From assembly GCA_902809935.1 (NCBI GenBank), contig LR778134.1, positions 186,001-250,000 of the forward strand: a stretch of DNA of 64,000 nt, read 5' to 3'. Each line of letters begins with the position of its first letter. Position 1 is the stretch's first letter. Position numbers and translations under genes: made by a program. This DNA comes from Ruminococcaceae bacterium BL-4. GTDB lineage: Bacteria > Bacillota > Clostridia > Oscillospirales > Acutalibacteraceae. The notes under the pieces are model-generated. The model did not search any database. It was given only the letters and a program-made list of their open reading frames with translations, and was not told the origin of the DNA. Positions 1 to 64,000 of this stretch are shown piece by piece.

Positions 1-31
1 AAAGAGTTTATCATAAAAAAGAGGTTTTATC

Positions 32-682
32 ATGTACCCTTATCGAAAAGCATTAATTGAGGCCGGAAAAACGCTCCTTCATTCCGGATTAACGGTGGAA
101 ACATGGGGGAATTTGAGTCTCCGTAATCCGGAAAGCGGTCTCATTTATTTAACTCCAAGCGGAATGGATTATGAAACCTGCACAGAAGAAGATATTGTTG
201 TGCTTTTTCCGGATGGCAGAATTTCTTCCGGGACTAGAAAACCTTCCGTCGAAAAGGATCTGCATCTCGCAATTTATCGCACCCGACCAAAAATCAATGC
301 GATTATTCATACGCATCCGATTTATTCGACGATTTTTTCTTGTATTGGAGAACCAATTCCGCTTTTTCTTGACGAAGCCGCGCAGGCACTCAGTACCCCA
401 GTAAAAGTATGTCCTTATGCGCTGCCGGGAAGTAAAGAACTCGCTAAAGCTTGCGCAAGCGCGCTCTCTCATGGAGAAAACGCCTGCCTTCTAAAATCAC
501 ACGGTGCAGTCTGCATTGGCCGCACACAGAAAGAAGCATTCAAAACAGCCAAAGTCCTCGAAATGACAGCTGAAATCTATTGGCGTATCCGTGCAATCGG
601 AAAAATGCCAGATCCACTCAGCCCCAAAGCCATTGCTTATATGCGCGATTTTGCACTTCATCGTTATGGACAGGAAAAGTGA
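32..682 (+). CDS. class II aldolase/adducin family protein
   Basis: Probable Zn-dependent aldolase of the L-fuculose-phosphate/ribulose-phosphate aldolase family, cytosolic, 216 residues, which is the usual size. The zinc site is visible: His93 and His95 in the IIHTHP motif and His157 in LLKSHGAV; Glu75 sits where the family has its catalytic Glu. An AGAGG ribosome site lies about 10 bases before the ATG. Substrate cannot be assigned because no sugar kinase or isomerase gene is adjacent; methylthioribulose-phosphate dehydratase is a possible alternative within the same fold. Confidence 0.85.
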   Translation: MYPYRKALIEAGKTLLHSGLTVETWGNLSLRNPESGLIYLTPSGMDYETCTEEDIVVLFPDGRISSGTRKPSVEKDLHLAIYRTRPKINAIIHTHPIYSTIFSCIGEPIPLFLDEAAQALSTPVKVCPYALPGSKELAKACASALSHGENACLLKSHGAVCIGRTQKEAFKTAKVLEMTAEIYWRIRAIGKMPDPLSPKAIAYMRDFALHRYGQEK

Positions 683-689
683 AAAGTTT

Positions 690-2081
690 TTAGCCGGCTT
701 TTTTTGATGGTTCCATAATCGTACCCAATTTTAATTCTTTGATTGTCTTCCCACAGACCGGGATTGCCAACAATGCTGTACAAAAGTCGGAAGCCGGTTG
801 ACAAATCTGGATTCCAAAAAGGCCAAAATGCGGTACTAGAATTGCCAGAAGCGGAAGGAAAAACAATCCCTGACGGGCAAGTGCCATAATCGTTGCACGC
901 ACAGATTGACCGATAACCTGCTGCATCATATTACCTAAAGAAATCCATGATAGAAGCGGCAAGGCAACACATTGTGCCTTAAGAGCCAGCGCTCCGATTT
1001 CGATAACCTGCGGATCATCTCTCCGAAACAGCATCACAATCTGCGGTGCCAAAGCAAAACACAAAACACTAAGGCAGAGCATGATAATGGTGCCAATCCG
1101 CACACAGAACCAAAAGCCTTTTAAAACTCTATCAAATCGCTTTGCACCATAATTAAACCCGCAAACCGGCTGAAATCCTTGGCCGAAACCAATAACGGCT
1201 GAGCCGGTAAAGTTTGAAATACGCATAACAATGGACATAGCAGCGATTGCTGCATCTCCATAGGTACCAGCCGCAAAATTAAGACAGATTGTTGCAATAC
1301 TTGCAAGGATTTGACGACAAAGGGATGGAAATCCGCCTTGAAAGATACCATTCAGATATTTGGCATTGGGGGTAAATTTATGAAAATGGATCCGCAGATT
1401 TCCCTTTTGAAAAGTTCCTGCTACCAAAAGTGCGCAGCTGACCGCCTGACTCAACATCGTCGCAAATCCCGCTCCTCCGATTCCCATATGGAATACAAAA
1501 ATACAAAGCGGATCAAGAGCCACATTCAAGACTCCGCCGGTCATGATCCCAATCATGGAATAAAGTGCGCGTCCTTGAAAGCGCAGCTGATTATTTAGGG
1601 TAAGAGAAGCTACCATCCAAGGTGTACCAATCAAAATATACTGCAAATACTCGCAGGCATACGGAAGAATGGTTTCGGTAGAGCCAAGCGCCCATGCAAG
1701 CGGTTTTAAAAAAATGAGTCCTAATGTCCCGACCATCGCTCCGCAGATTGCTGCGGAAAAAACGCCGGTTGTCACCATTCTAGACGCATCCTCAAAGTCT
1801 TTTGCTCCAAGCCGTCTGGAAATATAGCTACCCGAACCCTGTCCGAAGAAAAATCCCAGCGCCTGAATAATCGCCATCATTGAAAATGCGACTCCGACAG
1901 CTCCCGTTGCGCTGGTTCCAATCTGTCCTACAAAATAGGTATCAGCCATATTATAGACACTTGTAACCAGCATACTGCAAATTGTCGGTATTGCTAATTT
2001 GCAAATTAAGCGATCGACCGGCGTCTTTATCATTCGATCAAACTTTTCTTCCTGCGCTTCTACCTGTAAACTCATTTGCAT
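690..2081 (-). CDS. MATE family multidrug/Na+ antiporter
   Basis: Integral membrane exporter of the MATE family, 463 residues with about twelve hydrophobic segments in two related halves. The N-terminal PVDRLICKLAIPTI segment and the YFVGQIG motif after the first helix are typical of bacterial NorM/DinF-like MATE proteins, which extrude cationic drugs or metabolites in exchange for Na+ or H+. It converges with the aldolase gene, leaving only 7 bp between stop codons, and diverges from the next gene. Substrate unknown. Confidence 0.9.
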   Translation of the reverse strand: MQMSLQVEAQEEKFDRMIKTPVDRLICKLAIPTICSMLVTSVYNMADTYFVGQIGTSATGAVGVAFSMMAIIQALGFFFGQGSGSYISRRLGAKDFEDASRMVTTGVFSAAICGAMVGTLGLIFLKPLAWALGSTETILPYACEYLQYILIGTPWMVASLTLNNQLRFQGRALYSMIGIMTGGVLNVALDPLCIFVFHMGIGGAGFATMLSQAVSCALLVAGTFQKGNLRIHFHKFTPNAKYLNGIFQGGFPSLCRQILASIATICLNFAAGTYGDAAIAAMSIVMRISNFTGSAVIGFGQGFQPVCGFNYGAKRFDRVLKGFWFCVRIGTIIMLCLSVLCFALAPQIVMLFRRDDPQVIEIGALALKAQCVALPLLSWISLGNMMQQVIGQSVRATIMALARQGLFFLPLLAILVPHFGLFGIQICQPASDFCTALLAIPVCGKTIKELKLGTIMEPSKKAG

Positions 2082-2144
2082 TACTCCTACTATATAATCT
2101 AAATTCTAAATTTTTTCGATTGAAAGAGGGTCTTTTCCATAAAT

Positions 2145-2846
2145 ATGATACAAATTCGTCACAAAGATGGTTCTCTTTCCTTTTTCGGAAACCAAGCCTG
2201 GCTTAAAAGTTCTCCCCTTATTTCTCAAAGGCGGGCTGATATTCTCAGCAAATCAGGCTGTGGGCTTGTTTCTATGGGAGATTTTCTCCTATTATTGACT
2301 AAAAATGGTCTTTTGCCGGAAACCCCTCTTACCGAAAAAGTCTCCTTTATTAAAAATGATTGGATTGAAGAAAAAGAGTATCTCTCTTTCTTACTGCTGT
2401 TGTATCGACTTTATCTTCCCATTTTCCCAAAAATCGGTGTTCAAAGTCCCATACTTTCTCACGCAGTCAATCACTATGCTGAAAGTTACCATCTTTCGCT
2501 CCACACACATTGGGAAACCACACAAACTGCCTTTTTAAATGCTCTCGAAGCACTTCTTAAAGAAGGCCGCCCCTCTATCGTTGAAGTCGGCCAAAATTTT
2601 CCCAATCCGTTTGGGGGGCATTCCATCCCCTTCTATTCCTTTAAAAATGGTGATTTTATCCCATTTGATCGGCTTTGTTCTCACTTTCTGTTATTTCTCG
2701 GTGATCAAATCATCTCTCCCAAAGGACATTTTCTGCATGCAGCCTCATGGGGAAAAGAAGGATATTTTTGTCTGGAAAAATTTTTGCAATATAATCGCCG
2801 CTACAGTGGATTTTGGTTTGGAAATATCATGTCTTACTCCCTTTAA
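2145..2846 (+). CDS. conserved hypothetical, papain-like Cys/His pattern
   Basis: 233-residue protein without signal peptide or clear membrane segments, not recognised. A Cys in SGCGLVSMGDFLL (about residues 37-49) and a His in GGHSIPFY (about residues 165-172) resemble the Cys and His boxes of papain-like/C39-type peptidases, where Cys lies near the start of a helix and His begins a strand. This is an inference from pattern only; order and spacing fit, but no family was confirmed. It is transcribed divergently from the MATE gene and converges with deoB across a shared hairpin. Confidence 0.6.
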   Translation: MIQIRHKDGSLSFFGNQAWLKSSPLISQRRADILSKSGCGLVSMGDFLLLLTKNGLLPETPLTEKVSFIKNDWIEEKEYLSFLLLLYRLYLPIFPKIGVQSPILSHAVNHYAESYHLSLHTHWETTQTAFLNALEALLKEGRPSIVEVGQNFPNPFGGHSIPFYSFKNGDFIPFDRLCSHFLLFLGDQIISPKGHFLHAASWGKEGYFCLEKFLQYNRRYSGFWFGNIMSYSL

Positions 2847-2855
2847 AAAATAAGG

Positions 2856-2890
2856 AAGTCCCGCTTTTAGAATAATCAGCGGGATTTCTT
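2856..2890. terminator. bidirectional terminator between convergent genes
   Basis: An 8-bp stem (GTCCCGCT pairing with AGCGGGAT, one G-U) with an A-rich left flank and a T-rich right flank lies between the ends of two convergent genes, so it can stop transcription from both sides. Confidence 0.75.
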
Positions 2891-2901
2891 TCTTTCTTAT
2901 T

Positions 2902-4056
2902 CTATTTAAGAAACGAAGTTCCTGCTACCAGTGATCCACATTCCAAGAATTTCGTGACAGTTGCACCAATATCCGCATAAGTCTCCCGAATGCCAAGATC
3001 CATATTTGCAGGTACAGATGCACCCACCGCCAAAATCGGGATATATTCTCTCGTGTGGTCAGTTCCCTTCCACGTTGGATCACAGCCATGATCTGCAGTG
3101 ATGATCAAAAGGTCATGATCACTCATCTTTGCGCGAATTTGGGGCAAACGATGATCAAATGCCATCAGCGCATCTGCATATCCCTGCACATTGCGGCGAT
3201 GGCCATATTTCATATCATAATCCACAAGATTAGTATAAATCAACCCTTCCTCATAGCGTCCCATCATCTGCAGTGTTTTTTCGATTCCATCTGCATTATC
3301 AACCGTATGAACACTCTCGGTAAAACCACGGCCCGCAAAAATATCGGAAATCTTTCCAACGGCAATGCTGGGCAGCCCTGCTTTTTTCACAAGATCTGGC
3401 ACTGTTACCCCCATTGGCTCCAAAGAAAAATCACGACGATTAGGAGTCCTCACAAAATGACCCGGCTCTCCGATAAATGGGCGCGCAATGATTCTGCCAA
3501 CGCCGAGCGGTCCCTGCATCATCTTACGTGCAATTTTACAAATAGAATATAACTCCGAAAGCGGAATCACTTTTTCGTGTGCTGCAATCTGCAAAACACT
3601 ATCCGCAGAAGTATAGACGATCAGCTTTCCGGTTTTTAACTGCTCGGCTCCCAGCTCCTCAATAATGGCCGTACCAGAGTCCGCCTTATTTCCTAAGATG
3701 CCGCGTCCGCAGGCTTTCTCAAACCCTTCGATAAATTCGCTTGGAAAACCATTTGGAAAAGTCGGGAACTTCTGTTTTGTAATCACACCGGCCATCTCCC
3801 AATGCCCTGCTGTGGTATCTTTTCCGGCGGACTGCTCTTTGGCTCTGCCAAAAGCACCCTCTGACGGCAGATCATTTCTTAGGTGAGGAGTCGGAAAAAA
3901 CTTTCCCAGTCCCATTTTTTCAAGATTGGGCAAAGAAAAATTTTTTGCATTCTGTGCAATGTGCAAAAGTGTATTAGCGCCTTCATCTCCATAATCTGCA
4001 GCGTCCGGCAAAGACCCCGCTCCAAAACTATCTAAAACAATCCAGATTGCCCTCAT
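2902..4056 (-). CDS. deoB: phosphopentomutase
   Basis: Converts ribose-1-phosphate and deoxyribose-1-phosphate to the 5-phosphates in nucleoside salvage; Mn-dependent cytosolic enzyme of the alkaline phosphatase superfamily. The 384-residue length is normal. Visible motifs are the N-terminal metal-binding DSFGAGSLPDAADYGD, GKDTTAGHWEM around the phosphorylated Thr, and the C-terminal ITADHGCDPTW and DHTREY metal ligands. It stands alone, not next to deoA/deoC/punA. A GGAGGAACC-like ribosome site precedes the ATG. Confidence 0.97.
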   Translation of the reverse strand: MRAIWIVLDSFGAGSLPDAADYGDEGANTLLHIAQNAKNFSLPNLEKMGLGKFFPTPHLRNDLPSEGAFGRAKEQSAGKDTTAGHWEMAGVITKQKFPTFPNGFPSEFIEGFEKACGRGILGNKADSGTAIIEELGAEQLKTGKLIVYTSADSVLQIAAHEKVIPLSELYSICKIARKMMQGPLGVGRIIARPFIGEPGHFVRTPNRRDFSLEPMGVTVPDLVKKAGLPSIAVGKISDIFAGRGFTESVHTVDNADGIEKTLQMMGRYEEGLIYTNLVDYDMKYGHRRNVQGYADALMAFDHRLPQIRAKMSDHDLLIITADHGCDPTWKGTDHTREYIPILAVGASVPANMDLGIRETYADIGATVTKFLECGSLVAGTSFLK

Positions 4057-4224
4057 TTTGGGTTCCTCCTTCTGAATATTTTTCCTTCTTTTTAATTATC
4101 GCATTATTGATGAATTTTTTCAAGAGAAAGACGAATTCTCAAACGAATCCTCCAAAAATGCTATAAAAACCGATTCTTTCAAAAAAATCTTTCTTTTTCT
4201 CTTCCCAAAACAAGAAAAGTTCGA

Positions 4225-4263
4225 TATAATAAGTTTTGGACAATTATCATGATAGCATGATAA
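4225..4263 (+). promoter_or_regulatory. promoter -10 and operator-like inverted repeat
   Basis: TATAAT at 4225-4230 is followed by a perfect 8-bp inverted repeat, TTATCATG-ATAG-CATGATAA (4244-4263). The repeat starts about where transcription should begin, 58 bp before the transporter gene. It could be a repressor operator or a 5' mRNA hairpin; the -35 region is weak. Confidence 0.5.
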
Positions 4264-4320
4264 AGTGAAAAAGTGAATTACTGAATATTTTCAGCTCAGA
4301 AATTTAGGAGGATTTACAAA

Positions 4321-5133
4321 ATGAAAAAGATACTTTCTTTGGTACTCGCGACCGCTACCGTAATGGCGTTGTCCGCTTGCGGCAGTAGTTCCAATAGTTC
4401 TGCATCAACGGCGGCTTCTTCTGCGGCTGCTTCTACAGCAAGCAAAGACACCTTAGTTTTAGGCTGCGATGTCAATTTTGCACCGATGGGATTTAAAGAT
4501 GGAGACAATGTCGTTGGTTTTGATATTGATCTTGCAAAGGCAGTTATTGAGGACAAGATGGGCAAAAAGCTTGTGATTCAGCCCATCGACTGGAGCTCCA
4601 AAGAAGCAGAACTCGATACTGGAAAAGTGGACCTGCTTTGGAACGGCCTGACCATCACTGATGAACGCAAAGAAAAAATGTGTTTCTCAAAGCCCTATAT
4701 GGAAAACAAACAGGTAATTGTCGTCAAGAAAGGTTCCGACATTAAAAACAAAGCCGATCTCAATGGCAAAAATGTCGTCATGCAAAAGGAATCCACGGCA
4801 GTTGATGCTTGGAAAGACGCCGGAATTACCGCGAATGTAACAGAGCTCAAAGACAACGTTCTGTGCCTGAATGAAATTTCTACCGGACGTGCAGACGCTG
4901 CCATTATGGATTCAGTCGTTGCCAATTATTATCTTGCCAAGCAAGCCGATCAGTATCCTTTCGTCATTCTTGATGATTCTCTTGCAAATGAGCTTTACGG
5001 AGTTGCTGTAAAAAAAGGAAACGAAGCTCTCATGGAAGAAATTCAGAAAGCACTTGACGAGACAATCAGCGATGGAACCGCTGCAAAGATTGCAACCAAC
5101 TGGTTCGGCTCTGATACGATGTACAAAGGCTGA
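4321..5133 (+). CDS. polar amino-acid ABC transporter, substrate-binding lipoprotein
   Basis: Extracellular solute receptor of the SBP_bac_3 family, 270 residues. It has a lipoprotein signal with lipobox LSAC at Cys20, then a Ser/Ala-rich linker. LVLGCDVNFAPMGFKD and GFDIDLAKAV are the classic start of the family, and DLLWNGLTITDERKE matches its hinge region. It leads a three-gene transporter cluster with the permease and ATPase below. Substrate is probably a polar amino acid such as cystine, glutamine or histidine; the exact one cannot be told. Ribosome site TTAGGAGGATT precedes the ATG. Confidence 0.93.
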   Translation: MKKILSLVLATATVMALSACGSSSNSSASTAASSAAASTASKDTLVLGCDVNFAPMGFKDGDNVVGFDIDLAKAVIEDKMGKKLVIQPIDWSSKEAELDTGKVDLLWNGLTITDERKEKMCFSKPYMENKQVIVVKKGSDIKNKADLNGKNVVMQKESTAVDAWKDAGITANVTELKDNVLCLNEISTGRADAAIMDSVVANYYLAKQADQYPFVILDDSLANELYGVAVKKGNEALMEEIQKALDETISDGTAAKIATNWFGSDTMYKG

Positions 5134-5159
5134 TTTTTTAGATCCATTAAAAAGCGCTG

Positions 5160-5185
5160 AAAGGCTGCGATATCGCGGCCTTTTT
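5160..5185 (+). terminator. intercistronic attenuating hairpin
   Basis: A GC-rich imperfect stem (AAAGGC...GCCTTTTT around GCGATATCGC) with a T run lies between the binding-protein gene and the permease gene. It probably stops part of the transcripts so the receptor is made in excess, a common layout for ABC transporters. Confidence 0.65.
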
Positions 5186-5212
5186 CCATCTTATTTTTTA
5201 GGAGGTTCTTTC

Positions 5213-5863
5213 ATGGACTTTTCCGTCATGTTCCAACAACTATGCAAGGGATCTTTGGTAACCATGCAGCTTTTTATCATTGTACTCCCGTTATCTTTAA
5301 TCCTCGGCATTTTGGTGATGCTTGGTGTTCGCTGTTCGATTAAGCCAGTTCGTTGGCTTTTTGAATTTTACATCTATATTCTTCGCGGAACACCTTTGCT
5401 TCTGCAGATGCTGATCTTATTTTACGGGCTTTATTACATACCGGGAATCGGCCCTCATTTAGTCATTACAAGCCGTTCATTTGCCTGTACACTAGCGTTC
5501 ACCTTAAACTATGCCGCTTATTTTGCTGAAATTTTCCGCGGCGGACTTTTAGCGGTTGACCCCGGGCAGTACGAAGCTTCTAAAGTACTTGGCCTTTCCA
5601 AAAGTCAAATGTATCTGCATGTTGTTTTTCCGCAAATGTTCCGGGTTGCACTGCCTTCTACCGCAAATGAAACGATCACGCTTGTAAAAGACACTTCGCT
5701 GATTTTTGCGCTCGGAATTGAAGAGCTGCTGCAGAATGCCACCAACATTGTCAACTCTCAGGCAACCTTTGTCCCCTATGTTTTTGCCGCTATCTTCTAT
5801 TTGGTTCTGACCACTATTCCATCTGTTATTTTCAAAAAACTAGAAAAGAAATTTAATTTTTAA
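5213..5863 (+). CDS. polar amino-acid ABC transporter permease
   Basis: Inner-membrane subunit of the HisM/GlnP type, 216 residues and about five membrane helices. The EAA loop [22 protein letters not shown] that docks onto the ATPase is present, as is RGTPLLLQ in the first half. I chose the ATG at 5213 because GGAGG ends 7 bases before it; a longer open frame upstream overlaps the previous gene and has no matching family sequence. Operon with the neighbouring receptor and ATPase. Confidence 0.93.
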
Positions 5864-5873
5864 GGAGGAAACA

Positions 5874-6629
5874 ATGATGCCTGTTTTAAAAGCAAAAAAT
5901 CTAAAAAAATCTTTTGGCGATCTTTGCGTTCTCCGGGATATTTCCTTTGAAGTGGAAAAAGGAGAAGTTGTCGCTGTAATCGGACCATCCGGCGGTGGAA
6001 AATCTACGTTGCTTCGCTCACTGATCGACCTCGAAAAAATAGACGGCGGTTCTATCTGGATTGACGAAGATCCTTTAGTAGAAAATGGAGTTTACCGAAA
6101 ACCTTCTGAAATTATGGCAGCAACGGAAAAAACCGGAATGGTTTTTCAGCATTTTAATCTTTTCCCTCATTTGACTGTTCGAAAGAATCTTGAACTTGCA
6201 CCAAAGCTTGTGAAAAAACAGGATTCTAAAATCACTGCCGATGATTGTTCCCTGTATCTCAATAAAGTTGGGCTCTCGGAAAAAGCCAACAGCTATCCAC
6301 GTGAACTTTCCGGCGGACAGAAGCAGCGGGTGGCGATTGCCCGTGCACTGATGATGCACCCCGATATTTTATTGTTTGACGAACCAACTTCTGCATTGGA
6401 CCCGGAATTGACCGTTGAAGTACTCGACACCATGAAGCAGCTCGCCCGTGACAGTATGACCATGATCGTAGTCACTCACGAGATGAGCTTTGCAAGAGAA
6501 GTCGCAAATAAAGTGATCTTTATGGATCAAGGTGTGATTTTGGAAGAGGGAACTCCTGAACAGATTTTTTCCCATCCAACACAGCCTCGCACAAAAGAAT
6601 TTTTAAATAGCATTCTCAAAGGACAATAA
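5874..6629 (+). CDS. polar amino-acid ABC transporter ATP-binding protein
   Basis: Cytosolic ATPase of the GlnQ/HisP family, 251 residues. Walker [11 protein letters not shown]-loop [10 protein letters not shown], signature [15 protein letters not shown], Walker [13 protein letters not shown] and the switch His in VVTHEM are all intact. It follows the permease by 10 bp with its own AAGGAGG site. Two ATG codons are adjacent (5874 and 5877); the first has the better spacing. Confidence 0.95.
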
Positions 6630-6636
6630 TTATTTT

Positions 6637-6680
6637 CAAAAAGGGTGTGATTTTCGATCGAAAATCACACCCTTTTTTTG
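6637..6680. terminator. strong terminator hairpin
   Basis: A long, perfect stem (AGGGTGTGATTTTCGATCG and its complement, folding at CGATCG) ends in a T run. It closes the amino-acid transporter operon and, because the other side is A-rich, could also serve the opposite strand gene at 6703-7119. Confidence 0.9.
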
Positions 6681-6702
6681 TTTGAAATTTACTTTTCGCT
6701 CT

Positions 6703-7119
6703 TTAATTAATTAAATCCATCGTCTCACAATCAAGCACTTTCGCAATACGTCCTAAAATAGCTGTGCCGACCTCTACTTCATAGGTCTCCCACTGATACA
6801 CTTCCATTAACGTAACTCCCAGCGCATCTGCCAGTTCCTGACGGGTCATTCCCATCTCTTCGCGCCGCTGCGTAATCCGACGGCTGCGCTCCAAAAGATA
6901 AGCCTTTCGATTTTTACGGTCTACTAAAACCGGCTTTCCATTATGTTCTTCCAATGTACAGGGGAGTTCTCCTATAATTTGAGGTCCGTCTTTTGTCTCT
7001 TCCACATGATATCCTTTTGGAAGATCATATGGTCTTCCCCCATCATCATTTCCTTCCGGATCTGCAGTCAGTTTAAAAGTCGGCTTTTCCCCGTCATAAC
7101 AGTATAATATAGCTTCCAT
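6703..7119 (-). CDS. XRE-family regulator with N-terminal unknown domain
   Basis: 138-residue DNA-binding protein. The C-terminal half holds a helix-turn-helix of the XRE type (MTRQELADALGVTLMEVYQWE, about residues 94-114 read as two helices). The N-terminal 75 residues are acidic and Tyr/Gly-rich with no recognised fold, an arrangement seen in small Clostridia regulators. It lies between two transporter operons and faces the second; whether it controls either is unknown. Confidence 0.75.
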   Translation of the reverse strand: MEAILYCYDGEKPTFKLTADPEGNDDGGRPYDLPKGYHVEETKDGPQIIGELPCTLEEHNGKPVLVDRKNRKAYLLERSRRITQRREEMGMTRQELADALGVTLMEVYQWETYEVEVGTAILGRIAKVLDCETMDLIN

Positions 7120-7212
7120 TCCGGTTCCTCCGATTTGTTTTTTTCTATTATAACACGGCTTTTTACGCTTTTTTAAAAAATTCTTCTATTTTAATAGATT
7201 TTCGATTTTCTA

Positions 7213-7241
7213 TTGACATCAGTCTGCTTTCCTTGTAAAAT
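7213..7241 (+). promoter_or_regulatory. sigma-A type promoter
   Basis: TTGACA (7213-7218), 17-bp spacer, TAAAAT (7236-7241). This near-consensus promoter lies 70 bp before the transporter gene at 7311, so the leader is roughly 60 bases. No T-box or riboswitch motif is evident in that leader. Confidence 0.8.
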
Positions 7242-7310
7242 ACTACTATTAATCGTTGCTTTAAAGCATTAAACGGTTTAACTACTAAAAGTGATAGAGG
7301 AGGAACCAAC

Positions 7311-8339
7311 ATGAAAAAGTTTCATAAGATTTTAGCTGGCATGATGGTTGCAGTATGTGCTGTTTCGATGACGGCATGCGGAGGAAGTTCCAGCAGTTCT
7401 GCTACCACTTCCGGCACTGCTGCTTCAACTGCGAGCGGTAAAACTTATACAATTGGAGTTGCACAATTGATGACTCATCCTGCGATGGATGCTTCTCTCA
7501 AGGGATTTAAAGAAGCGCTTGAAGACGAAGGCTTTAAAGAGGGCGTAAACGTTACTTACGATGTACAGAATGCTCAGGGGGAACAATCGAACTGTGCAAC
7601 AATCGCCAACACGTTTGCCAACAAAAAACCGGATCTAGTCCTTGCCATTGCTACTCCTGCGGCACAGGCTGTTGCAAAGGTCATTACAGATACACCGGTC
7701 CTTATTACAGCAGTTACTGATCCGGCGGAATCAAAATTGGTCGCTTCCAACGAAGCACCTGGGAAAAATGTTTCCGGAACCAGCGATAAAACGCCGGTTA
7801 AAGAACAGATTGATCTAATTAAAGAAATTGTTCCGAATGTTGAAACGATCGGAATTATGTATTGCTCCAGTGAATCAAACAGCCAGATTCAGGCAGGCTG
7901 GGCTAAAGATGCCTGCGATGCTCTGGGAATTAAGTCTCAAGAATTTACGGTTTCCAATTCCAATGAAATTCAGCAAGTAGCACAGTCCATGGTTGGAAAA
8001 GTGCAGGCAGTCTACATTCCAACTGATAATATGTTGGCCTCCGGAATGAAAAACGTAGCAGCAATTACCAACGAAAATAAACTGCCCGTTATCGTCGGCG
8101 AAAGCGGCATGGTTTCTAACGGAGGGTTGTGCACTGTTGGTATTAATTATGAAGAACTCGGCAAACAGACAGGTAAAATGGCGGCAAAGGTTTTGCGCGG
8201 TGAAGCAAAGATCGGTGAAATGCCTATTGAATACCAGGAAAATTACGATATTTCCTACAACAGCGCTACTGCAAAGCTGCTCGGTATTACGCTGCCCGAA
8301 AAGATCACAAAAGGGCAAGATGTCTCCAGTGCTTCTTAA
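7311..8339 (+). CDS. ABC transporter substrate-binding lipoprotein (TrpX/BMP-like)
   Basis: 342-residue extracellular receptor with lipobox MTAC at about Cys23 and a Ser/Thr-rich linker. The body (YTIGVAQLMTHPAMDASLKGF, ...DLVLAIATPAAQAV, ...PVLITAVTDPAESKLV) matches the ABC_sub_bind family that includes tryptophan/tyrosine receptors of Gram-positive bacteria. First gene of a three-gene cluster with a permease and ATPase. Ligand probably an aromatic amino acid, inferred from family only. Confidence 0.9.
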   Translation: MKKFHKILAGMMVAVCAVSMTACGGSSSSSATTSGTAASTASGKTYTIGVAQLMTHPAMDASLKGFKEALEDEGFKEGVNVTYDVQNAQGEQSNCATIANTFANKKPDLVLAIATPAAQAVAKVITDTPVLITAVTDPAESKLVASNEAPGKNVSGTSDKTPVKEQIDLIKEIVPNVETIGIMYCSSESNSQIQAGWAKDACDALGIKSQEFTVSNSNEIQQVAQSMVGKVQAVYIPTDNMLASGMKNVAAITNENKLPVIVGESGMVSNGGLCTVGINYEELGKQTGKMAAKVLRGEAKIGEMPIEYQENYDISYNSATAKLLGITLPEKITKGQDVSSAS

Positions 8340-8362
8340 CATACAGAAAAACTAGATCTGCA

Positions 8363-8396
8363 CTTTCGGGCGGTGGGGAAACTCACCGCCCGAAAG
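8363..8396 (+). repeat. intercistronic stem-loop
   Basis: A perfect 13-bp GC-rich stem (CTTTCGGGCGGTG with its complement) without a T tail lies between receptor and permease genes. Lacking the T run it is more likely an mRNA-stabilising hairpin than a terminator. Confidence 0.7.
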
Positions 8397-8429
8397 CGCA
8401 AAAAATCAATGATATCGGGGTTATAGAAT

Positions 8430-9434
8430 ATGGATATTTCAAACTTACTGGGTGCCGTTCACGGCGCAGCCGCGCAGGGGATTTTATGGGGCATCATGAC
8501 TTTAGGCGTTTACATTACCTTTCGGGTACTGGATTTTGCCGATCTGACGGTAGATGGTTCTTTCGCAACCGGCGGTGCAATTTCCGCCATTTTAACTGCA
8601 AAGGGCATGAACCCGTTTTTGTCACTTTTGATGGCACTTTTAGGTGGAATGGTCTGCGGATTTTTAACAGGTTTTCTCAATACCAAAATGAAAATCCCGG
8701 GGATCTTAGCCGGCATTCTTACTATGACTGCTCTTTATTCCATCAACCTGCACATTATGGGAGAAAAGGCAAATATTCCGCTTTTAGGCGTTGATACCGT
8801 TGATATGAAGGTAGAAGCAATGCTGCCCGGAGTTTCCAAATATAATTGTGAACTGCTTCTCGGCGGTATTATTGCCGCGATTATTATTGCTTTGATGTAT
8901 TGGTTTTTCGGCACCGAAATCGGCTGCTCTATCCGCGCTACCGGCAACAATCCCTACATGGTACGTTCTTTGGGCGTCAACACAGACACCATGACCATTC
9001 TGGCATTGGTTCTCTCCAATGGCCTTGTTGGTCTTTCCGGTGCCCTTGTCGCACAGGTACAGGGATTTGGTGATGTCAGCATGGGAATTGGCACCGTTGT
9101 AATCGGTCTTGCTTCTGTCATTATCGGCGAAGTATTGCTCGGACATCACCTCAGCTTTATTGCACGGCTCATCGCTATGCTGGGAGGTTCTGTTGTTTAC
9201 CGCATCATTATTGCTTTGGTCCTTTTTATGGGCCTCAAATCACAGGACATGAAACTGCTTTCTTCCATCATCGTGGCGCTGGCACTTTTCTTCCCAACAT
9301 TGAAAAAGAAAGTCCAAATATGGTCTGCACGCCGCAAAGAAAAACTTCCGCCGCCGCTTGTTCCTGACCGCGCAGTGGAAGACAGCATCGATGATTCAGA
9401 TAAAGATCCGGACGAAATCGATCAAAAAGAGTAA
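8430..9434 (+). CDS. ABC transporter permease (TrpY-like)
   Basis: Membrane subunit with about eight to nine hydrophobic segments, 334 residues, of the branched-chain/ribose-type permease family. FRVLDFADLTVDGSFATGGA near the N terminus and GCSIRATGNNPYMVRSLGVN before the docking loop are typical of the permease paired with ABC_sub_bind receptors. The C-terminal tail is charged and acidic. Operon with the genes on both sides. Confidence 0.92.
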   Translation: MDISNLLGAVHGAAAQGILWGIMTLGVYITFRVLDFADLTVDGSFATGGAISAILTAKGMNPFLSLLMALLGGMVCGFLTGFLNTKMKIPGILAGILTMTALYSINLHIMGEKANIPLLGVDTVDMKVEAMLPGVSKYNCELLLGGIIAAIIIALMYWFFGTEIGCSIRATGNNPYMVRSLGVNTDTMTILALVLSNGLVGLSGALVAQVQGFGDVSMGIGTVVIGLASVIIGEVLLGHHLSFIARLIAMLGGSVVYRIIIALVLFMGLKSQDMKLLSSIIVALALFFPTLKKKVQIWSARRKEKLPPPLVPDRAVEDSIDDSDKDPDEIDQKE

Positions 9435-9447
9435 GGAGGAATGCCAG

Positions 9448-10242
9448 ATGTTAACACTTAAAAATGTATGTAAAACATTTAATAAAGGAACCGTCAATGA
9501 AAAGAAAGCGCTAATTGGCATTGATCTCCATCTCAACCCTGGAGATTTCGTTACCATTATCGGCGGAAACGGTGCCGGAAAAAGCACCTTATTAAATTTA
9601 ATTGCAGGTGTTTTTCCCTGCGACAGCGGTTCGATTATCTTGGGCGGCACAGAGGTTTCTCGGCTGCCTGAATTTAAACGGGCAAAATACCTTGGCCGTG
9701 TCTTCCAAGACCCGATGCGCGGTACTGCGGGAGACATGGGCATCGAAGAAAATCTTGCAATGGCTTATCGTCGTGGACAGACAAAGACCCTGCGCTGGGG
9801 CATTACAAAAGAAGAGCGCAAACTCTATCAGGAAAAATTAAAAGTATTGGATTTGGGACTGGAAAATCGTCTGACCAGCAAGGTTGGTCTTCTTTCCGGT
9901 GGACAGCGTCAGGCGCTGACTCTTTTGATGGCGACCCTGCAAAAGCCCAAGCTTTTGCTTTTAGATGAACATACAGCAGCACTTGACCCTAAAACAGCTG
10001 CAACGGTTCTAAAGCTAACAGAGGAATTTATTAAACGAGATAAACTTACCGCCATGATGGTTACGCACAACATGAGTGATGCTCTCAAATACGGAAACCG
10101 TATTATCATGATGAATGAGGGAACGATTCTCTTTGATATCAAAGAAGAGGAGAAAAAATCTCTTACTGTCGATGATCTTCTAGCACGCTTTCATACTGCT
10201 CAAGGTGCAGCACTTACAAATGACCGCATGCTGCTCTCTTAA
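9448..10242 (+). CDS. ABC transporter ATP-binding protein (TrpZ-like)
   Basis: 264-residue ATPase. Walker A GGNGAGKST, signature LLSGGQRQALTLLMAT, Walker B LLLLDEHTAALDP and the switch His in VTHNMSD are present; the Glu-His after the Walker B Asp (DEHTAALD in place of DEPTSALD) is usual for this subfamily. The start is the ATG at 9448, 7 bases after TAAGGAGGA; upstream codons in the same frame overlap the permease gene. Confidence 0.93.
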   Translation: MLTLKNVCKTFNKGTVNEKKALIGIDLHLNPGDFVTIIGGNGAGKSTLLNLIAGVFPCDSGSIILGGTEVSRLPEFKRAKYLGRVFQDPMRGTAGDMGIEENLAMAYRRGQTKTLRWGITKEERKLYQEKLKVLDLGLENRLTSKVGLLSGGQRQALTLLMATLQKPKLLLLDEHTAALDPKTAATVLKLTEEFIKRDKLTAMMVTHNMSDALKYGNRIIMMNEGTILFDIKEEEKKSLTVDDLLARFHTAQGAALTNDRMLLS

Positions 10243-10258
10243 AAATTATTTATACAAT

Positions 10259-10300
10259 AAAAATGCTCTCTGCATCGAAAAACTGCAGAGAGCATTTTTT
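10259..10300. terminator. bidirectional terminator
   Basis: AAAAATGCTCTCTGCA pairs perfectly with TGCAGAGAGCATTTTT around a short loop, between the convergent transporter operon and alr. A and T runs on both sides allow termination of both. Confidence 0.92.
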
Positions 10301-10310
10301 ATGATCAAGT

Positions 10311-11495
10311 TCAGCAAATAAGATTTGTCACGGAAACCGGGTTTCCATTTCTTAGATAAACCCTTGATACCCGCTTATTGATATCACAGGTGATTTCATA
10401 GTTGATTGTCTTGCAAAGGCCTGCAATTTCTGCTGCAGAAATGCTTTCTTCCCCTTCACTGCCAATCAATGTCACCTCGTCATCCGCATGAACATTTTTG
10501 ATTCCGGTTACGTCAATCATCATCTGATCCATACAGACTCTTCCGAGAATTTTCGCTCGGTGGCCATGCACCAAAACTTCTCCTTGATTGGAAAGCATCC
10601 GCGGATAACCATCGGCATAGCCGATCGGCACAGTTGCCACCACTGTCTTTTGCTTTGTTCTGCAGGTACAGCCATAGCTGAGCGGCGTATCAGGTTCGAG
10701 TGTCTTAACAAGTGAAATTACACTTTTAAGCGCCATCACCGGCTTTAACTCAAGCGGATTCTGTAGGGCAGCAGAAGGCTGCATCCCATAAAGGATCACA
10801 CCCGGACGGCACATATCGAGCTGCATCTGCGGATATTCTGTAACACCAGCGGAATTATCGCAATGATGAAGCCTAAAAGTAACTCCACGCTTTTCCAGTT
10901 CTTTAATTGCACCGGAAAAGCATGCAAACTGATGCTCTGTAAAAGCTCTGCCTGCTTCTCCTTCATCCGCTACTGCAAAATGGGTGAAAATTCCTTCATG
11001 AATCAGGCCCGGCAGATTGCAGACACGCTCGATCGCGTCGAGCGAAGATTCATCGCGCTCAGGCTGCTGATACACAAACCCAATTCGGCTCATGCCGGTA
11101 TCTAATTTTACATGACAGCGAACTGTCGTCCCCTGCCGGACTGCCTCTTGGTTCAATGCTTCGGCATATTCTTCAGAAAGCAATGCCTGTGAAATATTTA
11201 AAGCACAAAGCTGTCCTGCCATTTTTGGCGGCGTATAGCCAAGAATCAAAATCGGAAGATGCACTTTTTCGTTGCGCAGCTGGATAGCCTCTTCCAAATT
11301 GGAAACTGCCAGCCAATCAGCGCCCAGTTTCTCATAAAGACGAGCCAAAACTTCAGAGCCATGTCCATAAGCATCCGCCTTTACGACGCAGCACATCTTG
11401 GTTCCCGGATGCAGTGCACTGCGGATTGCACGATAATTATACTCTGCCGCATCCAGATTGATTTCTGCCCAAGTACGTTTTAAATACTTATCCAA
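10311..11495 (-). CDS. alr: alanine racemase
   Basis: PLP enzyme making D-alanine for peptidoglycan, 394 residues. The PLP lysine is Lys39 in VVKADAYGHG; TGMSRIGF, the GYADGYPR segment and CMDQMMIDVT in the C-terminal domain are family hallmarks. Its start overlaps the end of purL by 8 bp, so the two are co-transcribed and probably translationally coupled, an unusual pairing of cell-wall and purine genes. Confidence 0.97.
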   Translation of the reverse strand: MDKYLKRTWAEINLDAAEYNYRAIRSALHPGTKMCCVVKADAYGHGSEVLARLYEKLGADWLAVSNLEEAIQLRNEKVHLPILILGYTPPKMAGQLCALNISQALLSEEYAEALNQEAVRQGTTVRCHVKLDTGMSRIGFVYQQPERDESSLDAIERVCNLPGLIHEGIFTHFAVADEGEAGRAFTEHQFACFSGAIKELEKRGVTFRLHHCDNSAGVTEYPQMQLDMCRPGVILYGMQPSAALQNPLELKPVMALKSVISLVKTLEPDTPLSYGCTCRTKQKTVVATVPIGYADGYPRMLSNQGEVLVHGHRAKILGRVCMDQMMIDVTGIKNVHADDEVTLIGSEGEESISAAEIAGLCKTINYEITCDINKRVSRVYLRNGNPVSVTNLIC

Positions 11496-14400
11496 AATAC
11501 TTTACACCCGATTCAAACACTTTCTGGTCTTTTTCTCCGGGAACATTCCGATAAAGATTTTCTCCTCTGCGCTCAGAATGGCCCATTTTCCCGAACACAC
11601 GGCCATCGGGGCTGGTGATGCCTTCAACTGCGCAATCAGAACCATTGGGATTCCATTCGATACTCCCAGAAGGAATTCCACAAGGCGTTACATACTGTGT
11701 AGCAACCTGTCCATTTTCAATCAGCTGTTTCATCACAGCATTGCTTGCTACAAAACGTCCTTCTCCATGAGAAACAGGAATCGTAAACAAATCTCCTGCC
11801 TCTACCCCTGACAGCCATGGGCTCTTTACACTAGCAACACGCGTATAAACCATCCGGGAAACGTGCCTGCCCAGCGTATTAAAGGTCAGAGTCGGAGCTT
11901 TCTCACTAGGCTCCACAATTTTTCCATATGGAACAAGGCCCAACTTAATCAGCGCCTGAAATCCATTACAGATTCCCAGGATCAGGCCGTCCCGCTGCTT
12001 AAGCAGGCGGGAAACCGCTTCTGCAATTCTTGGATTGCGGAAAGTAGTCGCAATAAATTTACCGGAACCATCCGGTTCATCACCGCCGGAAAATCCTCCC
12101 GGCAGCATAATGATCTGGCTTTCATTGATCATCTGCTCCATTTTACGGATTGTCTCTTCAATTCCGGAAGCAGAAAGGTTTTTAACCACTAATACCCGAG
12201 GATCGCCGCCGGCACGGCGAAATGCCTTTGCAGAATCATATTCACAGTTAGTGCCAGGAAATACTGGAATGAAAATTCTGGGTTTGGCCGCCTTAATCGC
12301 TGGCGCTTTCTGATTGCGCTGTGTAAAGAGCGGAACTGTAAACTGAACCGGCTGTTCATTCGCATGACTCGGGAAAATTTTCTCAAGAGTTCCCATCCAT
12401 TGGAAAATCAAAGAATCAATTTTCATTTTCTGTCCCCCAAGTTCGATCACAGGCTCTTCTGTGGTCTCTCCAAGAAGGATTGCCCCCTGCGGCAAAGAAA
12501 CATTTTCTTTGAGTTCCAAGATTAGGTCTCCGCTGTGCGGACGGAACAAAAGTGTCTCATTTTGGGCTTCTGCCGCAAAGCGAACACCAATCTTATTGCC
12601 AAAAGCAGCTTTTGCAACAGAAGCTGCTGCACCGCCTTCTTTCACAACGGAAGCGGAAAGGACTTCTCCCCTTTCCATCATTTGATGAACCGTCTGATAA
12701 ACTTTTTGAATGCCGTCAAAATTAGGCAGCAATCCGGTTTCAGAATCCTCCGGCAATGAAATCAGTACCAATTTATGGCCGGCTCCTTGTAATGCTGCCG
12801 AAATCGTCTTGCTGGCTTTTGTCATCGAAACTGCAAAGCTTACTAAAGTCGGAGGAACATCCAAGTCTTCAAAAGTACCGGACATACTGTCTTTTCCACC
12901 GATGGAAGGCAGCCCAAGTTTTAGCTGTGCCGTCAGAGCGCCCAAAAGTGCTGCCGTTGGTTTCCCCCAACGCTTTGCGTCTTCTGTCATTCGCCCAAAA
13001 TATTCCTGAAAAGTCAGCCGTGCTTTTAACGGGTCTGCACCGATTGCGCAAAGTTTTGAAAGACTTTCTACCACTGCCCATGCCGCCCCATGGAACGGAG
13101 AAAACTCAGAAATCCCCGGAATATAGCCATAGCCCATCGCTGTAGCATCATCCGTTTCGCCTTCCACCGGCAGTTTTGCTGCCATTGCTTCTTCCGGCGT
13201 CAACTGAAATTTTCCCGCAAAAGGCATCAGCACCGTCGCAGCGCCGATAGAAGAATCAAATCGTTCCGAAAGGCCTTTCTGGCTGCAAACATTGAGACGG
13301 GAAAGGTTTTCTTCAAATGCTTCAGAAAGAGGCTTTCCACAAAGTTCCTGCGGAACGATTTCTCGATAAGCGTTTGCTTTTACCTTTGAAAGATCGTCGC
13401 CGCCCTTTGGTGCACAGATCTCTACATCCGTCTCCTGCGTAACGCCGTTGGTATCCAAAAATGCACGAGTGATATTGACGATCTCATCTCCGCGCCAGAA
13501 CATTTGCAGACGCGGCTCTTCTGTGACAACCGCCACAATTTTAGCATTTAAGTTTTCTTCTCCGGCAGCCTTAATAAATGCATCAACATTTTCCGGTGCT
13601 AAAACGACGGCCATTCGTTCCTGGCTTTCAGAAATTGCCAGTTCTGTTCCATCAAGGCCCTCATATTTTTTGGGGACTTTATCAAGGTCGATCCGAAGTC
13701 CAGGTGCCAGCTCTCCGATTGCAACCGAAACGCCTCCGGCTCCAAAATCATTGCAGCGTTTAATCAGCGTGGAAACTTCGGGTCTGCGGAACATTCTCTG
13801 TAGTTTTCGTTCTGTTGGAGGATTTCCTTTCTGTACTTCCGCGCCGCACTCTTCTACACTTTCTTCTGTATGTGCCTTAGAAGAACCGGTTGCACCGCCG
13901 ATTCCATCACGTCCGGTGCTGCCGCCCAAAAGAACAATTACATCACCTGCTTGCGGCTCTTCTCTTACAACATTCTTCTTGGGAGACGCTCCAATAACAG
14001 CACCGATTTCCATACGCTTTGCAACATAGCCGGGGTCATAAAGTTCCTGCACCTGTCCGGTAGCAAGACCGATCTGATTGCCATAAGACGAATATCCCTG
14101 GGCGGCACCTGTCGTAATTTTTCGTGTTGGAAGTTTTCCATGCAGTGTTTTCTCAAACGGAGTACGGGGGTCTCCGCTGCCGGTAACACGCATCGCCTGA
14201 TAAACATAAGCTCTGCCGGAAAGCGGATCGCGAATTGCGCCGCCAAGACAGGTTGCCGCACCACCAAAAGGCTCAATTTCCGTCGGATGGTTATGGGTCT
14301 CATTCTTAAACTGTACCAACCACTGCTCTGTTTTCCCATCAATTGTGACCGGGACTTCGATAGAGCAGGCGTTGATTTCTTCACTCTCATCCAAATCCGG

Positions 14401-15273
14401 AATTAAGCCACGTTTTTTTAAGGCTTTCGCTCCGATGCAGGCCATATCCATCAAAGAAACCGTTTTTTCGCGGTCTCCGTACACTTCTTTACGGGTATCA
14501 AAATACAGCTTGACTGCTTCTTCAATCGACTTACTAACCGCTGATTTTTGAACGTCAATCTTCTTTAGACGAGTACTGAACGTCGTATGGCGACAATGAT
14601 CACTCCAGTAAGTATCGATGACCCGCAGCTCCGTAACGGAGGGATCTCTTTTTTCATCCTTCTTAAAATAATCTCTTACAAAACAAAGGTCTTCCCAACT
14701 CATAGCAAATCCCATAGAGTCATAGTATTCCTTGAGCTTCTTCTCATTCCACACAATAAAGCCCGTCACTCGAGCAACATTTGCCGGAACTTCTGCCCGA
14801 AGGTTGAGATCTTCCGGTTTTTCGAGAGAAGCTAAGCGACTTTCGACAGGGTTTACCATATAGGATTTAATCTTATCAAGGTCCTCTTGAGAAAGCTTTC
14901 CCTTAACCGCGACCACACGAGCAGTTACGACCTGCGGCCGCTCTCCTTGGGTTAAAAGCTGAACACACTGGGCCGCGGAATCCGCGCGCTGATCATACTG
15001 TCCAGGCAGATATTCCATTGCAAAAATTTCAAAGTCCTCCGGCACAGAATAGGTTTCTTCATAAACGTTATCCACATTGGGCTCAGAAAAGATCTGATCC
15101 CGTGCGCGTACAAAATCCTCCCTGGAAAGTCCCTCTACATCATAACGGTTGATCAGCCGTAGTTCTTCGAGGTTTTTAAGTCCCAGATTTTCCACAAGAT
15201 CCTTCCGCATCTGCTGCGCCGCAACATCAAATCCGGGCTTTTTTTCTACAAATACTCTGATGACCTTTGACAT
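11488..15273 (-). CDS. purL: phosphoribosylformylglycinamidine synthase, single-chain
   Basis: Fourth step of purine synthesis: FGAR + Gln + ATP to FGAM. The 1,261-residue chain fuses the AIR-synthase-like catalytic halves with a C-terminal glutaminase (FPGTNCEYDSAKAF, the nucleophile Cys in LGICNGFQ, and a late His/Glu pair). The substrate motifs HNHPTEIEPFGGAATCLGG and FGAGGVSVAIGELA are intact. Single-chain enzymes of this shorter type are common in Clostridia and Bacteroidetes, unlike the three-part PurLQS of bacilli. Confidence 0.97.
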   Translation of the reverse strand: MSKVIRVFVEKKPGFDVAAQQMRKDLVENLGLKNLEELRLINRYDVEGLSREDFVRARDQIFSEPNVDNVYEETYSVPEDFEIFAMEYLPGQYDQRADSAAQCVQLLTQGERPQVVTARVVAVKGKLSQEDLDKIKSYMVNPVESRLASLEKPEDLNLRAEVPANVARVTGFIVWNEKKLKEYYDSMGFAMSWEDLCFVRDYFKKDEKRDPSVTELRVIDTYWSDHCRHTTFSTRLKKIDVQKSAVSKSIEEAVKLYFDTRKEVYGDREKTVSLMDMACIGAKALKKRGLIPDLDESEEINACSIEVPVTIDGKTEQWLVQFKNETHNHPTEIEPFGGAATCLGGAIRDPLSGRAYVYQAMRVTGSGDPRTPFEKTLHGKLPTRKITTGAAQGYSSYGNQIGLATGQVQELYDPGYVAKRMEIGAVIGASPKKNVVREEPQAGDVIVLLGGSTGRDGIGGATGSSKAHTEESVEECGAEVQKGNPPTERKLQRMFRRPEVSTLIKRCNDFGAGGVSVAIGELAPGLRIDLDKVPKKYEGLDGTELAISESQERMAVVLAPENVDAFIKAAGEENLNAKIVAVVTEEPRLQMFWRGDEIVNITRAFLDTNGVTQETDVEICAPKGGDDLSKVKANAYREIVPQELCGKPLSEAFEENLSRLNVCSQKGLSERFDSSIGAATVLMPFAGKFQLTPEEAMAAKLPVEGETDDATAMGYGYIPGISEFSPFHGAAWAVVESLSKLCAIGADPLKARLTFQEYFGRMTEDAKRWGKPTAALLGALTAQLKLGLPSIGGKDSMSGTFEDLDVPPTLVSFAVSMTKASKTISAALQGAGHKLVLISLPEDSETGLLPNFDGIQKVYQTVHQMMERGEVLSASVVKEGGAAASVAKAAFGNKIGVRFAAEAQNETLLFRPHSGDLILELKENVSLPQGAILLGETTEEPVIELGGQKMKIDSLIFQWMGTLEKIFPSHANEQPVQFTVPLFTQRNQKAPAIKAAKPRIFIPVFPGTNCEYDSAKAFRRAGGDPRVLVVKNLSASGIEETIRKMEQMINESQIIMLPGGFSGGDEPDGSGKFIATTFRNPRIAEAVSRLLKQRDGLILGICNGFQALIKLGLVPYGKIVEPSEKAPTLTFNTLGRHVSRMVYTRVASVKSPWLSGVEAGDLFTIPVSHGEGRFVASNAVMKQLIENGQVATQYVTPCGIPSGSIEWNPNGSDCAVEGITSPDGRVFGKMGHSERRGENLYRNVPGEKDQKVFESGVKYFG

Positions 15274-15523
15274 TCGTTCCCCCGTTCCGCCGACCTTCAG
15301 ATCGACTCATTGTAACAATGATTTCCGCGAAAAATCACGGTATGCCATATTTTTTTATTTTATCACAAAAGGTTGCAGGAATAAAGCAGAAAAACGAAAA
15401 AGCACGAACAAACAGCTGATAAATTTCCGGTTAAATATAGATGTTTTTACAGTTATTTCCCGCGATGATCAGGATCAACAAAGCTGTCAGTCCAAGTTTG
15501 ATTGATTTTTATCTTAATCATAT
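15274..15523. other. intergenic region upstream of purL
   Basis: 250 bp without a convincing gene. It must contain the minus-strand purL promoter. I looked for the conserved core of a purine riboswitch and for PurR-box pairs and saw neither. Confidence 0.5.
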
Positions 15524-15569
15524 AAAATTCACCGGTTTAGAAAAAACATTCCTAAACCGGTGAATTTTA
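15524..15569. terminator. terminator of the feo operon
   Basis: AAAATTCACCGGTTTAG and its perfect complement enclose a 12-base loop, with a T-rich exit on the minus strand. It lies 41 bp after the stop codon of the feoB C-terminal part and would end the feoAB transcript. Confidence 0.88.
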
Positions 15570-15610
15570 TGCGTATGAAGATTTAAATCTTATTTTTTGA
15601 AACCCAACTT

Positions 15611-16465
15611 TTACAAAAATGAAGTCGTAATCAAATGGAATGCCATACAGCTAAGAATCCCGAAAGCAGTTGGAATCAGCGCCGCCAGTGCTGTCCATTT
15701 TCTACTGCCGGTCTCTTTATGAATGGTCAAAAGTGTTGTTGAGCAAGGCCAATGCATTAAGGAAAAAAGCATCATACAAATTGCAGTCTGCCAAGTCCAT
15801 CCGTTTGCAACAAACAGCTGTTTCATCTCCAGCAGACTCCCCAATTCGAAAATACTTCCCTTTGCCATATATGCCATGATAATGATTGGAATTACAATTT
15901 CGTTCGCAGGGAATCCCAGAATAAACGCAATTAAAATCACACCATCTAATCCCATAAGCTTTGCAAATGGATCAAGAAAAGCTGCGCTGTAATTTAAAAG
16001 GCTGACTCCTCCAACGGTAACATTTGCCATCAACCATATAATAAGGCCGGCAGGTGCTGCCACTACAACCGCTCTTCCCAGCACAAAAAGGGTTCTGTCA
16101 AAAATAGAACGTACAATTACTTTTCCAATCTGCGGCTTCCGATAAGGCGGCATCTCCAATGTAAATGAGGAAGGAATCCCTTTTAAAAGGGTCTTAGAAA
16201 GCAGCTTCGTAACCCACAAAGTTACAAGGACCCCCAATACGATCACAGCGGTCAAAAGCAGTGCCGAAAGGAAAGAAGAAGCTGTACTGCCCGCCGCACC
16301 AATAAAAAACATGGTAATGATTGCAATCAGCGTTGGGAATCTGCCGTTACATGGTACAAAATTATTTGTCAAAATTGCGAGAAGCCGCTCCCTAGGAGAA
16401 TCAATAATTCGGCATCCGACAATTCCGGCCGCATTGCACCCAAATCCCATGCACATGGACATCAC
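15611..16465 (-). pseudogene. feoB: feoB 3' part, split off by prophage insertion
   Basis: Encodes the C-terminal 279 residues of the ferrous iron transporter FeoB, starting at the GFGCNAAG pore motif, with the GCRIIDSPRERLLA and NNFVPCNGRFP segments and several membrane helices. No ribosome site precedes the GTG at 16465 and the first few codons are phage DNA. The matching N-terminal part is at 56681-58036, 40 kb away. Joined at the shared core the two halves give one frame of about 714 codons, the usual FeoB length. Functional only after phage excision. Confidence 0.93.
16449..16456. repeat. attL core ATGCACAT
   Basis: Shared 8-bp core at the left host/phage junction; on the feoB strand it reads ATGTGCAT (codons Met-Cys-Met). 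An identical copy is at 56730-56737. The outer ATG/CAT are palindromic while the central CA/TG dinucleotide is not, as serine recombinases require for orientation. Confidence 0.85.
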
Positions 16466-16474
16466 AATTTTGTA

Positions 16475-17878
16475 TTAGATTCTCCAGCTAATTTCTACGG
16501 ACTCCCCATCAACCCAGATAGACTCTATCATGGTAGATAATAGTAATCTTTTTTTCTCTAGAGAATCGGAATTCAGAATATCATTTGCAGATTTTAAAGC
16601 CTTTATAAATTCTTCCTTCTGTCCATTTCCTGTCCCTTGCTGTACAGAGATAAGTTTCTCCTTTACGGTATCCCGCTTGCTCTGCAGCTCCTGCAGTCTT
16701 GAAGATATTTGCTCGATCGGAATTGTTCCTACCTGGTACAGATCAAGCATTCTGGATATCTGCCGATCCAGTTCTGCAAGTCTATCTGACAATGCTTTGG
16801 TATCGTCTTTGGTATTCCTAGGCTTTCCAACCACTTCATTGAAATAATCTTTATCATACTGCAAACGATTTATTTGTGCAATTACCGCCGCATCTAATTC
16901 CTCAATTTTGTAATTGGTGTTTTTACAATTTGGATCAGTTATAAACTTCTGACTGCTCTTAGAGCGTGAATAGCATTTATAATACCCGTGATTAGCGCTG
17001 TATCTCGCCCCGCAGCGAGCACAATAGACAAGACTGGATAAAAGATACCCTGCCCGAAAAGGTGTTTTCTGGGCGCTGGTTTTGGATTCTTCTCGTGCTG
17101 ATGAGGTGAGCAGCTTTTGTGCTTGATTATACTCGGCATCTGATATGATGTGATCCTGTACTCCATCGTAAGACTTTCCCTTAAACTTTACTTTTCCAAT
17201 GTACACACTGTTTTTTAAAGTATTAAGGACAGCGCGTGACGAATTCCAACCACCATATTTTTCGTGCATATCCTTATAAATCGAATTGATGGACTCTCCG
17301 GTCAAAAATTGCCGATAAACCTCTTGTACTTGCTTTGCCATAAATTCATTTACAACTAATTTTCCGTCGATATAGTCATATCCCCGCGGAGCATTTCCCC
17401 CACCGTGAAAATATCCGGCTTTGCTGCGACCGATGCGCCCCATTGTAAAGCGCTCCGTAATCTGGTCTTTTTCCAACTGTGCAAAAACAGACAGTATTCC
17501 AATCATGGCGCGCCCAAACGCGGTTGACGTGTCAAAATTTTCTGACATGCTGACAAATTCCACACCATTCGCGATAAACTCATCCTCTATTAAAGTCAGT
17601 GTATCTTTCTGAGAACGGGACAGGCGGTCAAGTTTATAGACTGCTACCATATCAAGCCGGTGTAAGCGTATATCTTTTAGCATCTGCTGCAATGCCGGAC
17701 GATCAGTATTTCCGCCGGAAAATCCGGCATCCGGATATATTTTATAGATGCTCCACCCTTTGGCTTTACAGTAAGCTTCTAGGCGCTCTTTTTGTTCTGG
17801 TATAGAATAATTTTCTAGCTGATTCTCCGTTGACACACGGACATAACACCCTACACGGGAAAACGACGATTGCTGCAA
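16475..17878 (-). CDS. int: large serine recombinase (phage integrase)
   Basis: 467-residue site-specific recombinase. An N-terminal resolvase domain carries the nucleophile Ser16 in YVRVSTENQ and the YKLDRLSRS motif. Then come a recombinase domain (RAGYLLSSLVYCARCG) and a zinc ribbon with Cys pairs near residues 304-307 and 319-340, and a coiled coil near residues 360-410. The start is TTG at 17878 after AGAGGTGAT. Its stop is 19 bp from the attL core, the typical position. A recombination directionality factor is not recognisable but should exist among the small early genes. Confidence 0.96.
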   Translation of the reverse strand: MQQSSFSRVGCYVRVSTENQLENYSIPEQKERLEAYCKAKGWSIYKIYPDAGFSGGNTDRPALQQMLKDIRLHRLDMVAVYKLDRLSRSQKDTLTLIEDEFIANGVEFVSMSENFDTSTAFGRAMIGILSVFAQLEKDQITERFTMGRIGRSKAGYFHGGGNAPRGYDYIDGKLVVNEFMAKQVQEVYRQFLTGESINSIYKDMHEKYGGWNSSRAVLNTLKNSVYIGKVKFKGKSYDGVQDHIISDAEYNQAQKLLTSSAREESKTSAQKTPFRAGYLLSSLVYCARCGARYSANHGYYKCYSRSKSSQKFITDPNCKNTNYKIEELDAAVIAQINRLQYDKDYFNEVVGKPRNTKDDTKALSDRLAELDRQISRMLDLYQVGTIPIEQISSRLQELQSKRDTVKEKLISVQQGTGNGQKEEFIKALKSANDILNSDSLEKKRLLLSTMIESIWVDGESVEISWRI

Positions 17879-17959
17879 AGTATCACCTCTCTTGACTTTT
17901 AGATGAATGACTGGTACAATAAGGCTCCATTCATTTCCATCGGCTCCGGCCGTTGATCT

Positions 17960-17998
17960 CCGCCTGTTGGTATTGCAGTACCGGCAGGCGGTTTTTTT
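17960..17998 (+). terminator. orphan plus-strand terminator-like hairpin
   Basis: CCGCCTG pairs with CAGGCGG and is followed by seven T on the plus strand, between two minus-strand genes. No plus-strand gene precedes it. It may end a transcript antisense to the integrase or prevent readthrough. Confidence 0.6.
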
Positions 17999-18016
17999 AT
18001 GATATTGTAAATATCA

Positions 18017-18985
18017 TTATCTTAATGTTTGATCAAAATCGTATCCGACGGCCATAACTTTTGCCACTTTATCTTGTGTCAAATTAGAACTCAAAAAACC
18101 CACTTCAAATGTTGCGCTTTTTCCTTTTTCAATTTTGCTGTTGACTCTAGCAAATTGTGCTCCAATCAAATGATCATCTTTATCAAAACATACTACAACA
18201 ATTGATGCCCCATCCTTTGCATCTAAAGATGTATTATTTATTACAGTTCCTGTTGCCTTGATATCGTGTTTTGAATACAGCATATTAACATTTTCAAAGT
18301 CAAACATTTGAACTTTCTTATTGGTCCTTTCAACACTTAGCGATACTTTCATTTTAGAAATATTTGCAGGATCTGAGGTAACTGCACTGGTCTCCCCACC
18401 ACAATACCCTTTTTCTCCTGGTTGTAAAATACGTGGAATCAAATTAACATTGTTATCATGGCCTAAAATTGTTCCGGAAGCATCAACAAAATCCACTGTA
18501 TAACTAGAAATCATAATTGGAACATCAAAGGTATTTGTCACTTCAAAAGCATAACTTCCGTAAATTTTATCTTCCTTTGAATAGGCATTTTTAGGAGTAA
18601 AATAAAAACATTGCTGTGAAGTTGAGAGACTTTGCAAGTCTATTTTTTCGGCAGAAGACGTACTAATATCCTTTGAATACGCTGATGAAACGCCAGAGTT
18701 ATTATTTGACTTTCCGCCACCCGAACAGGCTCTAATTAAAATAAATAAAAAGAGAATAACAAGAACCAATACAACTATCCATATGTATTTCTTTTTAGGC
18801 TTAGCAACCTTATCTGATGGATCTTGGTACTTTCCAAAAGTTTTAGAATCTGTCTGACTAATAGTATCAGGCTCTTGCTCGGATTGATTCTCTTGCTCAC
18901 TCTTGCTGGGGAGCTTCTCCCCACACTTAGGACAAAAAGCAAAATCTTGATCTCCTAAGTCAGCATTACATTTGGGGCATTTCAT
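18017..18985 (-). CDS. zinc-ribbon membrane protein with extracytoplasmic domain
   Basis: 322 residues: an N-terminal zinc ribbon (MKCPKCNADLG...FCPKCGEKL), a charged low-complexity linker, one membrane helix (about residues 69-86), and an outside domain. The last part (ATGTVINNTSLDAKDGASIV...) resembles FxLYD-type beta domains. Such zinc-ribbon membrane proteins are frequent in Clostridia and their phages with unknown role. Its place beside the repressor suggests it is expressed in the lysogen, perhaps for superinfection exclusion; that is speculation. Confidence 0.8.
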   Translation of the reverse strand: MKCPKCNADLGDQDFAFCPKCGEKLPSKSEQENQSEQEPDTISQTDSKTFGKYQDPSDKVAKPKKKYIWIVVLVLVILFLFILIRACSGGGKSNNNSGVSSAYSKDISTSSAEKIDLQSLSTSQQCFYFTPKNAYSKEDKIYGSYAFEVTNTFDVPIMISSYTVDFVDASGTILGHDNNVNLIPRILQPGEKGYCGGETSAVTSDPANISKMKVSLSVERTNKKVQMFDFENVNMLYSKHDIKATGTVINNTSLDAKDGASIVVVCFDKDDHLIGAQFARVNSKIEKGKSATFEVGFLSSNLTQDKVAKVMAVGYDFDQTLR

Positions 18986-19136
18986 AAATATCTCTCCTTC
19001 AAATATAGATATTTACAATATATCCCAATATATGACAACAATCAATCCCATATTTCCAATTTACCACCAAAAATTAATCTCATGTCCCAAATATTACCCA
19101 TACAAAAATATTATTCTAAATTTACCCAATTTTTAG
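18986..19136. other. AT-rich intergenic region with repeated CCCA boxes
   Basis: About 150 bp of very AT-rich DNA between the divergent membrane protein and microgene. CCCA followed by A/T-rich bases recurs five times (near 19024, 19047, 19086, 19097, 19124) without regular spacing. It must hold the promoter of the minus-strand gene; nothing else is evident. Confidence 0.4.
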
Positions 19137-19165
19137 TTGATTTAATCGAATGAACGTTCTATAAT
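19137..19165 (+). promoter_or_regulatory. promoter with LexA box
   Basis: TTGATT (19137-19142), 17-bp spacer, TATAAT (19160-19165). The spacer end carries CGAATGAACGTTCT (19147-19160), which fits the Gram-positive LexA/DinR consensus CGAACRNRYGTTCG at 12 of 14 positions. LexA bound there would block the promoter, so it should be SOS-induced. It drives the 39-codon gene at 19215. Confidence 0.75.
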
Positions 19166-19214
19166 AAAAGCACGCTACCGGAACAAATGTGCGGATTTTG
19201 GGAGATGGGGATAA

Positions 19215-19334
19215 ATGGATATTAATTCAGAACAAATATTAAAAGAAAAGCTGAGACAACTTAATGAGTCTCAGCTTTTAGAATTTATTTGTTTTCTTGA
19301 TCTTTTGAAATCAGGTAATCCAGATAATCAATAG
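19215..19334 (+). CDS. micro-protein, candidate SOS-induced antirepressor
   Basis: 39 residues, start ATG with GGGAG about 10 bases upstream and a strong LexA-box promoter 50 bp upstream. Its sequence (EQILKEKLRQLNESQ then FLDLLKS) resembles the C-terminal tail of the adjacent repressor (EQAMQKFNNLSPEEQ then YLDYLIS), with the same EQ...L...Q...LDxLxS layout. Its last 50 bp overlap the repressor gene on the opposite strand. I infer that the peptide could mimic the repressor's multimerisation segment and disrupt it. Too short for family assignment; expression is unproven. Confidence 0.6.
   Translation: MDINSEQILKEKLRQLNESQLLEFICFLDLLKSGNPDNQ
19246..19279 (-). terminator. terminator of the repressor gene, inside the microgene
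   Basis: AAAAGCTGAGAC pairs perfectly with GTCTCAGCTTTT over an 8-base loop. On the minus strand it is followed by CTTTT, so it ends repressor transcription. On the plus strand the T run is short, so the microgene transcript may pass through it. Confidence 0.7.
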
Positions 19335-19602
19335 CTTGCTTTTGCTCCTCTGGAGAAAGATTATTAAATTTTTGCATGGCCTGTTCTGTAAGGGACGGGC
19401 TTTTTTTATTATCAAAAAGATCACTTTTTGATACATTTAAAATTTTTGATATACTCTCAACAAGCCCCATTCTCGGAAGTCTAGTCCCATTTTCCCATGA
19501 AGAAATAGTCTTATCTGATATATTAAGCCTTTTAGCAAGTTCTGATTGAGTCATTCCTTGTTTTTCTCTTAGCTCTTTAATCTTATTTCCGAAGTCACTC
19601 AC
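19285..19602 (-). CDS. phage repressor, XRE family (CI-like)
   Basis: 105 residues: helix-turn-helix at about residues 17-38 (MTQSELAKRLNISDKTISSW) and a short helical C terminus. There is no LexA/CI-type peptidase domain, so RecA-stimulated self-cleavage cannot be the induction route. The start is GTG at 19602 after AGAGGTGAT. The promoter at 19627-19655 has an operator in its spacer, which implies autoregulation. It diverges from the Cro-like gene in the classic switch layout. Confidence 0.88.
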   Translation of the reverse strand: MSDFGNKIKELREKQGMTQSELAKRLNISDKTISSWENGTRLPRMGLVESISKILNVSKSDLFDNKKSPSLTEQAMQKFNNLSPEEQKQAIDYLDYLISKDQENK

Positions 19603-19626
19603 AATATCACCTCTTTTTATGATGCC

Positions 19627-19655
19627 ATTATATGCTGAAAGTAGATATATATCAA
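19627..19655 (-). promoter_or_regulatory. repressor promoter with operator O1
   Basis: On the minus strand TTGATA (19650-19655), 17-bp spacer, TATAAT (19627-19632). O1 at 19631-19645 (plus strand TATGCTGAAAGTAGA) matches the other two operators at 12 of 15 positions and fills the spacer. As the weakest copy, it would be occupied last. Confidence 0.85.
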
Positions 19656-19709
19656 CTATTTTTAAAAAATATTATTTTAAAAATAGCGAAATTATTTATC
19701 ATTTTGCTA

Positions 19710-19738
19710 TTGACTGTCTACTTAAAGTAGAGTAATAT
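19710..19738 (+). promoter_or_regulatory. early lytic promoter with operator O2
   Basis: TTGACT (19710-19715), 17-bp spacer, TAATAT (19733-19738). The 15-bp perfect palindrome TCTACTTAAAGTAGA (19717-19731) fills the spacer exactly, so bound repressor would exclude RNA polymerase. It faces the Cro-like gene. Confidence 0.9.
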
Positions 19739-19761
19739 GCTAATTACAAGGAGGTAATAAA

Positions 19762-19962
19762 ATGAAATTCACAGTGAAGCAAGCCAGACAAGTTTCAGGA
19801 AAGACACAAGAACAAATCGCTAAACTGCTAGGTTTCTCTACACCAACATATCGCAAATATGAAAAAAATCCTGAAAAAATGACTATGAAATCCGCAGAAA
19901 ACTTTTGTAGAGCTACTGGATTTGGAATTGATGATATTTTTTTTGATCCTCTGTCTACTTAA
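19762..19962 (+). CDS. small XRE-family protein, Cro-like
   Basis: 66 residues, essentially one helix-turn-helix domain (VKQARQVSGKTQEQIAKLLG and TYRKYEKNP). AAGGAGGT precedes the ATG. First gene under the operator-controlled plus-strand promoter and divergent from the repressor, so probably the Cro counterpart. Its stop codon TAA is the centre of operator O3. Confidence 0.85.
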   Translation: MKFTVKQARQVSGKTQEQIAKLLGFSTPTYRKYEKNPEKMTMKSAENFCRATGFGIDDIFFDPLST

Positions 19963-19970
19963 AGTAGACT
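19943..19970 (+). promoter_or_regulatory. second early promoter with operator O3
   Basis: O3 is a 17-bp perfect palindrome at 19953-19969 containing the same 15-bp core as O2, and it covers the stop codon of the Cro-like gene. TTGATC (19943-19948) and a weak TAGACT (19965-19970) would frame it, again placing the operator in the spacer, for the early operon beginning at 20052. Confidence 0.65.
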
Positions 19971-20051
19971 ATCGCGGCAAAAACTGTTTTTGAAAAATCC
20001 GCGTAAAGTCGGACAATCAAACGATCATATACATCTTGGGAGGTGATTTTT

Positions 20052-20234
20052 ATGTATATGCAGCTCGGCGGGAAAACCGTGCATATTACCAATCGCATGA
20101 AGGACGGAACAATCAGGGAATCAATGGATGGATATGTAGTACCAGTCAATGAAACAACTCTCCCCGCGTATCATCTCATCGCCCAAATGTGTATGGAAAA
20201 GGCTGAGGAGGAAATGCGAAAGAAACAAAAGTGA
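20052..20234 (+). CDS. small early phage protein, unknown
   Basis: 60 residues, charged at the C terminus, no recognised domain. The start is ATG at 20052, 6 bases after GGGAGGTGA; a GTG further upstream lies inside that ribosome site. First gene after O3, so it would be released together with lytic genes. As a small basic/charged early protein it is one of several candidates for the recombination directionality factor. Confidence 0.65.
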   Translation: MYMQLGGKTVHITNRMKDGTIRESMDGYVVPVNETTLPAYHLIAQMCMEKAEEEMRKKQK

Positions 20235-20320
20235 TTAAAGCACCAGGACGTTTAAAAGTCTCAAGGCGGACAAGCTGTACCAATCAGTCTGCTTGATTAA
20301 CTGGAAAGGAAGTGAAAAAA

Positions 20321-20563
20321 GTGGAAAACGCTGCGCTTATTATGTCAGTAACCGCACTGACTATCACTGCCTATCAAATTGGTGTAGAAGTTACAAATTG
20401 GAAATATCAAAAATTGATGTCTTCACTCGCGAAACAATTAAGAAAAGAGCAAAACGATTTTTTCATTAGGATGTGGAAACTCATTTCCAGCTCTAATGCT
20501 CCTTTTTCAGATAATTGGAAATGGAACGCTTCTAGCCCTTCCATCCATTCGGATGATCCTTAA
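20321..20563 (+). CDS. small membrane-anchored early protein, unknown
   Basis: About 80 residues with one N-terminal membrane helix (ALIMSVTALTITAYQIGV) and a charged helical segment. GGAAAGGAAG favours the GTG at 20321; a GTG at 20312 is also possible. Not recognised. Its end overlaps the end of the opposite-strand gene by 32 bp. Confidence 0.55.
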   Translation: MENAALIMSVTALTITAYQIGVEVTNWKYQKLMSSLAKQLRKEQNDFFIRMWKLISSSNAPFSDNWKWNASSPSIHSDDP

Positions 20564-20927
20564 GTTCTTCCTTCATTAATGAAACAAGCTCCTTTGCAGT
20601 ATCATCAATAACCGGTACTACCGAAGATATCGGGTATTGAAGAATAATACTGCACAATTTATCTGCTACTTCATATGTATGACTGTTTGAAAACAGAGCC
20701 AATCCCATAGTTTTGGATACAAGTTCTGATCGATTTTCCTTACTATCCCCAATTTGCCTAACCTTTGCAATCGCATTCCAAAAATCTTTATAAGCATTTA
20801 CTTTGCTATAAAAATATGCTTCAAAAACAGCAGACCTTTTATTTTGCAAGTAATTCACAATGCTCATCACAATGACTCCTATGAGTGCAATAAGTGAGCA
20901 AACTATTGAAAAAATATTATTTTCCAC
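20532..20927 (-). CDS. membrane protein on the opposite strand, unknown
   Basis: 131 residues with one N-terminal membrane helix (IFSIVCSLIALIGVIVMSIV) and a helical cytosolic part. GGAGG stands 7 bases before the GTG at 20927; the longer frame upstream has no ribosome site. It is the only minus-strand gene within the early plus-strand operon, so it is probably an independently acquired moron; membrane-anchored proteins there often act in superinfection exclusion, but nothing specific supports that here. Confidence 0.65.
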   Translation of the reverse strand: MENNIFSIVCSLIALIGVIVMSIVNYLQNKRSAVFEAYFYSKVNAYKDFWNAIAKVRQIGDSKENRSELVSKTMGLALFSNSHTYEVADKLCSIILQYPISSVVPVIDDTAKELVSLMKEELKDHPNGWKG

Positions 20928-21004
20928 ATTATCGCCTCCTCCCCGCCTCAATAATATCACCGACAGTGGAAGAGGACAAGTTGAGAGAAAGGGGGTAAGA
21001 ACAT

Positions 21005-21208
21005 TTGAAGATTAGCAGAAATAAAATCGAAATTCTACAAACAAAACAGTAGATGACAGCAACAGCACTTTCAAAGCGTTGCGGAATTTCAAGACAAAAT
21101 CTTTCAACAATTAAAGTGCGAGGGACTTGCAATGTAACATCCGCTTTCAAAATTGCGGCGGGGTTGGGCGTACCCGTAGAAGCAATTCTTCAGGAGGAAT
21201 CAGCATGA
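21005..21208 (+). pseudogene. XRE-family regulator interrupted by an in-frame amber codon
   Basis: Reading from TTG at 21005, with GGGGG 9 bases upstream, gives MKISRNKIEILQTKQ, then TAG at 21050-21052, then MTATALSKRCGISRQNLSTI and a further 30 residues to TGA at 21206. Together the parts form one complete XRE domain of 67 residues; the TAG replaces the residue between helices 1 and 2. Either a recent nonsense mutation, or the ATG directly after TAG restarts translation. The final ATGA overlaps the next start. Confidence 0.7.
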
Positions 21209-21378
21209 ATCTTTTTGAGTACATAGGCTTGATCGCTATCGTATCGATTGCGATCCGCACCATTAAAGCAATCTCGATTGAACGTTACCGCCAGAAGGCC
21301 ATGCGTAATTGGGAGCATGAGCAAAGGCGTATCAATCGGATAAAATCACAAAATCGGCAAGAAATGAGGTGGGAATAA
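21205..21378 (+). CDS. small membrane protein, unknown
   Basis: 57 residues: a membrane helix (YIGLIAIVSIAIRTI) followed by a very basic amphipathic tail. The ATG at 21205 follows CAGGAGGA and overlaps the preceding stop as ATGA. Not recognised. Confidence 0.65.
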   Translation: MNLFEYIGLIAIVSIAIRTIKAISIERYRQKAMRNWEHEQRRINRIKSQNRQEMRWE

Positions 21379-21654
21379 ATGAAAGCAACAGGAGTCGTAA
21401 GACACATTGATAATCTCGGTCGTATTGTAATTCCAAAGGAGCTGCGTAATACGCGCGGTATTAAAGATGGTGCCCCGATAGAAATCTTTGTAGACGGAGA
21501 CTGCATCGTTTTACGCAAATATGAGCCGGAAACATGGACTTCCACAGAGCTCAAAGAGGCGTTGATCCGTGCTTGCCAAGCATCCGGAGCTGATCCGGAT
21601 GATATTTTGGACGTGATAAGGAGGAAATCCAATGAAAGTTCGAGAAATTATTGA
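21379..21654 (+). CDS. AbrB/SpoVT-type transcription regulator
   Basis: 91 residues. The N-terminal 45 form a swapped-hairpin AbrB domain: VVRHIDNLGRIVIPKELR followed by GAPIEIFVDGD and IVLRKYEP. Dimeric DNA-binding proteins of this type regulate transition-state genes; phage copies are frequent in Clostridia. It starts directly at the stop of the previous gene. Confidence 0.9.
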   Translation: MKATGVVRHIDNLGRIVIPKELRNTRGIKDGAPIEIFVDGDCIVLRKYEPETWTSTELKEALIRACQASGADPDDILDVIRRKSNESSRNY

Positions 21655-22243
21655 TGGTCTTAAAGACCTAATAAAAGACCGGGAATCATTTATTGACCAA
21701 GATGAACCAGATAATGTATTTGGACATGACAAAGATGTTTTAAACGCAGCCATTGATGCGTTGAGCGCTGCTCCGGAAAACGAGGCTCTGAAAGAACAGC
21801 TTGCTATCAAATCCGAGCAGTTGGAAAGCTTGCGCACAATATTTTATGAGGTTACGGGCTCTGTCCCGTCACGCCGCCCGGAGAAGCAGACTGACATTTG
21901 TGCCAAGTGCGTTCACGACGAGTCGGAATATAAAAATACCGCCCAGAGCGCTACCAACACTCGGGCGGAAAAGGAAACTACTAATAATTTAAAAGTACCG
22001 CAGAATGAGGAATTTGTCAAGCAAAATATCGTTGCTTACAAAGGGATCGGTCCAGAAAAAGGAAAAACGGTATCCGCAGATGATGCTCTTCCCTATGCCA
22101 TGCTTCGCTGTGGAATAACGTTTGTTTATTCTGAAAATATAGGTGACTGCCGGCAGGAATTTATGAAAACACTAGTCGATTGGTTTTATTCCGGGAATTG
22201 GCTGCCATATAAATCAGAAAATGGAGGAATAAGAAATGTCTGA
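21632..22243 (+). CDS. early phage protein, unknown
   Basis: 203 residues, hydrophilic, not recognised. The first 70 residues are helical and acidic, a CAKC motif lies near residue 90, and the C-terminal part contains a compact segment (GDCRQEFMKTLVDWFYSGNW). AAGGAGGAA precedes the ATG; it overlaps the AbrB gene by 23 bp and recT by 8 bp, so it is translated as part of the recombination operon. Confidence 0.7.
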   Translation: MKVREIIDGLKDLIKDRESFIDQDEPDNVFGHDKDVLNAAIDALSAAPENEALKEQLAIKSEQLESLRTIFYEVTGSVPSRRPEKQTDICAKCVHDESEYKNTAQSATNTRAEKETTNNLKVPQNEEFVKQNIVAYKGIGPEKGKTVSADDALPYAMLRCGITFVYSENIGDCRQEFMKTLVDWFYSGNWLPYKSENGGIRNV

Positions 22244-23135
22244 AAACACGTTAGCTCGCAAACAAGAAAAAAGCATTCTTGATAGCGTAAATGATCGGAT
22301 TGAGGAGCTCTCTCATCAGGGTGGCATTAATTTTCCTCCGAACTACAGTGTATCAAATGCACTGCGTACCGCATGGCTGACCATTCAGGAAACAAAGGAT
22401 TTGCAAAAACGCCCTGCCCTGGATGTCTGCACAAAGGATAGTGTGGCAAATGCTTTGCTGTATACGGTTATTCAGGGATTGAACCCTGCAAAGAAGCAGA
22501 TTTATTACATTGTTTATGGAAATCAGCTGCAAGCACAACGTTCCTATTTTGGGACCATGGCTGTAACTAAACATGTTCCAGGTGTAAAAAAGATCATTTC
22601 AGATGTGGTCTGGAACGGAGATACCTTTGAAGTAACCAAAGAGGCCGGCAGCTGGAAAATTCTAAAACACGAAAGCTCCATTGATAATATTGGGGATGGG
22701 ATTGAAGATATCCGAGCAGTTTATTGCACCATCCTGCTGGATGAAGGGGAAAGTTATACCGAGATTATGAATCGTAAGCAGATTGAAAAGGCTTGGAGTA
22801 AAAGCCGTTCAAAGGAACATTCCGTACATAAAGAATTCCCGGATCAGATGGCGAAAAAGACAGTGATTGGACGTGCTTGTAAGTTCTTCTTAAATACTTC
22901 CGATGATAGCGATCTAATTATTGAGGCATTCAATGCTACAGGTGAGCAGTATGTGAATACTTCTGCTACCCCAGTGCAAGAGGAAAACAAACGGCTGGAA
23001 TCTTTGAATGCTGAGGTGCAAACAAAGGCCTCCATTCCGGTTGAGGTAGCTCAGGTTGAACCTGTAAAAGGGACAGCAGCGGAAAGACTAGAAAAGGAGG
23101 AAGCAAACCATGCCGGAAGTATTCCAACTGACTGA
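22236..23135 (+). CDS. recT: single-strand annealing protein RecT
   Basis: 299 residues of the RecT family, which pairs complementary single strands in phage recombination. Family hallmarks include NFPPNYSVSNALRTAWLTIQ, the LYTVIQGLNPAKKQIYYIVYG block and the RSYFGTMAVTK segment. Overlaps the downstream exonuclease gene by 26 bp, making a RecE/RecT-like pair. Confidence 0.95.
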   Translation: MSENTLARKQEKSILDSVNDRIEELSHQGGINFPPNYSVSNALRTAWLTIQETKDLQKRPALDVCTKDSVANALLYTVIQGLNPAKKQIYYIVYGNQLQAQRSYFGTMAVTKHVPGVKKIISDVVWNGDTFEVTKEAGSWKILKHESSIDNIGDGIEDIRAVYCTILLDEGESYTEIMNRKQIEKAWSKSRSKEHSVHKEFPDQMAKKTVIGRACKFFLNTSDDSDLIIEAFNATGEQYVNTSATPVQEENKRLESLNAEVQTKASIPVEVAQVEPVKGTAAERLEKEEANHAGSIPTD

Positions 23136-24024
23136 TGAAAATTATTATTCCCGAGAAGCAGATATTAATTATATGAGCTGCTCTCAGTACCAGGCATTCC
23201 AGAAATGTGAGGCTGCTGAGATTGCGAAGCTTCGAGGTCTATGGGAACCGGAGAAGCAATCAGATGCGCTGTTTCAAGGGCAGTATTTTCATTCCTATTT
23301 TGAAAGCTCGCAAGCGTTTAAAAAGTTTTGCGAAGATGGGTCTGATAAGATCTTTAAGACGAAAACCACAAAAGCAAGAGGTACTGAAATTATCGGTAAA
23401 TATGCGCCGTTTGAATTGTTGGATCAAATGATTTTAGCAGTTCAGCAGGATCCCCTAATGGCTATGGTGCTGTCCTGGCCCGGCGAAAATGAAATGCCCA
23501 TGGTAGGTACAGTTGGAGGGATTCCCTGGCGGATGAAGATGGATAAGTATTGTGCTTCCGGGCGAAAGATCATCGACTATAAGACCTCAGCAAATTTGAG
23601 AGAAACCTTCTATAACCCGGTTACCAAAGAACATCAAACGTTTGTAGAAGAATATAGGTATTTGATGCGGGCTGCTGTGTACGGCGAAATCGAGCGGCAG
23701 AATGCCAAGGCGGACACCTTTCCAACCTTTATTATTTTAGGGGTTTCCAAACAATCCCCGCCGGATAAAGAAGCCTTTCTGCTCAATGATGATGCACGCT
23801 GGGAGTTGGAATTAGAAACAGTAAAAGCCAACATTCCTCATATTCAGCGTCTCAAGAACGGAGAAGAAAATCCCAGGCGGTGCGGAGAGTGTGAATATTG
23901 CCGCAGAACAAAGCAGCTCAGGCGATTCAAAATGTATACGGATCTAATGCCGCAGTTTCGGTTTGATCCGGATAATCAGGAGTATGACGATTATGCAGGA
24001 ACGAGTGTATTTGACACACTTTAA
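23110..24024 (+). CDS. PD-(D/E)XK exonuclease, RecE/YqaJ-like
   Basis: 304 residues. The nuclease core shows His in GQYFHSYFE, the Asp in WRMKMDKYCA, and IIDYKTS carrying the catalytic Asp/Lys, followed by the EYRYLMRAAVY helix. The Cys cluster CGECEYCRR near residue 262 may bind metal or an Fe-S cluster, together with other Cys residues. It should resect double-strand ends to feed RecT, its overlapping partner. Confidence 0.85.
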   Translation: MPEVFQLTDENYYSREADINYMSCSQYQAFQKCEAAEIAKLRGLWEPEKQSDALFQGQYFHSYFESSQAFKKFCEDGSDKIFKTKTTKARGTEIIGKYAPFELLDQMILAVQQDPLMAMVLSWPGENEMPMVGTVGGIPWRMKMDKYCASGRKIIDYKTSANLRETFYNPVTKEHQTFVEEYRYLMRAAVYGEIERQNAKADTFPTFIILGVSKQSPPDKEAFLLNDDARWELELETVKANIPHIQRLKNGEENPRRCGECEYCRRTKQLRRFKMYTDLMPQFRFDPDNQEYDDYAGTSVFDTL

Positions 24025-24316
24025 GAGGGGCGAAGACATCTGCCCTCAGTGTGAAGCAGCGCTGGTTTGGAGAAAAGTTGGAGATCGAAAATACTGCCCA
24101 TGTGATCGGAACCCAGTTCTTTGCATGTGGGATCCATGCAGTCCCCTTCATGTAGTTTATAAAGGGGAAATCATTACTGGAGTTAAAATTCTCACTGCGC
24201 AAAATACAGGAGACTTCATAGGACAGCGCACCTTTTATGCTCTGCAGCCTCATGTATTTACCTGTAGAAAATTCCGGTATCTTTCCTTAAAATACGCAAA
24301 ACAAAATCAGAGTTAA
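23993..24316 (+). CDS. small zinc-binding phage protein
   Basis: 107 residues. Cys pairs in CPQCEAAL, CPCDRNP and nearby CMWDPCS suggest zinc binding. The start at 23993 overlaps the exonuclease end by 32 bp; the ribosome site is weak. Not recognised; likely accessory to recombination or replication. Confidence 0.6.
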   Translation: MQERVYLTHFKRGEDICPQCEAALVWRKVGDRKYCPCDRNPVLCMWDPCSPLHVVYKGEIITGVKILTAQNTGDFIGQRTFYALQPHVFTCRKFRYLSLKYAKQNQS

Positions 24317-24379
24317 AAATATAGGACACAAGTGGGATGGTGGGTGGTGTGTTCTATCCGTTATCTGGGAGGTGATCTT

Positions 24380-25276
24380 ATGGCTCGTCCCACTAAGGAC
24401 GGGATTGATTATTTTCCTCTTGATGTTGATTTTCTTCAAGATGATAAAATCCGGCTGATCAAGGCCGAATTCGGATCAAAAGGGATCCTGATTGTGATCT
24501 CTCTATTGTGCGATATTTATCGCACGACTGGATATTACAAAGTGTGGGACAAAGATTCCTGCCTCCTCATGGCTGACGCTGTCGGTTGTGGGATCGTCCC
24601 CGAGAACATAACGCAGGTGGTGCAAGGGTGTCTGCGACGTTCCATTTTCAATAATGGGGTTTTTCAGATGTTCGGCATTTTGACATCGGCGGGTATCCAG
24701 CGCAGGTACATACGTGCAGTATCTACCCGTGAAGAAATACAGATTATAAAAGAATACTGGTTATTGGATTCATCTGATAAAAAAGACGTCCCAACCAGCA
24801 TTCTTAATAAGGTTACCTTTAAAACTGTAAATTCAGAGAAAACCACCGTTAATTTAGAAAATAATCAAGTTAATTTGCAAATCAATCCCCAAAGTAAAGG
24901 AAAGGAGAGTAAAGGAGAGAAGAGTATAGAAAAGACAGGTTCAACCGCAAAAGCGGTTTCACCCGTCTCTCCTCCATTTATTTCTCTTATTCTTCGTGAT
25001 AATTCTGAATATCCAATTACTGAACGTCAGATTGGAGAATGGAAAGCGTTATATCCTGCAGCAGATATCGAGCAGGAATTTCGAAAAATGAAAGGCTGGT
25101 GTGATTCCAACCAAAGCCGCAGAAAAACAAAAAGCGGAATCAAAAAATTCATCAATTCATGGCTTTCCAGATCACAGGATCAAAAGGGATTGCCACAGCC
25201 CCAAAACAGAATGAAAAACGATTGGGATGAATATCTTAAAAACAGTATGAAAGAGATCACGCATGATTTACCATAA
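24380..25276 (+). CDS. phage replication protein, DUF4373/DnaD-like
   Basis: 298 residues. The N-terminal domain (DYFPLDVDFLQDDKIRLIKAEFG, split as helices) is the DUF4373/Lin1244-like winged helix found at the start of Gram-positive phage replication initiators. A charged linker leads to a C-terminal helical part (FRKMKGWCDSN...FINSWLSR) like that after DnaD domains. GGGAGGTGAT fixes the ATG at 24380. No helicase loader gene follows, so host DnaC/DnaI would be used. Confidence 0.85.
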   Translation: MARPTKDGIDYFPLDVDFLQDDKIRLIKAEFGSKGILIVISLLCDIYRTTGYYKVWDKDSCLLMADAVGCGIVPENITQVVQGCLRRSIFNNGVFQMFGILTSAGIQRRYIRAVSTREEIQIIKEYWLLDSSDKKDVPTSILNKVTFKTVNSEKTTVNLENNQVNLQINPQSKGKESKGEKSIEKTGSTAKAVSPVSPPFISLILRDNSEYPITERQIGEWKALYPAADIEQEFRKMKGWCDSNQSRRKTKSGIKKFINSWLSRSQDQKGLPQPQNRMKNDWDEYLKNSMKEITHDLP

Positions 25277-25481
25277 CGATCCGGCAGAAACCGAACTGCT
25301 GCTGGAACACAGTCCATATGGGTTTCGGGTTAATATTAACCACCCGGCCGTTCTGCCGTTATACAAGCGTTACAAACACTGGAAGGGGATTCCCGACTGG
25401 TGTCCCCTATCTGACAGCGAACGGCTGGATTTTGAAAAATACATACTGCCAAAACTGGAGGCAACGAAAAATGAGTCTTGA
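25263..25481 (+). CDS. small early phage protein, unknown
   Basis: 72 residues, rich in aromatic and Pro residues (HSPYGFRVNINHPAVLPLYKR, KGIPDWCPLSD). Overlaps both neighbours by 14 and 11 bp, a sign of a tight operon. A small protein of this type often follows the replication protein in Clostridia phages; function unknown. Confidence 0.7.
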   Translation: MIYHNDPAETELLLEHSPYGFRVNINHPAVLPLYKRYKHWKGIPDWCPLSDSERLDFEKYILPKLEATKNES

Positions 25482-25668
25482 TTACCATACACTCCCTGTA
25501 GAAAGACTTCAGCGTCGAATCGATAGTCTCATGGAAACGATCAGCTTTAATCTCCAAATCGGCAAAAGCGAATCTGTATCTTCTGCCAGGGCAGAAATAG
25601 AAATCATTCAAACCGAACTCATTCGGCGCAAAAAAGAAATGCAAAACGGGAGAAACGTTTTTCCATGA
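25471..25668 (+). CDS. small coiled-coil phage protein, unknown
   Basis: 65 residues, predicted helical (VERLQRRIDSLMETIS...IEIIQTELIRRKKEM). Start ATG at 25471 with GGAGGCAACG upstream, overlapping the previous gene by 11 bp and the next by 4 bp. Not recognised. Confidence 0.7.
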   Translation: MSLDYHTLPVERLQRRIDSLMETISFNLQIGKSESVSSARAEIEIIQTELIRRKKEMQNGRNVFP

Positions 25669-26105
25669 GAATTGACGACTTAAGTCAGCTTGGTCCGGCC
25701 GTCCGTGCCGAACTGGAACGTCAAATAAAAGAACGACAAAGGCAAAATCAGCAGAAAGAACACTGCAGACCAAAACGATCCGATGAGTTTGACAGTCAGC
25801 TGGAACGTAATTTTTATATGACCGACATACTCCCAAAAATTTTAAGCGGACAGGTTATTGATGTAGAGTTACACAAAAGTTTTGAGCTGCTTCCAAAAAG
25901 CGAGTACTGCGGCCTAAAATTGCCCTCAGCGCGTTATACTCCCGATTTCCTCATAACTTACCGGAACGGGACTATTGAAGCCGTAGAAACAAAATCAAAG
26001 GCCATACGAAAGCTTCAGAGAGATTACATATACCGAAGGAGACTATTCATCGAAAAGTACTGCCGTCCGAATGGATGGGCATTTCGAGAAATTATTGAAG
26101 ATTGA
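25665..26105 (+). CDS. DUF1064-type PD-(D/E)XK nuclease
   Basis: 146 residues. The core YTPDFLITYRNGTIEAVETKS shows the Asp...Glu-x-Lys nuclease pattern of the DUF1064/phage endonuclease family, followed by a basic helix. In phage operons this position often holds a Holliday-junction or replication-intermediate endonuclease (RusA in others), so that role is inferred. Confidence 0.8.
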   Translation: MRIDDLSQLGPAVRAELERQIKERQRQNQQKEHCRPKRSDEFDSQLERNFYMTDILPKILSGQVIDVELHKSFELLPKSEYCGLKLPSARYTPDFLITYRNGTIEAVETKSKAIRKLQRDYIYRRRLFIEKYCRPNGWAFREIIED

Positions 26106-26125
26106 AATTAGGAGGAATGTTTTGA

Positions 26126-26641
26126 ATGGAACCAATGACGCCGGATCAGATCAAGAAACTTTTGCAGAAATATTACGACATTCCTCAAATGATTGATGAA
26201 GAGCTGGCAACGATCCGGCACTGCCAGGAAGAACGAGGAAAGTTTTCTCTTTCCTCCCCTATCCTCTCCGGGCTGCCGACCGGCAAAGGCAGCACCAGCG
26301 ATCAAACTGCCAACGCTGCCATGCGGGACAACACCATCTATTTTGACCGGCAGATTGAATCCTGTCAAAAGCGCATTGCCAGCCTTCAGGAACAGCGGGA
26401 CTGGTGCCAAGTGGCATTAAGCACATTGGGACGAGCTGAACGAAGAATTCTAGAGTTGGCGTACATGGGTCCGAAAGATCGGCGTCAGCGTGAAAAGTGG
26501 AGTGGGCGTCGTCCAACATGGAAAGAAATCGCCGCGGATACAGAATACTGTGATGCCGGATGGGTCAGTCAAAAAGCAGATTCTCTGTTGAAGGATTTGT
26601 CTGATTTATCTCCACAGGAGGTCTTTAGCTGGATAAGCTGA
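26126..26641 (+). CDS. late transcription regulator, sigma-like (ArpU-type)
   Basis: 171 residues, mostly helical. The C-terminal half resembles sigma region 4-like phage regulators: LGRAERRILELAYMGP, then a basic segment and TWKEIAADTEYCDAGWVSQK as recognition helix region. Such proteins (ArpU, RinA types) switch on phage late genes. It is the last early gene and is followed directly by an array of repeats and a promoter, its likely target. Confidence 0.8.
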   Translation: MEPMTPDQIKKLLQKYYDIPQMIDEELATIRHCQEERGKFSLSSPILSGLPTGKGSTSDQTANAAMRDNTIYFDRQIESCQKRIASLQEQRDWCQVALSTLGRAERRILELAYMGPKDRRQREKWSGRRPTWKEIAADTEYCDAGWVSQKADSLLKDLSDLSPQEVFSWIS

Positions 26642-26643
26642 AA

Positions 26644-26699
26644 ACACTCCCAATTTCTCGATGTTTCTCTTTATGATTCAAAGTTTCTCATGATTTCTC
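26644..26699 (+). repeat. helically phased TTTCTC array, putative late activator site
   Basis: TTTCTC occurs at 26654, 26664, 26684 and 26694, with partial copies ACACTC at 26644 and TGATTC at 26674. All six lie exactly 10 bp apart, on one face of the helix. The array ends where the -35 box of the following promoter should be, and that box is not recognisable. Confidence 0.7.
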
Positions 26700-26720
26700 C
26701 GGCATCAATGTGTGCTAACA

Positions 26721-26770
26721 TATAATTACGGAATTTCGCAGAGAGGGGCTTTCAAAAGAAGCTCCTTTTT
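26721..26770 (+). promoter_or_regulatory. late promoter -10 and leader terminator
   Basis: TATAAT at 26721-26726 lacks a -35 match. About ten bases after the predicted start, a stem (AGGGGCTT with AAGCTCCT, 26744-26766) ends in five T. This would end transcripts at about 35 bases unless bypassed, or it ends the early operon. Confidence 0.6.
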
Positions 26771-26824
26771 CTATACCGTTTTTAGTGAAGGCCATGCGGG
26801 TCTCTGACAAAAAGGAGATTACAC

Positions 26825-27559
26825 ATGGAAAACTATATCAATCATATTTTTAACGAAGACTGCATCGCTGGAATGCACCGGCTGCCAGATCACAGTGTAG
26901 ACATGATCCTCACCGATCTCCCGTATGGAATCACGGGGTGCCGCTGGGACAGCCTTTTACCGTTTGATCAGTTATGGGAACAGTATCTCAGAGTCATCAA
27001 AGATCACGGTGCAATCTGTTTAACCGGATGCCAGCCTTTCACGACGCAGCTTATCAGCAGTCAACCAAAACTTTTTCGATATTGCTGGTACTGGTCCAAA
27101 AATCAACCGACCGGATTTGCCAACGCAAAAAGAATGCCCCTGCGATGTATTGAAGAAGTGTGTGTATTTTATAAGCACCTCCCCACTTACAATCCACAGG
27201 GACTAATCATTTTGGACAAACCAATTAAAAGAAGTGGTGAAAAGGTTCCTGCCCATGGAGACTGCGTCTATCGTATGGACAACAGCCTTTCCCATGACAC
27301 GGAAACCTGCATTGTTCATTATCCGCGTCAGCTCCTAGAAGTCAAATGTGAACGCGGCCTACATCCAACTCAAAAGCCGGTAGCACTATTTAACTACCTG
27401 ATTCGGACTTACACGAACCCGGGCGAACTCATTCTCGACAGCTGCTGCGGCAGCGGAACGACGGCGGTCGCTTGCAAACAGTCCGAACGGAATTTTGTGT
27501 GCTGGGAATTTGACCGGCAGTATTACCAAACAGCTATAAAACGATTACAAGACAAATAG
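26825..27559 (+). CDS. DNA methyltransferase, beta class (N4-C/N6-A)
   Basis: 244 residues. The catalytic motif is DLPYG (motif IV) near the N terminus, then the target-recognition part, then HPTQKP and the SAM-binding LDSCCGSGTTAVA (motif I) near the C terminus; the IV-then-I order defines the beta class. No restriction enzyme is adjacent, so it probably protects phage DNA against host restriction or marks packaging/regulatory sites. AAAGGAG precedes the ATG. Confidence 0.93.
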   Translation: MENYINHIFNEDCIAGMHRLPDHSVDMILTDLPYGITGCRWDSLLPFDQLWEQYLRVIKDHGAICLTGCQPFTTQLISSQPKLFRYCWYWSKNQPTGFANAKRMPLRCIEEVCVFYKHLPTYNPQGLIILDKPIKRSGEKVPAHGDCVYRMDNSLSHDTETCIVHYPRQLLEVKCERGLHPTQKPVALFNYLIRTYTNPGELILDSCCGSGTTAVACKQSERNFVCWEFDRQYYQTAIKRLQDK

Positions 27560-27576
27560 TCTTTTCCCTACCCCCT

Positions 27577-27612
27577 AAAGCACCTGGTCCATAAGCTAGG
27601 TGCTTTTACTTT
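27577..27612 (+). terminator. terminator after the methyltransferase
   Basis: AAAGCACCT pairs with AGGTGCTTT over a 12-base loop, followed by a T-rich tract. It isolates the methyltransferase from the next, AT-rich gene. Confidence 0.85.
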
Positions 27613-27717
27613 ACAAATCCTGCAACCATTTTTGTTGCATTATGTAGAAATATAGGGCCTCTCTTTACTTTTTTAATAATTGGAAATATTATGAAAAGAA
27701 AAAGGGGAAAATGAAAA

Positions 27718-28422
27718 ATGTATACAGCAAAAAATTATTTTATCATATATATAGATTTGCTTGGAGCAAAGAATGCAATCAAACAAGATAATGATGATCA
27801 CTTTTTAAATACTATCCATTCATTATATGAGAAAGCGCTCACAGTACTAAATGGAGTAACGTCAACTCCTGGTTTTGAAGGTTGTAAAACAAAAATTTTT
27901 TCTGATAACATTATTATTGCTATACCAAGCGATTTCACGCAGCTTAACGATCATCACCCTGTGATAACACTAAATAGAGTACAAACGGTAGCAACGTCTT
28001 TTCAAAGAGAGTTTCTAAAAGAAAATATCTTGCTAAGAGGAGGAGTAACATATGGAAAACTATATATAGATAATATTTTTGTTTGGGGTACGGCATTAAT
28101 TGCTGCTTATGAACTTGAGGATAAAATTTCAATATATCCACGTATTATAGTTGACAAAAGCATATTACCAAAAGAATTGTTTAGCGTTCCGAACAATAAT
28201 ACTCTTTGTTCATTATATCAAATAAGGCAAGACTTTGATGGTGAATATTTTTTTGATTACCTAAATTTTCCTAAAGACAAAAATGTTTGTGAATTAATAA
28301 ACCGTTCTTTAAAATGCACAACAAAAAAAATGGAAGTTGAAAATAATAAAAATATACTTCAAAAATATGCATGGCATAAAAACTACCTATCAGATTGCTT
28401 AAAAAAAATAGAACAATCGTAA
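27718..28422 (+). CDS. nucleotidyl-cyclase-fold protein, AT-rich moron
   Basis: 234 residues. The pattern follows class III nucleotide cyclases: Asp13 in IYIDLLG, Asp63 in IFSDNIIIAI (the two metal aspartates), then RGGVTYGKLY and WGTALIAAYELED, matching the cyclase strand-loop and G...AarLE segments. So a cyclase or cyclase-derived role is inferred; the product and any effector are unknown. Its DNA is visibly more AT-rich than its neighbours and it is bracketed by terminators, marking it as an inserted cargo gene. Confidence 0.65.
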   Translation: MYTAKNYFIIYIDLLGAKNAIKQDNDDHFLNTIHSLYEKALTVLNGVTSTPGFEGCKTKIFSDNIIIAIPSDFTQLNDHHPVITLNRVQTVATSFQREFLKENILLRGGVTYGKLYIDNIFVWGTALIAAYELEDKISIYPRIIVDKSILPKELFSVPNNNTLCSLYQIRQDFDGEYFFDYLNFPKDKNVCELINRSLKCTTKKMEVENNKNILQKYAWHKNYLSDCLKKIEQS

Positions 28423-28563
28423 TTGGTATGAAAAGTGACCTTTCAAAAGGTTTTAGTGGAAATGTTATTTCTTATGCTATTATTATGGCTATTGAAATAT
28501 GGCCTATTTTAACAGAACAGAAAGTACTTATGCTATCTTTTTGACCATACTTGCCAATTATTC

Positions 28564-28591
28564 AGGACGCCCCAACAGGCGTCCTTTTTTA
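28564..28591 (+). terminator. terminator after the cyclase-like gene
   Basis: AGGACGCC pairs with GGCGTCCT over a 6-base loop, then six T. It separates the inserted gene from the packaging operon. Confidence 0.9.
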
Positions 28592-28616
28592 TACTCATTT
28601 TTAAGGAGGTGGCACC

Positions 28617-28856
28617 ATGCTACCATGTGATCATTGCCCGCAAAATAACACTATAAAGACCGGCACTCCAGCGTGTGCCCTCCCCTATTGCCCGGTAGAT
28701 CCGCATCACCGGACCGACCTAGATAAAGCGATCCGCAATCTTGAGGCTCTGCCCCATCGTTCTATCCAGCAGGAAGCTGACCTTCGCCGGCTGCGGGCAC
28801 AATGGGCTACTGACTTGATGCTGATCGGTCAGCGCCCTCCGGGTGGTGGTCCCTAA
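28617..28856 (+). CDS. small Cys/His protein upstream of terminase, unknown
   Basis: 79 residues beginning MLPCDHCPQNN with a further Cys-rich stretch, then a charged helical part. AAGGAGGTGG precedes the ATG. Its stop is followed at once by the start of the small terminase gene. Not recognised. Confidence 0.65.
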   Translation: MLPCDHCPQNNTIKTGTPACALPYCPVDPHHRTDLDKAIRNLEALPHRSIQQEADLRRLRAQWATDLMLIGQRPPGGGP

Positions 28857-29237
28857 ATGGCCAATGAAAAGAATTTAAAGCGTTTAAGCCCGAGCGAAGC
28901 CCGAGAATATGGCTCAAAAGGTGGCAAGGCAAGTGGTGAAGCCCGCAGGGCAAAAAAGACGATGCGCGAGTATGCTGACTTCTTACTTTCCCTGCCTGTT
29001 TCTGATCGGCGCAAGTGGAACAAGCTATCTCGTGCCGGTGTTCCACCTGAGGGCTGCGACAATAAGATGCTGGTAACTTTTGCACTGATGCAAGCCGCAC
29101 AGTCAGGAGATGTACAGGCGGTTAAAGAGCTGCGGAACCTGATCGGAGAGGACAACCTGCAATCATCGTCTGCCGAAGATCGCATCGCAGATTATCTCAA
29201 AGCCTTGGAGGATACTGTAAAAAATGAGCCTAAATAA
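28857..29237 (+). CDS. terS: terminase small subunit-like protein
   Basis: 126 residues: a KGGKASGEARRAKKTMRE basic motif (the KGG stress-type segment common in these proteins), then a helical part. Its position directly before the large terminase, overlapping it by 14 bp, and its length fit the DNA-recognition subunit of the packaging motor. Confidence 0.75.
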   Translation: MANEKNLKRLSPSEAREYGSKGGKASGEARRAKKTMREYADFLLSLPVSDRRKWNKLSRAGVPPEGCDNKMLVTFALMQAAQSGDVQAVKELRNLIGEDNLQSSSAEDRIADYLKALEDTVKNEPK

Positions 29238-30426
29238 CCTATATCACACAAAGCAGCAAGAAGTCCTGCGCCGAGCTATGACGCAGGACTATTTTATGCT
29301 AATCAATCACGGTGCCAAACGATCCGGTAAGACGGTTCTGGACAACGACCTGTTCCTTTACGAGCTTATTAGAGCGCGCAAAAACGCCGCTGCTGCCGGG
29401 ATTTCAAACCCACAGTACATTTTAGCTGCCGCTGACATCGGCAGCATACACCGCAATATACTCAATGAGCTGTCCGGAAAATATGGCCTCGAATTTCAGT
29501 TTGATAAGTTTAACCGCTTTCAGTTATTCGGCGTTCAGGTGTGCTGCTTCGGCCATTCAAAAATTAATGATATGGGACGCATTCGAGGCATGACGGCCTG
29601 GGGCGCGTATATCAACGAAGCATGCGTTGCAAATGAGGAAGTCTTTGACGAAATCAAGTCCCGGTGTTCGGGTGACGGTGCGCGCATTCTCATGGACACG
29701 AACCCCGCAGATCCGGCGCACTGGCTTAAAACCGACTACATCGATAAAGCCGACGAAAAGACGATCGTGCAGTACTCATGGAGGCTCGATGATAACACGT
29801 TTCTATCTGATCGATACCGGCAGAACATTAAAGCCTCTACCCCGTCCGGTATGTTTTACGACCGCGATATTAATGGTGCATGGGTATCGGCTGACGGTGC
29901 GGTCTATCCGGACTTTGACGAGCATGTTCATTATATCAGCATGGATCAAGTTCCAATTGACGAGATCAGCCGCTGGTTCGTCGGCGTTGACTTTGGCTGG
30001 GAACACTGGGGCGCTTTTGTACTGATCGGCCGCACAGAGGACGGGCGGTATTACCTTGTCCGGGAATGGTCGGCACAGCACCGGCACATCGACAACTGGA
30101 TTAAGATCGGGCAATCGATCAAGGATCAGTACGGTGATATTAATTTCTACTGTGATTCTGCACGACCGGATTTAATTCAGCAGATGCGCGTTGCAAGACT
30201 GCGGGCAATTAATGCCCGGAAGGACGTACTTGCCGGTATTGCCGAAGTCGCAAGCCTCTATAAGCAAAAGCGACTGTTTATCGTGCGGGAAAATGTCAGC
30301 AGGTTCCCTCACGAAATCTATAGCTATGTCTGGAAAAAAGGCACTGATGAGCCGGTAAAGATTGATGATGACGTGCAGGACGCAATCCGGTACGCCATTT
30401 ACAGTGATAAAAAATATGGGAGGTGA
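29224..30426 (+). CDS. terL: terminase large subunit
   Basis: Packaging ATPase-nuclease, 400 residues. Walker A is INHGAKRSGKT (about residues 28-38), the ATPase half includes GAYINEACVANEEVFDE as Walker B region, and the nuclease half shows VGVDFGWEHWGAF and YCDSARPDLI with the metal aspartates. Overlaps the small subunit and the portal genes. Confidence 0.95.
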   Translation: MSLNNLYHTKQQEVLRRAMTQDYFMLINHGAKRSGKTVLDNDLFLYELIRARKNAAAAGISNPQYILAAADIGSIHRNILNELSGKYGLEFQFDKFNRFQLFGVQVCCFGHSKINDMGRIRGMTAWGAYINEACVANEEVFDEIKSRCSGDGARILMDTNPADPAHWLKTDYIDKADEKTIVQYSWRLDDNTFLSDRYRQNIKASTPSGMFYDRDINGAWVSADGAVYPDFDEHVHYISMDQVPIDEISRWFVGVDFGWEHWGAFVLIGRTEDGRYYLVREWSAQHRHIDNWIKIGQSIKDQYGDINFYCDSARPDLIQQMRVARLRAINARKDVLAGIAEVASLYKQKRLFIVRENVSRFPHEIYSYVWKKGTDEPVKIDDDVQDAIRYAIYSDKKYGR

Positions 30427-31895
30427 TTATTCTGATACCAGATTTTATTTATTCCGAGTTAGTTGGCCCCTATGGTTCCGATGTGCTGCAGAAGCTGGGA
30501 AAGATTGAAGATTATTACGCGATTTACAATAACGGCGCGCGTTTTGAGGTAGACTCCGGCGGCGATTATGCACCGGCTAAGCTGCCGTCTAAGCAGATCA
30601 AGAAACTGATCCGCCGCGAGGCACAGTTTTTGTTTGGCAAATCACCGGAAATCAAAGTGATCTGTCCCGATGAACAAAGCACAGAGGACGGCCGCCCGAA
30701 CGAAGCCGATATGCAGGCATATCTTGGAAAGGTATTGAAGTCTAACCTTTGGAGAGACAAGCTGATTAAAGGTGCCCGTGATTGTCTGATCGGTGGCAGA
30801 GTCGCTCTCAAAGTCAATGTAACTGCTGATAAGTTGAGCATTATGTTTGTGCCTGCGGATGGCTTTGTATATGAGACGGCACTTGACGACGTTGATACAA
30901 TCGAGCGCATTGTGTTTTTCTACACGATGCAGGATGATACTGACCGCACCCGCCAGCGTATCTGGGTTCAGAAATATCGAATGGAGGGCACCCGATGTCT
31001 GCTTGATGAACGTATTACAGACGGCTATGGTCAAACGGTAGAGTGGGACGGCACAAAGCAGGATTACGACACTGGTCTTGACAGAATACCAGCCTATGTA
31101 ATCCTCAATGACGGTCTGTCCGGCGATACAGAAGGTGTCAGTGAAATTCGCGATCTGATGTGTGACGATGCCTGGTACGGCCGATTAAAGTCAGGCAATA
31201 TTGATTCCCTGCGAAAAGGCATGAACCAGATTACGTACATGTCCGGCGTTGACCCATCCTGCATGAAATCTTTTCGCTGTGCTCCCGGCGCTTTGTGGGA
31301 TCTAAAAGGCGATCTGGCACAAGCAAGCGACGGCGGCGCACCCAATGTACAGGTAGGGACGATCTCCAACACCTTTTCCTATGCTGAAGCATTCGCGGAT
31401 ACCGAGTCCACTATCAAACAGGATATGCACGATCTTGTCGGTGTGCCTGATCTTAACCAGGAGAGTACCCGCAATGTAATCACCAGCGGCAAAGGGCTTA
31501 AAACGTTGTATTGGCCGCTGATCTGCAGGTGCGAAGAAAAGATGAATGCCTGGGGACCGGCGCTCGAATGGCTTACAGAACTGCTGCTTTACGCGGCGGA
31601 TGTCAATCCAGGACTCAAAGATGTCTATGGAGCCTTTGAAACAGATACACATGTGATTATGATCGATAATCAGTATCCGCTTCCCGAAGATGAAGACGAA
31701 GAAAAGCAACTCGATCTTTCCGAAGTTTCCAACAAATCCAGGTCTATTAAGAGTTACCTCATGAAATGGGGCGGCCCCAACAGTAAGGGTATGACACCGG
31801 AAGACGCGGAAACGGAGATCGAGCAGATTGCTAAAGAACAGCAGATGATGCAGGACAGCTTTGCAGCTGAGCCCTCCCCGGCTGGTGACGAGTAA
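30423..31895 (+). CDS. portal protein, SPP1 gp6-like
   Basis: 490 residues, forms the ring through which DNA enters the capsid. SPP1-type features are RREAQFLFGKSPEI near residue 60, LKGDLAQASDGGAPNV and the acidic, Glu-rich C terminus. The start is unclear: GTG at 30423 lies inside the GGGAGGTGA ribosome site, and the codon at the expected spacing is CTG (30432), possibly a rare start. It overlaps terL and ends on the MuF start. Confidence 0.93.
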   Translation: MIILIPDFIYSELVGPYGSDVLQKLGKIEDYYAIYNNGARFEVDSGGDYAPAKLPSKQIKKLIRREAQFLFGKSPEIKVICPDEQSTEDGRPNEADMQAYLGKVLKSNLWRDKLIKGARDCLIGGRVALKVNVTADKLSIMFVPADGFVYETALDDVDTIERIVFFYTMQDDTDRTRQRIWVQKYRMEGTRCLLDERITDGYGQTVEWDGTKQDYDTGLDRIPAYVILNDGLSGDTEGVSEIRDLMCDDAWYGRLKSGNIDSLRKGMNQITYMSGVDPSCMKSFRCAPGALWDLKGDLAQASDGGAPNVQVGTISNTFSYAEAFADTESTIKQDMHDLVGVPDLNQESTRNVITSGKGLKTLYWPLICRCEEKMNAWGPALEWLTELLLYAADVNPGLKDVYGAFETDTHVIMIDNQYPLPEDEDEEKQLDLSEVSNKSRSIKSYLMKWGGPNSKGMTPEDAETEIEQIAKEQQMMQDSFAAEPSPAGDE

Positions 31896-33379
31896 TGTCC
31901 GGCCGACTGGGAAATTACTGGGAGCTTGTGAAAGCCGCCGAGCAGGCGCGTATCGCAATCACAAAGGCACAGCAAAAGCAGATTGCGGGTCTCTATCAGG
32001 AAATAGCGGATGACTTAAGCCACAAGTTGCAAAGATATAATCCTGAGTCTCTCACCTATCGTTGGGTTAAGGACTATGCACAGAGCCTGCAAAAGGACAG
32101 CAAGCGGCTCTATACCGTGATTAAAGCAGGAGTTGCGGATAGTTTGTTACAATCCGCAAAAGCTCCCGTAAAGTCAGAGCAGACGTTTTATTCCAAGCTT
32201 GCCCCGGAACTCTCTGAACATTTCTCCGATGTGTTTTCCAGAGTCCCGCAATCTGCTGCCGATGAGCTGATGTCCGGTGGAATTTACAAAGACTTTTCCG
32301 GGCTGTCTGAGCGTATCTGGAATTACCGCAAAAAGTACAACCGTGATATCCAGACCGTGATCGTCAAGGGAATCGAGGCGCAAAAATCCGCCTTTGACCT
32401 TGCAAAAGATCTGGAAATGTACGTTGACCCAAAGGCCGCGAAGCCGTGGAACTGGGACATTGTTTATCCGGGTGTCAATCAAGTGGTTGACTATAACGCG
32501 CAGAGGCTTTCCCGTACAGCGGTTACACACGCTTATCAACTATCATTCGAGCGGGCGACCAAAGATAATCCCTTTGTGGAATCATATAAGTGGCACAGCA
32601 GTCACGGTGCCCGCATGTGCGAGCTTTGTGCACAGCGTGACGGCAGGATTTATCAGAAAGACGCTCTTCCCTTCGACCACCCGAACGGCATGTGTACCGT
32701 CACGGCGGTGATCCCGAAAAGTTATGATGAGATCGGGCAGGAATTGGGCGACTGGGCCGCCGGAAAAAGTGATAACCCGGAACTTGATAAATGGCTGGGA
32801 AATTCTGTTGCGGAGTCTAAAAAGCGTGATATAATAAAGTCAATTGATATAGACGACTTTGAACTGCTGGCAGACACTCACAAAATTTCACCAGAAGTCT
32901 CTAATGTTATTTCAAATACCATTCATGAATATGAACAAGCCGGAGGAATGTATATCTCCGAAGCTAAATTTGGAGATTTTTATGATGAGATGTCAGGAAA
33001 ACCTGCCTTGTTTCAGGTATATCCAAATGAATACGGATCCATAAATATAAATGTAAACAGCAGGATATTGGCAGGAATGTCAATTGAAGAAATAAACAAA
33101 AAGATAGCCTCCACTGCTATTAACCTTCCAAGTAATTTAAAAGAAGCTGTAATTCATGAGTGTGGGCATGCGAAATCCTATTACGGAAAATCAATTTCAG
33201 AAATCAAAGAAATGAACAAAAATCTTTTAACTAAAGGAGTCAAAGGCATTAGCAAAATTGCCGAGACCGATGGAGCTGAATGTATTGCTGAGGTAGAAGT
33301 CCTCTTATCCAGAGGATCTAAAGTTCCCCCGGAAGCCATGAAGCTATATATTGAAAATGTTAAGGAGGCAAATTTGTGA
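31895..33379 (+). CDS. MuF minor head protein fused to a zincin-like domain
   Basis: 494 residues. Residues 1 to about 310 are a MuF/SPP1 gp7-type head protein (SRTAVTHAYQLSFERA, WHSSHGARMCELCAQRDG, FDHPNGMC). The rest is different: HECGH at 421-425 is an HExxH zinc site, with Glu462 or Glu466 in DGAECIAE as third ligand, like gluzincins. From about 32830 the DNA is more AT-rich. This is the architecture of MuF polymorphic toxins carried in phage heads; toxicity is inferred. Confidence 0.85.
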   Translation: MSGRLGNYWELVKAAEQARIAITKAQQKQIAGLYQEIADDLSHKLQRYNPESLTYRWVKDYAQSLQKDSKRLYTVIKAGVADSLLQSAKAPVKSEQTFYSKLAPELSEHFSDVFSRVPQSAADELMSGGIYKDFSGLSERIWNYRKKYNRDIQTVIVKGIEAQKSAFDLAKDLEMYVDPKAAKPWNWDIVYPGVNQVVDYNAQRLSRTAVTHAYQLSFERATKDNPFVESYKWHSSHGARMCELCAQRDGRIYQKDALPFDHPNGMCTVTAVIPKSYDEIGQELGDWAAGKSDNPELDKWLGNSVAESKKRDIIKSIDIDDFELLADTHKISPEVSNVISNTIHEYEQAGGMYISEAKFGDFYDEMSGKPALFQVYPNEYGSININVNSRILAGMSIEEINKKIASTAINLPSNLKEAVIHECGHAKSYYGKSISEIKEMNKNLLTKGVKGISKIAETDGAECIAEVEVLLSRGSKVPPEAMKLYIENVKEANL

Positions 33380-33567
33380 TCTGTATAGATTATGCTTGTG
33401 ATAATTGCAAACATCAACGTCCTAATATAGACGGATGGAATTGTGCCTGTGATGCTTTTCCAGAAGGAATTCCAGGGAAATTTATGTGTTATTCAGATCC
33501 TAAAAAGTTAAAGGAGTGTAATAACGGAATAGGATATGAGCCCAAAGACAAAAAAGCAGAGAGGTAA
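33376..33567 (+). CDS. small Cys-rich protein after MuF
   Basis: 63 residues with at least six Cys (CDNCKH, CACDAFPEGIP, FMCYSD). A CxAFPxGIP segment is common in small phage proteins next to head-morphogenesis genes. It overlaps the MuF stop by 4 bp. It could bind zinc; an immunity role toward the MuF zincin domain is only a possibility. Confidence 0.7.
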   Translation: MICIDYACDNCKHQRPNIDGWNCACDAFPEGIPGKFMCYSDPKKLKECNNGIGYEPKDKKAER

Positions 33568-33572
33568 AATAA

Positions 33573-33887
33573 ATGAACGTAAAGATTCCAAAAGAACAAT
33601 CTCTAAAAATAACGTGCGCTTTCTGCAAAAAAGATTTCTATACAAATGAGATTCGCTTAAAAACCCGGATGCACACCTGTGGAATAGAAGATACTTATTA
33701 TTGTTGTCCAAGGTGTGGAAAAGAATATTTAGTTTGTCAGACAAATTCAGAAATCAGAGAGTTAATGTCAGAGCGTGAATCTCTTAAAGGATACGCCAAC
33801 CAAACGGATATTAAAAATTATAACCGGTTTAAAACCGTAGATGCTGAGATTAAAAGACAAATGAAAGAATTAAACCACAAAGGTTAA
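33573..33887 (+). CDS. zinc-ribbon protein, candidate immunity or accessory
   Basis: 104 residues with two Cys pairs (CAFCKK and CCPRCGKEY) forming a zinc ribbon, then a charged coiled coil. AT-rich, like the MuF C-terminal domain just upstream, and closed by its own hairpin, so it probably came in with that domain. Function unknown. Confidence 0.7.
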   Translation: MNVKIPKEQSLKITCAFCKKDFYTNEIRLKTRMHTCGIEDTYYCCPRCGKEYLVCQTNSEIRELMSERESLKGYANQTDIKNYNRFKTVDAEIKRQMKELNHKG

Positions 33888-33918
33888 CCACCCACCAAAA
33901 GGTAGGGTGGTATTTTTA
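33888..33918 (+). terminator. hairpin after the MuF cassette
   Basis: CCACCC-ACC pairs with GGT-GGGTGG around AAAA (one bulge), followed by TATTTTTA. It probably stops part of the transcripts leaving the MuF cassette. Confidence 0.65.
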
Positions 33919-33944
33919 TGCCTATTTTTAGGGAGAGATAAAAA

Positions 33945-34163
33945 ATGAATAGCGGAATTATTTTCAAGGATAAGCAGTATGAAAAAACACTCACAGCTAA
34001 TATTAACCGTTTGGCAACTCAGCTCGACCGATATCTTGACAGTATAACGAAAGACTTATATGACTTGTCCGATGCTGAAGCAGAGAGTATTCCAGGCGTT
34101 GCTAAGCTATTGTATGAACTCTATCAATGGGGCGCAGAAGTTTCACATGATTCACAGGATTAA
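33945..34163 (+). CDS. small acidic helical protein, unknown
   Basis: 72 residues, predicted helical (NINRLATQLDRYLDSI), no Cys. It stands between two terminators, with GGGAGAGAT upstream, so it may be part of the imported MuF cassette. Not recognised. Confidence 0.6.
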   Translation: MNSGIIFKDKQYEKTLTANINRLATQLDRYLDSITKDLYDLSDAEAESIPGVAKLLYELYQWGAEVSHDSQD

Positions 34164-34180
34164 ATATCATTTCAGATTGA

Positions 34181-34206
34181 AGCAGCCTTTACGGGGCTGC
34201 TTTTTT
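34181..34206 (+). terminator. terminator before the capsid operon
   Basis: AGCAGCC pairs with GGGCTGCT (one wobble) over a short loop, then six T. Between this and the scaffold gene at 34302 lies a 95-bp leader containing short GC-rich inverted repeats. Confidence 0.8.
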
Positions 34207-34301
34207 CATACAAAAATTGACCGGCCCGAAGTCGCGAAACTACGGGGCAACGGAGGATCGGAACCTCGTTAAAAACGTGTGTTGTGAAAGGAGCACAAAA
34301 T

Positions 34302-34913
34302 ATGGACAGAAAATTTTTGACTGACCTCGGCCTTGAGAAAGATGTGATCGACAAAATCTTAGATCAAAATGGAACTGAGATGACTACCCTGCGCACCCAG
34401 CTCAAGACCAAAGACACCGAGATTGGCACCCTGCGCACCGACCTTACGGCAGCTAATACAAAAGTTGCGGATCTTGAAAAAGTCGACGTGGAAGATCTGC
34501 AGACTCAGCTGCAGGCCGAGAAGGACGGGCGCAAAAAGGATTTGCAGAGCTGGAACCTTAAATCCACACTGACAAAAGCCGGCTGTAAAGATACGGATTA
34601 CATTATCTTTAAACTCGGCGACAAAGTAGAATTTGCGGACGACGGCACTTTAAAGGACTCCGATGCTCTGCTGGAATCCTGCAAAAAAGACTATGCTGCT
34701 ATGTTTCCTGAGGCTGATCCGGGCACAGACCCCCAAAAACCAACTGGTGGAACCGGAAGTCTCGGGAACTTCCAGCGCAGTCACCACCAATCGGAAAAAG
34801 CGATGACAAAAGAAGAGTTTTTTAAGCTGCCCTATATGGATCAGTTCAAACTCAAAACTGAACAGCCAGAAGCCTATCAAACGCTAATGGCAAATGAAAC
34901 AGGAGGTAAATAA
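34302..34913 (+). CDS. capsid scaffold protein (GP20-like)
   Basis: 203 residues. Long coiled coil (TLRTQLKTKDTEIGTLRTDL and onward to about residue 85) and a charged C terminus, as in phage minor structural GP20/scaffolds, directly before the capsid gene. AAAGGAGC fixes the ATG at 34302. Confidence 0.9.
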   Translation: MDRKFLTDLGLEKDVIDKILDQNGTEMTTLRTQLKTKDTEIGTLRTDLTAANTKVADLEKVDVEDLQTQLQAEKDGRKKDLQSWNLKSTLTKAGCKDTDYIIFKLGDKVEFADDGTLKDSDALLESCKKDYAAMFPEADPGTDPQKPTGGTGSLGNFQRSHHQSEKAMTKEEFFKLPYMDQFKLKTEQPEAYQTLMANETGGK

Positions 34914-34915
34914 TC

Positions 34916-35953
34916 ATGCCTGAAACATTTTTAGGATTTCCTTTTGACGAGGAACTATTTCACAATGCCTGGAGTGAAGCTCCAGACCCGGTACGCACCG
35001 CTATTTTAAACAGTGGTGCAATGGCACAGGACGGTGTAATTGCACAGCAAATCAGCGGAAGCGGAAATTTATACACCGTGCCGTTTTATAACATTCTCGA
35101 CGGTGATCCTGTTAACTATGACGGTCAGACCGACATTACCGCTACTGAAACAGACGGCGGCAGTCAAACCGGTGTAGTCTATGGCCGTGCAAAAGGTTTT
35201 ACTGCCAGGAATTTTGCGGCAGAATTAGTCGGGAATGACCCAATGGGACATATCGCACAATCTGTAGCGCGATATTGGCAGAAACAGCGCCAGGCTGTCA
35301 TGCTGCAGATTCTCAATGCTGCGATGGGCGTTACCGGAGCCTCCGGCAATGCCAAGAAGTGGCAGGATAATCATGTAGTGGACTTAAGCAGTGCGACCGC
35401 CACCCCCTACGTCATCGGAGATACAGATCTAAATAGCCTTGCGACCGAAGCACTTGGTGACAACAAGTCGCTGTTTTCGCTGGTTATTATGCATTCCAAT
35501 GTCGCCAAGACTTTGGAAAACAAACAACTGTTAGAGTATTGGAAACAGACCGATGCAAATGGAATTCAGCGGCCGCTTAATTTAGGATCTATGAACGGGT
35601 ATACCGTAGTGATCGATGATGGTGTGCCGGCAGTGGCCGTCGGCGGAGACGGCGCCAATAAAGGGCTCATAAAATACACCACTTATCTTTTGGGCGGTGG
35701 TGTACTGCGGACAGCAAATGCCCGTTTGGATCATCCGAACGACACCCAGTATGATCCGTCCAAAAACGGCGGCCAGGAAACCTTATATACCCGTATCCGC
35801 GAAACCATTCATCCGAATGGATTTAGTTTTAAAGTGCCTACCTCTGGCTGGAGTGAATCTCCTACCAATCAACAGCTTGGCAATTCCTCCAACTGGGCAA
35901 TTCAATTCGACCCCAAGGCAATTCCAATGGCCGCACTCATTACAAACGGCTAA
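34916..35953 (+). CDS. major capsid protein
   Basis: 345 residues, HK97-fold coat protein of the Gram-positive siphovirus type. Segments typical of the family are GRAKGFTARNFAAELVGNDP, the IAQSVARYWQKQRQ spine helix and SGNLYTVPFYNILDGDP. Position after the scaffold and before connectors agrees. AGGAGGTAAAT precedes the ATG. Confidence 0.93.
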   Translation: MPETFLGFPFDEELFHNAWSEAPDPVRTAILNSGAMAQDGVIAQQISGSGNLYTVPFYNILDGDPVNYDGQTDITATETDGGSQTGVVYGRAKGFTARNFAAELVGNDPMGHIAQSVARYWQKQRQAVMLQILNAAMGVTGASGNAKKWQDNHVVDLSSATATPYVIGDTDLNSLATEALGDNKSLFSLVIMHSNVAKTLENKQLLEYWKQTDANGIQRPLNLGSMNGYTVVIDDGVPAVAVGGDGANKGLIKYTTYLLGGGVLRTANARLDHPNDTQYDPSKNGGQETLYTRIRETIHPNGFSFKVPTSGWSESPTNQQLGNSSNWAIQFDPKAIPMAALITNG

Positions 35954-35966
35954 GGAGGCGTAAGCA

Positions 35967-36230
35967 ATGGAAACAATGAAACCGCTGGAAGAACTTAAAA
36001 TGCTGTGCCGAGAAAAGCAGGCGCCTTATTTTAGTGATGACGAGCTCAACTATCAGCTCCAGCGAGCCGGCGGAGACATTGACCTCGCGGCCTATCGCTG
36101 TCTGATTATCAAAGCAGAAAACAGCACCGTACAAGTATCCGGATTAACGCTTGCCGATACGTCTCGTTACTGGCTGCGGCTTGCCGCCTCTGTGCGCCCG
36201 TCCGGTTCGTGTGTGATCGAGGGAGGATAA
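35967..36230 (+). CDS. head-tail connector protein
   Basis: 87 residues, helical (LEELKMLCREKQAP, DELNYQLQRAGGD), size and position of the first connector (gp15/gp6 type) following the capsid gene. AAGGAGGCG precedes the ATG. Confidence 0.8.
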   Translation: METMKPLEELKMLCREKQAPYFSDDELNYQLQRAGGDIDLAAYRCLIIKAENSTVQVSGLTLADTSRYWLRLAASVRPSGSCVIEGG

Positions 36231-36233
36231 TTT

Positions 36234-36590
36234 ATGGGATTGATACAGCAAGCTTACACGCTATCACAGGCGATTGAGCAGTATGGAAAATCCGCAGAGC
36301 TGTGGCGCCCTGGTAAAGGACAGTACGGCTCTCCAGGGGTTCCGGAAAAAGTTGCCGACTTAAAGGGGCTTTTCCACACATCAAACAGTTACCTCAACGT
36401 GACTATTCAGGAAGCAGGAAAGTTGTCAGATAATAAGCAGCCCATGTTTCTCATTCTCCATTCCTCTTATCCCAAGAAGGGCGACACCCTAAAAATCAGC
36501 GGTCACACTTTCACGGTGAACACAGTAGACGACGTTGGTATGTTGGGGATCTGCATGGACTTGTCTCTTACGGAGGTCGATAGCACATGA
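36234..36590 (+). CDS. head closure/head-tail adaptor protein
   Basis: 118 residues with beta-rich sequence and a gp16/head-closure-like C terminus (HTFTVNTVDDVGMLGICMDL). The second connector by position, overlapping the next gene by 4 bp. Confidence 0.75.
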   Translation: MGLIQQAYTLSQAIEQYGKSAELWRPGKGQYGSPGVPEKVADLKGLFHTSNSYLNVTIQEAGKLSDNKQPMFLILHSSYPKKGDTLKISGHTFTVNTVDDVGMLGICMDLSLTEVDST

Positions 36591-36931
36591 GCATGTTCGA
36601 TTTCTCCGAAATCTACCAGTCTCTTGATGCGCTCCCTCAAAAAGTACAGCAGGCTGTGATGACTTATGGGCGCACCGCCGCAAGTAAGATCGAAGCAAAG
36701 GCGAAGGAAGATCGCCCATGGACTGACCGGACAGCACAAGCACGTCAACGTTTGCATGGTGACTGCAAAAGAATCGATACCGGAATCCGCATCTCTCTTG
36801 CGCATGGCGTGGAATACGGCGTGTATCTGGAATTTGCCAACGAAAAGCGATATGCCGTAATTTATCCGACTCTGCAGCAGGAAGGCCCTGGAGTCATGAA
36901 CGGCCTGCAGAATTTATTTGACAGGTTGTGA
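36587..36931 (+). CDS. HK97 gp10-like tail-completion protein
   Basis: 114 residues. DRPWTDRTAQARQRLHGDCK and the YGVYLEFANEKRYAVIYPT segment are hallmarks of the HK97-gp10 family that finishes the tail-head joint. Tight coupling with both neighbours. Confidence 0.9.
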   Translation: MSMFDFSEIYQSLDALPQKVQQAVMTYGRTAASKIEAKAKEDRPWTDRTAQARQRLHGDCKRIDTGIRISLAHGVEYGVYLEFANEKRYAVIYPTLQQEGPGVMNGLQNLFDRL

Positions 36932-36935
36932 TCGT

Positions 36936-37289
36936 ATGTGGAAAACAATATACGACTATCTCAAAAGCAAGGGCTTTGACGTCTACGCTCTCGGACAGCA
37001 TGAGGGCACCTGTAAAACACCATACATCGTCATCCGCAACAACGGAGATGGAGATCGTGGGATAGATATGGAGCAGACTCTTTATGAGCTGCTCCTTTAT
37101 TATCCCTCTGATTATTATTATCAATTTGAGGATTATATTGACTCTGTAAAGCAGAGCATGAACGGTCTCTTCCCTGCGCTCAAACTGGTAGATGGTCCGG
37201 GGCCGCATTATCTTGACCCTGATGTATTGGGATACATGACAAACCTTACTTACAGGCTGATTAAAGAATCCAAAGTGAATCGTAATTAA
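36936..37289 (+). CDS. tail terminator-like protein
   Basis: 117 residues; ATG at 36936 is the preferred start because the longer frame runs back into the previous gene. Size, place before the tail tube gene and beta/alpha pattern fit a tail terminator (gp17-like). No ORF-specific motif recognised. Confidence 0.75.
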   Translation: MWKTIYDYLKSKGFDVYALGQHEGTCKTPYIVIRNNGDGDRGIDMEQTLYELLLYYPSDYYYQFEDYIDSVKQSMNGLFPALKLVDGPGPHYLDPDVLGYMTNLTYRLIKESKVNRN

Positions 37290-37305
37290 GAAAGGAACTG
37301 ATATT

Positions 37306-37875
37306 ATGGCAGATATTACAAAACCGAAGGGCATGGCGCTCATCGACTGCGCCATGATTGTCTTTGAGCCGGACGACACCACCGTAGCACCGATTGCAAT
37401 CACGTCCGGTACAAAGCTAGGTGTAGAACAGCAGACAAAAGCGACCGACGCGGTAGAACTGGTCATTAAAGGTGAATCAATCGCAAAAAAGCCGGAACAA
37501 ACTACGGTCACCGGTCACAAGTTAACTTTAACCGACAACCTGGTGATTATGGACCTGATTCAGATGCTGCAGGGCGGCATTCTGACAAAGGACGAAACCA
37601 GTAAAAAAATTACCGGGTACACTCCCCCGGTGTCCGGCAAGTCCGAAGGAAAGCCGGGCACTTTGAAAGCATACTCCGCAATCATGGAAGGCTCCTCTGT
37701 AACCGGATATTCCTGCATTGCTTATCCGCACTGTGTCGGCGTACCGGTCTGCATGGGTGCTGAGGATAATGTATTCCAGGTTAATGAGTACACGATCAAC
37801 AGCACGCCCGGCAGCGGTCAGGCCGCATATGCAATGACAATCGTTGATGCGCTCCCAACAGTAACGGCAGCGTAA
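37306..37875 (+). CDS. major tail tube protein
   Basis: 189 residues, beta-rich, ending in AYAMTIVDALPTVTAA. Gly/Thr-rich loops and position between the terminator and the chaperone genes indicate the tail tube subunit of a siphovirus. Confidence 0.85.
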   Translation: MADITKPKGMALIDCAMIVFEPDDTTVAPIAITSGTKLGVEQQTKATDAVELVIKGESIAKKPEQTTVTGHKLTLTDNLVIMDLIQMLQGGILTKDETSKKITGYTPPVSGKSEGKPGTLKAYSAIMEGSSVTGYSCIAYPHCVGVPVCMGAEDNVFQVNEYTINSTPGSGQAAYAMTIVDALPTVTAA

Positions 37876-37948
37876 AGCTATCCAACGGCAGGGGCGGGTT
37901 TAATAGTCCCTGCTTCCAGAAATCTAAAATTTAGGAGGAAACATTATT

Positions 37949-38398
37949 ATGGCAGTTACAAATATCTCTGAAATTAAAAAGTATGCAGAAGGTGTGGAAG
38001 TTGATCTTCCAGGTTTCGCAGAGGACGAAATCTTTACGGTAAAGCTCCGCCGGCCGTCCATGCTTCTGCTGGCGCAGTCTGGTGATATTCCGAACCCACT
38101 TCTGCACACAGCAGCAGACTTATTTACCGGCGGCACAAACAAGGCCGGAGAGAGCGATTTTCTCAATATGGCAAAGGTGTTCGAAGCGATTGCAAAAGCG
38201 TCTCTTGTCTCCCCTTCTTATGAGGAACTGCAGGCTGCCGGAATTCATCTCACCGATGTGCAGCTCACCTACATTTACAATTACAGCCAAACGGGGGTGG
38301 ATATCCTCCGTCGATTTCGTCAAGAGTCAAAGCCTTCTGGGAACGATCACAATGGCGAAAGCGTACCGAAAAAGGCCAGCAGAGTTACTAAGCATTGA
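37949..38398 (+). CDS. tail assembly chaperone (gpG-like)
   Basis: 149 residues, helical C terminus, located between tube and tape measure. LPGFAEDEIFTVKLRRPSM near the start is like the gpG-type chaperones of Clostridia and Listeria phages. A small overlapping frame (38352-38531) extends it. AGGAGGAAAC precedes the ATG. Confidence 0.85.
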   Translation: MAVTNISEIKKYAEGVEVDLPGFAEDEIFTVKLRRPSMLLLAQSGDIPNPLLHTAADLFTGGTNKAGESDFLNMAKVFEAIAKASLVSPSYEELQAAGIHLTDVQLTYIYNYSQTGVDILRRFRQESKPSGNDHNGESVPKKASRVTKH

Positions 38399-38531
38399 TG
38401 ATCCATACACAGCGTACTGTTTTGATGAAGCGTGTCTTTACATAGATTCCAAGCGGTCACTCGGCGAAGAACCCACCTATCGGTACGAAACAACTTTCCT
38501 TGAGCTATATGGGAATCCTTGTCAAAATTGA
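38352..38531 (+). CDS. second tail chaperone frame (gpT-like), shifted reading
   Basis: 59 residues (AKAYRKRPAELLSIDDPYTA...), overlapping the chaperone gene by 47 bp in the +1/-2 frame. In many siphoviruses the second frame is reached by ribosomal slippage; the overlap holds CCGAAAAAGG, a run that could allow it. A free ATG at 38352 with a modest ribosome site is the alternative. Confidence 0.7.
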   Translation: MAKAYRKRPAELLSIDDPYTAYCFDEACLYIDSKRSLGEEPTYRYETTFLELYGNPCQN

Positions 38532-38547
38532 TTGACCGGCGTATAAT
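38519..38547 (+). promoter_or_regulatory. autonomous promoter of the lipoprotein moron
   Basis: TTGTCA (38519-38524), exact 17-bp spacer, TATAAT (38542-38547). An almost ideal sigma-A promoter inside a tail operon, giving independent expression of the next gene in the lysogen. Confidence 0.85.
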
Positions 38548-38568
38548 TTCCATGAAGGAGAGATGTTT

Positions 38569-39093
38569 ATGAAAAAGTTTTTTGCACTGCTTTTGGCGGC
38601 AATTATGTGCTTTGCCTTAGCAGGGTGCGGCGAATCAGGGACGGCCTCATCCACAAAGGTTTCCTCTACAACTTCTAAGGTACTTACCTCATCCAAAAGT
38701 TCAGTTTCTTCTAGTACATCTAATTCAACAATCCCAAAAACAAGTGTATCATCAAAAGCTAGTTCTAACCCCTTAATGAACTATAACTTTGTTACACAAG
38801 ATGAGCGAAGTGGTTCCGGAAAAACAATTGGAAAATATGGTTATATTTCCGCCTCTAAAGAATTAACTAAAAATGCAACCCAAGACCAATTTAAAGAATT
38901 CATCAACGCGCATGTCAAAGATAGTGGCCTAAATTATGTGTCTATTATTTTTGAAGATGGAACTGGAATTTGCTTTACTGGATCAAATACCGAAATAATT
39001 GATTATGGAAATCTTAATAAAGACGGCTCTTTAAAGGAAAGTATCGGTACTATCACGCTTTCAAATGGTAATTATATTTACAAAGCCAATTAA
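38569..39093 (+). CDS. lysogeny-expressed lipoprotein (moron)
   Basis: 174 residues: lipoprotein signal with lipobox LAGC near residue 21, a Ser/Thr-rich linker, then a small soluble domain of about 100 residues. It has its own promoter and terminator within the tail operon, next to the tape measure gene. Phage lipoproteins such as Ltp of streptococcal TP-J34 block injection by related phages; a similar role is inferred from position only. AAGGAG fixes ATG 38569. Confidence 0.85.
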   Translation: MKKFFALLLAAIMCFALAGCGESGTASSTKVSSTTSKVLTSSKSSVSSSTSNSTIPKTSVSSKASSNPLMNYNFVTQDERSGSGKTIGKYGYISASKELTKNATQDQFKEFINAHVKDSGLNYVSIIFEDGTGICFTGSNTEIIDYGNLNKDGSLKESIGTITLSNGNYIYKAN

Positions 39094-39115
39094 ATTTTGA
39101 AGCGATAACTCATTT

Positions 39116-39145
39116 TGCCTCGGGTACACTGCCCGGGGCATTTTT
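39116..39145 (+). terminator. terminator of the lipoprotein moron
   Basis: TGCCTCGGG pairs with CCCGGGGCA over a 7-base loop (one wobble) and is followed by five T. Late tail transcription must pass it, which again suggests antitermination in the late operon. Confidence 0.88.
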
Positions 39146-39174
39146 ATACCCATTTTTAAACAGGAGGCGATTAA

Positions 39175-42100
39175 ATGGCTATTGATTTAGGCGTGGCAGA
39201 AGGCCATATTGACCTTGATTTTTCCAACTTACAGAAAGGCGTCGCTTCCACAGTGGGACAACTGCAGCAGCTCGAACGCACCGGAAATCTTACAGAATCA
39301 CAGCTACGGTTGATGGAAACGGCTACTAAAGGCGTTGGTGGTGTATTTAATGACGCCGCGCAAAAATCCAAACGCCTGTCAGCTGAAATTGAAATTGCAA
39401 AGCAAAAGACAGAGGCTTATAAGACCGGCATATCTGGATTAAATGAAATTATCAAAAAATCCCAGACCGAGTATGATAAAACCGGAAAAAATATTGATGC
39501 GCTTTCCAAAAAATACGAGGCATCAAAAGCAAAAGTGCAGGATGCTGCAAACGCGCACGGAAAAGAGTCGGAAGAATACCAAAAAGCGGTAAAAGCTTCT
39601 CAGGAATTAAATAACCAGCTTTTGCAGGAACAGTCCCGACACGCTTCTCTAGGGCTCGAAATTGATGGTTCAAAGGCCAAAATCAATGAATATGCGGCCG
39701 CTATGAACAATACACAAGCCGATATTCAGGGGATGGAACGCGAACTTAGCATCGCAGAGAGCAGAATGCATGCTTTCGGCATGGCCGCCGAAGGTGTCGG
39801 AAGCAAAATGCAAAGTGCGGGACAAACAATGAGCAAAATCGGTGGGACTTTATCTCTTGCCGTTACAGCTCCTCTTGTCGCTGCCGGTACTGCTTCTTAT
39901 AAATGGGCGGAGAGTGCAGAAACCAGCTATGCCAAAGTCAGCACTATTGTGGACAGTACAAAGCTTTCTTACGATCAGCTTAAAACTGGAATCACAGATG
40001 CCTCCAATCAGACGGGCGTGGCCGTAACAGATTTAAATGAAGCTCTTTATCAGTCTATTTCCGCGGGTGTGGATTCCGGCAAAGCCATTGGCTTTACAAC
40101 TGATATGGTAAAACTGGCCCGGGGCGGTTTCACCGATACGTCAAAGGCCGTCGACGTTGTAACTTCGGTACTCAATGCCTATGGCTTGAGTGCAGACAAT
40201 GCCTCTAGTATCAGTGACAAACTGATCACTACACAGAATATCGGCAAAACGACCGTTGACCAGTTGGCGTCCAGTTTAGGTCGCGTAATCCCCACTGCCA
40301 AAGCCAATAACGTTGCGATTAATGATGTGTGTACTGCAATGGCTATCATGACAAAACGTGGAATTGATACTGCAGAAGCTACCACCTATTACAACTCCAT
40401 GCTCAATGAGCTAGGTAAAAGCGGCACAGACGCGGATAAGGCTTTACGCAAAATGTCTGGGGAAGGATTTTCCGATCTTGTTGCCAAAGGTAAACCAGTT
40501 ACGGAAATCTTGCAAATGCTGCAGGACTATGCCGAAAAAAGCGGAGAAAAGCTAAGCGATATGTTTGGCAGTGTGGAAGGTGGAAAAGCAGCCCTTTCTA
40601 TCATGTCTGACAGTGGCAAAGAATACAATGAAATCTTGCAGCAAATGGCAAGCTCAGCAGGTGCTACACAAAAAGCTTTTGATACAATGAACGCAAACCC
40701 TGCTATACAAATGCAAATAAAATTAAATGAGCTTAAAAATAAAGCCATTGAAGTTGGTGAAAAGCTGATCCCATATGCTGAAAAAGGGATCAGTACTGTT
40801 GGTGGACTAGTTGATAAATTTGACGAATTATCCGATTCCCAAAAGGATGCCGCTGTTAAGGCCGCCATATATGTCGCAGCAGGCGGTCCGGTTCTAAAGG
40901 TATTGGGGAAAATGGTATCTGGTGTGGGAAAAGTGATCTCTAATGTAGGTGGATTAACGCAGGCCTTGTCAAAAGCCAAATCTGCGCACATTAGCTTGTC
41001 AGCTGCCGCAGAAACTTTGAGCGATAAAAATGCAGGGCTGGCTAAGGCGTTAGGCAGTGTTGTATCTCCTGCGGGCCTGACTGTAACCGCAATTACTGCT
41101 GTAGGCGTGGCAGCCTATGCAGCTTATCAAAAGCAGGAAGAAGCTCACAACAAATTCATGGCCGAGTGCGATGCCCTATCTCAAAAGATTGCCCAAGAAG
41201 CAGAGTCCTGGGAAAAATTATCTATCAGCACACAGGCAAATGTGTCCGCCAATAACACAGAATCTGATAATCTGCGTAGTCTGGAATCCGAGCTTGATAA
41301 TCTTGTCGATGCGAACGGCCGTGTAAAGAACGGGCAAGAAGATAGAGTCAATTATATTCTAAATGAGCTTAATGGCGCATTAGGTACCAATATCTCCGTG
41401 GAAGATGGCGTTATACAAGAATACAACAAAGAAAAACAAAGCTTGGAAGAACTTATTCAGGCACAAAAAAATAAAGCCAATCTTGATGCGTATCAGTCAA
41501 AATACACCACCGCGCTGCAGGGAATTGCAGATGCGAGGAAAGACGCGACAGAAGCACAGGACAAATTAAACAGCGCAACAGATAAATATAACGGTCTGAT
41601 TAAGGAACAATCAGACCTAGGAGCCAAAGGGGGCGAGGGGCTAGACGCCTCGCTTACCAAAAGGATCACAGATGCTCGCTCAGAAATGGAAGCGGCACAA
41701 AAAACTGTCGGAGAAACAAGCTCAGTCGTTGGTAAGTATCAGCAAACGATAGAAAACTATAATGACGCTGTTGGTGCAAGTGCGGAAAAAAACTACAATC
41801 TATCCAATACCTTTTTAAATCGCCTCACCTTATCTTATACAGCGGCAGGTAATGCTACAAAGCAACAGCTGGAAGATCAGGTAAATTCCACAGAAAGCAG
41901 TTTTGAGGACCTAAAGCAAAGATACGCCGATGGAGATAACACTGTAACGCAGCAAATGGTGTCAGATGCTCAAGACTTAGCCAACAAAGCAAAGGCAGAG
42001 TACCGTAAAGCCGGCGGAGATGCCGCAGAAGGCGCGGCACTGGGATTTGATGACGTTAAGTCCACCTTAAAAAGTCTTGGGATAGAAATATCTGATGCCG

Positions 42101-43320
42101 CAGTCACAGCAATATCAAAAATGGGTGCTGACGATCAAAGTGCGGCCATTGATGCTTGCATGCAATTAGCAGCAGGGGCAGAGATGACCGCACCTGCTGT
42201 AAAAAAGGCTGCAAAGTCCCTCGGAATCGATATGTCTGACGAACTCTCGGAATCTCTTGCGAGTGCCTCCCCCGATGTACGACAAAAGGCCGTAGATCTA
42301 ATGATGCAATTGCAAAGTGCATCTGAGGATCAAAGACCTGGTATTATATCTGCACTTAATAATCTTGGCATTGACGTTGATCAGGCTCTCAGCTCCGGAA
42401 TAACAGATAATGCCGGCGGTGTTTCCGGTGCCGCCGGAGATACCGCAGAAGGCGCAAAGAGTGCTTTAACCGGTGCGGGGCTGGAAGATACCGCGAACAC
42501 GGTTGGATCGAACACGGGCGCTAACCTAGCCGGTGGAATCAGTGGAAAAAGCGGTGACGTATCAGGGAGCGCCAACACAATTGTAGGAACCGCCGCACAA
42601 ATCTTTACTGATTACGGTCTGGAAGCAATCGCAAATACCGTCGGATCAGGAACCGGATCAAATCTTGCTTCTGGGCTTAGCGGGCAGCAGCAGGGCGTAA
42701 ACAGTGCGTCTCAAACGCTAGCAGATAACGCTAAAACTCCTTTGTCTGGATTGCAAGGTGTGTCATCCGGGTGGGGCTCTGACATGAGCTCTAATTTTGC
42801 AAGTGGCATCAGCAGCATGTGGCAAAAGGTTCATGACGCCGCCTGGAGCCTTGCCGATACAGTAAAAGGACTACTGCACTTCTCGCGCCCTGACTACGGT
42901 CCTATGCGGGACTACGAGCAGTGGCCTGTAGACTTTGTTAATCGGTACGCAGAACTTTTAAAGCAGTCCTCCCCTGCTATAGAAAAACAGTCCAGAGCGA
43001 TTGCGGAGCGTATGCGCGATGCTATGACTGTGAAACCAACTATTGATACTGGCACCTGGGAATCCATCAATGATGTTGTGCAGGGACAAAAACTGCCATT
43101 AAAGCAGGTCCTTAAAGTACAGTACGACAAGGACAATGCCAATGCCTATAAGCAAGCCATTACTGCCGGAATCTTATCCCTCAAAGGGGAACTACAGGAG
43201 GCTCTTATGGCAGCCGCCCCAAATGTCACAGTCAATAACAATGGTAATCAGCAGATGGACGCAGCAGCCGCGGCGGCAGAGTTCCATCGTCAGCAGATCA
43301 AAGCCGCACACGGACTATAA
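39175..43320 (+). CDS. tape measure protein, TP901 family
   Basis: 1,381 residues, sets tail length. An N-terminal coiled coil is followed by the TP901 core (TVAQLASSLGRVIPTAKANNV-like block near residue 360), membrane-like helices (about residues 560-640) and Ala/Gly-rich repeats. The end contains the conserved WSLADTVKGLLHFSRPDYGP segment. Length predicts a tail of roughly 200 nm using the usual 1.5 A per residue. Confidence 0.96.
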   Translation: MAIDLGVAEGHIDLDFSNLQKGVASTVGQLQQLERTGNLTESQLRLMETATKGVGGVFNDAAQKSKRLSAEIEIAKQKTEAYKTGISGLNEIIKKSQTEYDKTGKNIDALSKKYEASKAKVQDAANAHGKESEEYQKAVKASQELNNQLLQEQSRHASLGLEIDGSKAKINEYAAAMNNTQADIQGMERELSIAESRMHAFGMAAEGVGSKMQSAGQTMSKIGGTLSLAVTAPLVAAGTASYKWAESAETSYAKVSTIVDSTKLSYDQLKTGITDASNQTGVAVTDLNEALYQSISAGVDSGKAIGFTTDMVKLARGGFTDTSKAVDVVTSVLNAYGLSADNASSISDKLITTQNIGKTTVDQLASSLGRVIPTAKANNVAINDVCTAMAIMTKRGIDTAEATTYYNSMLNELGKSGTDADKALRKMSGEGFSDLVAKGKPVTEILQMLQDYAEKSGEKLSDMFGSVEGGKAALSIMSDSGKEYNEILQQMASSAGATQKAFDTMNANPAIQMQIKLNELKNKAIEVGEKLIPYAEKGISTVGGLVDKFDELSDSQKDAAVKAAIYVAAGGPVLKVLGKMVSGVGKVISNVGGLTQALSKAKSAHISLSAAAETLSDKNAGLAKALGSVVSPAGLTVTAITAVGVAAYAAYQKQEEAHNKFMAECDALSQKIAQEAESWEKLSISTQANVSANNTESDNLRSLESELDNLVDANGRVKNGQEDRVNYILNELNGALGTNISVEDGVIQEYNKEKQSLEELIQAQKNKANLDAYQSKYTTALQGIADARKDATEAQDKLNSATDKYNGLIKEQSDLGAKGGEGLDASLTKRITDARSEMEAAQKTVGETSSVVGKYQQTIENYNDAVGASAEKNYNLSNTFLNRLTLSYTAAGNATKQQLEDQVNSTESSFEDLKQRYADGDNTVTQQMVSDAQDLANKAKAEYRKAGGDAAEGAALGFDDVKSTLKSLGIEISDAAVTAISKMGADDQSAAIDACMQLAAGAEMTAPAVKKAAKSLGIDMSDELSESLASASPDVRQKAVDLMMQLQSASEDQRPGIISALNNLGIDVDQALSSGITDNAGGVSGAAGDTAEGAKSALTGAGLEDTANTVGSNTGANLAGGISGKSGDVSGSANTIVGTAAQIFTDYGLEAIANTVGSGTGSNLASGLSGQQQGVNSASQTLADNAKTPLSGLQGVSSGWGSDMSSNFASGISSMWQKVHDAAWSLADTVKGLLHFSRPDYGPMRDYEQWPVDFVNRYAELLKQSSPAIEKQSRAIAERMRDAMTVKPTIDTGTWESINDVVQGQKLPLKQVLKVQYDKDNANAYKQAITAGILSLKGELQEALMAAAPNVTVNNNGNQQMDAAAAAAEFHRQQIKAAHGL

Positions 43321-43335
43321 AAGGAGGGATGGCCT

Positions 43336-44184
43336 ATGGAATACTTTAAGAATCTCACGACAGGAAAACAATTTGACTTTGACTATGACCGCAGGATCCT
43401 ATACACCTACGATCTCGGAACAATTTCCGCAAACTACACAACGTCGAAAGGTGTTGATCAGATTGGAGAAACCGTCCTGCATACGGCTCTCGGCACTCGC
43501 CCACTGGAATTTGTATGCTATCTAAAGGCTGACTCACAAGCAGAAATGGATCTATTGGAACGCTCCGTGCGTTCCTTTTTTAATCCCTTGCAGAAATTCC
43601 AGTATGTAGACACCGAAAAAGACCGCGTGATCTCTTTCCGACTCAAAAACACGCCGGACATCAAAGATAATCATGCAGACGACACCTCCTATCTTTTGGA
43701 ATTCGACCTCGCAGGAACGGCATATGAGCCATGCTACAGAGCAACCGACTCACAGTCTATACAGCTTGCACAGTGGATTAAAAAATTCCAGTTTCCAACC
43801 GTCTTTAAAGCGATTACCTTTGCAACCCGTGATCAGTCATTGATTAAAAACATTTATAACCCCGGAGATCTGCCCTGCGGAATGCTGATCACTTTTCAGG
43901 CGCATGCGTCAATCAAAAATCCCGGAATTCTCAACGCCAATACCCGCGAGTATTTCCAGTTTGACCATTTGGACTTGCAGTCCGGGGATATTGTCACGGT
44001 GGATACGGAAAATCAATCGGCCGATCTGCTGCGAGGTGGAGCACACACGGATATCAGCAATCTTGTTGACCCGGACTGTGATTACCTGCAGCTCAATGCT
44101 GGAGACAACGTACTACGGTATTATACTGACACAAACACGAACAGCCTCGATTGCGGGATTGCTTATGATCCAGTCTATTTATGA
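43336..44184 (+). CDS. distal tail protein (Dit)
   Basis: 282 residues, siphovirus Dit type: N-terminal ring domain (MEYFKNLTTGKQFDFD) and C-terminal galectin-like part (ILNANTREYFQFDHLDLQSG). Hub of the baseplate, placed between tape measure and the tail peptidase gene. Confidence 0.9.
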   Translation: MEYFKNLTTGKQFDFDYDRRILYTYDLGTISANYTTSKGVDQIGETVLHTALGTRPLEFVCYLKADSQAEMDLLERSVRSFFNPLQKFQYVDTEKDRVISFRLKNTPDIKDNHADDTSYLLEFDLAGTAYEPCYRATDSQSIQLAQWIKKFQFPTVFKAITFATRDQSLIKNIYNPGDLPCGMLITFQAHASIKNPGILNANTREYFQFDHLDLQSGDIVTVDTENQSADLLRGGAHTDISNLVDPDCDYLQLNAGDNVLRYYTDTNTNSLDCGIAYDPVYL

Positions 44185-44197
44185 GGAGATGATATAG

Positions 44198-45799
44198 ATG
44201 ATTCTCACTTGCTATACTCCCCCACCAGCTGGCCAGACGAGACCGCCTAATTACGGGCGAATCACAGGTATCACGTCGCTCGACGTCAAGCGCAAGTATA
44301 ACGACGTCGGAGAGATGGACTTGCACTGTGCCATCTCTCCACATAATCTTAGCCTTCTGAAGCAGGAAAACATTTTGCACAAGCGCGGCGACGAAACGGC
44401 CTACATCATTAAGAGTGTCGAAAAGATTGACATGGACGATCAATTTGAACTGTCCGTTATTGCCTATGATCTGTCAATTCTTTTAAAAGATCGATACAAT
44501 CTCGAGACGCGGAATTTTGACAACGTGGAACTCGATACCGTCGTGAGGGCACTGGTTGGGCGGTCATTAACACAAAATAATCTCACTTTTAGGGACTCTT
44601 CTGCAGCTTCTTATATGGCAGCACGGAATGTCCCTCATTTTGTATTAGGCCCCACCTTATCAAGCACCCCAAAAGTAAGCCTGCAGGACACCTACGGCGA
44701 GATATTATCCTTAGTCACTAAATTATGCCAAGATCATGATATCGGCTTTAAAACGGTATTTGACCGCAAAACTTGGACATACAGATTTCAGCTATACCGA
44801 GGACTTGATCGTACAATCGGTCAAACAACTAATCAGCGCTGCATTTTCAGCAAAAAGTACGACACTATCCTGGGAGAAAGCTATTTGGAAAATAACGCTG
44901 ATTATAAAAACGTTGCATTTGTGATGGGCGAAGGCGAAGATGATGCACGCATCGGTGTATTTGTCAGGCTACCCGGGACAGAATCAGAAACACCCCGCGA
45001 GTTGGTAGTTGACGCCCGCGACCTGCAGAAAACAGAGGGCGAATCAGACAGCAGCTATAAGACAAAATTAAAGCAAAGAGGTCTGGAAAAGCTGACCGAA
45101 AACAAAAACATCTGCACTGTGACCGAACGAATCCGGCCGGACGGCAAAAAGCAGTATAAAAAAGACTGGGACTTGGGGGACTTTGTCACCTGCATGAATA
45201 AGGACTGGGGGTATCACCTCAACACCAGAATTCCAACGGTGGAAGAGGTGTACGACAGCAACGGTGCAACATACACCCCCACACTCGGAAACGACGTCCC
45301 GACGCAGAATGACAAGATCAAAAAGCTGCCGATTCCCTATGCTCATATTATCGGAGCCCCCACATTATCCACCGAAGCCTACACCGGAGAATATTTAGAC
45401 TTGAAGGGGATTCCTAATAAATATGACGTTGGAGATATTTATATCAGCACAAAGAGTACCAGTCCCGCATCAAAATACGGTGGTACATGGCAGTCTTTAG
45501 GAGGGAAGTTTTTATTAGCCGCTTACAATGATCCTAAATCGATCTATTACGGAGGCAAAACTGGTGGAGAAGCTACAAACACATTAACGGGGGACGAAAT
45601 ACCAAAACATCGTCATAGCTTATTAAATTCAAATGGCGGTGCCCCGCTAGACAATAGCAATTATGCGGTAAAGATCGATGAAAATCTTCCGCATCGGGGC
45701 TATCTGGGAAATTCGCTTACGTCAGAGGCTGGCGGGGGAAAGCCGCACAATAATATGCCCCCGTATCTGTGCGTTTACATGTGGGAACGACTGTCTTAA
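44198..45799 (+). CDS. tail-associated protein (Tal/endopeptidase type) with collar-like end
   Basis: 533 residues. The first 380 resemble the gp27-like Tal protein of siphovirus baseplates. The C terminus is different: GTWQSLGGKFLLAA, DEIPKHRHSLLN and HNNMPPYLCVYMWERLS form the collar/fibre-tip module seen in receptor-binding baseplate proteins, with His residues that may hold metal. The protein may thus combine tail tip and receptor binding. Confidence 0.88.
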   Translation: MILTCYTPPPAGQTRPPNYGRITGITSLDVKRKYNDVGEMDLHCAISPHNLSLLKQENILHKRGDETAYIIKSVEKIDMDDQFELSVIAYDLSILLKDRYNLETRNFDNVELDTVVRALVGRSLTQNNLTFRDSSAASYMAARNVPHFVLGPTLSSTPKVSLQDTYGEILSLVTKLCQDHDIGFKTVFDRKTWTYRFQLYRGLDRTIGQTTNQRCIFSKKYDTILGESYLENNADYKNVAFVMGEGEDDARIGVFVRLPGTESETPRELVVDARDLQKTEGESDSSYKTKLKQRGLEKLTENKNICTVTERIRPDGKKQYKKDWDLGDFVTCMNKDWGYHLNTRIPTVEEVYDSNGATYTPTLGNDVPTQNDKIKKLPIPYAHIIGAPTLSTEAYTGEYLDLKGIPNKYDVGDIYISTKSTSPASKYGGTWQSLGGKFLLAAYNDPKSIYYGGKTGGEATNTLTGDEIPKHRHSLLNSNGGAPLDNSNYAVKIDENLPHRGYLGNSLTSEAGGGKPHNNMPPYLCVYMWERLS

Positions 45800-45813
45800 A
45801 AGGAGGAACTATC

Positions 45814-46176
45814 ATGAAAATTTTGGATCAGCAGGGCAACGAAATCTTGAATCCGGATTTGGAAAAAGGTCATTTGGAGTCGGACAAACTGACAATCCAT
45901 CATGACGCGGTGGCAGCTGTTGCAGAGCAGTCGCACATTGAAGTTATAAAAGAGTATTCAAATGGCGGGAAAGACGTCGAAAAGGTGGTTGATGTTCCGG
46001 CAGTAGTCGGTCATGACGCCTACGATGAGTACGAAGATATTGAGCGGTATATTCCCTACACGGCAGAAGAACTTACCGCAATCGAAAAGCAGAAAAACAC
46101 TCCGACACTTGAAAGCCGGGTGGCCGCATTGGAGGAGATGCAGCTCGCCCAAATTATGGGAGGGGACGAAGCATGA
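45814..46176 (+). CDS. baseplate-associated protein, unknown
   Basis: 120 residues, acidic, with a C-terminal coiled coil (ESRVAALEEMQL). Such genes usually sit between the Tal protein and the XkdX-like protein in Clostridia phages. AGGAGGA fixes the ATG at 45814. Confidence 0.75.
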   Translation: MKILDQQGNEILNPDLEKGHLESDKLTIHHDAVAAVAEQSHIEVIKEYSNGGKDVEKVVDVPAVVGHDAYDEYEDIERYIPYTAEELTAIEKQKNTPTLESRVAALEEMQLAQIMGGDEA

Positions 46177-46310
46177 GTGCAGTCGCTAATTTTTTGATGA
46201 TCCAGTTTAAGTTAGGATGCGTTACCACAGAGCAAATTAACTCTCTTGTCGGAAAAAAGATAACTCAAACAGAAGCCGACGAAATTATTAAAAGTAATAT
46301 TTCTAATTGA
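46173..46310 (+). CDS. XkdX-like small tail protein
   Basis: 45 residues: a short helix pair with KLGCVTTEQINSLVGKKITQ and EADEII, the XkdX pattern (small phage protein of PBSX). The ATG at 46173 overlaps the previous stop by 4 bp, with GGGAGGGGACG upstream. Confidence 0.85.
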   Translation: MSAVANFLMIQFKLGCVTTEQINSLVGKKITQTEADEIIKSNISN

Positions 46311-46327
46311 ATAGGAGGATTTAAATA

Positions 46328-47326
46328 ATGGCAGAACATTGCAGTTTCTTTAATGGGCCCACTTATTCTGCAGCAGATTTCGCTGCATATTTTGCATCAT
46401 TTTTTAAAAACGGAGTTTTTGCAAAGCCAGCAGATGGACTTAAAATCAGGGCGCTCCATAACGATATGCGGATAACCGTATTACCTGGCGTCGCTTTTAT
46501 CGACGGGTACCGATATGAGCTCGACAACAGTGACGGAGAATTTAACCTTACCGTTCCGACGGCTGACGGGGCACTTGACCGAATCGACATTATCGTTGTA
46601 CGGCGCGACCTTATTAACCAAAACGCAAAACTCACTTATATAGCCGGCACTCCTGCAAGTAGTCCAACGATTCCTCCCCTTAGTCGGACATCTGATATCG
46701 ACGATATTAAGCTGTGCCAAATCAAAGTTGCCAAAGGTGCAGTAAAAATATCTGATTCAAATATTGAAGACTTCAGATTTGACAATAGTGTGTGTGGAAT
46801 TGTAGCATCAGCAGTCACTGATGTCTCTACCAAAGAATTGTTTGCGCAATACAATACGATGTATCAGGACTTTCAGACCAAGGTTAACAATGCATTTAGT
46901 ACCTGGTTTGCAAACGTCCAAAACACATTATCCGGAGACACGGCGGGAAATCTGCTCCAAAAAATTAATGCAATCAATGAGTCAAAAGGTCATGCAAACG
47001 GTATCGCCGGACTGAACAAAGATGGAACCGTTCCCCCAGAGCAGGGCGGCACCGGAGAAAAATCCTTATCTGACACCCGTAATGCTATGGGATTAGGATC
47101 ATCCGGTCCCGTACCGGTATCCAGCGGAGGCACCGGACAGAATTCACTTGCCGCCAGCCGTAGTGTGATGGGTCTTGGAAATACGACCGGTCCGCTGCCA
47201 ATTGCCAATGGCGGTCACGGATGTAATAACCGTGTAGATGGTCTGCATGCAATGGGAATTAACTGGGGCACCTCGGCAGCACCTGCTACTGCAGCCGCCA
47301 ACAGCTTTTATATTCAACTGTTATGA
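46328..47326 (+). CDS. baseplate/tail fibre protein with Gly-rich repeats
   Basis: 332 residues. The first 170 match N-terminal baseplate domains of Clostridia/Lactococcus phages (YELDNSDGEFNLTVPTADGA). Then a coiled coil and two copies of a Gly-rich fibre motif (GGTGEKSLSDTRNAMGLG, GGTGQNSLAASRSVMGLG) ending in GPLPIANGG, common in fibre tips. Trimeric receptor-binding role inferred. Confidence 0.85.
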   Translation: MAEHCSFFNGPTYSAADFAAYFASFFKNGVFAKPADGLKIRALHNDMRITVLPGVAFIDGYRYELDNSDGEFNLTVPTADGALDRIDIIVVRRDLINQNAKLTYIAGTPASSPTIPPLSRTSDIDDIKLCQIKVAKGAVKISDSNIEDFRFDNSVCGIVASAVTDVSTKELFAQYNTMYQDFQTKVNNAFSTWFANVQNTLSGDTAGNLLQKINAINESKGHANGIAGLNKDGTVPPEQGGTGEKSLSDTRNAMGLGSSGPVPVSSGGTGQNSLAASRSVMGLGNTTGPLPIANGGHGCNNRVDGLHAMGINWGTSAAPATAAANSFYIQLL

Positions 47327-47341
47327 TGGGATGTGATTTAA

Positions 47342-48217
47342 ATGGCTGAATGGTATGGCGGCAATAGCGACTACAGTTATTACTGGGGCTCTAGCACCAC
47401 CCAAGCATACTTATCCGCATCTGTCGAAATTATCAGCGAATATACGGCACGTGTCCATGTACACGCATCCACGACCTGTATCAATGGTGGAATGAGTGAA
47501 TACGGTGTTCACACACAGTGCGGCGTTGAAAATTACAGCGCAGACGGAGAAGGAATTTACAACGGAAACGGGAACTGGGTCGGGCAAGTAGAAGGTTCCT
47601 GGGACTTTAGCCGGAGTGACAGTGATTACGACGTCACCGTATTCGGAAAATACTGGGGCGATACGGTCAATGGATACGGTCCTGCAGGCAACAACGGCGA
47701 GGTTGATGGAACTCTTACCATTCCCGCGCGGCCTTATTACGCAGCCGGCGCTCCGTCCGCTAAAGTATCTAAGACGCAAGTACCGATCGGAATGGCGATC
47801 ACGTTATCGTGGGCAAAGTCCAGTACACAGGGCAACGCAAATTTCGACCATTTCGAAGTTACTGACGGACTCGGCGTGCGGCTGTATGTCGGATCCGGAA
47901 CAAGTATTCAGACGGTACCGAGCAAAATACTTGATCAGTACGGCAAAGACAATTACTACAATCGGATATCAGTTTCCAATAAGAAAAAAGGCTGGGTCTA
48001 TTATGCAGTCTGGGAAGTTCACGAGTGGTACGGATCTTATCCGTCCTCCCCCGTTTGCTGGGTTGGCGTGGAAGTTAAATCCGGTGTGATCACGATGTAC
48101 GATTCCAGCGGCAAAAAGCACGTTGGGCTCGTGACTGCCTATGATGCAAATGGAAAGCCCCATTATGTTTTGATATCGGCTTACGATTTGAGCGGAAAAA
48201 AGCATGATACACAATAA
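47342..48217 (+). CDS. tail fibre or receptor-binding protein with triple C-terminal repeat
   Basis: 291 residues, beta-rich, aromatic. The N-terminal half resembles siphovirus proteins of the DUF859 type. The end carries three tandem copies of a 14-residue motif (MYDSSGKKHVGLVT, AYDANGKPHYVLIS, AYDLSGKKH). Position between fibre and lysis genes fits a receptor-binding accessory. Confidence 0.75.
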   Translation: MAEWYGGNSDYSYYWGSSTTQAYLSASVEIISEYTARVHVHASTTCINGGMSEYGVHTQCGVENYSADGEGIYNGNGNWVGQVEGSWDFSRSDSDYDVTVFGKYWGDTVNGYGPAGNNGEVDGTLTIPARPYYAAGAPSAKVSKTQVPIGMAITLSWAKSSTQGNANFDHFEVTDGLGVRLYVGSGTSIQTVPSKILDQYGKDNYYNRISVSNKKKGWVYYAVWEVHEWYGSYPSSPVCWVGVEVKSGVITMYDSSGKKHVGLVTAYDANGKPHYVLISAYDLSGKKHDTQ

Positions 48218-48231
48218 GGAGGATAAAAATC

Positions 48232-48327
48232 ATGGATACTAAAGTAATCATTTACACGGACGACCTTTATCAGGCCGCACAAAAAGAAATCAACCACCAG
48301 GAAGCCCTGAAAGGAGATGCAGAATAA
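48232..48327 (+). CDS. 31-residue phage protein before the endolysin
   Basis: MDTKVIIYTDDLYQAAQKEI and 11 more residues, charged. AAGGAGGATAAAA precedes the ATG. The stop overlaps the amidase start (TAATG), so translational coupling is likely. Not recognised. Confidence 0.65.
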   Translation: MDTKVIIYTDDLYQAAQKEINHQEALKGDAE

Positions 48328-49283
48328 TGGATATTGTACAAATGCTTTGCCCGCCTGAAAAATACGGAATCAAGTGCCCCTGCCCTATGGCTCCGACCCG
48401 CGTCGTCATTCACAATACATATAACGATGCCTCTGCACGCTCTGAAATCGCTTACATGATTGGCAACAACAACGAGTGTTCTTTCCATTATGCGGTCGAC
48501 GATCGGGAAATTGTCCAGGGAATTCCGGAGAACCGGAACGCCTGGCATGCAGGCGACGGAAACGGCCCCGGAAACCGCCAGGGAATCGCAATTGAAATCT
48601 GCTACAGTTTATCCGGCGGTGAACGTTTTGACGCGGCAGAGCGCAACGGTGCGCAGTTAGCGGCTATACTGCTCAATAAGTACGGCTGGGGCATTGATCG
48701 GCTCACGAAGCACCAGGATTACATGGACAAGTATTGCCCGCACAGAACACTTGACCGAGGCTGGGGACGCTTTGTCCAGATGGTGCAGTCCTACATGTCT
48801 GGTGACACCCCGTCTGATATTGTCAGCGCTGCCATCTCCCCCGCTGATAATACCAGCAAGGTTAGTGCGGCCTATCGAGTGCGCACAGCTGAAAACGGTT
48901 GGCTCAGCGAAGTTTGGGATAACAACGACTTCGCCGGCGTGCGAGGCCATAAGATCACCGATATTGCAATCGGTGTCACGCAGGGAGCTATTCGGTACCG
49001 TGTCCATGTATGCGGCGGTGACTGGCTGCCTTACGTCACCGGATACGATATCAACGATGACAACAACGGCTATGCCGGCAACGGTCAGGAAATCGATGCG
49101 GTCGAGGCATATTATTACTCCCCTGCAGGTATGCACCCACTTCGCTGCGCCCATTACAAAGTCAGTCCGAACCTCCAATCCTGGTATGAAGAGCAGATCG
49201 ACGATAATACCGATAACGGTATGGACGGCTTTTCCGGGAAGTACGGCAATACAATCGATCGTTTCCAGATGACGGTCGCGTAA
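48327..49283 (+). CDS. endolysin, N-acetylmuramoyl-L-alanine amidase
   Basis: 318 residues. Residues 1-155 are an amidase-2/PGRP-like domain: zinc His in VVIHNTY, AWHAGDGNG and a C-terminal KHQDYMDKYCPHRTL block. The second half is a beta-rich wall-binding domain (AYRVRTAENGWLSEVWDNND...) as in clostridial hydrophobic-W-type repeats. Cuts the stem peptide from glycan at lysis. Confidence 0.93.
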   Translation: MDIVQMLCPPEKYGIKCPCPMAPTRVVIHNTYNDASARSEIAYMIGNNNECSFHYAVDDREIVQGIPENRNAWHAGDGNGPGNRQGIAIEICYSLSGGERFDAAERNGAQLAAILLNKYGWGIDRLTKHQDYMDKYCPHRTLDRGWGRFVQMVQSYMSGDTPSDIVSAAISPADNTSKVSAAYRVRTAENGWLSEVWDNNDFAGVRGHKITDIAIGVTQGAIRYRVHVCGGDWLPYVTGYDINDDNNGYAGNGQEIDAVEAYYYSPAGMHPLRCAHYKVSPNLQSWYEEQIDDNTDNGMDGFSGKYGNTIDRFQMTVA

Positions 49284-49293
49284 GGAGGACAGA

Positions 49294-49530
49294 ATGCCAA
49301 CAGAAATCATTGTTGCGCTGATTGCCTTCTTAGGGACAGCGGTCGGCAGCTGGAGTGGAATCCGCATTTCCAATAAATTAGTGGATTATCGTCTCTGCCA
49401 GCTAGAAGAAAAAGTTGCAAAGCATAATCAAGTTGTAGAGCGCACCTACAGACTAGAAGAACAGATGAAAGTTGCAAATCACCGAATCAGTGATTTGGAA
49501 GTTAAGGAGGAACATTATGAACATGAATGA
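49294..49530 (+). CDS. XhlA-like hemolysin/holin accessory
   Basis: 78 residues. N-terminal membrane helix (IIVALIAFLGTAVGSW) and a coiled coil (LEEKVAKHNQVVERTYRLEE), like phage lysis accessory proteins. It overlaps the holin gene by 14 bp and belongs to the lysis module. Confidence 0.8.
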   Translation: MPTEIIVALIAFLGTAVGSWSGIRISNKLVDYRLCQLEEKVAKHNQVVERTYRLEEQMKVANHRISDLEVKEEHYEHE

Positions 49531-49816
49531 TTTTTTAACCTGGAGTATTCTCGGCACCTTCGCGGGTGCTGCGGCAGTTACAGGACTTTTGACGCAGCTG
49601 CTTAAAGGCGCCGGTACCATTGCAAAGATGCCGACACAGATTTTAAGCTATCTGATTGCCTTAGTTGTGCTACTCATCAGCACGGCAGCTAATGCAGGAT
49701 TCTTGCAGCCCTGGACAGTATGGGCATTGGTACCGCTCAATGCGGTATTGGTATCGACGGCCAGCAATGGTGCCTACCAGGCAATCGCACGAGTTTCCAG
49801 CAAATCCGGTACCTAA
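49517..49816 (+). CDS. holin
   Basis: 99 residues with two to three membrane helices (ILGTFAGAAAVTGLLT, LIALVVLLISTAANAG, VWALVPLNAVLVST). Forms lesions that release the endolysin. ATG at 49517 follows AAGGAGGA. Last gene of the late operon. Confidence 0.88.
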   Translation: MNMNDFLTWSILGTFAGAAAVTGLLTQLLKGAGTIAKMPTQILSYLIALVVLLISTAANAGFLQPWTVWALVPLNAVLVSTASNGAYQAIARVSSKSGT

Positions 49817-49841
49817 AAGCAATAAAATATAATTTATAAGT

Positions 49842-49888
49842 AATAAGCCAACCGAGGATTTTTCCCCGGTAGGCTTATTTTTTTGTTC
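49842..49888 (+). terminator. late operon terminator
   Basis: AATAAGCCAACCGAGG pairs with CCCCGGTAGGCTTATT around TTTTT, followed by seven T. Ends the late operon. Confidence 0.93.
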
Positions 49889-49897
49889 TTTTTTAAC

Positions 49898-49912
49898 GTG
49901 AATATAATTCAC
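49898..49912. repeat. 15-bp palindrome, copy 1
   Basis: GTGAATATAATTCAC, nearly palindromic. The same sequence is at 56452-56466 and a one-base variant at 56687-56701. With flanking bases, copy 1 (ACGTGAAT...TTCACAT) is the inverse of copy 2. Confidence 0.75.
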
Positions 49913-50042
49913 ATTTTTAAGCAAAATAAAAGCGCCATTACTCATCCATAAGGATAACTAACAGCACTTTATTTCCGCAATTGCGGCCGTTTAACGATTA
50001 AGACAAACCAGTCTGCGGTAAAGACAAAGTTCGGATAATCTT

Positions 50043-50089
50043 TCTTTGGTAGGATATCCAGGACTCGAGCCCAGCACCAACCGGTTATG
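50043..50089 (-). repeat. tRNA-Met 3' half, copy A
   Basis: Reading the minus strand, it covers the anticodon loop (CTCATAA), 3' anticodon stem, variable loop, T arm and CCA end. It matches copy B (56617-56663) at 42 of 47 bases. No D arm or 5' acceptor strand follows, and the 5' anticodon stem is replaced by unrelated bases. Confidence 0.8.
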
Positions 50090-50111
50090 AGACAACTGGG
50101 GGATTTTTTTA

Positions 50112-50220
50112 TTGTTAATACGCCTAATTATGGCATTGCAAATATGTCGAATCATGACGAACCTTCGTAAAAAGTGTTCCATTTTATAGAATTTAAGGGT
50201 ATTATTAACGAGATAAAAGA
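50112..50220 (+). repeat. 109-bp diverged direct repeat, copy R1
   Basis: Ungapped partner of R2 (54808-54916), identical at 89 of 109 positions. No open frame covers either; stops in all frames suggest decayed or non-coding DNA. It lies before the STAND gene. Confidence 0.85.
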
Positions 50221-50517
50221 TCCATTTCAGACCTGCCATGCAGAAAAACAATAAGCAGATTTTCCACCCTGTTTCGTCAAAACGCATGGTGAAGTGACAG
50301 TATAGGTTCTATAATTTGGATATAAATTCAAACTGTCTTTTGGTCAAAATGATAAGCAAAAAATTGCCGTAATGGAATATTTTTATGTACGAGTTTAGAA
50401 GATAGAGTCCCAATGAAAGCAATAAAGGCAATTTGTGTTTTGGGAAAAAATTTATTCTTTGCAACAAATATTACTTTGTTAACATGTTTTCAACGATATG
50501 GAAAGTGGGAAAATTTA

Positions 50518-53500
50518 ATGGCTGACAACAATCAATTTATAAAATCAGATATCGGGGCTCAGTCTGCTTGGAAAGGCTTTTCATCTCAAACTCTTTATAT
50601 TGCATCAAGAATTGTTTCAGATACCGATGATAATTGCTTTTACCCAGAAGATATCGAAGATTTGGTTGTTAAAAATAAAGGCAAAGTAATCGAGGCAGTC
50701 CAAATCAAAAATGTATCCGCTCCCCTTACAATTTCCCATCTTTCTTCTACGAAATCTTCTCTTTCTGGTGAAGGCTTTTTTAATAGAGTTTGTAGCTTAC
50801 ATGCGCAATACCCAGAATTCAATATAGTGAAAGTAGTGTATTTCTCTTCGTTGGGCGACGAACTTAAAGGAATTTCCCAAGGTGACGAATTTTATTGTAA
50901 ATCTGTAAAAGAAAAACTTATTAAAAGTCATAAGCTAACTGCAAAAGATGCAGAGTGGCTTGTTCTATCATTAGTTTTTGAGAAAGTTGACATTTTAACA
51001 CTTGAGCAAGCCATTTACTCGCAAATTAAAGAGTATGTTGAAACTATGGCTGCTCCCGAAATAGCAAAATCGTTACTAATTCAGCATGTTTCAGAGTTGT
51101 CAAAGTCAAAAGGATATATAAGCAAAAAAATTTGGCAAGAGCAAATCCACAGCATTGGAACGGACATTTCATCAATTGATGGCTATTTTAAAGAGTATAA
51201 CAAATCATTAGTTAGATTAAGCGAATTAGGAACCGGAAAAAGTGAAAACCAATTAAGATATGAATTCAATCAAGGTATTTCTACGAATCCTGACCATATT
51301 CGTTACGGAATTGATTTCAGAAGAGAAAAGTGGCTAAATGCTATTGCTACCTCAATGAAGAAAACAAATACTGTTATCGTTAAAGGGGTTTCTGGCCAAG
51401 GAAAAACAGCTATTTGTTATAGATACTTGCTTGAAAACTTCCCTGAGGAGCTAGTGTTTTGCGTTCGACATATTGCTTCAGAGCAACAAGCAGAGAATTT
51501 AGTTGCAGCGTTAAGTGGAATTGCGAAACACACACAAAAATTAGCTGTATATATCGATGTCAATCCTGGTGAAACAAAATGGGGTTTATTATTGCAAGAA
51601 ATGAGCATGAGGAAAATTAATATTCCTTTATTGATTTCAATAAGGGAAGAGGATTTTAACCTAACCCCAATTAACGGCAGCATATTTGCTTATCAGTTAA
51701 TCGAAGTTCAATTAACAGAACCTGAAGCTAAATTAATTTATGATCATAGCACTGCCGTAATGCCTCATAGTAAACATAGAACATTTGAGGAAGCTTGGAT
51801 CTCCTTCGGTGGTAAAGGTCCTTTGATTGAGTTCACTTATTTTTTAACTAATAATCAAACATTAGCAGAGCGTTTGAGAGGACAAATAAATAATTTGCTT
51901 TTAGAAAAAGTTCCTGATTCATGGTTCGATATACTAAAAGTCATTAGTCTTGCCGGGAAAGTTGGCGGCGCAGTAGCTGTAAACAAGTTGAAAAAAGTTA
52001 TTAAATGCGATAATTTTATGGCAGCCATACAGCGTTTTAAGGATGAATATCTCATTAAAGGAATTTCAAGCAACACCTATATTGAAGCTCTCCACCCTGT
52101 CCGCGCAACCATATTGTGCGAAATATTAAAATCATTAACTAATGACGAACCAATAGTTGACTTGTTGAATTGCATCGGATGCATTGATGGACACAATCTG
52201 CAATATTTATTAATGGATTATTTTACAGAATATCCATACCGCAAGCAGATAATTAATGATATAACCAACGTAATTCAAAATGATTGGGCTTCGTTTGCCG
52301 GAGTCGTTAAGGCCATGTTGTGGCTTGATGTTAAAAGATATTATGAAAGTAATGCTCAAGTAATCTCAAATCTAATAAAAGAAAAAGGAAAAGGTTGGCT
52401 GTGCATGATGCCAACGGATATTTCTGGTTTAATTATGCCTAATGAGTTTATGCTCGAAAATCTTGTAAAAAACCATTTTTCTACTACAAGTGGTAAAGAT
52501 GCACTCATCCATGCTATTGAGAATTTGAAAGCATCCTTGTCTTCATTTAGCATTGATTTTGAAGCAACTGATGCATTTATTTTATCTGCCACTATACCAA
52601 CATCGGAAATTAAAAATGACAATGATTGCGATGCCCTTGGTTACAGTTTGTTTTGGTTAGCAAAAAGGAATCGGCTATTACATGAAATCAAACTAAGTGA
52701 AAACTCTTGGATCGTTTTGCTACACTCAGATTTTCAAGTCTGTGCAAATGCAGCGCGCGGAATATATGAGCATGAATTGCTGAGAGGCTATTATGAAAAA
52801 GTTAAAAGCAGTCTGCTTGACAGATTTCTAACAAGCTTCTGCACAATAATCTATTCCGAATCCAAAGATGATGTTGTTTGCAAGTTTGTTCCTCCAGTTT
52901 TTGCAGACAACAGTGATACCCCAGCATTTAAAAATTTCAATTATTATTGGAAAATCAAAGCACTCAACATTTTGCAGCAACTTTTTCCAAACAAAGAATA
53001 TATTGAAGTTGAATTGCTTGGCATAGACTTGTTTTCAGATTTATCAATTGAACCGATGGATTATAAAGGTCGCATTTCCAAATCAAATCGCTATGATTCT
53101 TGGATTACTGAAATAAATTCATGGTTTATTTCAAGGGTTTATTATAAATATAGGCCTTCATCTTGGGATGAATATGTGAAAAAGATTGAGAAAATTAGAA
53201 TAACATCAAACGCTGTGATTTCCGATGCAATATCATTGGTGGATAACTTTTACAAGAAACAACGTTGGAACCACGATCGTTATGATAAGGTACATACTGA
53301 GAAGGTTATGCTATCTTCCCTAATTTCAAAAGATTTATTATTGCCGGTATCAGTAGTCGATAAATATTGCTTGTATAGAGAGAATATGGAAAATGATGCC
53401 GACAAAGAAAATAAGAACGTAATCGCACCCCTGTTGTATACAAAATATAAAAAGTTAAGGGCAGAACTGTCAAATGGTTATGACTCTATTGAGAAATTTT

Positions 53501-54558
53501 TTAAAAATTTTACAGATGTGTTACTCAGAAGAATTAAGCACACTTCATTAGAAGGTATCAACTTAAATTTAGGACTGCTAAATCTGTTTAATGCATTAGA
53601 ATCAATTTCAAAAATGCAACATGAGTTCGATAGATTTTTTCAAGGCTATCGCACATTAGAAATTGGATTTAATGAAGTTGAAATAGAAAACCTAAATATT
53701 TTGCTGAATATATGGCATGATGTTATCGAAAAAGCCCCTAAAGGCTATCAAATCGCATATAATGCAAAACAAAAATATCGAAAGGCAATCAAGCTTGTTG
53801 AAAGTTTGCATAGTGTAAAATCTATCAATGATATTCCAGTTATATCAAATGGAAACAAACTGTTTTTCTTAAAAAAATTTGATGCAAATAATAGTGAAAT
53901 GATTTCAGAATGTGATTTTATAGCCGAAACAATACATAAATATTTTTTCAATAGTATTGATCAATTTTCAAGCGAAAAATGGCTTATCGATTCCGCCGGA
54001 TACAAATTTATTTACATCCCATTATATAATGATATACCAATCAACATTGGCTTTTCTATTTCAAGCTTACGTGTGTTTGGAAATCGGATATCCAATGCTT
54101 TGTTCCCAGCGGCAATTGACAAATCAATTTATGAATATTTAGGCATTGATTATACAATCATTGAGAGGTGTAATTTACTAAATGCTTCATTTGGTACATT
54201 CAAATTGCTTATACATCAATACAATGAAATTGCAGCTTTTAATACAGGCAACTCTTGTCTGTATGTAAACGGAATAAGCAATTATGTCCAAAGTTTTGTT
54301 AATGAAATGGGTAAACAAGCCTCTAACCTAGCAAAACAAATAGATATTTTAAATACATTAAGAAAAGTGGATGATAAAATCGTAATTGAATGCATATCTG
54401 TAATTTCAGACTGCATTAGCGGAATAGATAATCTGTTTGATCTTGTTAGAGAGTTTAAGCCCATTGAGGAATTTGAAACCCTTGTACAAAATGCAAATGG
54501 AGCATTCGCTGTTCTGCAACCATACATTGTGAAAAAATGTGAACATTCATCTCATTAG
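50518..54558 (+). CDS. STAND NTPase with N-terminal Cap4/DUF4297-like nuclease domain
   Basis: 1,346 residues. N terminus: GAQSAWKGFSSQTL, Glu47-Asp48 and Glu59-x-Gln62-x-Lys64 form the PD-(D/E)XK pattern of DUF4297 nucleases. STAND core: Walker A GVSGQGKT (290-297), Walker B LAVYIDVNPGE, sensor LLISIREEDF. The 900-residue C terminus has no recognised repeats and is the presumed sensor. This layout is that of Avs-type anti-phage proteins. AT-rich. I took ATG 50518; an upstream in-frame ATG at 50413 lacks a ribosome site. Confidence 0.8.
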   Translation: MADNNQFIKSDIGAQSAWKGFSSQTLYIASRIVSDTDDNCFYPEDIEDLVVKNKGKVIEAVQIKNVSAPLTISHLSSTKSSLSGEGFFNRVCSLHAQYPEFNIVKVVYFSSLGDELKGISQGDEFYCKSVKEKLIKSHKLTAKDAEWLVLSLVFEKVDILTLEQAIYSQIKEYVETMAAPEIAKSLLIQHVSELSKSKGYISKKIWQEQIHSIGTDISSIDGYFKEYNKSLVRLSELGTGKSENQLRYEFNQGISTNPDHIRYGIDFRREKWLNAIATSMKKTNTVIVKGVSGQGKTAICYRYLLENFPEELVFCVRHIASEQQAENLVAALSGIAKHTQKLAVYIDVNPGETKWGLLLQEMSMRKINIPLLISIREEDFNLTPINGSIFAYQLIEVQLTEPEAKLIYDHSTAVMPHSKHRTFEEAWISFGGKGPLIEFTYFLTNNQTLAERLRGQINNLLLEKVPDSWFDILKVISLAGKVGGAVAVNKLKKVIKCDNFMAAIQRFKDEYLIKGISSNTYIEALHPVRATILCEILKSLTNDEPIVDLLNCIGCIDGHNLQYLLMDYFTEYPYRKQIINDITNVIQNDWASFAGVVKAMLWLDVKRYYESNAQVISNLIKEKGKGWLCMMPTDISGLIMPNEFMLENLVKNHFSTTSGKDALIHAIENLKASLSSFSIDFEATDAFILSATIPTSEIKNDNDCDALGYSLFWLAKRNRLLHEIKLSENSWIVLLHSDFQVCANAARGIYEHELLRGYYEKVKSSLLDRFLTSFCTIIYSESKDDVVCKFVPPVFADNSDTPAFKNFNYYWKIKALNILQQLFPNKEYIEVELLGIDLFSDLSIEPMDYKGRISKSNRYDSWITEINSWFISRVYYKYRPSSWDEYVKKIEKIRITSNAVISDAISLVDNFYKKQRWNHDRYDKVHTEKVMLSSLISKDLLLPVSVVDKYCLYRENMENDADKENKNVIAPLLYTKYKKLRAELSNGYDSIEKFFKNFTDVLLRRIKHTSLEGINLNLGLLNLFNALESISKMQHEFDRFFQGYRTLEIGFNEVEIENLNILLNIWHDVIEKAPKGYQIAYNAKQKYRKAIKLVESLHSVKSINDIPVISNGNKLFFLKKFDANNSEMISECDFIAETIHKYFFNSIDQFSSEKWLIDSAGYKFIYIPLYNDIPINIGFSISSLRVFGNRISNALFPAAIDKSIYEYLGIDYTIIERCNLLNASFGTFKLLIHQYNEIAAFNTGNSCLYVNGISNYVQSFVNEMGKQASNLAKQIDILNTLRKVDDKIVIECISVISDCISGIDNLFDLVREFKPIEEFETLVQNANGAFAVLQPYIVKKCEHSSH

Positions 54559-54767
54559 TCCAGTTCCAATTAAATTTATGAAGGGCTGAAATAAAGTCGT
54601 TATTCTTATAATAGATTACCCTTGCGACATGTAAAAGCATTTCAAAACTTCTATTTTTGATAAAAAAGTCCTTGACAATTCGTCTCTGGTGTTTTGTGCT
54701 CTGATATTTTCATATTGCAGATGATCTTTTTGACTTTGTACTTAGCATCTTTCCATTAAAAAGGATC

Positions 54768-54806
54768 ACTCCCAGCTATTCTTTTAGGGCGGCTCTGGAG
54801 TTTTTT
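54768..54806 (+). terminator. terminator of the STAND gene
   Basis: ACTCCCAGC pairs with GCTCTGGAGT (one bulge) and is followed by six T. It separates the STAND gene from the downstream two-gene unit. Confidence 0.7.
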
Positions 54807-54807
54807 G

Positions 54808-54916
54808 TTGTTATTATGTCTAATTGTGTTATTGAAATCATGTTGAATCATGACGAACTTTTGTATAAAGTGTTCCATTTTATGGGAATTAAGAGTATTA
54901 TTAACGCAATAAAAAA
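54808..54916 (+). repeat. 109-bp diverged direct repeat, copy R2
   Basis: Partner of R1. It ends 107 bp before the membrane-protein gene, so each putative defence unit is preceded by a copy of this repeat. Confidence 0.85.
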
Positions 54917-55023
54917 TTCATGTTATAGTAGTTAGAGAAAGTTTACATAACAAATACTCCAGCGTGATTTGAAGTAAAGTTGTAAGTCATTGTATTATAT
55001 AAAATGAAAGGAGATAAAAACCT

Positions 55024-55455
55024 ATGGCTATTAACGAAAAGCATTTGGAATTCCTTCAAAACAATATATCAAGAATGAATCAATGCTCATTTCAAATGAA
55101 AGGTTGGGCGATAACTATTGTATCTGCACTCTTAGCTATGTTTGCATCGACTATCGACAAAGTGACACCTGGAAATAAAATGTTTATATTTGTAGCTATT
55201 GCTCCAACTATATTATTTTGGATTTTGGATTCTCTGTATTTATCAAATGAGCGAAAATTGATTGCGATATACAATGATGCTGCAGAAATAACAGACATAC
55301 CGAAAAGAATAAAAGTCAAAAACTATGAGATTCCTTTAAAGAAGTATAAAGGCTGGCAATATTCGCTTATTAAAGCAATGCTATCCCCTTCGGAACTTGC
55401 TTTATATGGATTGATTATTATTGGACTTGCTTTATTTGGATCATTTTATAAATAA
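55024..55455 (+). CDS. three-helix membrane protein, SLATT-like, paired with TIR gene
   Basis: 143 residues. Membrane helices near residues 23-41 (GWAITIVSALLAMFAS), 51-70 (MFIFVAIAPTILFWIL) and 120-140. A charged loop (LSNERKLIAIYNDAAEI) follows the second helix. The layout resembles SLATT-type membrane proteins that act as effectors next to TIR or SMODS genes. AAAGGAGAT precedes the ATG; the TIR gene follows after 43 bp. Confidence 0.65.
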   Translation: MAINEKHLEFLQNNISRMNQCSFQMKGWAITIVSALLAMFASTIDKVTPGNKMFIFVAIAPTILFWILDSLYLSNERKLIAIYNDAAEITDIPKRIKVKNYEIPLKKYKGWQYSLIKAMLSPSELALYGLIIIGLALFGSFYK

Positions 55456-55498
55456 ATCTATTTTATGTAAATCGTTTAAAGGAGTGTGCAAAAATAAT

Positions 55499-56305
55499 AT
55501 GTATTCAAAATTTAATTATACGCCTGGGCCTTTGTACAACCCTGAAATTAATGGACATTTGGAAAAAGGATCTGGTTTATATTCTGATGCGAGTGAAAAA
55601 GCAAGAAAATGTTTAGAAGACTTTATTTATAAAAATGGAGATATAAATGGGTCGGCGTTGCAAGCACATTGGTTCAAATCAATAGATGCGGATGTTTTTA
55701 TTTCTCATTCGCATAATGATATTAATAAAGCTAAAGCATTATCGGGCTGGTTGTTCGATACGTTTGGACTAAAAAGCTTTATCGATTCATGTGTATGGGG
55801 ATATTGCAATGACCTGTTGCAACAAATCGATGATAAATATTGTAAGAATTCAGATGAAAAAACATATAATTATCAGCTGAGAAATTATACGACAAGTCAT
55901 GTACATATCATGCTATCTACCGCGTTAACAGAAATGATCGATAAAACAGAATGTATTTTGTTCATTAATACTCCAGAATCAATCACACTAGGAAATGAGA
56001 TTCACGATATTAAAGAGAAGGGTGCAGAAACAAACTCTCCATGGATATACCATGAATTAGCAATGACAACAATGGTTCAGCAAACTGAGCCCGTGAGAAA
56101 ACGACAGATAAGTGAGTCTAAATTTGAGGCATCCAGTAAAATCCCCACTTTCGATTATCATGTTGAAAAGTATCTGCGAAATATGACTTCATTATCTGAT
56201 TATGACCTTAATAATTGGAAAATTTATTGCCAAAAGAATAATTTACATGAAAATCATTCTTTAGATGGATTATATTTAATAAAGGGATTCATCAAAAAAA
56301 CATAA
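55499..56305 (+). CDS. TIR-domain protein, putative defence NADase
   Basis: 268 residues. TIR core: DADVFISHSHND (63-74), FGLKSFIDSCVWG, CILFINTP and SPWIYHEL, where Glu186 is at the place of the catalytic Glu of TIR NADases. The N-terminal 60 residues are not recognised. It is co-directional with the membrane protein gene, and probably forms a two-gene unit. The AAAGGAG site is 13 bases from ATG 55499, a bit far. Confidence 0.8.
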   Translation: MYSKFNYTPGPLYNPEINGHLEKGSGLYSDASEKARKCLEDFIYKNGDINGSALQAHWFKSIDADVFISHSHNDINKAKALSGWLFDTFGLKSFIDSCVWGYCNDLLQQIDDKYCKNSDEKTYNYQLRNYTTSHVHIMLSTALTEMIDKTECILFINTPESITLGNEIHDIKEKGAETNSPWIYHELAMTTMVQQTEPVRKRQISESKFEASSKIPTFDYHVEKYLRNMTSLSDYDLNNWKIYCQKNNLHENHSLDGLYLIKGFIKKT

Positions 56306-56402
56306 TTTTCTTTCATAACAAATTCTTTGATTTGAAACTACGGGTTATTTTATAATTGTAGTTTCCCCGTTGAACTAAATAATTCACTTTCAGCAATAAA
56401 AA

Positions 56403-56449
56403 GGAGCACCATCAACCGTCCAATGCAGGATAGTTGATGGTGCCTTTTT
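56403..56449 (+). terminator. terminator of the TIR unit
   Basis: AGCACCATCAAC pairs with GTTGATGGTGCC over a 16-base loop, then five T. Confidence 0.85.
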
Positions 56450-56451
56450 AT

Positions 56452-56466
56452 GTGAATATAATTCAC
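56452..56466. repeat. 15-bp palindrome, copy 2
   Basis: GTGAATATAATTCAC, identical to copy 1. It lies directly after the TIR terminator, so copies 1 and 2 bracket the cargo genes. Confidence 0.75.
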
Positions 56467-56568
56467 GTTGTCTATTAAAAAATTTAGCTGTATTTTAGCT
56501 GTATAATACAGCTATTAATATGATATTTTAGTGTTTTTCGGCATCAAAATGATTCAAACAATTAAAAG

Positions 56569-56616
56569 AAAAATCCCCGGGAATCCGCATAAATACTGGC
56601 TTTCCGGGGATTTTTG
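56569..56616 (-). terminator. minus-strand terminator after the tRNA fragment
   Basis: Following the tRNA fragment on the minus strand, AAAATCCCCGGAAAG pairs with a GATTCCCGGGGATTTTT stretch. Together with copy B it looks like the intact 3' end of a host-type tRNA gene. Confidence 0.75.
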
Positions 56617-56663
56617 TTTGGTGGGCCATCTAGGACTCGAACCCAGCACCAACCGGTTATGAG
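56617..56663 (-). repeat. tRNA-Met 3' half, copy B
   Basis: On the minus strand CCGGCTCATAACCGG gives a complete anticodon arm with CAT; then the T arm and acceptor strand ATGGCCCACCA follow. The D arm and 5' acceptor strand are missing. It is 67 bp from the attR core. Confidence 0.8.
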
Positions 56664-56686
56664 CCGGATGAGGAACTTTTTCATAT

Positions 56687-56701
56687 GTGAATATATTTCA
56701 C
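56687..56701. repeat. 15-bp palindrome, copy 3
   Basis: GTGAATATATTTCAC, one base different from copies 1 and 2. It lies 29 bp from the attR core, in phage DNA read through by the truncated feoB. Confidence 0.65.
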
Positions 56702-56711
56702 GCTTTTATAG

Positions 56712-56737
56712 TACAAATTTATACTCTCTATGCACAT
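56712..56737. other. attR with attP left arm
   Basis: Core ATGCACAT at 56730-56737 and arm TACAAATTT at 56712-56720, nine bases apart. At attL the core is followed, again after nine bases, by AATTTTGTA (16466-16474). In the rejoined attP the arms are inverted and equally distant from the central CA. Confidence 0.8.
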
Positions 56738-58055
56738 TGTAAGTGCTTGTTTCCCACACGCACAACAGCGCTTAAACGGCTTATCGAGATTATACGCCAC
56801 TCTAGGCAAATACCCGGCATCTTCTAAAAGCGTAAACAACGGGAAAAAGATTGCCATTGGTGGAAGCATCACTGAAACCACCCATGCGAGCACCCGATAA
56901 ACTCCAAACACCAGTGCTCCATAAAACCATTCCGGCGCATTGATGGAGCGAAAGAAATCTGTCAGGCGATCCTGTACCCAAAATAAGCCATTTGACAAAA
57001 GTTCAGATGGGTAATTAGCACCTGTAATCGTAATCCAAAAAATCAAAGCCAAAAGTACAAGCATAATTGGATATCCTGTCATTTTACTTGTAAGAATCCG
57101 ATCCAGTCGACGATCAAATGCGCTGTATTTTTCCTTCTCATATGTAACCGCGCCGCGGCATACATTTTCGGCAGCAGTTACCAAAGAAGAAACCATCTGA
57201 TCTTTTAGCCCATCTTTGCTGAACCCTTTTTCCTTAAGGAAACTTTTTGCCCGCATAACACCTGCAAAAAGAGTTGGGTCCTTAAGAAAATCTTCTCCTA
57301 AATAAGAATCAATTTCCTTCATTAAAGATACGTCTGTGTCAAGCAGTTTTAAGCTAAGCCACCGACTATTTAACTTTCCATTTAATTTTTTTTGGAGCAG
57401 CGGCTCTATCATCGCAACTGCTTCTTCAATATCTTCTGAATAAGTAACTTTTAGCGGAGAAGCTGAAAGTTTCCCATCAACTACATTATCCAAAGTATTC
57501 ATTAGCTTTTGTAGACTGTTTTTCTTTCTGGCTACGGTACTGACAATCGGAACTCCCAAACGCTTTTGAAGCATTTTTAAATCGATTCGAATGTTCTTTT
57601 TCTTGGCTTCGTCCATCAAATTGACGCACACAACTACTTTTGAAGAAATCTCCATTGTCTGTAAAACCAGATTAAGATTACGTTCCAGGCAAGTCGCGTC
57701 ACAAACAACGACCACCGCATCGGGATCTCCAAAGCAGATAAAATTTCTGGCAACTTCTTCTTCTGCAGAATGCGCCATCAGAGAATAGGTCCCCGGAATA
57801 TCCACCATCACATAAGAATGTTTTTTTGTTCCACAATATCCCTGCGCATTGGTGACCGTTTTTCCCGGCCAGTTTCCAGTATGCTGATTCATGCCTGTAA
57901 GTCCATTAAAGACGGTACTCTTCCCCACATTCGGATTTCCCGCCAGCGCAATCACCCGATCAAGCGGTGTATGCTTTTGAATTTTTAACCCAGAATCCAC
58001 CGCGTTAATTCCAACCGAACGATTTGTTAACCCCATTCTGAAAGCCCCTTTCCGA

Positions 58056-58289
58056 CTAAGCTTTAATCAGGATGTTTTGGCAGTCTTCTGAACGGATGGC
58101 AATTACCGCCCCCCGAATCAGGAATGCCGATGGGTCCCCTCCCGGGCTTCTTCCGAGACATTCCACATCTGTATTTTCGATGAGCCCAATATCCAAAAGT
58201 CGGCGTCTCATGCTGCCCTTGGAATTTAATGAACGGACAACTGCGTGCTGTCCCGGTACAATATCATTTAAGCAAAGCTGCTGATTCAT
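58056..58289 (-). CDS. feoA: ferrous iron transport protein A
   Basis: 77 residues, SH3-like FeoA domain: LNDIVPGQHAVVRSL, RRRLLDIGLIENTDVEC and SPGGDPSAFLIRGAVIAIR are family hallmarks. Supports FeoB activity. First gene of the feo operon, divergent from the DtxR-type gene. Confidence 0.95.
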   Translation of the reverse strand: MNQQLCLNDIVPGQHAVVRSLNSKGSMRRRLLDIGLIENTDVECLGRSPGGDPSAFLIRGAVIAIRSEDCQNILIKA

Positions 58290-58407
58290 AGAAATGACAC
58301 CTTTCGAATAAATTTTAGGAGAAGGAAACTTTTAGTCTATCAACAGATTATTCAGCTTCCAAAATATTCGTTCCAAAAGTTGAATCATTAAAAATAAGGT
58401 GAATTCT

Positions 58408-58902
58408 ATGAACGAGCAAAATGGATTCTATACTCTGAAAGGCTATCAAAAAAACGACAGTGCAGATATGACCTCTGCAATGGAAGATTATTTAGAAATG
58501 ATCTGCCGAATTTTGCAGCAAGGGGAAACCGTAAAGGTAGGAGAACTCTCCCAAAGGCTCCATGTAAAGCCTTCATCCGTCACAAAAATGGTTCAGCAAC
58601 TGACCAACTCCGGATATCTCCGCTCAGAAAAATACGGATTGATCTGCTTAACTCAAAAAGGCAGTCAAGTTGGAAAATATCTACTCTACCGTCATGACGT
58701 CTTATTTCGTTTTCTCTGTATCCTGAACCATTCTCAGGACGAATTGGAAGAAGCGGAAAAAATCGAACATTTTTTAACTCCTGCTACCATTCACAGACTT
58801 GATAAACTGACACAAGAGCTGGAAATTACAAGGGGAAAAACGTCTGCCGAACTCTCTCAAAAAGAGCAAACAGATTTAATCGAAAAAAGACCTCCTCCAT
58901 AG
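58408..58902 (+). CDS. DtxR/MntR-type metal-dependent regulator
   Basis: 164 residues. The winged helix (MEDYLEMICRILQQGETVKV, LHVKPSSVTKMVQQL) is followed by a dimerisation/metal region (CILNHSQDELEEAEKIEHFL). Divergent from feoA across 118 bp, so it probably controls feo in response to Fe(II) or Mn(II). ATG 58408 fits AAGGTG; an upstream GTG at 58399 is possible. Confidence 0.9.
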   Translation: MNEQNGFYTLKGYQKNDSADMTSAMEDYLEMICRILQQGETVKVGELSQRLHVKPSSVTKMVQQLTNSGYLRSEKYGLICLTQKGSQVGKYLLYRHDVLFRFLCILNHSQDELEEAEKIEHFLTPATIHRLDKLTQELEITRGKTSAELSQKEQTDLIEKRPPP

Positions 58903-58914
58903 GATTCAGGAACA

Positions 58915-58955
58915 TAAAAAAGGCGCACCGCGAAAATCCGCAGTACGTCTTTTTA
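58915..58955. terminator. bidirectional terminator
   Basis: A long imperfect stem (AAAGGCGCACCGCG with CGCAGTACGTCTTT) flanked by A and T runs between convergent genes. Confidence 0.8.
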
Positions 58956-58969
58956 TCTTTCCTCTATAT

Positions 58970-60292
58970 TTATAAAAGTCTTTTTCTGAAACTTTCCGCT
59001 GAAAAGCCATACGTTCTCGTTGGTCTTCCTTTTTTATTGGGGCCTGAAATCGAAATTTCATGAATGAGCTGTGCTTCTAAAAGCTGCTGTAAAATTCGGT
59101 TTGCGCTGCGGGAAGTTACATTCAGTAGTTTTCCGACAGAAGCCGCTGTCAGATGCGCCGACTCATTGAGCTGAAACAGCCCAACCAGCTTTAGCAAATT
59201 GGTCTGGTTAATTCCACAATTTTTTGCAAATGAAACTGCATTCTGATTTTCATAGCTATAAGTAACCGCATGTGTAGCAGAAAGGGGACCTGTCATCTCC
59301 GCATTATCTCCACTGACCAAAAAGCCGTCGTTACCGCCGTATTTTAAAGCTTCCAGCAATGCAACTTCCGCATAATAATGACTGCGGTCTCCGGAAAGAT
59401 TGAGTCCCGCTCCAATTCGGAATGGAAAATTCAAATGTTCCTGCAGATAACGCACTAATCTTTGAATTCGTTCCACTGAGATTGTCTGAATCGGTGCCTG
59501 CGTCTGGAGTTCAAAGCGTCCAAATCCAGCGGTAATCAAAAAGTCCATTCCATTATCTCGGCGAAAATCCACCAGCAACTTATGCAGCGTCGCCTCTCTG
59601 TACTCGCGCTCTTCCCCATTGCAGCTTCGTTCCATAGGCAACCGCAAAATAACGACTAAATGATCCATTTCCTCTGCCTGAGAAAGCCGCAGTTCTTTTA
59701 CGGCAGCTTCGATTGATTCCTGAATCATAATAGCAGAAGGGAAAACTGCAAGATATGGAATCTTCAGCTCATCCAATGCCTTAAGATTATTAATGCTTCG
59801 GCTGATAACCAGATCGATTTTTCCAGCATCCCAAAGTTCCTGGGTACGGGCAGTAATCCTTTTATAGTTATAAATTTTATCTTCATAAAAATAAGGCATA
59901 TTTTTCGGATCAATATACCGCTGCACGTCCATAAAATGATTAAGAGGAGTCAAGAAGTCCACAAACACACGATTCAAGGGGATCTCTGGATGCTCAATAC
60001 AAAAATTCAGCAGAATTCCCAGAATATCTTTTGTTCCATAAGCAGTAAAAGCACAAGGAATTGCAATATTGGGGATATGGTTATGAATATAATGATATCC
60101 CAGCTCTCCAGAAAAGAAAATCACGTCGCACCGATCTTTGCAATCCTCATAGATCCAATCAATATCAGACAGCTCATTATAGATATATTTGTGAAATTCA
60201 CACCCAAAATCATAACTTTCAATGACTTTATTGATCGGTTCCAATGAACGCTTTGGACTAACAATTGCAACAGAAATCATAAAATCTCCCAA
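58970..60292 (-). CDS. PrpR-like regulator with C-terminal helix-turn-helix
   Basis: 440 residues. N-terminal region (VAIVSPKRSLEPINKVIES, FFSGELGYHYI) resembles the PrpR-type sensor fold with two alpha/beta lobes. A middle GGDEF-like region (RIGAGLNLSGDRSHYYAEVALLEA split) lacks the GGDEF motif. The C-terminal helix-turn-helix (ASVGKLLNVTSRSANRI) binds DNA. Divergent from the glutamate carrier operon, its probable target. Confidence 0.75.
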   Translation of the reverse strand: MGDFMISVAIVSPKRSLEPINKVIESYDFGCEFHKYIYNELSDIDWIYEDCKDRCDVIFFSGELGYHYIHNHIPNIAIPCAFTAYGTKDILGILLNFCIEHPEIPLNRVFVDFLTPLNHFMDVQRYIDPKNMPYFYEDKIYNYKRITARTQELWDAGKIDLVISRSINNLKALDELKIPYLAVFPSAIMIQESIEAAVKELRLSQAEEMDHLVVILRLPMERSCNGEEREYREATLHKLLVDFRRDNGMDFLITAGFGRFELQTQAPIQTISVERIQRLVRYLQEHLNFPFRIGAGLNLSGDRSHYYAEVALLEALKYGGNDGFLVSGDNAEMTGPLSATHAVTYSYENQNAVSFAKNCGINQTNLLKLVGLFQLNESAHLTAASVGKLLNVTSRSANRILQQLLEAQLIHEISISGPNKKGRPTRTYGFSAESFRKRLL

Positions 60293-60393
60293 TCCATTTC
60301 TTAAGATTATTATGTCGAAAATTAATTTATCACAAACTTTTTCGTGAATTTTCTTTAATATATCACAAAAATTTTATTTGGTCAAAAAAAGGA

Positions 60394-60460
60394 TTGACTT
60401 TTCTTGCTGTTGATGATATTGTGAATTCAGAATTAAGGACTTGAATTTTTAAGTCCTTAA
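60394..60460 (+). promoter_or_regulatory. promoter and 5' hairpin of the gltS operon
   Basis: TTGACT (60394-60399), 17-bp spacer, TATTGT (60417-60422), then a perfect 10-bp inverted repeat TTAAGGACTT/AAGTCCTTAA (60433-60460). Upstream, ATCACAAA recurs at about 60330 and 60363 and GTGAAT-type boxes lie nearby, possible sites for the divergent regulator. Confidence 0.7.
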
Positions 60461-60484
60461 ATAAAACTAGAGGGGGAATACCTA

Positions 60485-61882
60485 ATGACCAGTGCTATCC
60501 TTACCGATCTGCTTAAAAGTTTGGGACTTTTAGGCGCATTCCTGCTGATTGGCGTGTTTTTACGCGCCAAAGTTAAAATCTTTCAGAAAGCCTTTATTCC
60601 TGCTTCCGTCATCGGCGGATTTTTGCTCCTAATCCTAGGGCCGCAATGCTTTAACGTTCTTCCTATTCCTACCGATTGGTTTAACACCTATTCTCTATTA
60701 CCTGGCATTTTGATTGTTCCAGTCGTTGCATCTGTACCTTTGGGACTGCGCATCGGCAAAGGGAAAAGCGCCTCTGGTGGAGAAGACAGCAGTGTTCTTA
60801 AAAACATCATACCACTCATGTTTATTGGACTTGGTGCCAGCATGTTACAATTTGCGATTGGCTTTGGCACACATATCGCCTTTAGCAGCCAGAACCTTTA
60901 TGACGTTTTTGGCATCGAACTTGCCATTGGATTTGTCGGAGGTCATGGCACTGCAGGCACCCTCGGCAATATACTCAACGGAATGAACCTACCATATTGG
61001 GAAACTTCTCAGGGAGTTGCAATCACTACTGCAACTTTCGGTCTTGTCGGCGGCATTTTGATCGGCATTACAATGATCAACTGGGCTGCCCGCCATGGTC
61101 AGACCGCCATGCTAAAGAAGCCGGCAGATATTCCGGAGCCGCTTCGTGTCGGCTTTGAAAAAGATCCTGCAAAACAACCTTCTATTGGCCGTGAAACTAC
61201 GATGTCTTCTTCTATTGATTCATTTGCATTTCACATGGCTCTGATTTTTCTCGCCTGCGGAATCTCCTATTGGATTATTCAAATAACCAAAGCCTACCAT
61301 GTTCCGGTACTAAGCAGCATTTCCGTATGGGCTTATGGCATGCTCGTCATGTTCCTTATCTGGGGAATCATGTGCAAATTGAAGATTGATTATTTAGTTG
61401 ATGATCACGTAAAGGGTAAAATTTCCGGTTCCTGCACCGAATTTGCTGTGATTGCAGCAATTTCAAGCATGCCGCTCAAAGCAATCGCTACCTATATCGT
61501 TCCAATCCTTGTCATGGTCCTCATCGGCTACATCGTTACTACGGCGGTTTTGTTCTTCTTCTGCAAACGTCTGCTGAAAGGTTTCTGGTTTGAACAGATG
61601 ATCGGTACCTTTGGCATGGCCACTGGCGTTTTCCTGACCGGCATTCTGCTTCTCAGAATTTGCGATCCGGACCTCAAGAGCCCTGCTCTTGCAAACTATT
61701 CACTCTCTTACACCGTTACCAGTATTATTTACTTTGCATTACTCAATATGTTCATCGTTCTGCCAATGAGCAATGGTGCAGGATTTACCGCACTGGTTGG
61801 TCTTGGCATTGGCGTTGCCTCTTTGATTGGTGCTATCATTTCGAGCCGTGTTGCATTTGGCAAAGAATTTAAAGGGAACTAA
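60485..61882 (+). CDS. gltS: sodium/glutamate symporter
   Basis: 465 residues, about twelve membrane helices. GltS-family motifs: GGHGTAGTLGNILN and the second-half MATGVFLTGILLLRI. Takes up glutamate or a related anion with Na+. First gene of an operon with two peptidase-like amidohydrolases, so it may import an N-acyl or aminobenzoyl-type glutamate conjugate. Confidence 0.92.
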   Translation: MTSAILTDLLKSLGLLGAFLLIGVFLRAKVKIFQKAFIPASVIGGFLLLILGPQCFNVLPIPTDWFNTYSLLPGILIVPVVASVPLGLRIGKGKSASGGEDSSVLKNIIPLMFIGLGASMLQFAIGFGTHIAFSSQNLYDVFGIELAIGFVGGHGTAGTLGNILNGMNLPYWETSQGVAITTATFGLVGGILIGITMINWAARHGQTAMLKKPADIPEPLRVGFEKDPAKQPSIGRETTMSSSIDSFAFHMALIFLACGISYWIIQITKAYHVPVLSSISVWAYGMLVMFLIWGIMCKLKIDYLVDDHVKGKISGSCTEFAVIAAISSMPLKAIATYIVPILVMVLIGYIVTTAVLFFFCKRLLKGFWFEQMIGTFGMATGVFLTGILLLRICDPDLKSPALANYSLSYTVTSIIYFALLNMFIVLPMSNGAGFTALVGLGIGVASLIGAIISSRVAFGKEFKGN

Positions 61883-61909
61883 TTTCCTACATAAAGGAAG
61901 AAACATAAT

Positions 61910-63325
61910 ATGGAAACTTATGAAAAGCTGCTCACTCAGTTGAACGCGAAAATCTGGGATTTTTCAGAATTAAAATTTTGCGAATATCGTTCTTCAGGGG
62001 CAATCATTGATCTTCTTACAAAAGAAGGTTTTTCAGTAGAAGCCGGTCTAGCCGGAATGGATACAGCTTTTACCGCCTCCTTCGGCAGCGGTCATCCTAT
62101 TATTGGCATCCTAGCCGAATATGATGCACTTTCGGGGCTCAGCCAAAAAGCTAACGTTGCGTCTCCTTCTCCCAGAGAAGAAACACCAAACGGGCACGGC
62201 TGCGGGCACAGTCTGCTGGGCAGCGGCTCTGTCGGTGCCGCACTGATGGTGCGGGACTATCTAAAAGAAACCAAAAAATCCGGTACAGTAGTTCTATATG
62301 GCTGCCCTGCAGAAGAAGGCGGCTCCGGAAAAGCTTATCTTGCAAGAGCCGGTGCATTTGATCGTCTAGACGCTGCTATCACATGGCATCCCGGTGGAGG
62401 CAACGCTGTTGCAACCGGTTCCATGCAGGCAAATTGTCAGGCTTATTTCCGCTTTAAAGGAATCTCCGCTCACGCTGCCGGAGCCCCACATCTAGGACGC
62501 AGTGCTCTGGATGCCGTAGAACTGATGGATGTTGGCGCTAACTATCTGCGGGAACATATTGAACCAACTGACCGGATTCATTATGCAATTACCAATACCG
62601 GCGGAATTTCTCCAAATGTAATACCTAACCATGCAGAGGTCATCTACTTAATTCGCTCCACTGACTCTGAAAAAGTACAGAAACTATACGACCGTGTTTG
62701 CAAGATTGCAAAGGGTGCTGCCCTGATGACAGAAACCGAAGTGGAAATCCGATTTGATAAAGCCTGTTCAAATGTACTCTCAAACTCCGTGCTGGAAGAG
62801 GTCCTTTATCAGAGTATGACGAGCGTTCCTCTTCCTATTTATACAGAACAGGAACTGGATTTTGCAAAAGAGATCAAAAAGACCGTTAAAGAAATAGATA
62901 TGGCGAGTGATCTCTCTCTAACAGCATCATCTGTTGCAGAAAAGCGCAAAATGATCGCGAAATGCGAAGCACTTCCGATGATGAATTTTGTTTTACCTCA
63001 CAAACACCTGGATATTAACATTCCGGGTTCTTCAGATGTCGGTGACTGTAGTCATGTCGTTCCTACTGCTCAGTTTATTGGCGCTTGTTTTGTGCCTGGT
63101 ACACCGGCACACTCATGGCAGGCCGTAGCACAGGGAATTTCAGGCACAGCAGTTAAAGGAATGCTTTATGCTGCAAGAGTTCTCTCTGACACGGCACAGA
63201 GACTGATCGACGATCCTACTATTCTTTCAAAGGCTAAGGAAGAATTTCTATCCGAAACAGATGGAAAGCCTTATCGCTGCCCAATCCCGCCGGAAATCAT
63301 GCCAAATAGTAACGCAAAAAAATAA
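61910..63325 (+). CDS. M20-family amidohydrolase, AbgB-like
   Basis: 471 residues. NGHGCGHSLLGSGSVGAA and GCPAEEGGSGKAYLARAGAF carry the metal ligands; TWHPGGGNAVATGS and HAAGAPHLGRSALDAVELMD are typical of AbgB (p-aminobenzoyl-glutamate hydrolase subunit). Cleaves an amide-linked acyl or aminobenzoyl group from an amino acid. Confidence 0.9.
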   Translation: METYEKLLTQLNAKIWDFSELKFCEYRSSGAIIDLLTKEGFSVEAGLAGMDTAFTASFGSGHPIIGILAEYDALSGLSQKANVASPSPREETPNGHGCGHSLLGSGSVGAALMVRDYLKETKKSGTVVLYGCPAEEGGSGKAYLARAGAFDRLDAAITWHPGGGNAVATGSMQANCQAYFRFKGISAHAAGAPHLGRSALDAVELMDVGANYLREHIEPTDRIHYAITNTGGISPNVIPNHAEVIYLIRSTDSEKVQKLYDRVCKIAKGAALMTETEVEIRFDKACSNVLSNSVLEEVLYQSMTSVPLPIYTEQELDFAKEIKKTVKEIDMASDLSLTASSVAEKRKMIAKCEALPMMNFVLPHKHLDINIPGSSDVGDCSHVVPTAQFIGACFVPGTPAHSWQAVAQGISGTAVKGMLYAARVLSDTAQRLIDDPTILSKAKEEFLSETDGKPYRCPIPPEIMPNSNAKK

Positions 63326-63384
63326 GATCGTTTAAGATCGTTTCATGTGGCTTTCTCAAATAGAAAAAGGGGGCAATTTTATTC

Positions 63385-64000
63385 ATGACAATTCTTGAAT
63401 CCGCGCAAAAGATGGAATCACATCTTTCCGAACTGCGGGAAGAATTCCATCGTCATCCGGAGGCAGCTTTTCAGGAAAAAGAAACCTCCGCTTTAATTGC
63501 AGCGGAACTGCGCAAAATCGGTAGCTATCAAATTACAGAAAACATCTGTGGACATGGAATTCTTGCAGAAATCCACGGCAACAAACCTGGTAAAGCGGTT
63601 GCGCTTCGCGCCGATATTGATGCTCTTCAGATCACAGAAGAAACAGGGCTACCATTTTGTTCTCAAACTCCGGGCATGATGCACGCATGCGGCCACGATA
63701 ATCATATTACGATGTTGTTGGGCGCAGCGCATCTACTCGCACAGTTTCAAGATCAAATTTCCGGAACGGTACGGCTCATTTTTCAGCCTGCCGAGGAATT
63801 TTCTCCAAAAGGCGGCTCCCGTTCTATGATTAAAGCCGGCGCATTAAAAGGAATCGACGCAATTTTTGGCCTGCATGTCTGGCCGGGGCTTCCGCTTGGT
63901 ACCTTTGGTGTAAAAGCCGGTCCTCTGATGGCTGCTTCTGATCATTTCTATGTTAAGATTCACGGAAAATCCGGCCACGCAGCCACTCCTGAAGCAGGAA
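63385..64000 (+). CDS. M20D amidohydrolase (AbgA/hippuricase-like), partial
   Basis: First 205 residues only, cut by the window end. Metal-binding MHACGHDNH and QPAEEFSPKGGSRSMI with the catalytic Glu are present; the start of the dimerisation domain (HGKSGHAATPEAG) is visible. GGGGGCAA is upstream of ATG 63385. With the previous gene it may form an AbgAB-type pair, or hydrolyse another N-acyl amino acid. Confidence 0.9.
   Translation, partial: MTILESAQKMESHLSELREEFHRHPEAAFQEKETSALIAAELRKIGSYQITENICGHGILAEIHGNKPGKAVALRADIDALQITEETGLPFCSQTPGMMHACGHDNHITMLLGAAHLLAQFQDQISGTVRLIFQPAEEFSPKGGSRSMIKAGALKGIDAIFGLHVWPGLPLGTFGVKAGPLMAASDHFYVKIHGKSGHAATPEAG

Follow-up and report, generated by a model that had tools for sequence, protein, structure and literature searches.

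A repeat array at 10-bp period as the predicted operator of a divergent Ltr-type activator at a prophage late promoter

Six short direct repeats at a spacing of exactly 10 bp lie between a regulator gene and a promoter-like sequence in a prophage of Ruminococcaceae bacterium BL-4, and the question that they raise is what this row of repeats does and why its geometry is so strict. We addressed it in the window, that is, the whole stretch of 64,000 nucleotides that was analysed, and in related loci. The reading that we favour, with a probability of roughly 0.87 as judged from sequence comparison, is that the locus combines the late promoter of a temperate phage with the operator of the Ltr-type activator encoded just upstream, and that the recognition helix of this activator and the array form a specificity cassette. 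The Ltr superfamily of late transcriptional regulators was reportedly defined by Quiles-Puchalt et al. in 2013 and comprises RinA, Ltrb, LtrC, ArpU and Alt.

The array and its place in the prophage

The window holds a prophage in which an early module is followed by the regulator gene, the array and then the late genes.

16475-17878, minus strand: integrase
19285-19602, minus strand: repressor
26126-26641, plus strand: predicted late-gene activator of 171 aa, final gene of the early module
26644-26699, plus strand: predicted activator operator array, six units at an exact 10-bp period
26825-27559, plus strand: N6/N4 DNA methyltransferase, first gene of the late operon (Pfam PF01555, E 7e-23)
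29224-49283, plus strand: late genes, with TerL at 29224, portal at 30423, scaffold at 34284, major head protein at 34916, tape measure at 39175 and endolysin at 48327

Genes for RecT, an exonuclease, replication initiation and a resolvase come before the regulator, which is placed as in Ltr systems, as the final early gene directly before the late/packaging operon. At the right end of the prophage (50413-56305) there is a cluster resembling defence genes, with a 1381-aa protein that gave a weak Cap4-nuclease match below the cut-off, a PDC-M50A-type protein at 55024-55455 and a ThsB-like TIR protein at 55421-56305 (E 5e-76). The ORFs at 39175 and 50413 share a length of 1381 aa, which we rejected as a coincidence.

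The first-pass annotation of this DNA described four exact TTTCTC and two partial hexamers at a strict 10-bp period, and these are present as claimed, with a period of exactly 10. The units run in the order ACACTC (26644-26649), TTTCTC (26654-26659), TTTCTC (26664-26669), TGATTC (26674-26679), TTTCTC (26684-26689) and TTTCTC (26694-26699), the first and fourth being degenerate. The window has two copies of the pair TTTCTC-N4-TTTCTC, both within the array, compared with 0.05 expected from shuffles. Moreover, when all six-unit arrays with periods of 7–20 were scored on both strands of the 64 kb, this array ranked first with 30 of 36 points, and the best period-10 score in 40 Markov-simulated 64-kb sequences was 27. 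Across the 2.34-Mb genome, the TTTCTC pair was found only at this array and at one isolated match elsewhere, a CGGAG array was found only at the second prophage (see below), and neither a satellite nor a second target of the window regulator was seen.

Arrays and promoter core in related phages

Relatives of the locus were taken from viral contigs and genomes of the same family, the close ones being 70–96% identical and the distant ones about 45–53%. In nearly all of them an array lies between the stop codon (or the last codons) of the regulator gene and the -10 element, with units such as TTTCTC, CCGGAG, TGCCGG, CCGGCG, CTGTACG, CCGGAC, CCGCCG, CTTACG and others. Period 10 was the unique best of periods 7–16 in 28 of the 31 relatives, and at 21 dereplicated loci the mean z was 4.6 at period 10 and no more than 0.1 at every other period. 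The same period-10 peak was found at 14 distant PHROG 36 loci (mean z 2.65). Exact TTTCTC is missing from most close relatives, and an array with another unit is often in place. The expectation that the same array would accompany homologous regulators was borne out for the period-10 array, which most relatives carry, but not for TTTCTC; because close homologues often swap this hexamer for another unit, an absence test must concern the array and not the motif.

L040 and L027, two loci that appear to be rearranged, lack an array, and the arrays of L052 and L065 are weak. In L048 the array seemed absent at first, and was then found pushed downstream by an insertion, with the unit CCGGCG that its helix predicts. 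In this locus (L048/L084, IMGVR_UViG_3300043932_000086), the insertion of several hundred bases parts the regulator gene from the array, and array and promoter are intact beyond it. A different arrangement is seen in L013, in which the array lies partly within the regulator gene, so that the repeats encode the C-terminal tail of the protein (NPEFSGVFRSKVE).

The promoter and leader of the window contain the following elements.

26711-26721, plus strand: probable extended -10 element TGTGCTAACAT, TGTGnTAnnaT in relatives
26721-26726, plus strand: TATAAT, a second -10-like hexamer, close family only
26730-26738, plus strand: conserved initially transcribed motif GGAATTTCG, with 20–28 of 31 relatives agreeing per position
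26745-26770, plus strand: intrinsic-terminator-like hairpin, GGGGCTTT-CAAAA-GAAGCTCC followed by TTTTT, at about +18 to +43

The first-pass annotation had placed the promoter at the TATAAT of 26721 and noted that it has no -35 box. The hexamer is present and no TTGACA-type -35/-10 pair was found at the window promoter, but the extended element TGTGCTAACAT, which lies 5 bp upstream of TATAAT and overlaps it by one base, is better conserved. Its core TGnTAnnaT is the best-conserved promoter element (26713-26721 in the window, where the TG before it completes TGTGCTAACAT), and the TG, TA and T positions are nearly invariant in the 31 relatives. At the distant PHROG 36 loci TGnTAnnnT is present and the second TATAAT is absent, a pattern that is supporting rather than decisive because these loci were chosen by the presence of the first -10 element. 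An extended -10 is the usual substitute for a missing -35 in sigma-A promoters. On the evidence of conservation, the -10 element is more likely to be the extended TGTGCTAACAT than TATAAT, and since the -10 is taken in this way, transcription would likely start near 26728 rather than at 26733. This start would put the final array unit at about -34 to -29, the expected position of sigma region 4. Directly after the start, GGAATTTCG is conserved about as strongly as the -10 element.

The register between the array and the -10 element is fixed across the relatives, and this bears on the suggestion that the repeats are not an operator and instead serve as iterons or a packaging site (a replication origin, or pac/cos). 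Short direct repeats near packaging genes would fit such a role, and iterons are also direct repeats. A fixed register to a -10 element would not be expected of them, nor would a unit that covaries with the helix of a transcription regulator, and the place of the array is conserved in loci with different downstream sequence (L001, L006 and L010), so that we consider a role in replication or packaging highly improbable.

The regulator and its covariation with the array

The window regulator matches PHROG 36 (E 3e-10) and PHROG 248 (E 3e-5), as do the annotated Ltrb (P3681) and ArpU (P7571). These late-activator matches support the earlier proposal of an activator-dependent phage late promoter. 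The same proposal had a sigma-like late regulator encoded just upstream, and here the PHROG matches are joined by a homologue, L043, that exceeds the cut-off of the Pfam Sigma70_r4 profile (PF04545; 32 bits vs 24.1); the window regulator itself gave no match above the cut-off of the Pfam sigma-region-4 profile. An AlphaFold2 model (20-sequence input, pLDDT 81.5) has two long N-terminal helices (aa 6-39 and 60-99) followed by a four-helix C-terminal domain, with the recognition helix at aa 144-161, and the C-terminal domain appears to resemble region 4 of sigma-70. A fold search of the PDB gave no significant match and a list dominated by coiled coils, a sequence search of the PDB gave a chance-level match only, and no match to the window protein was found among named phages (INPHARED). 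The protein has a pI of 5.9, and its C-terminal domain alone is basic (pI 8.1). Ltr proteins are described as small and basic, with about 130 aa, a descriptive trait (PMC13123087) from which the window regulator departs with 171 aa and its pI. On homology and context we nevertheless place it in the Ltr superfamily of phage late activators, as what appears to be a new divergent member.

Within the regulator gene, one segment changes in step with the array.

26531-26596, plus strand: segment coding for the turn and recognition helix (aa 136-157), exchanged along with the array

The similarity of arrays between loci tracked similarity in the turn and recognition helix after control for the first 100 residues (partial Mantel r 0.67, P 0.0002, 29 loci), also in the dereplicated set (r 0.50, P 0.0002, 19 loci), and the N-terminus given the helix added nothing. 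Nearest neighbours chosen by the helix had an array similarity of 0.817 vs 0.803 for those chosen by the N-terminus, a gap that is small because close relatives share both. Individual loci show the same dependence. The second prophage of the genome (L008), which carries a CCGGAG array, matches the window closely on both sides (92% identity in aa 1-100, 92% in the methyltransferase gene, 96% across promoter core and leader), whereas the helix region reaches only 42% and the array 41%. With flanks at 92–96% and both helix and array at about 41%, the two appear to have been exchanged together. L001 retains 86% identity to the window in the helix and 79% in the array, vs 49% for its promoter core and 38% for the sequence downstream. 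In L010 and L017 the aa 101-135 sequence of the window, through the first HTH helix, is combined with the recognition helix and the TGCCGG array of L004. Three distant loci (L003, L013 and L039) all have an SESxTYxxAR helix and CGGAG units, with N-termini that are 35–48% identical. L045 runs counter to this: its helix is that of L053 but its array is that of L043, a mismatch that may reflect recent recombination or a switch that no longer works. We also considered the rule that co-resident prophages always differ in their cassette, which holds here and in G054 and fails in G173, where both L010 and L017 carry TGCCGG, so that co-resident prophages need not differ.

These comparisons establish the array, its period, its fixed promoter register, its covariation with the regulator and the joint replacement of the two. 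The array unit appears to follow the turn and recognition helix of the regulator and not the rest of the protein, and regulator and array would act in related phages as an exchangeable lock and key. The row of repeats is almost certainly, to judge from these patterns, the landing site of the activator encoded just upstream. The earlier idea that the repeats form the operator of the regulator on one face of the helix is in agreement with this, given a period-10 array in most relatives and a unit that tracks the recognition helix. Repeat specificity is said to have been assigned to the C-terminal part of Ltr proteins by Quiles-Puchalt et al. in 2013, so the principle is probably known already; in the present family, C-terminal specificity for the repeats appears in the form of covariation.

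One-turn phasing would also be expected if the array were curved DNA or an UP element that aids RNA polymerase directly, with no sequence-specific activator, and several relatives have A/T-rich spacers, for example CCGGAGTTTTCCGGAGTAAA. Curvature leaves unexplained why units containing G/C change together within each array and track the recognition helix, and the spacers of the window itself have no long A-tracts. We regard this explanation as unlikely, if somewhat less so than a replication or packaging role, and prefer an operator read by the activator.

The close relatives amount to a natural mutational series, in which near-identical phages differ only in the helix and five to six operator units, and which always keeps one helix turn and one register. 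With this series, direct tests become possible of how a sigma-4-like activator encodes its specificity, of the one-turn geometry and of the exchange of regulator-operator pairs, and the series could supply activator-promoter pairs that are mutually independent.

Activation model, leader hairpin and known systems

We infer binding, one protomer per unit, RNA polymerase contact and activation in the following form. The product of 26126-26641 would be an activator of the Ltr superfamily that contacts DNA through a domain like sigma region 4. Its protomers would line up head to tail on one face of 26644-26699, each on a 10-bp unit of its own, with the final array unit in the place of a -35 element. 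The bound activator would recruit or stabilise host RNA polymerase at the extended -10 TGTGCTAACAT, which has no -35, and activation of the promoter would turn on the genes for packaging, structural proteins and lysis. Residues 136-157, the turn and recognition helix, would read the unit sequence, and helix and array could thus move between phages as one cassette in conserved DNA.

Downstream of the start, the leader hairpin may have one of several roles: termination of early transcripts, protection of the mRNA, or a second control point as at lambda pR'/tR', where the Q protein permits read-through. An extension of the activation model rather than an alternative that excludes it is a double gate, in which initiation would depend on the Ltr array and elongation on the hairpin, read-through being made possible by the activator complex or another phage factor. 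By analogy with lambda, this is conceivable and points in its favour come from the relatives. Terminator-like hairpins, each with its T-run, were found in 15 of 23 dereplicated close relatives vs 1.0 in dinucleotide shuffles, and in 8 of 18 distant ones vs 0.15, at a nearly constant distance of about +15 to +25 and with stem sequences that vary yet still pair; covariation was judged on the individual stems and not on pair counts, since the MAFFT leader alignment is off by one at the window stem. Similar hairpins can be seen by eye downstream of the ArpU (P7571) and Ltrb (P3681) regulators of Streptococcus phages. Against a double gate, the hairpin could simply terminate early transcription or protect the late mRNA at its 5' end, it is absent in L001, L010, L011, L016, L044 and L065, a terminator scan did not call the window hairpin, and its folding z-score is modest (-2.1). 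On balance we hold the double gate to be a minority possibility, and its more specific form, in which the sigma-4-like oligomer on the one-turn array initiates transcription from the extended -10 and then, itself or through a partner, takes polymerase across a conserved intrinsic terminator at about +18 to +45, to be slightly less probable still. If two gates were in fact used, many Gram-positive phages would combine activation with Q-like antitermination in late control, and specificity would reside in an exchangeable helix-array cassette with a readable recognition code. The conserved terminator-like hairpin of the leader in any case poses a question on how Gram-positive phages control their late genes, and in the open-licence literature we found no paper that addresses this question.

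No Rfam family was found in the promoter and leader of the window, nor in ten related loci except for a tRNA. Between the hairpin and the first late gene lies a second conserved stretch (26790-26818), GGCCATGCGGGTCTCTGACAAAAAGGAG in the window and GCCGTGCGGGTTCCGACGGGAAGGAG in relatives, and L001, L010, L057 and L065, which have other downstream genes, carry a different post-leader element, TATGCCGGTAAGG-GCGTGAGG-TAGCCGGTA; neither has an Rfam match.

Late activators that bind direct repeats, Ltr proteins included, are already known, among them RinA (PMC9867676) and ArpU and Ltrb (PMC5601072). Ltrb (DUF1492) and ArpU share the PHROG 36/248 profiles of the window protein and its position before packaging genes, their likeness to it being at profile level only; by the same statistic, the ArpU locus has period 11 and the Ltrb locus no clear array, in contrast to period 10 in the window. 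According to the passage of PMC13123087 that cites Pedersen et al. 2006, the binding sites of Alt in Lactococcus phage TP901-1 are four imperfect direct repeats that span -76 to -32. Like the window regulator, Alt is encoded just before a late promoter with direct-repeat sites, and it has a weak match to PHROG 36 (E 0.005); unlike it, Alt belongs to another family (DUF722, PHROG 2198). The DNA downstream of Alt has an 11–12 bp periodicity, and its spacing of about 11 bp with about four units differs from the strict 10 bp and five to six units of the window type. The Ltr protein of Staphylococcus phage phi13 is needed for the late promoter P23, which cannot do without a block of repeats upstream of its -10 (PMC13123087), so that this family IV, LtrC-like protein resembles the window system as a late-promoter activator with upstream repeats. 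The binding mode proposed for the window activator is that of Streptomyces BldC, a small regulator that forms head-to-tail multimers on direct repeats about one helical turn apart (PMC5859096), but BldC has a MerR-like winged HTH unrelated to sigma region 4 and is no phage late activator. Compared with these systems, what appears to be new here is a divergent family with a strict 10-bp register and five to six units, its series of helix-array swaps and the leader hairpin.
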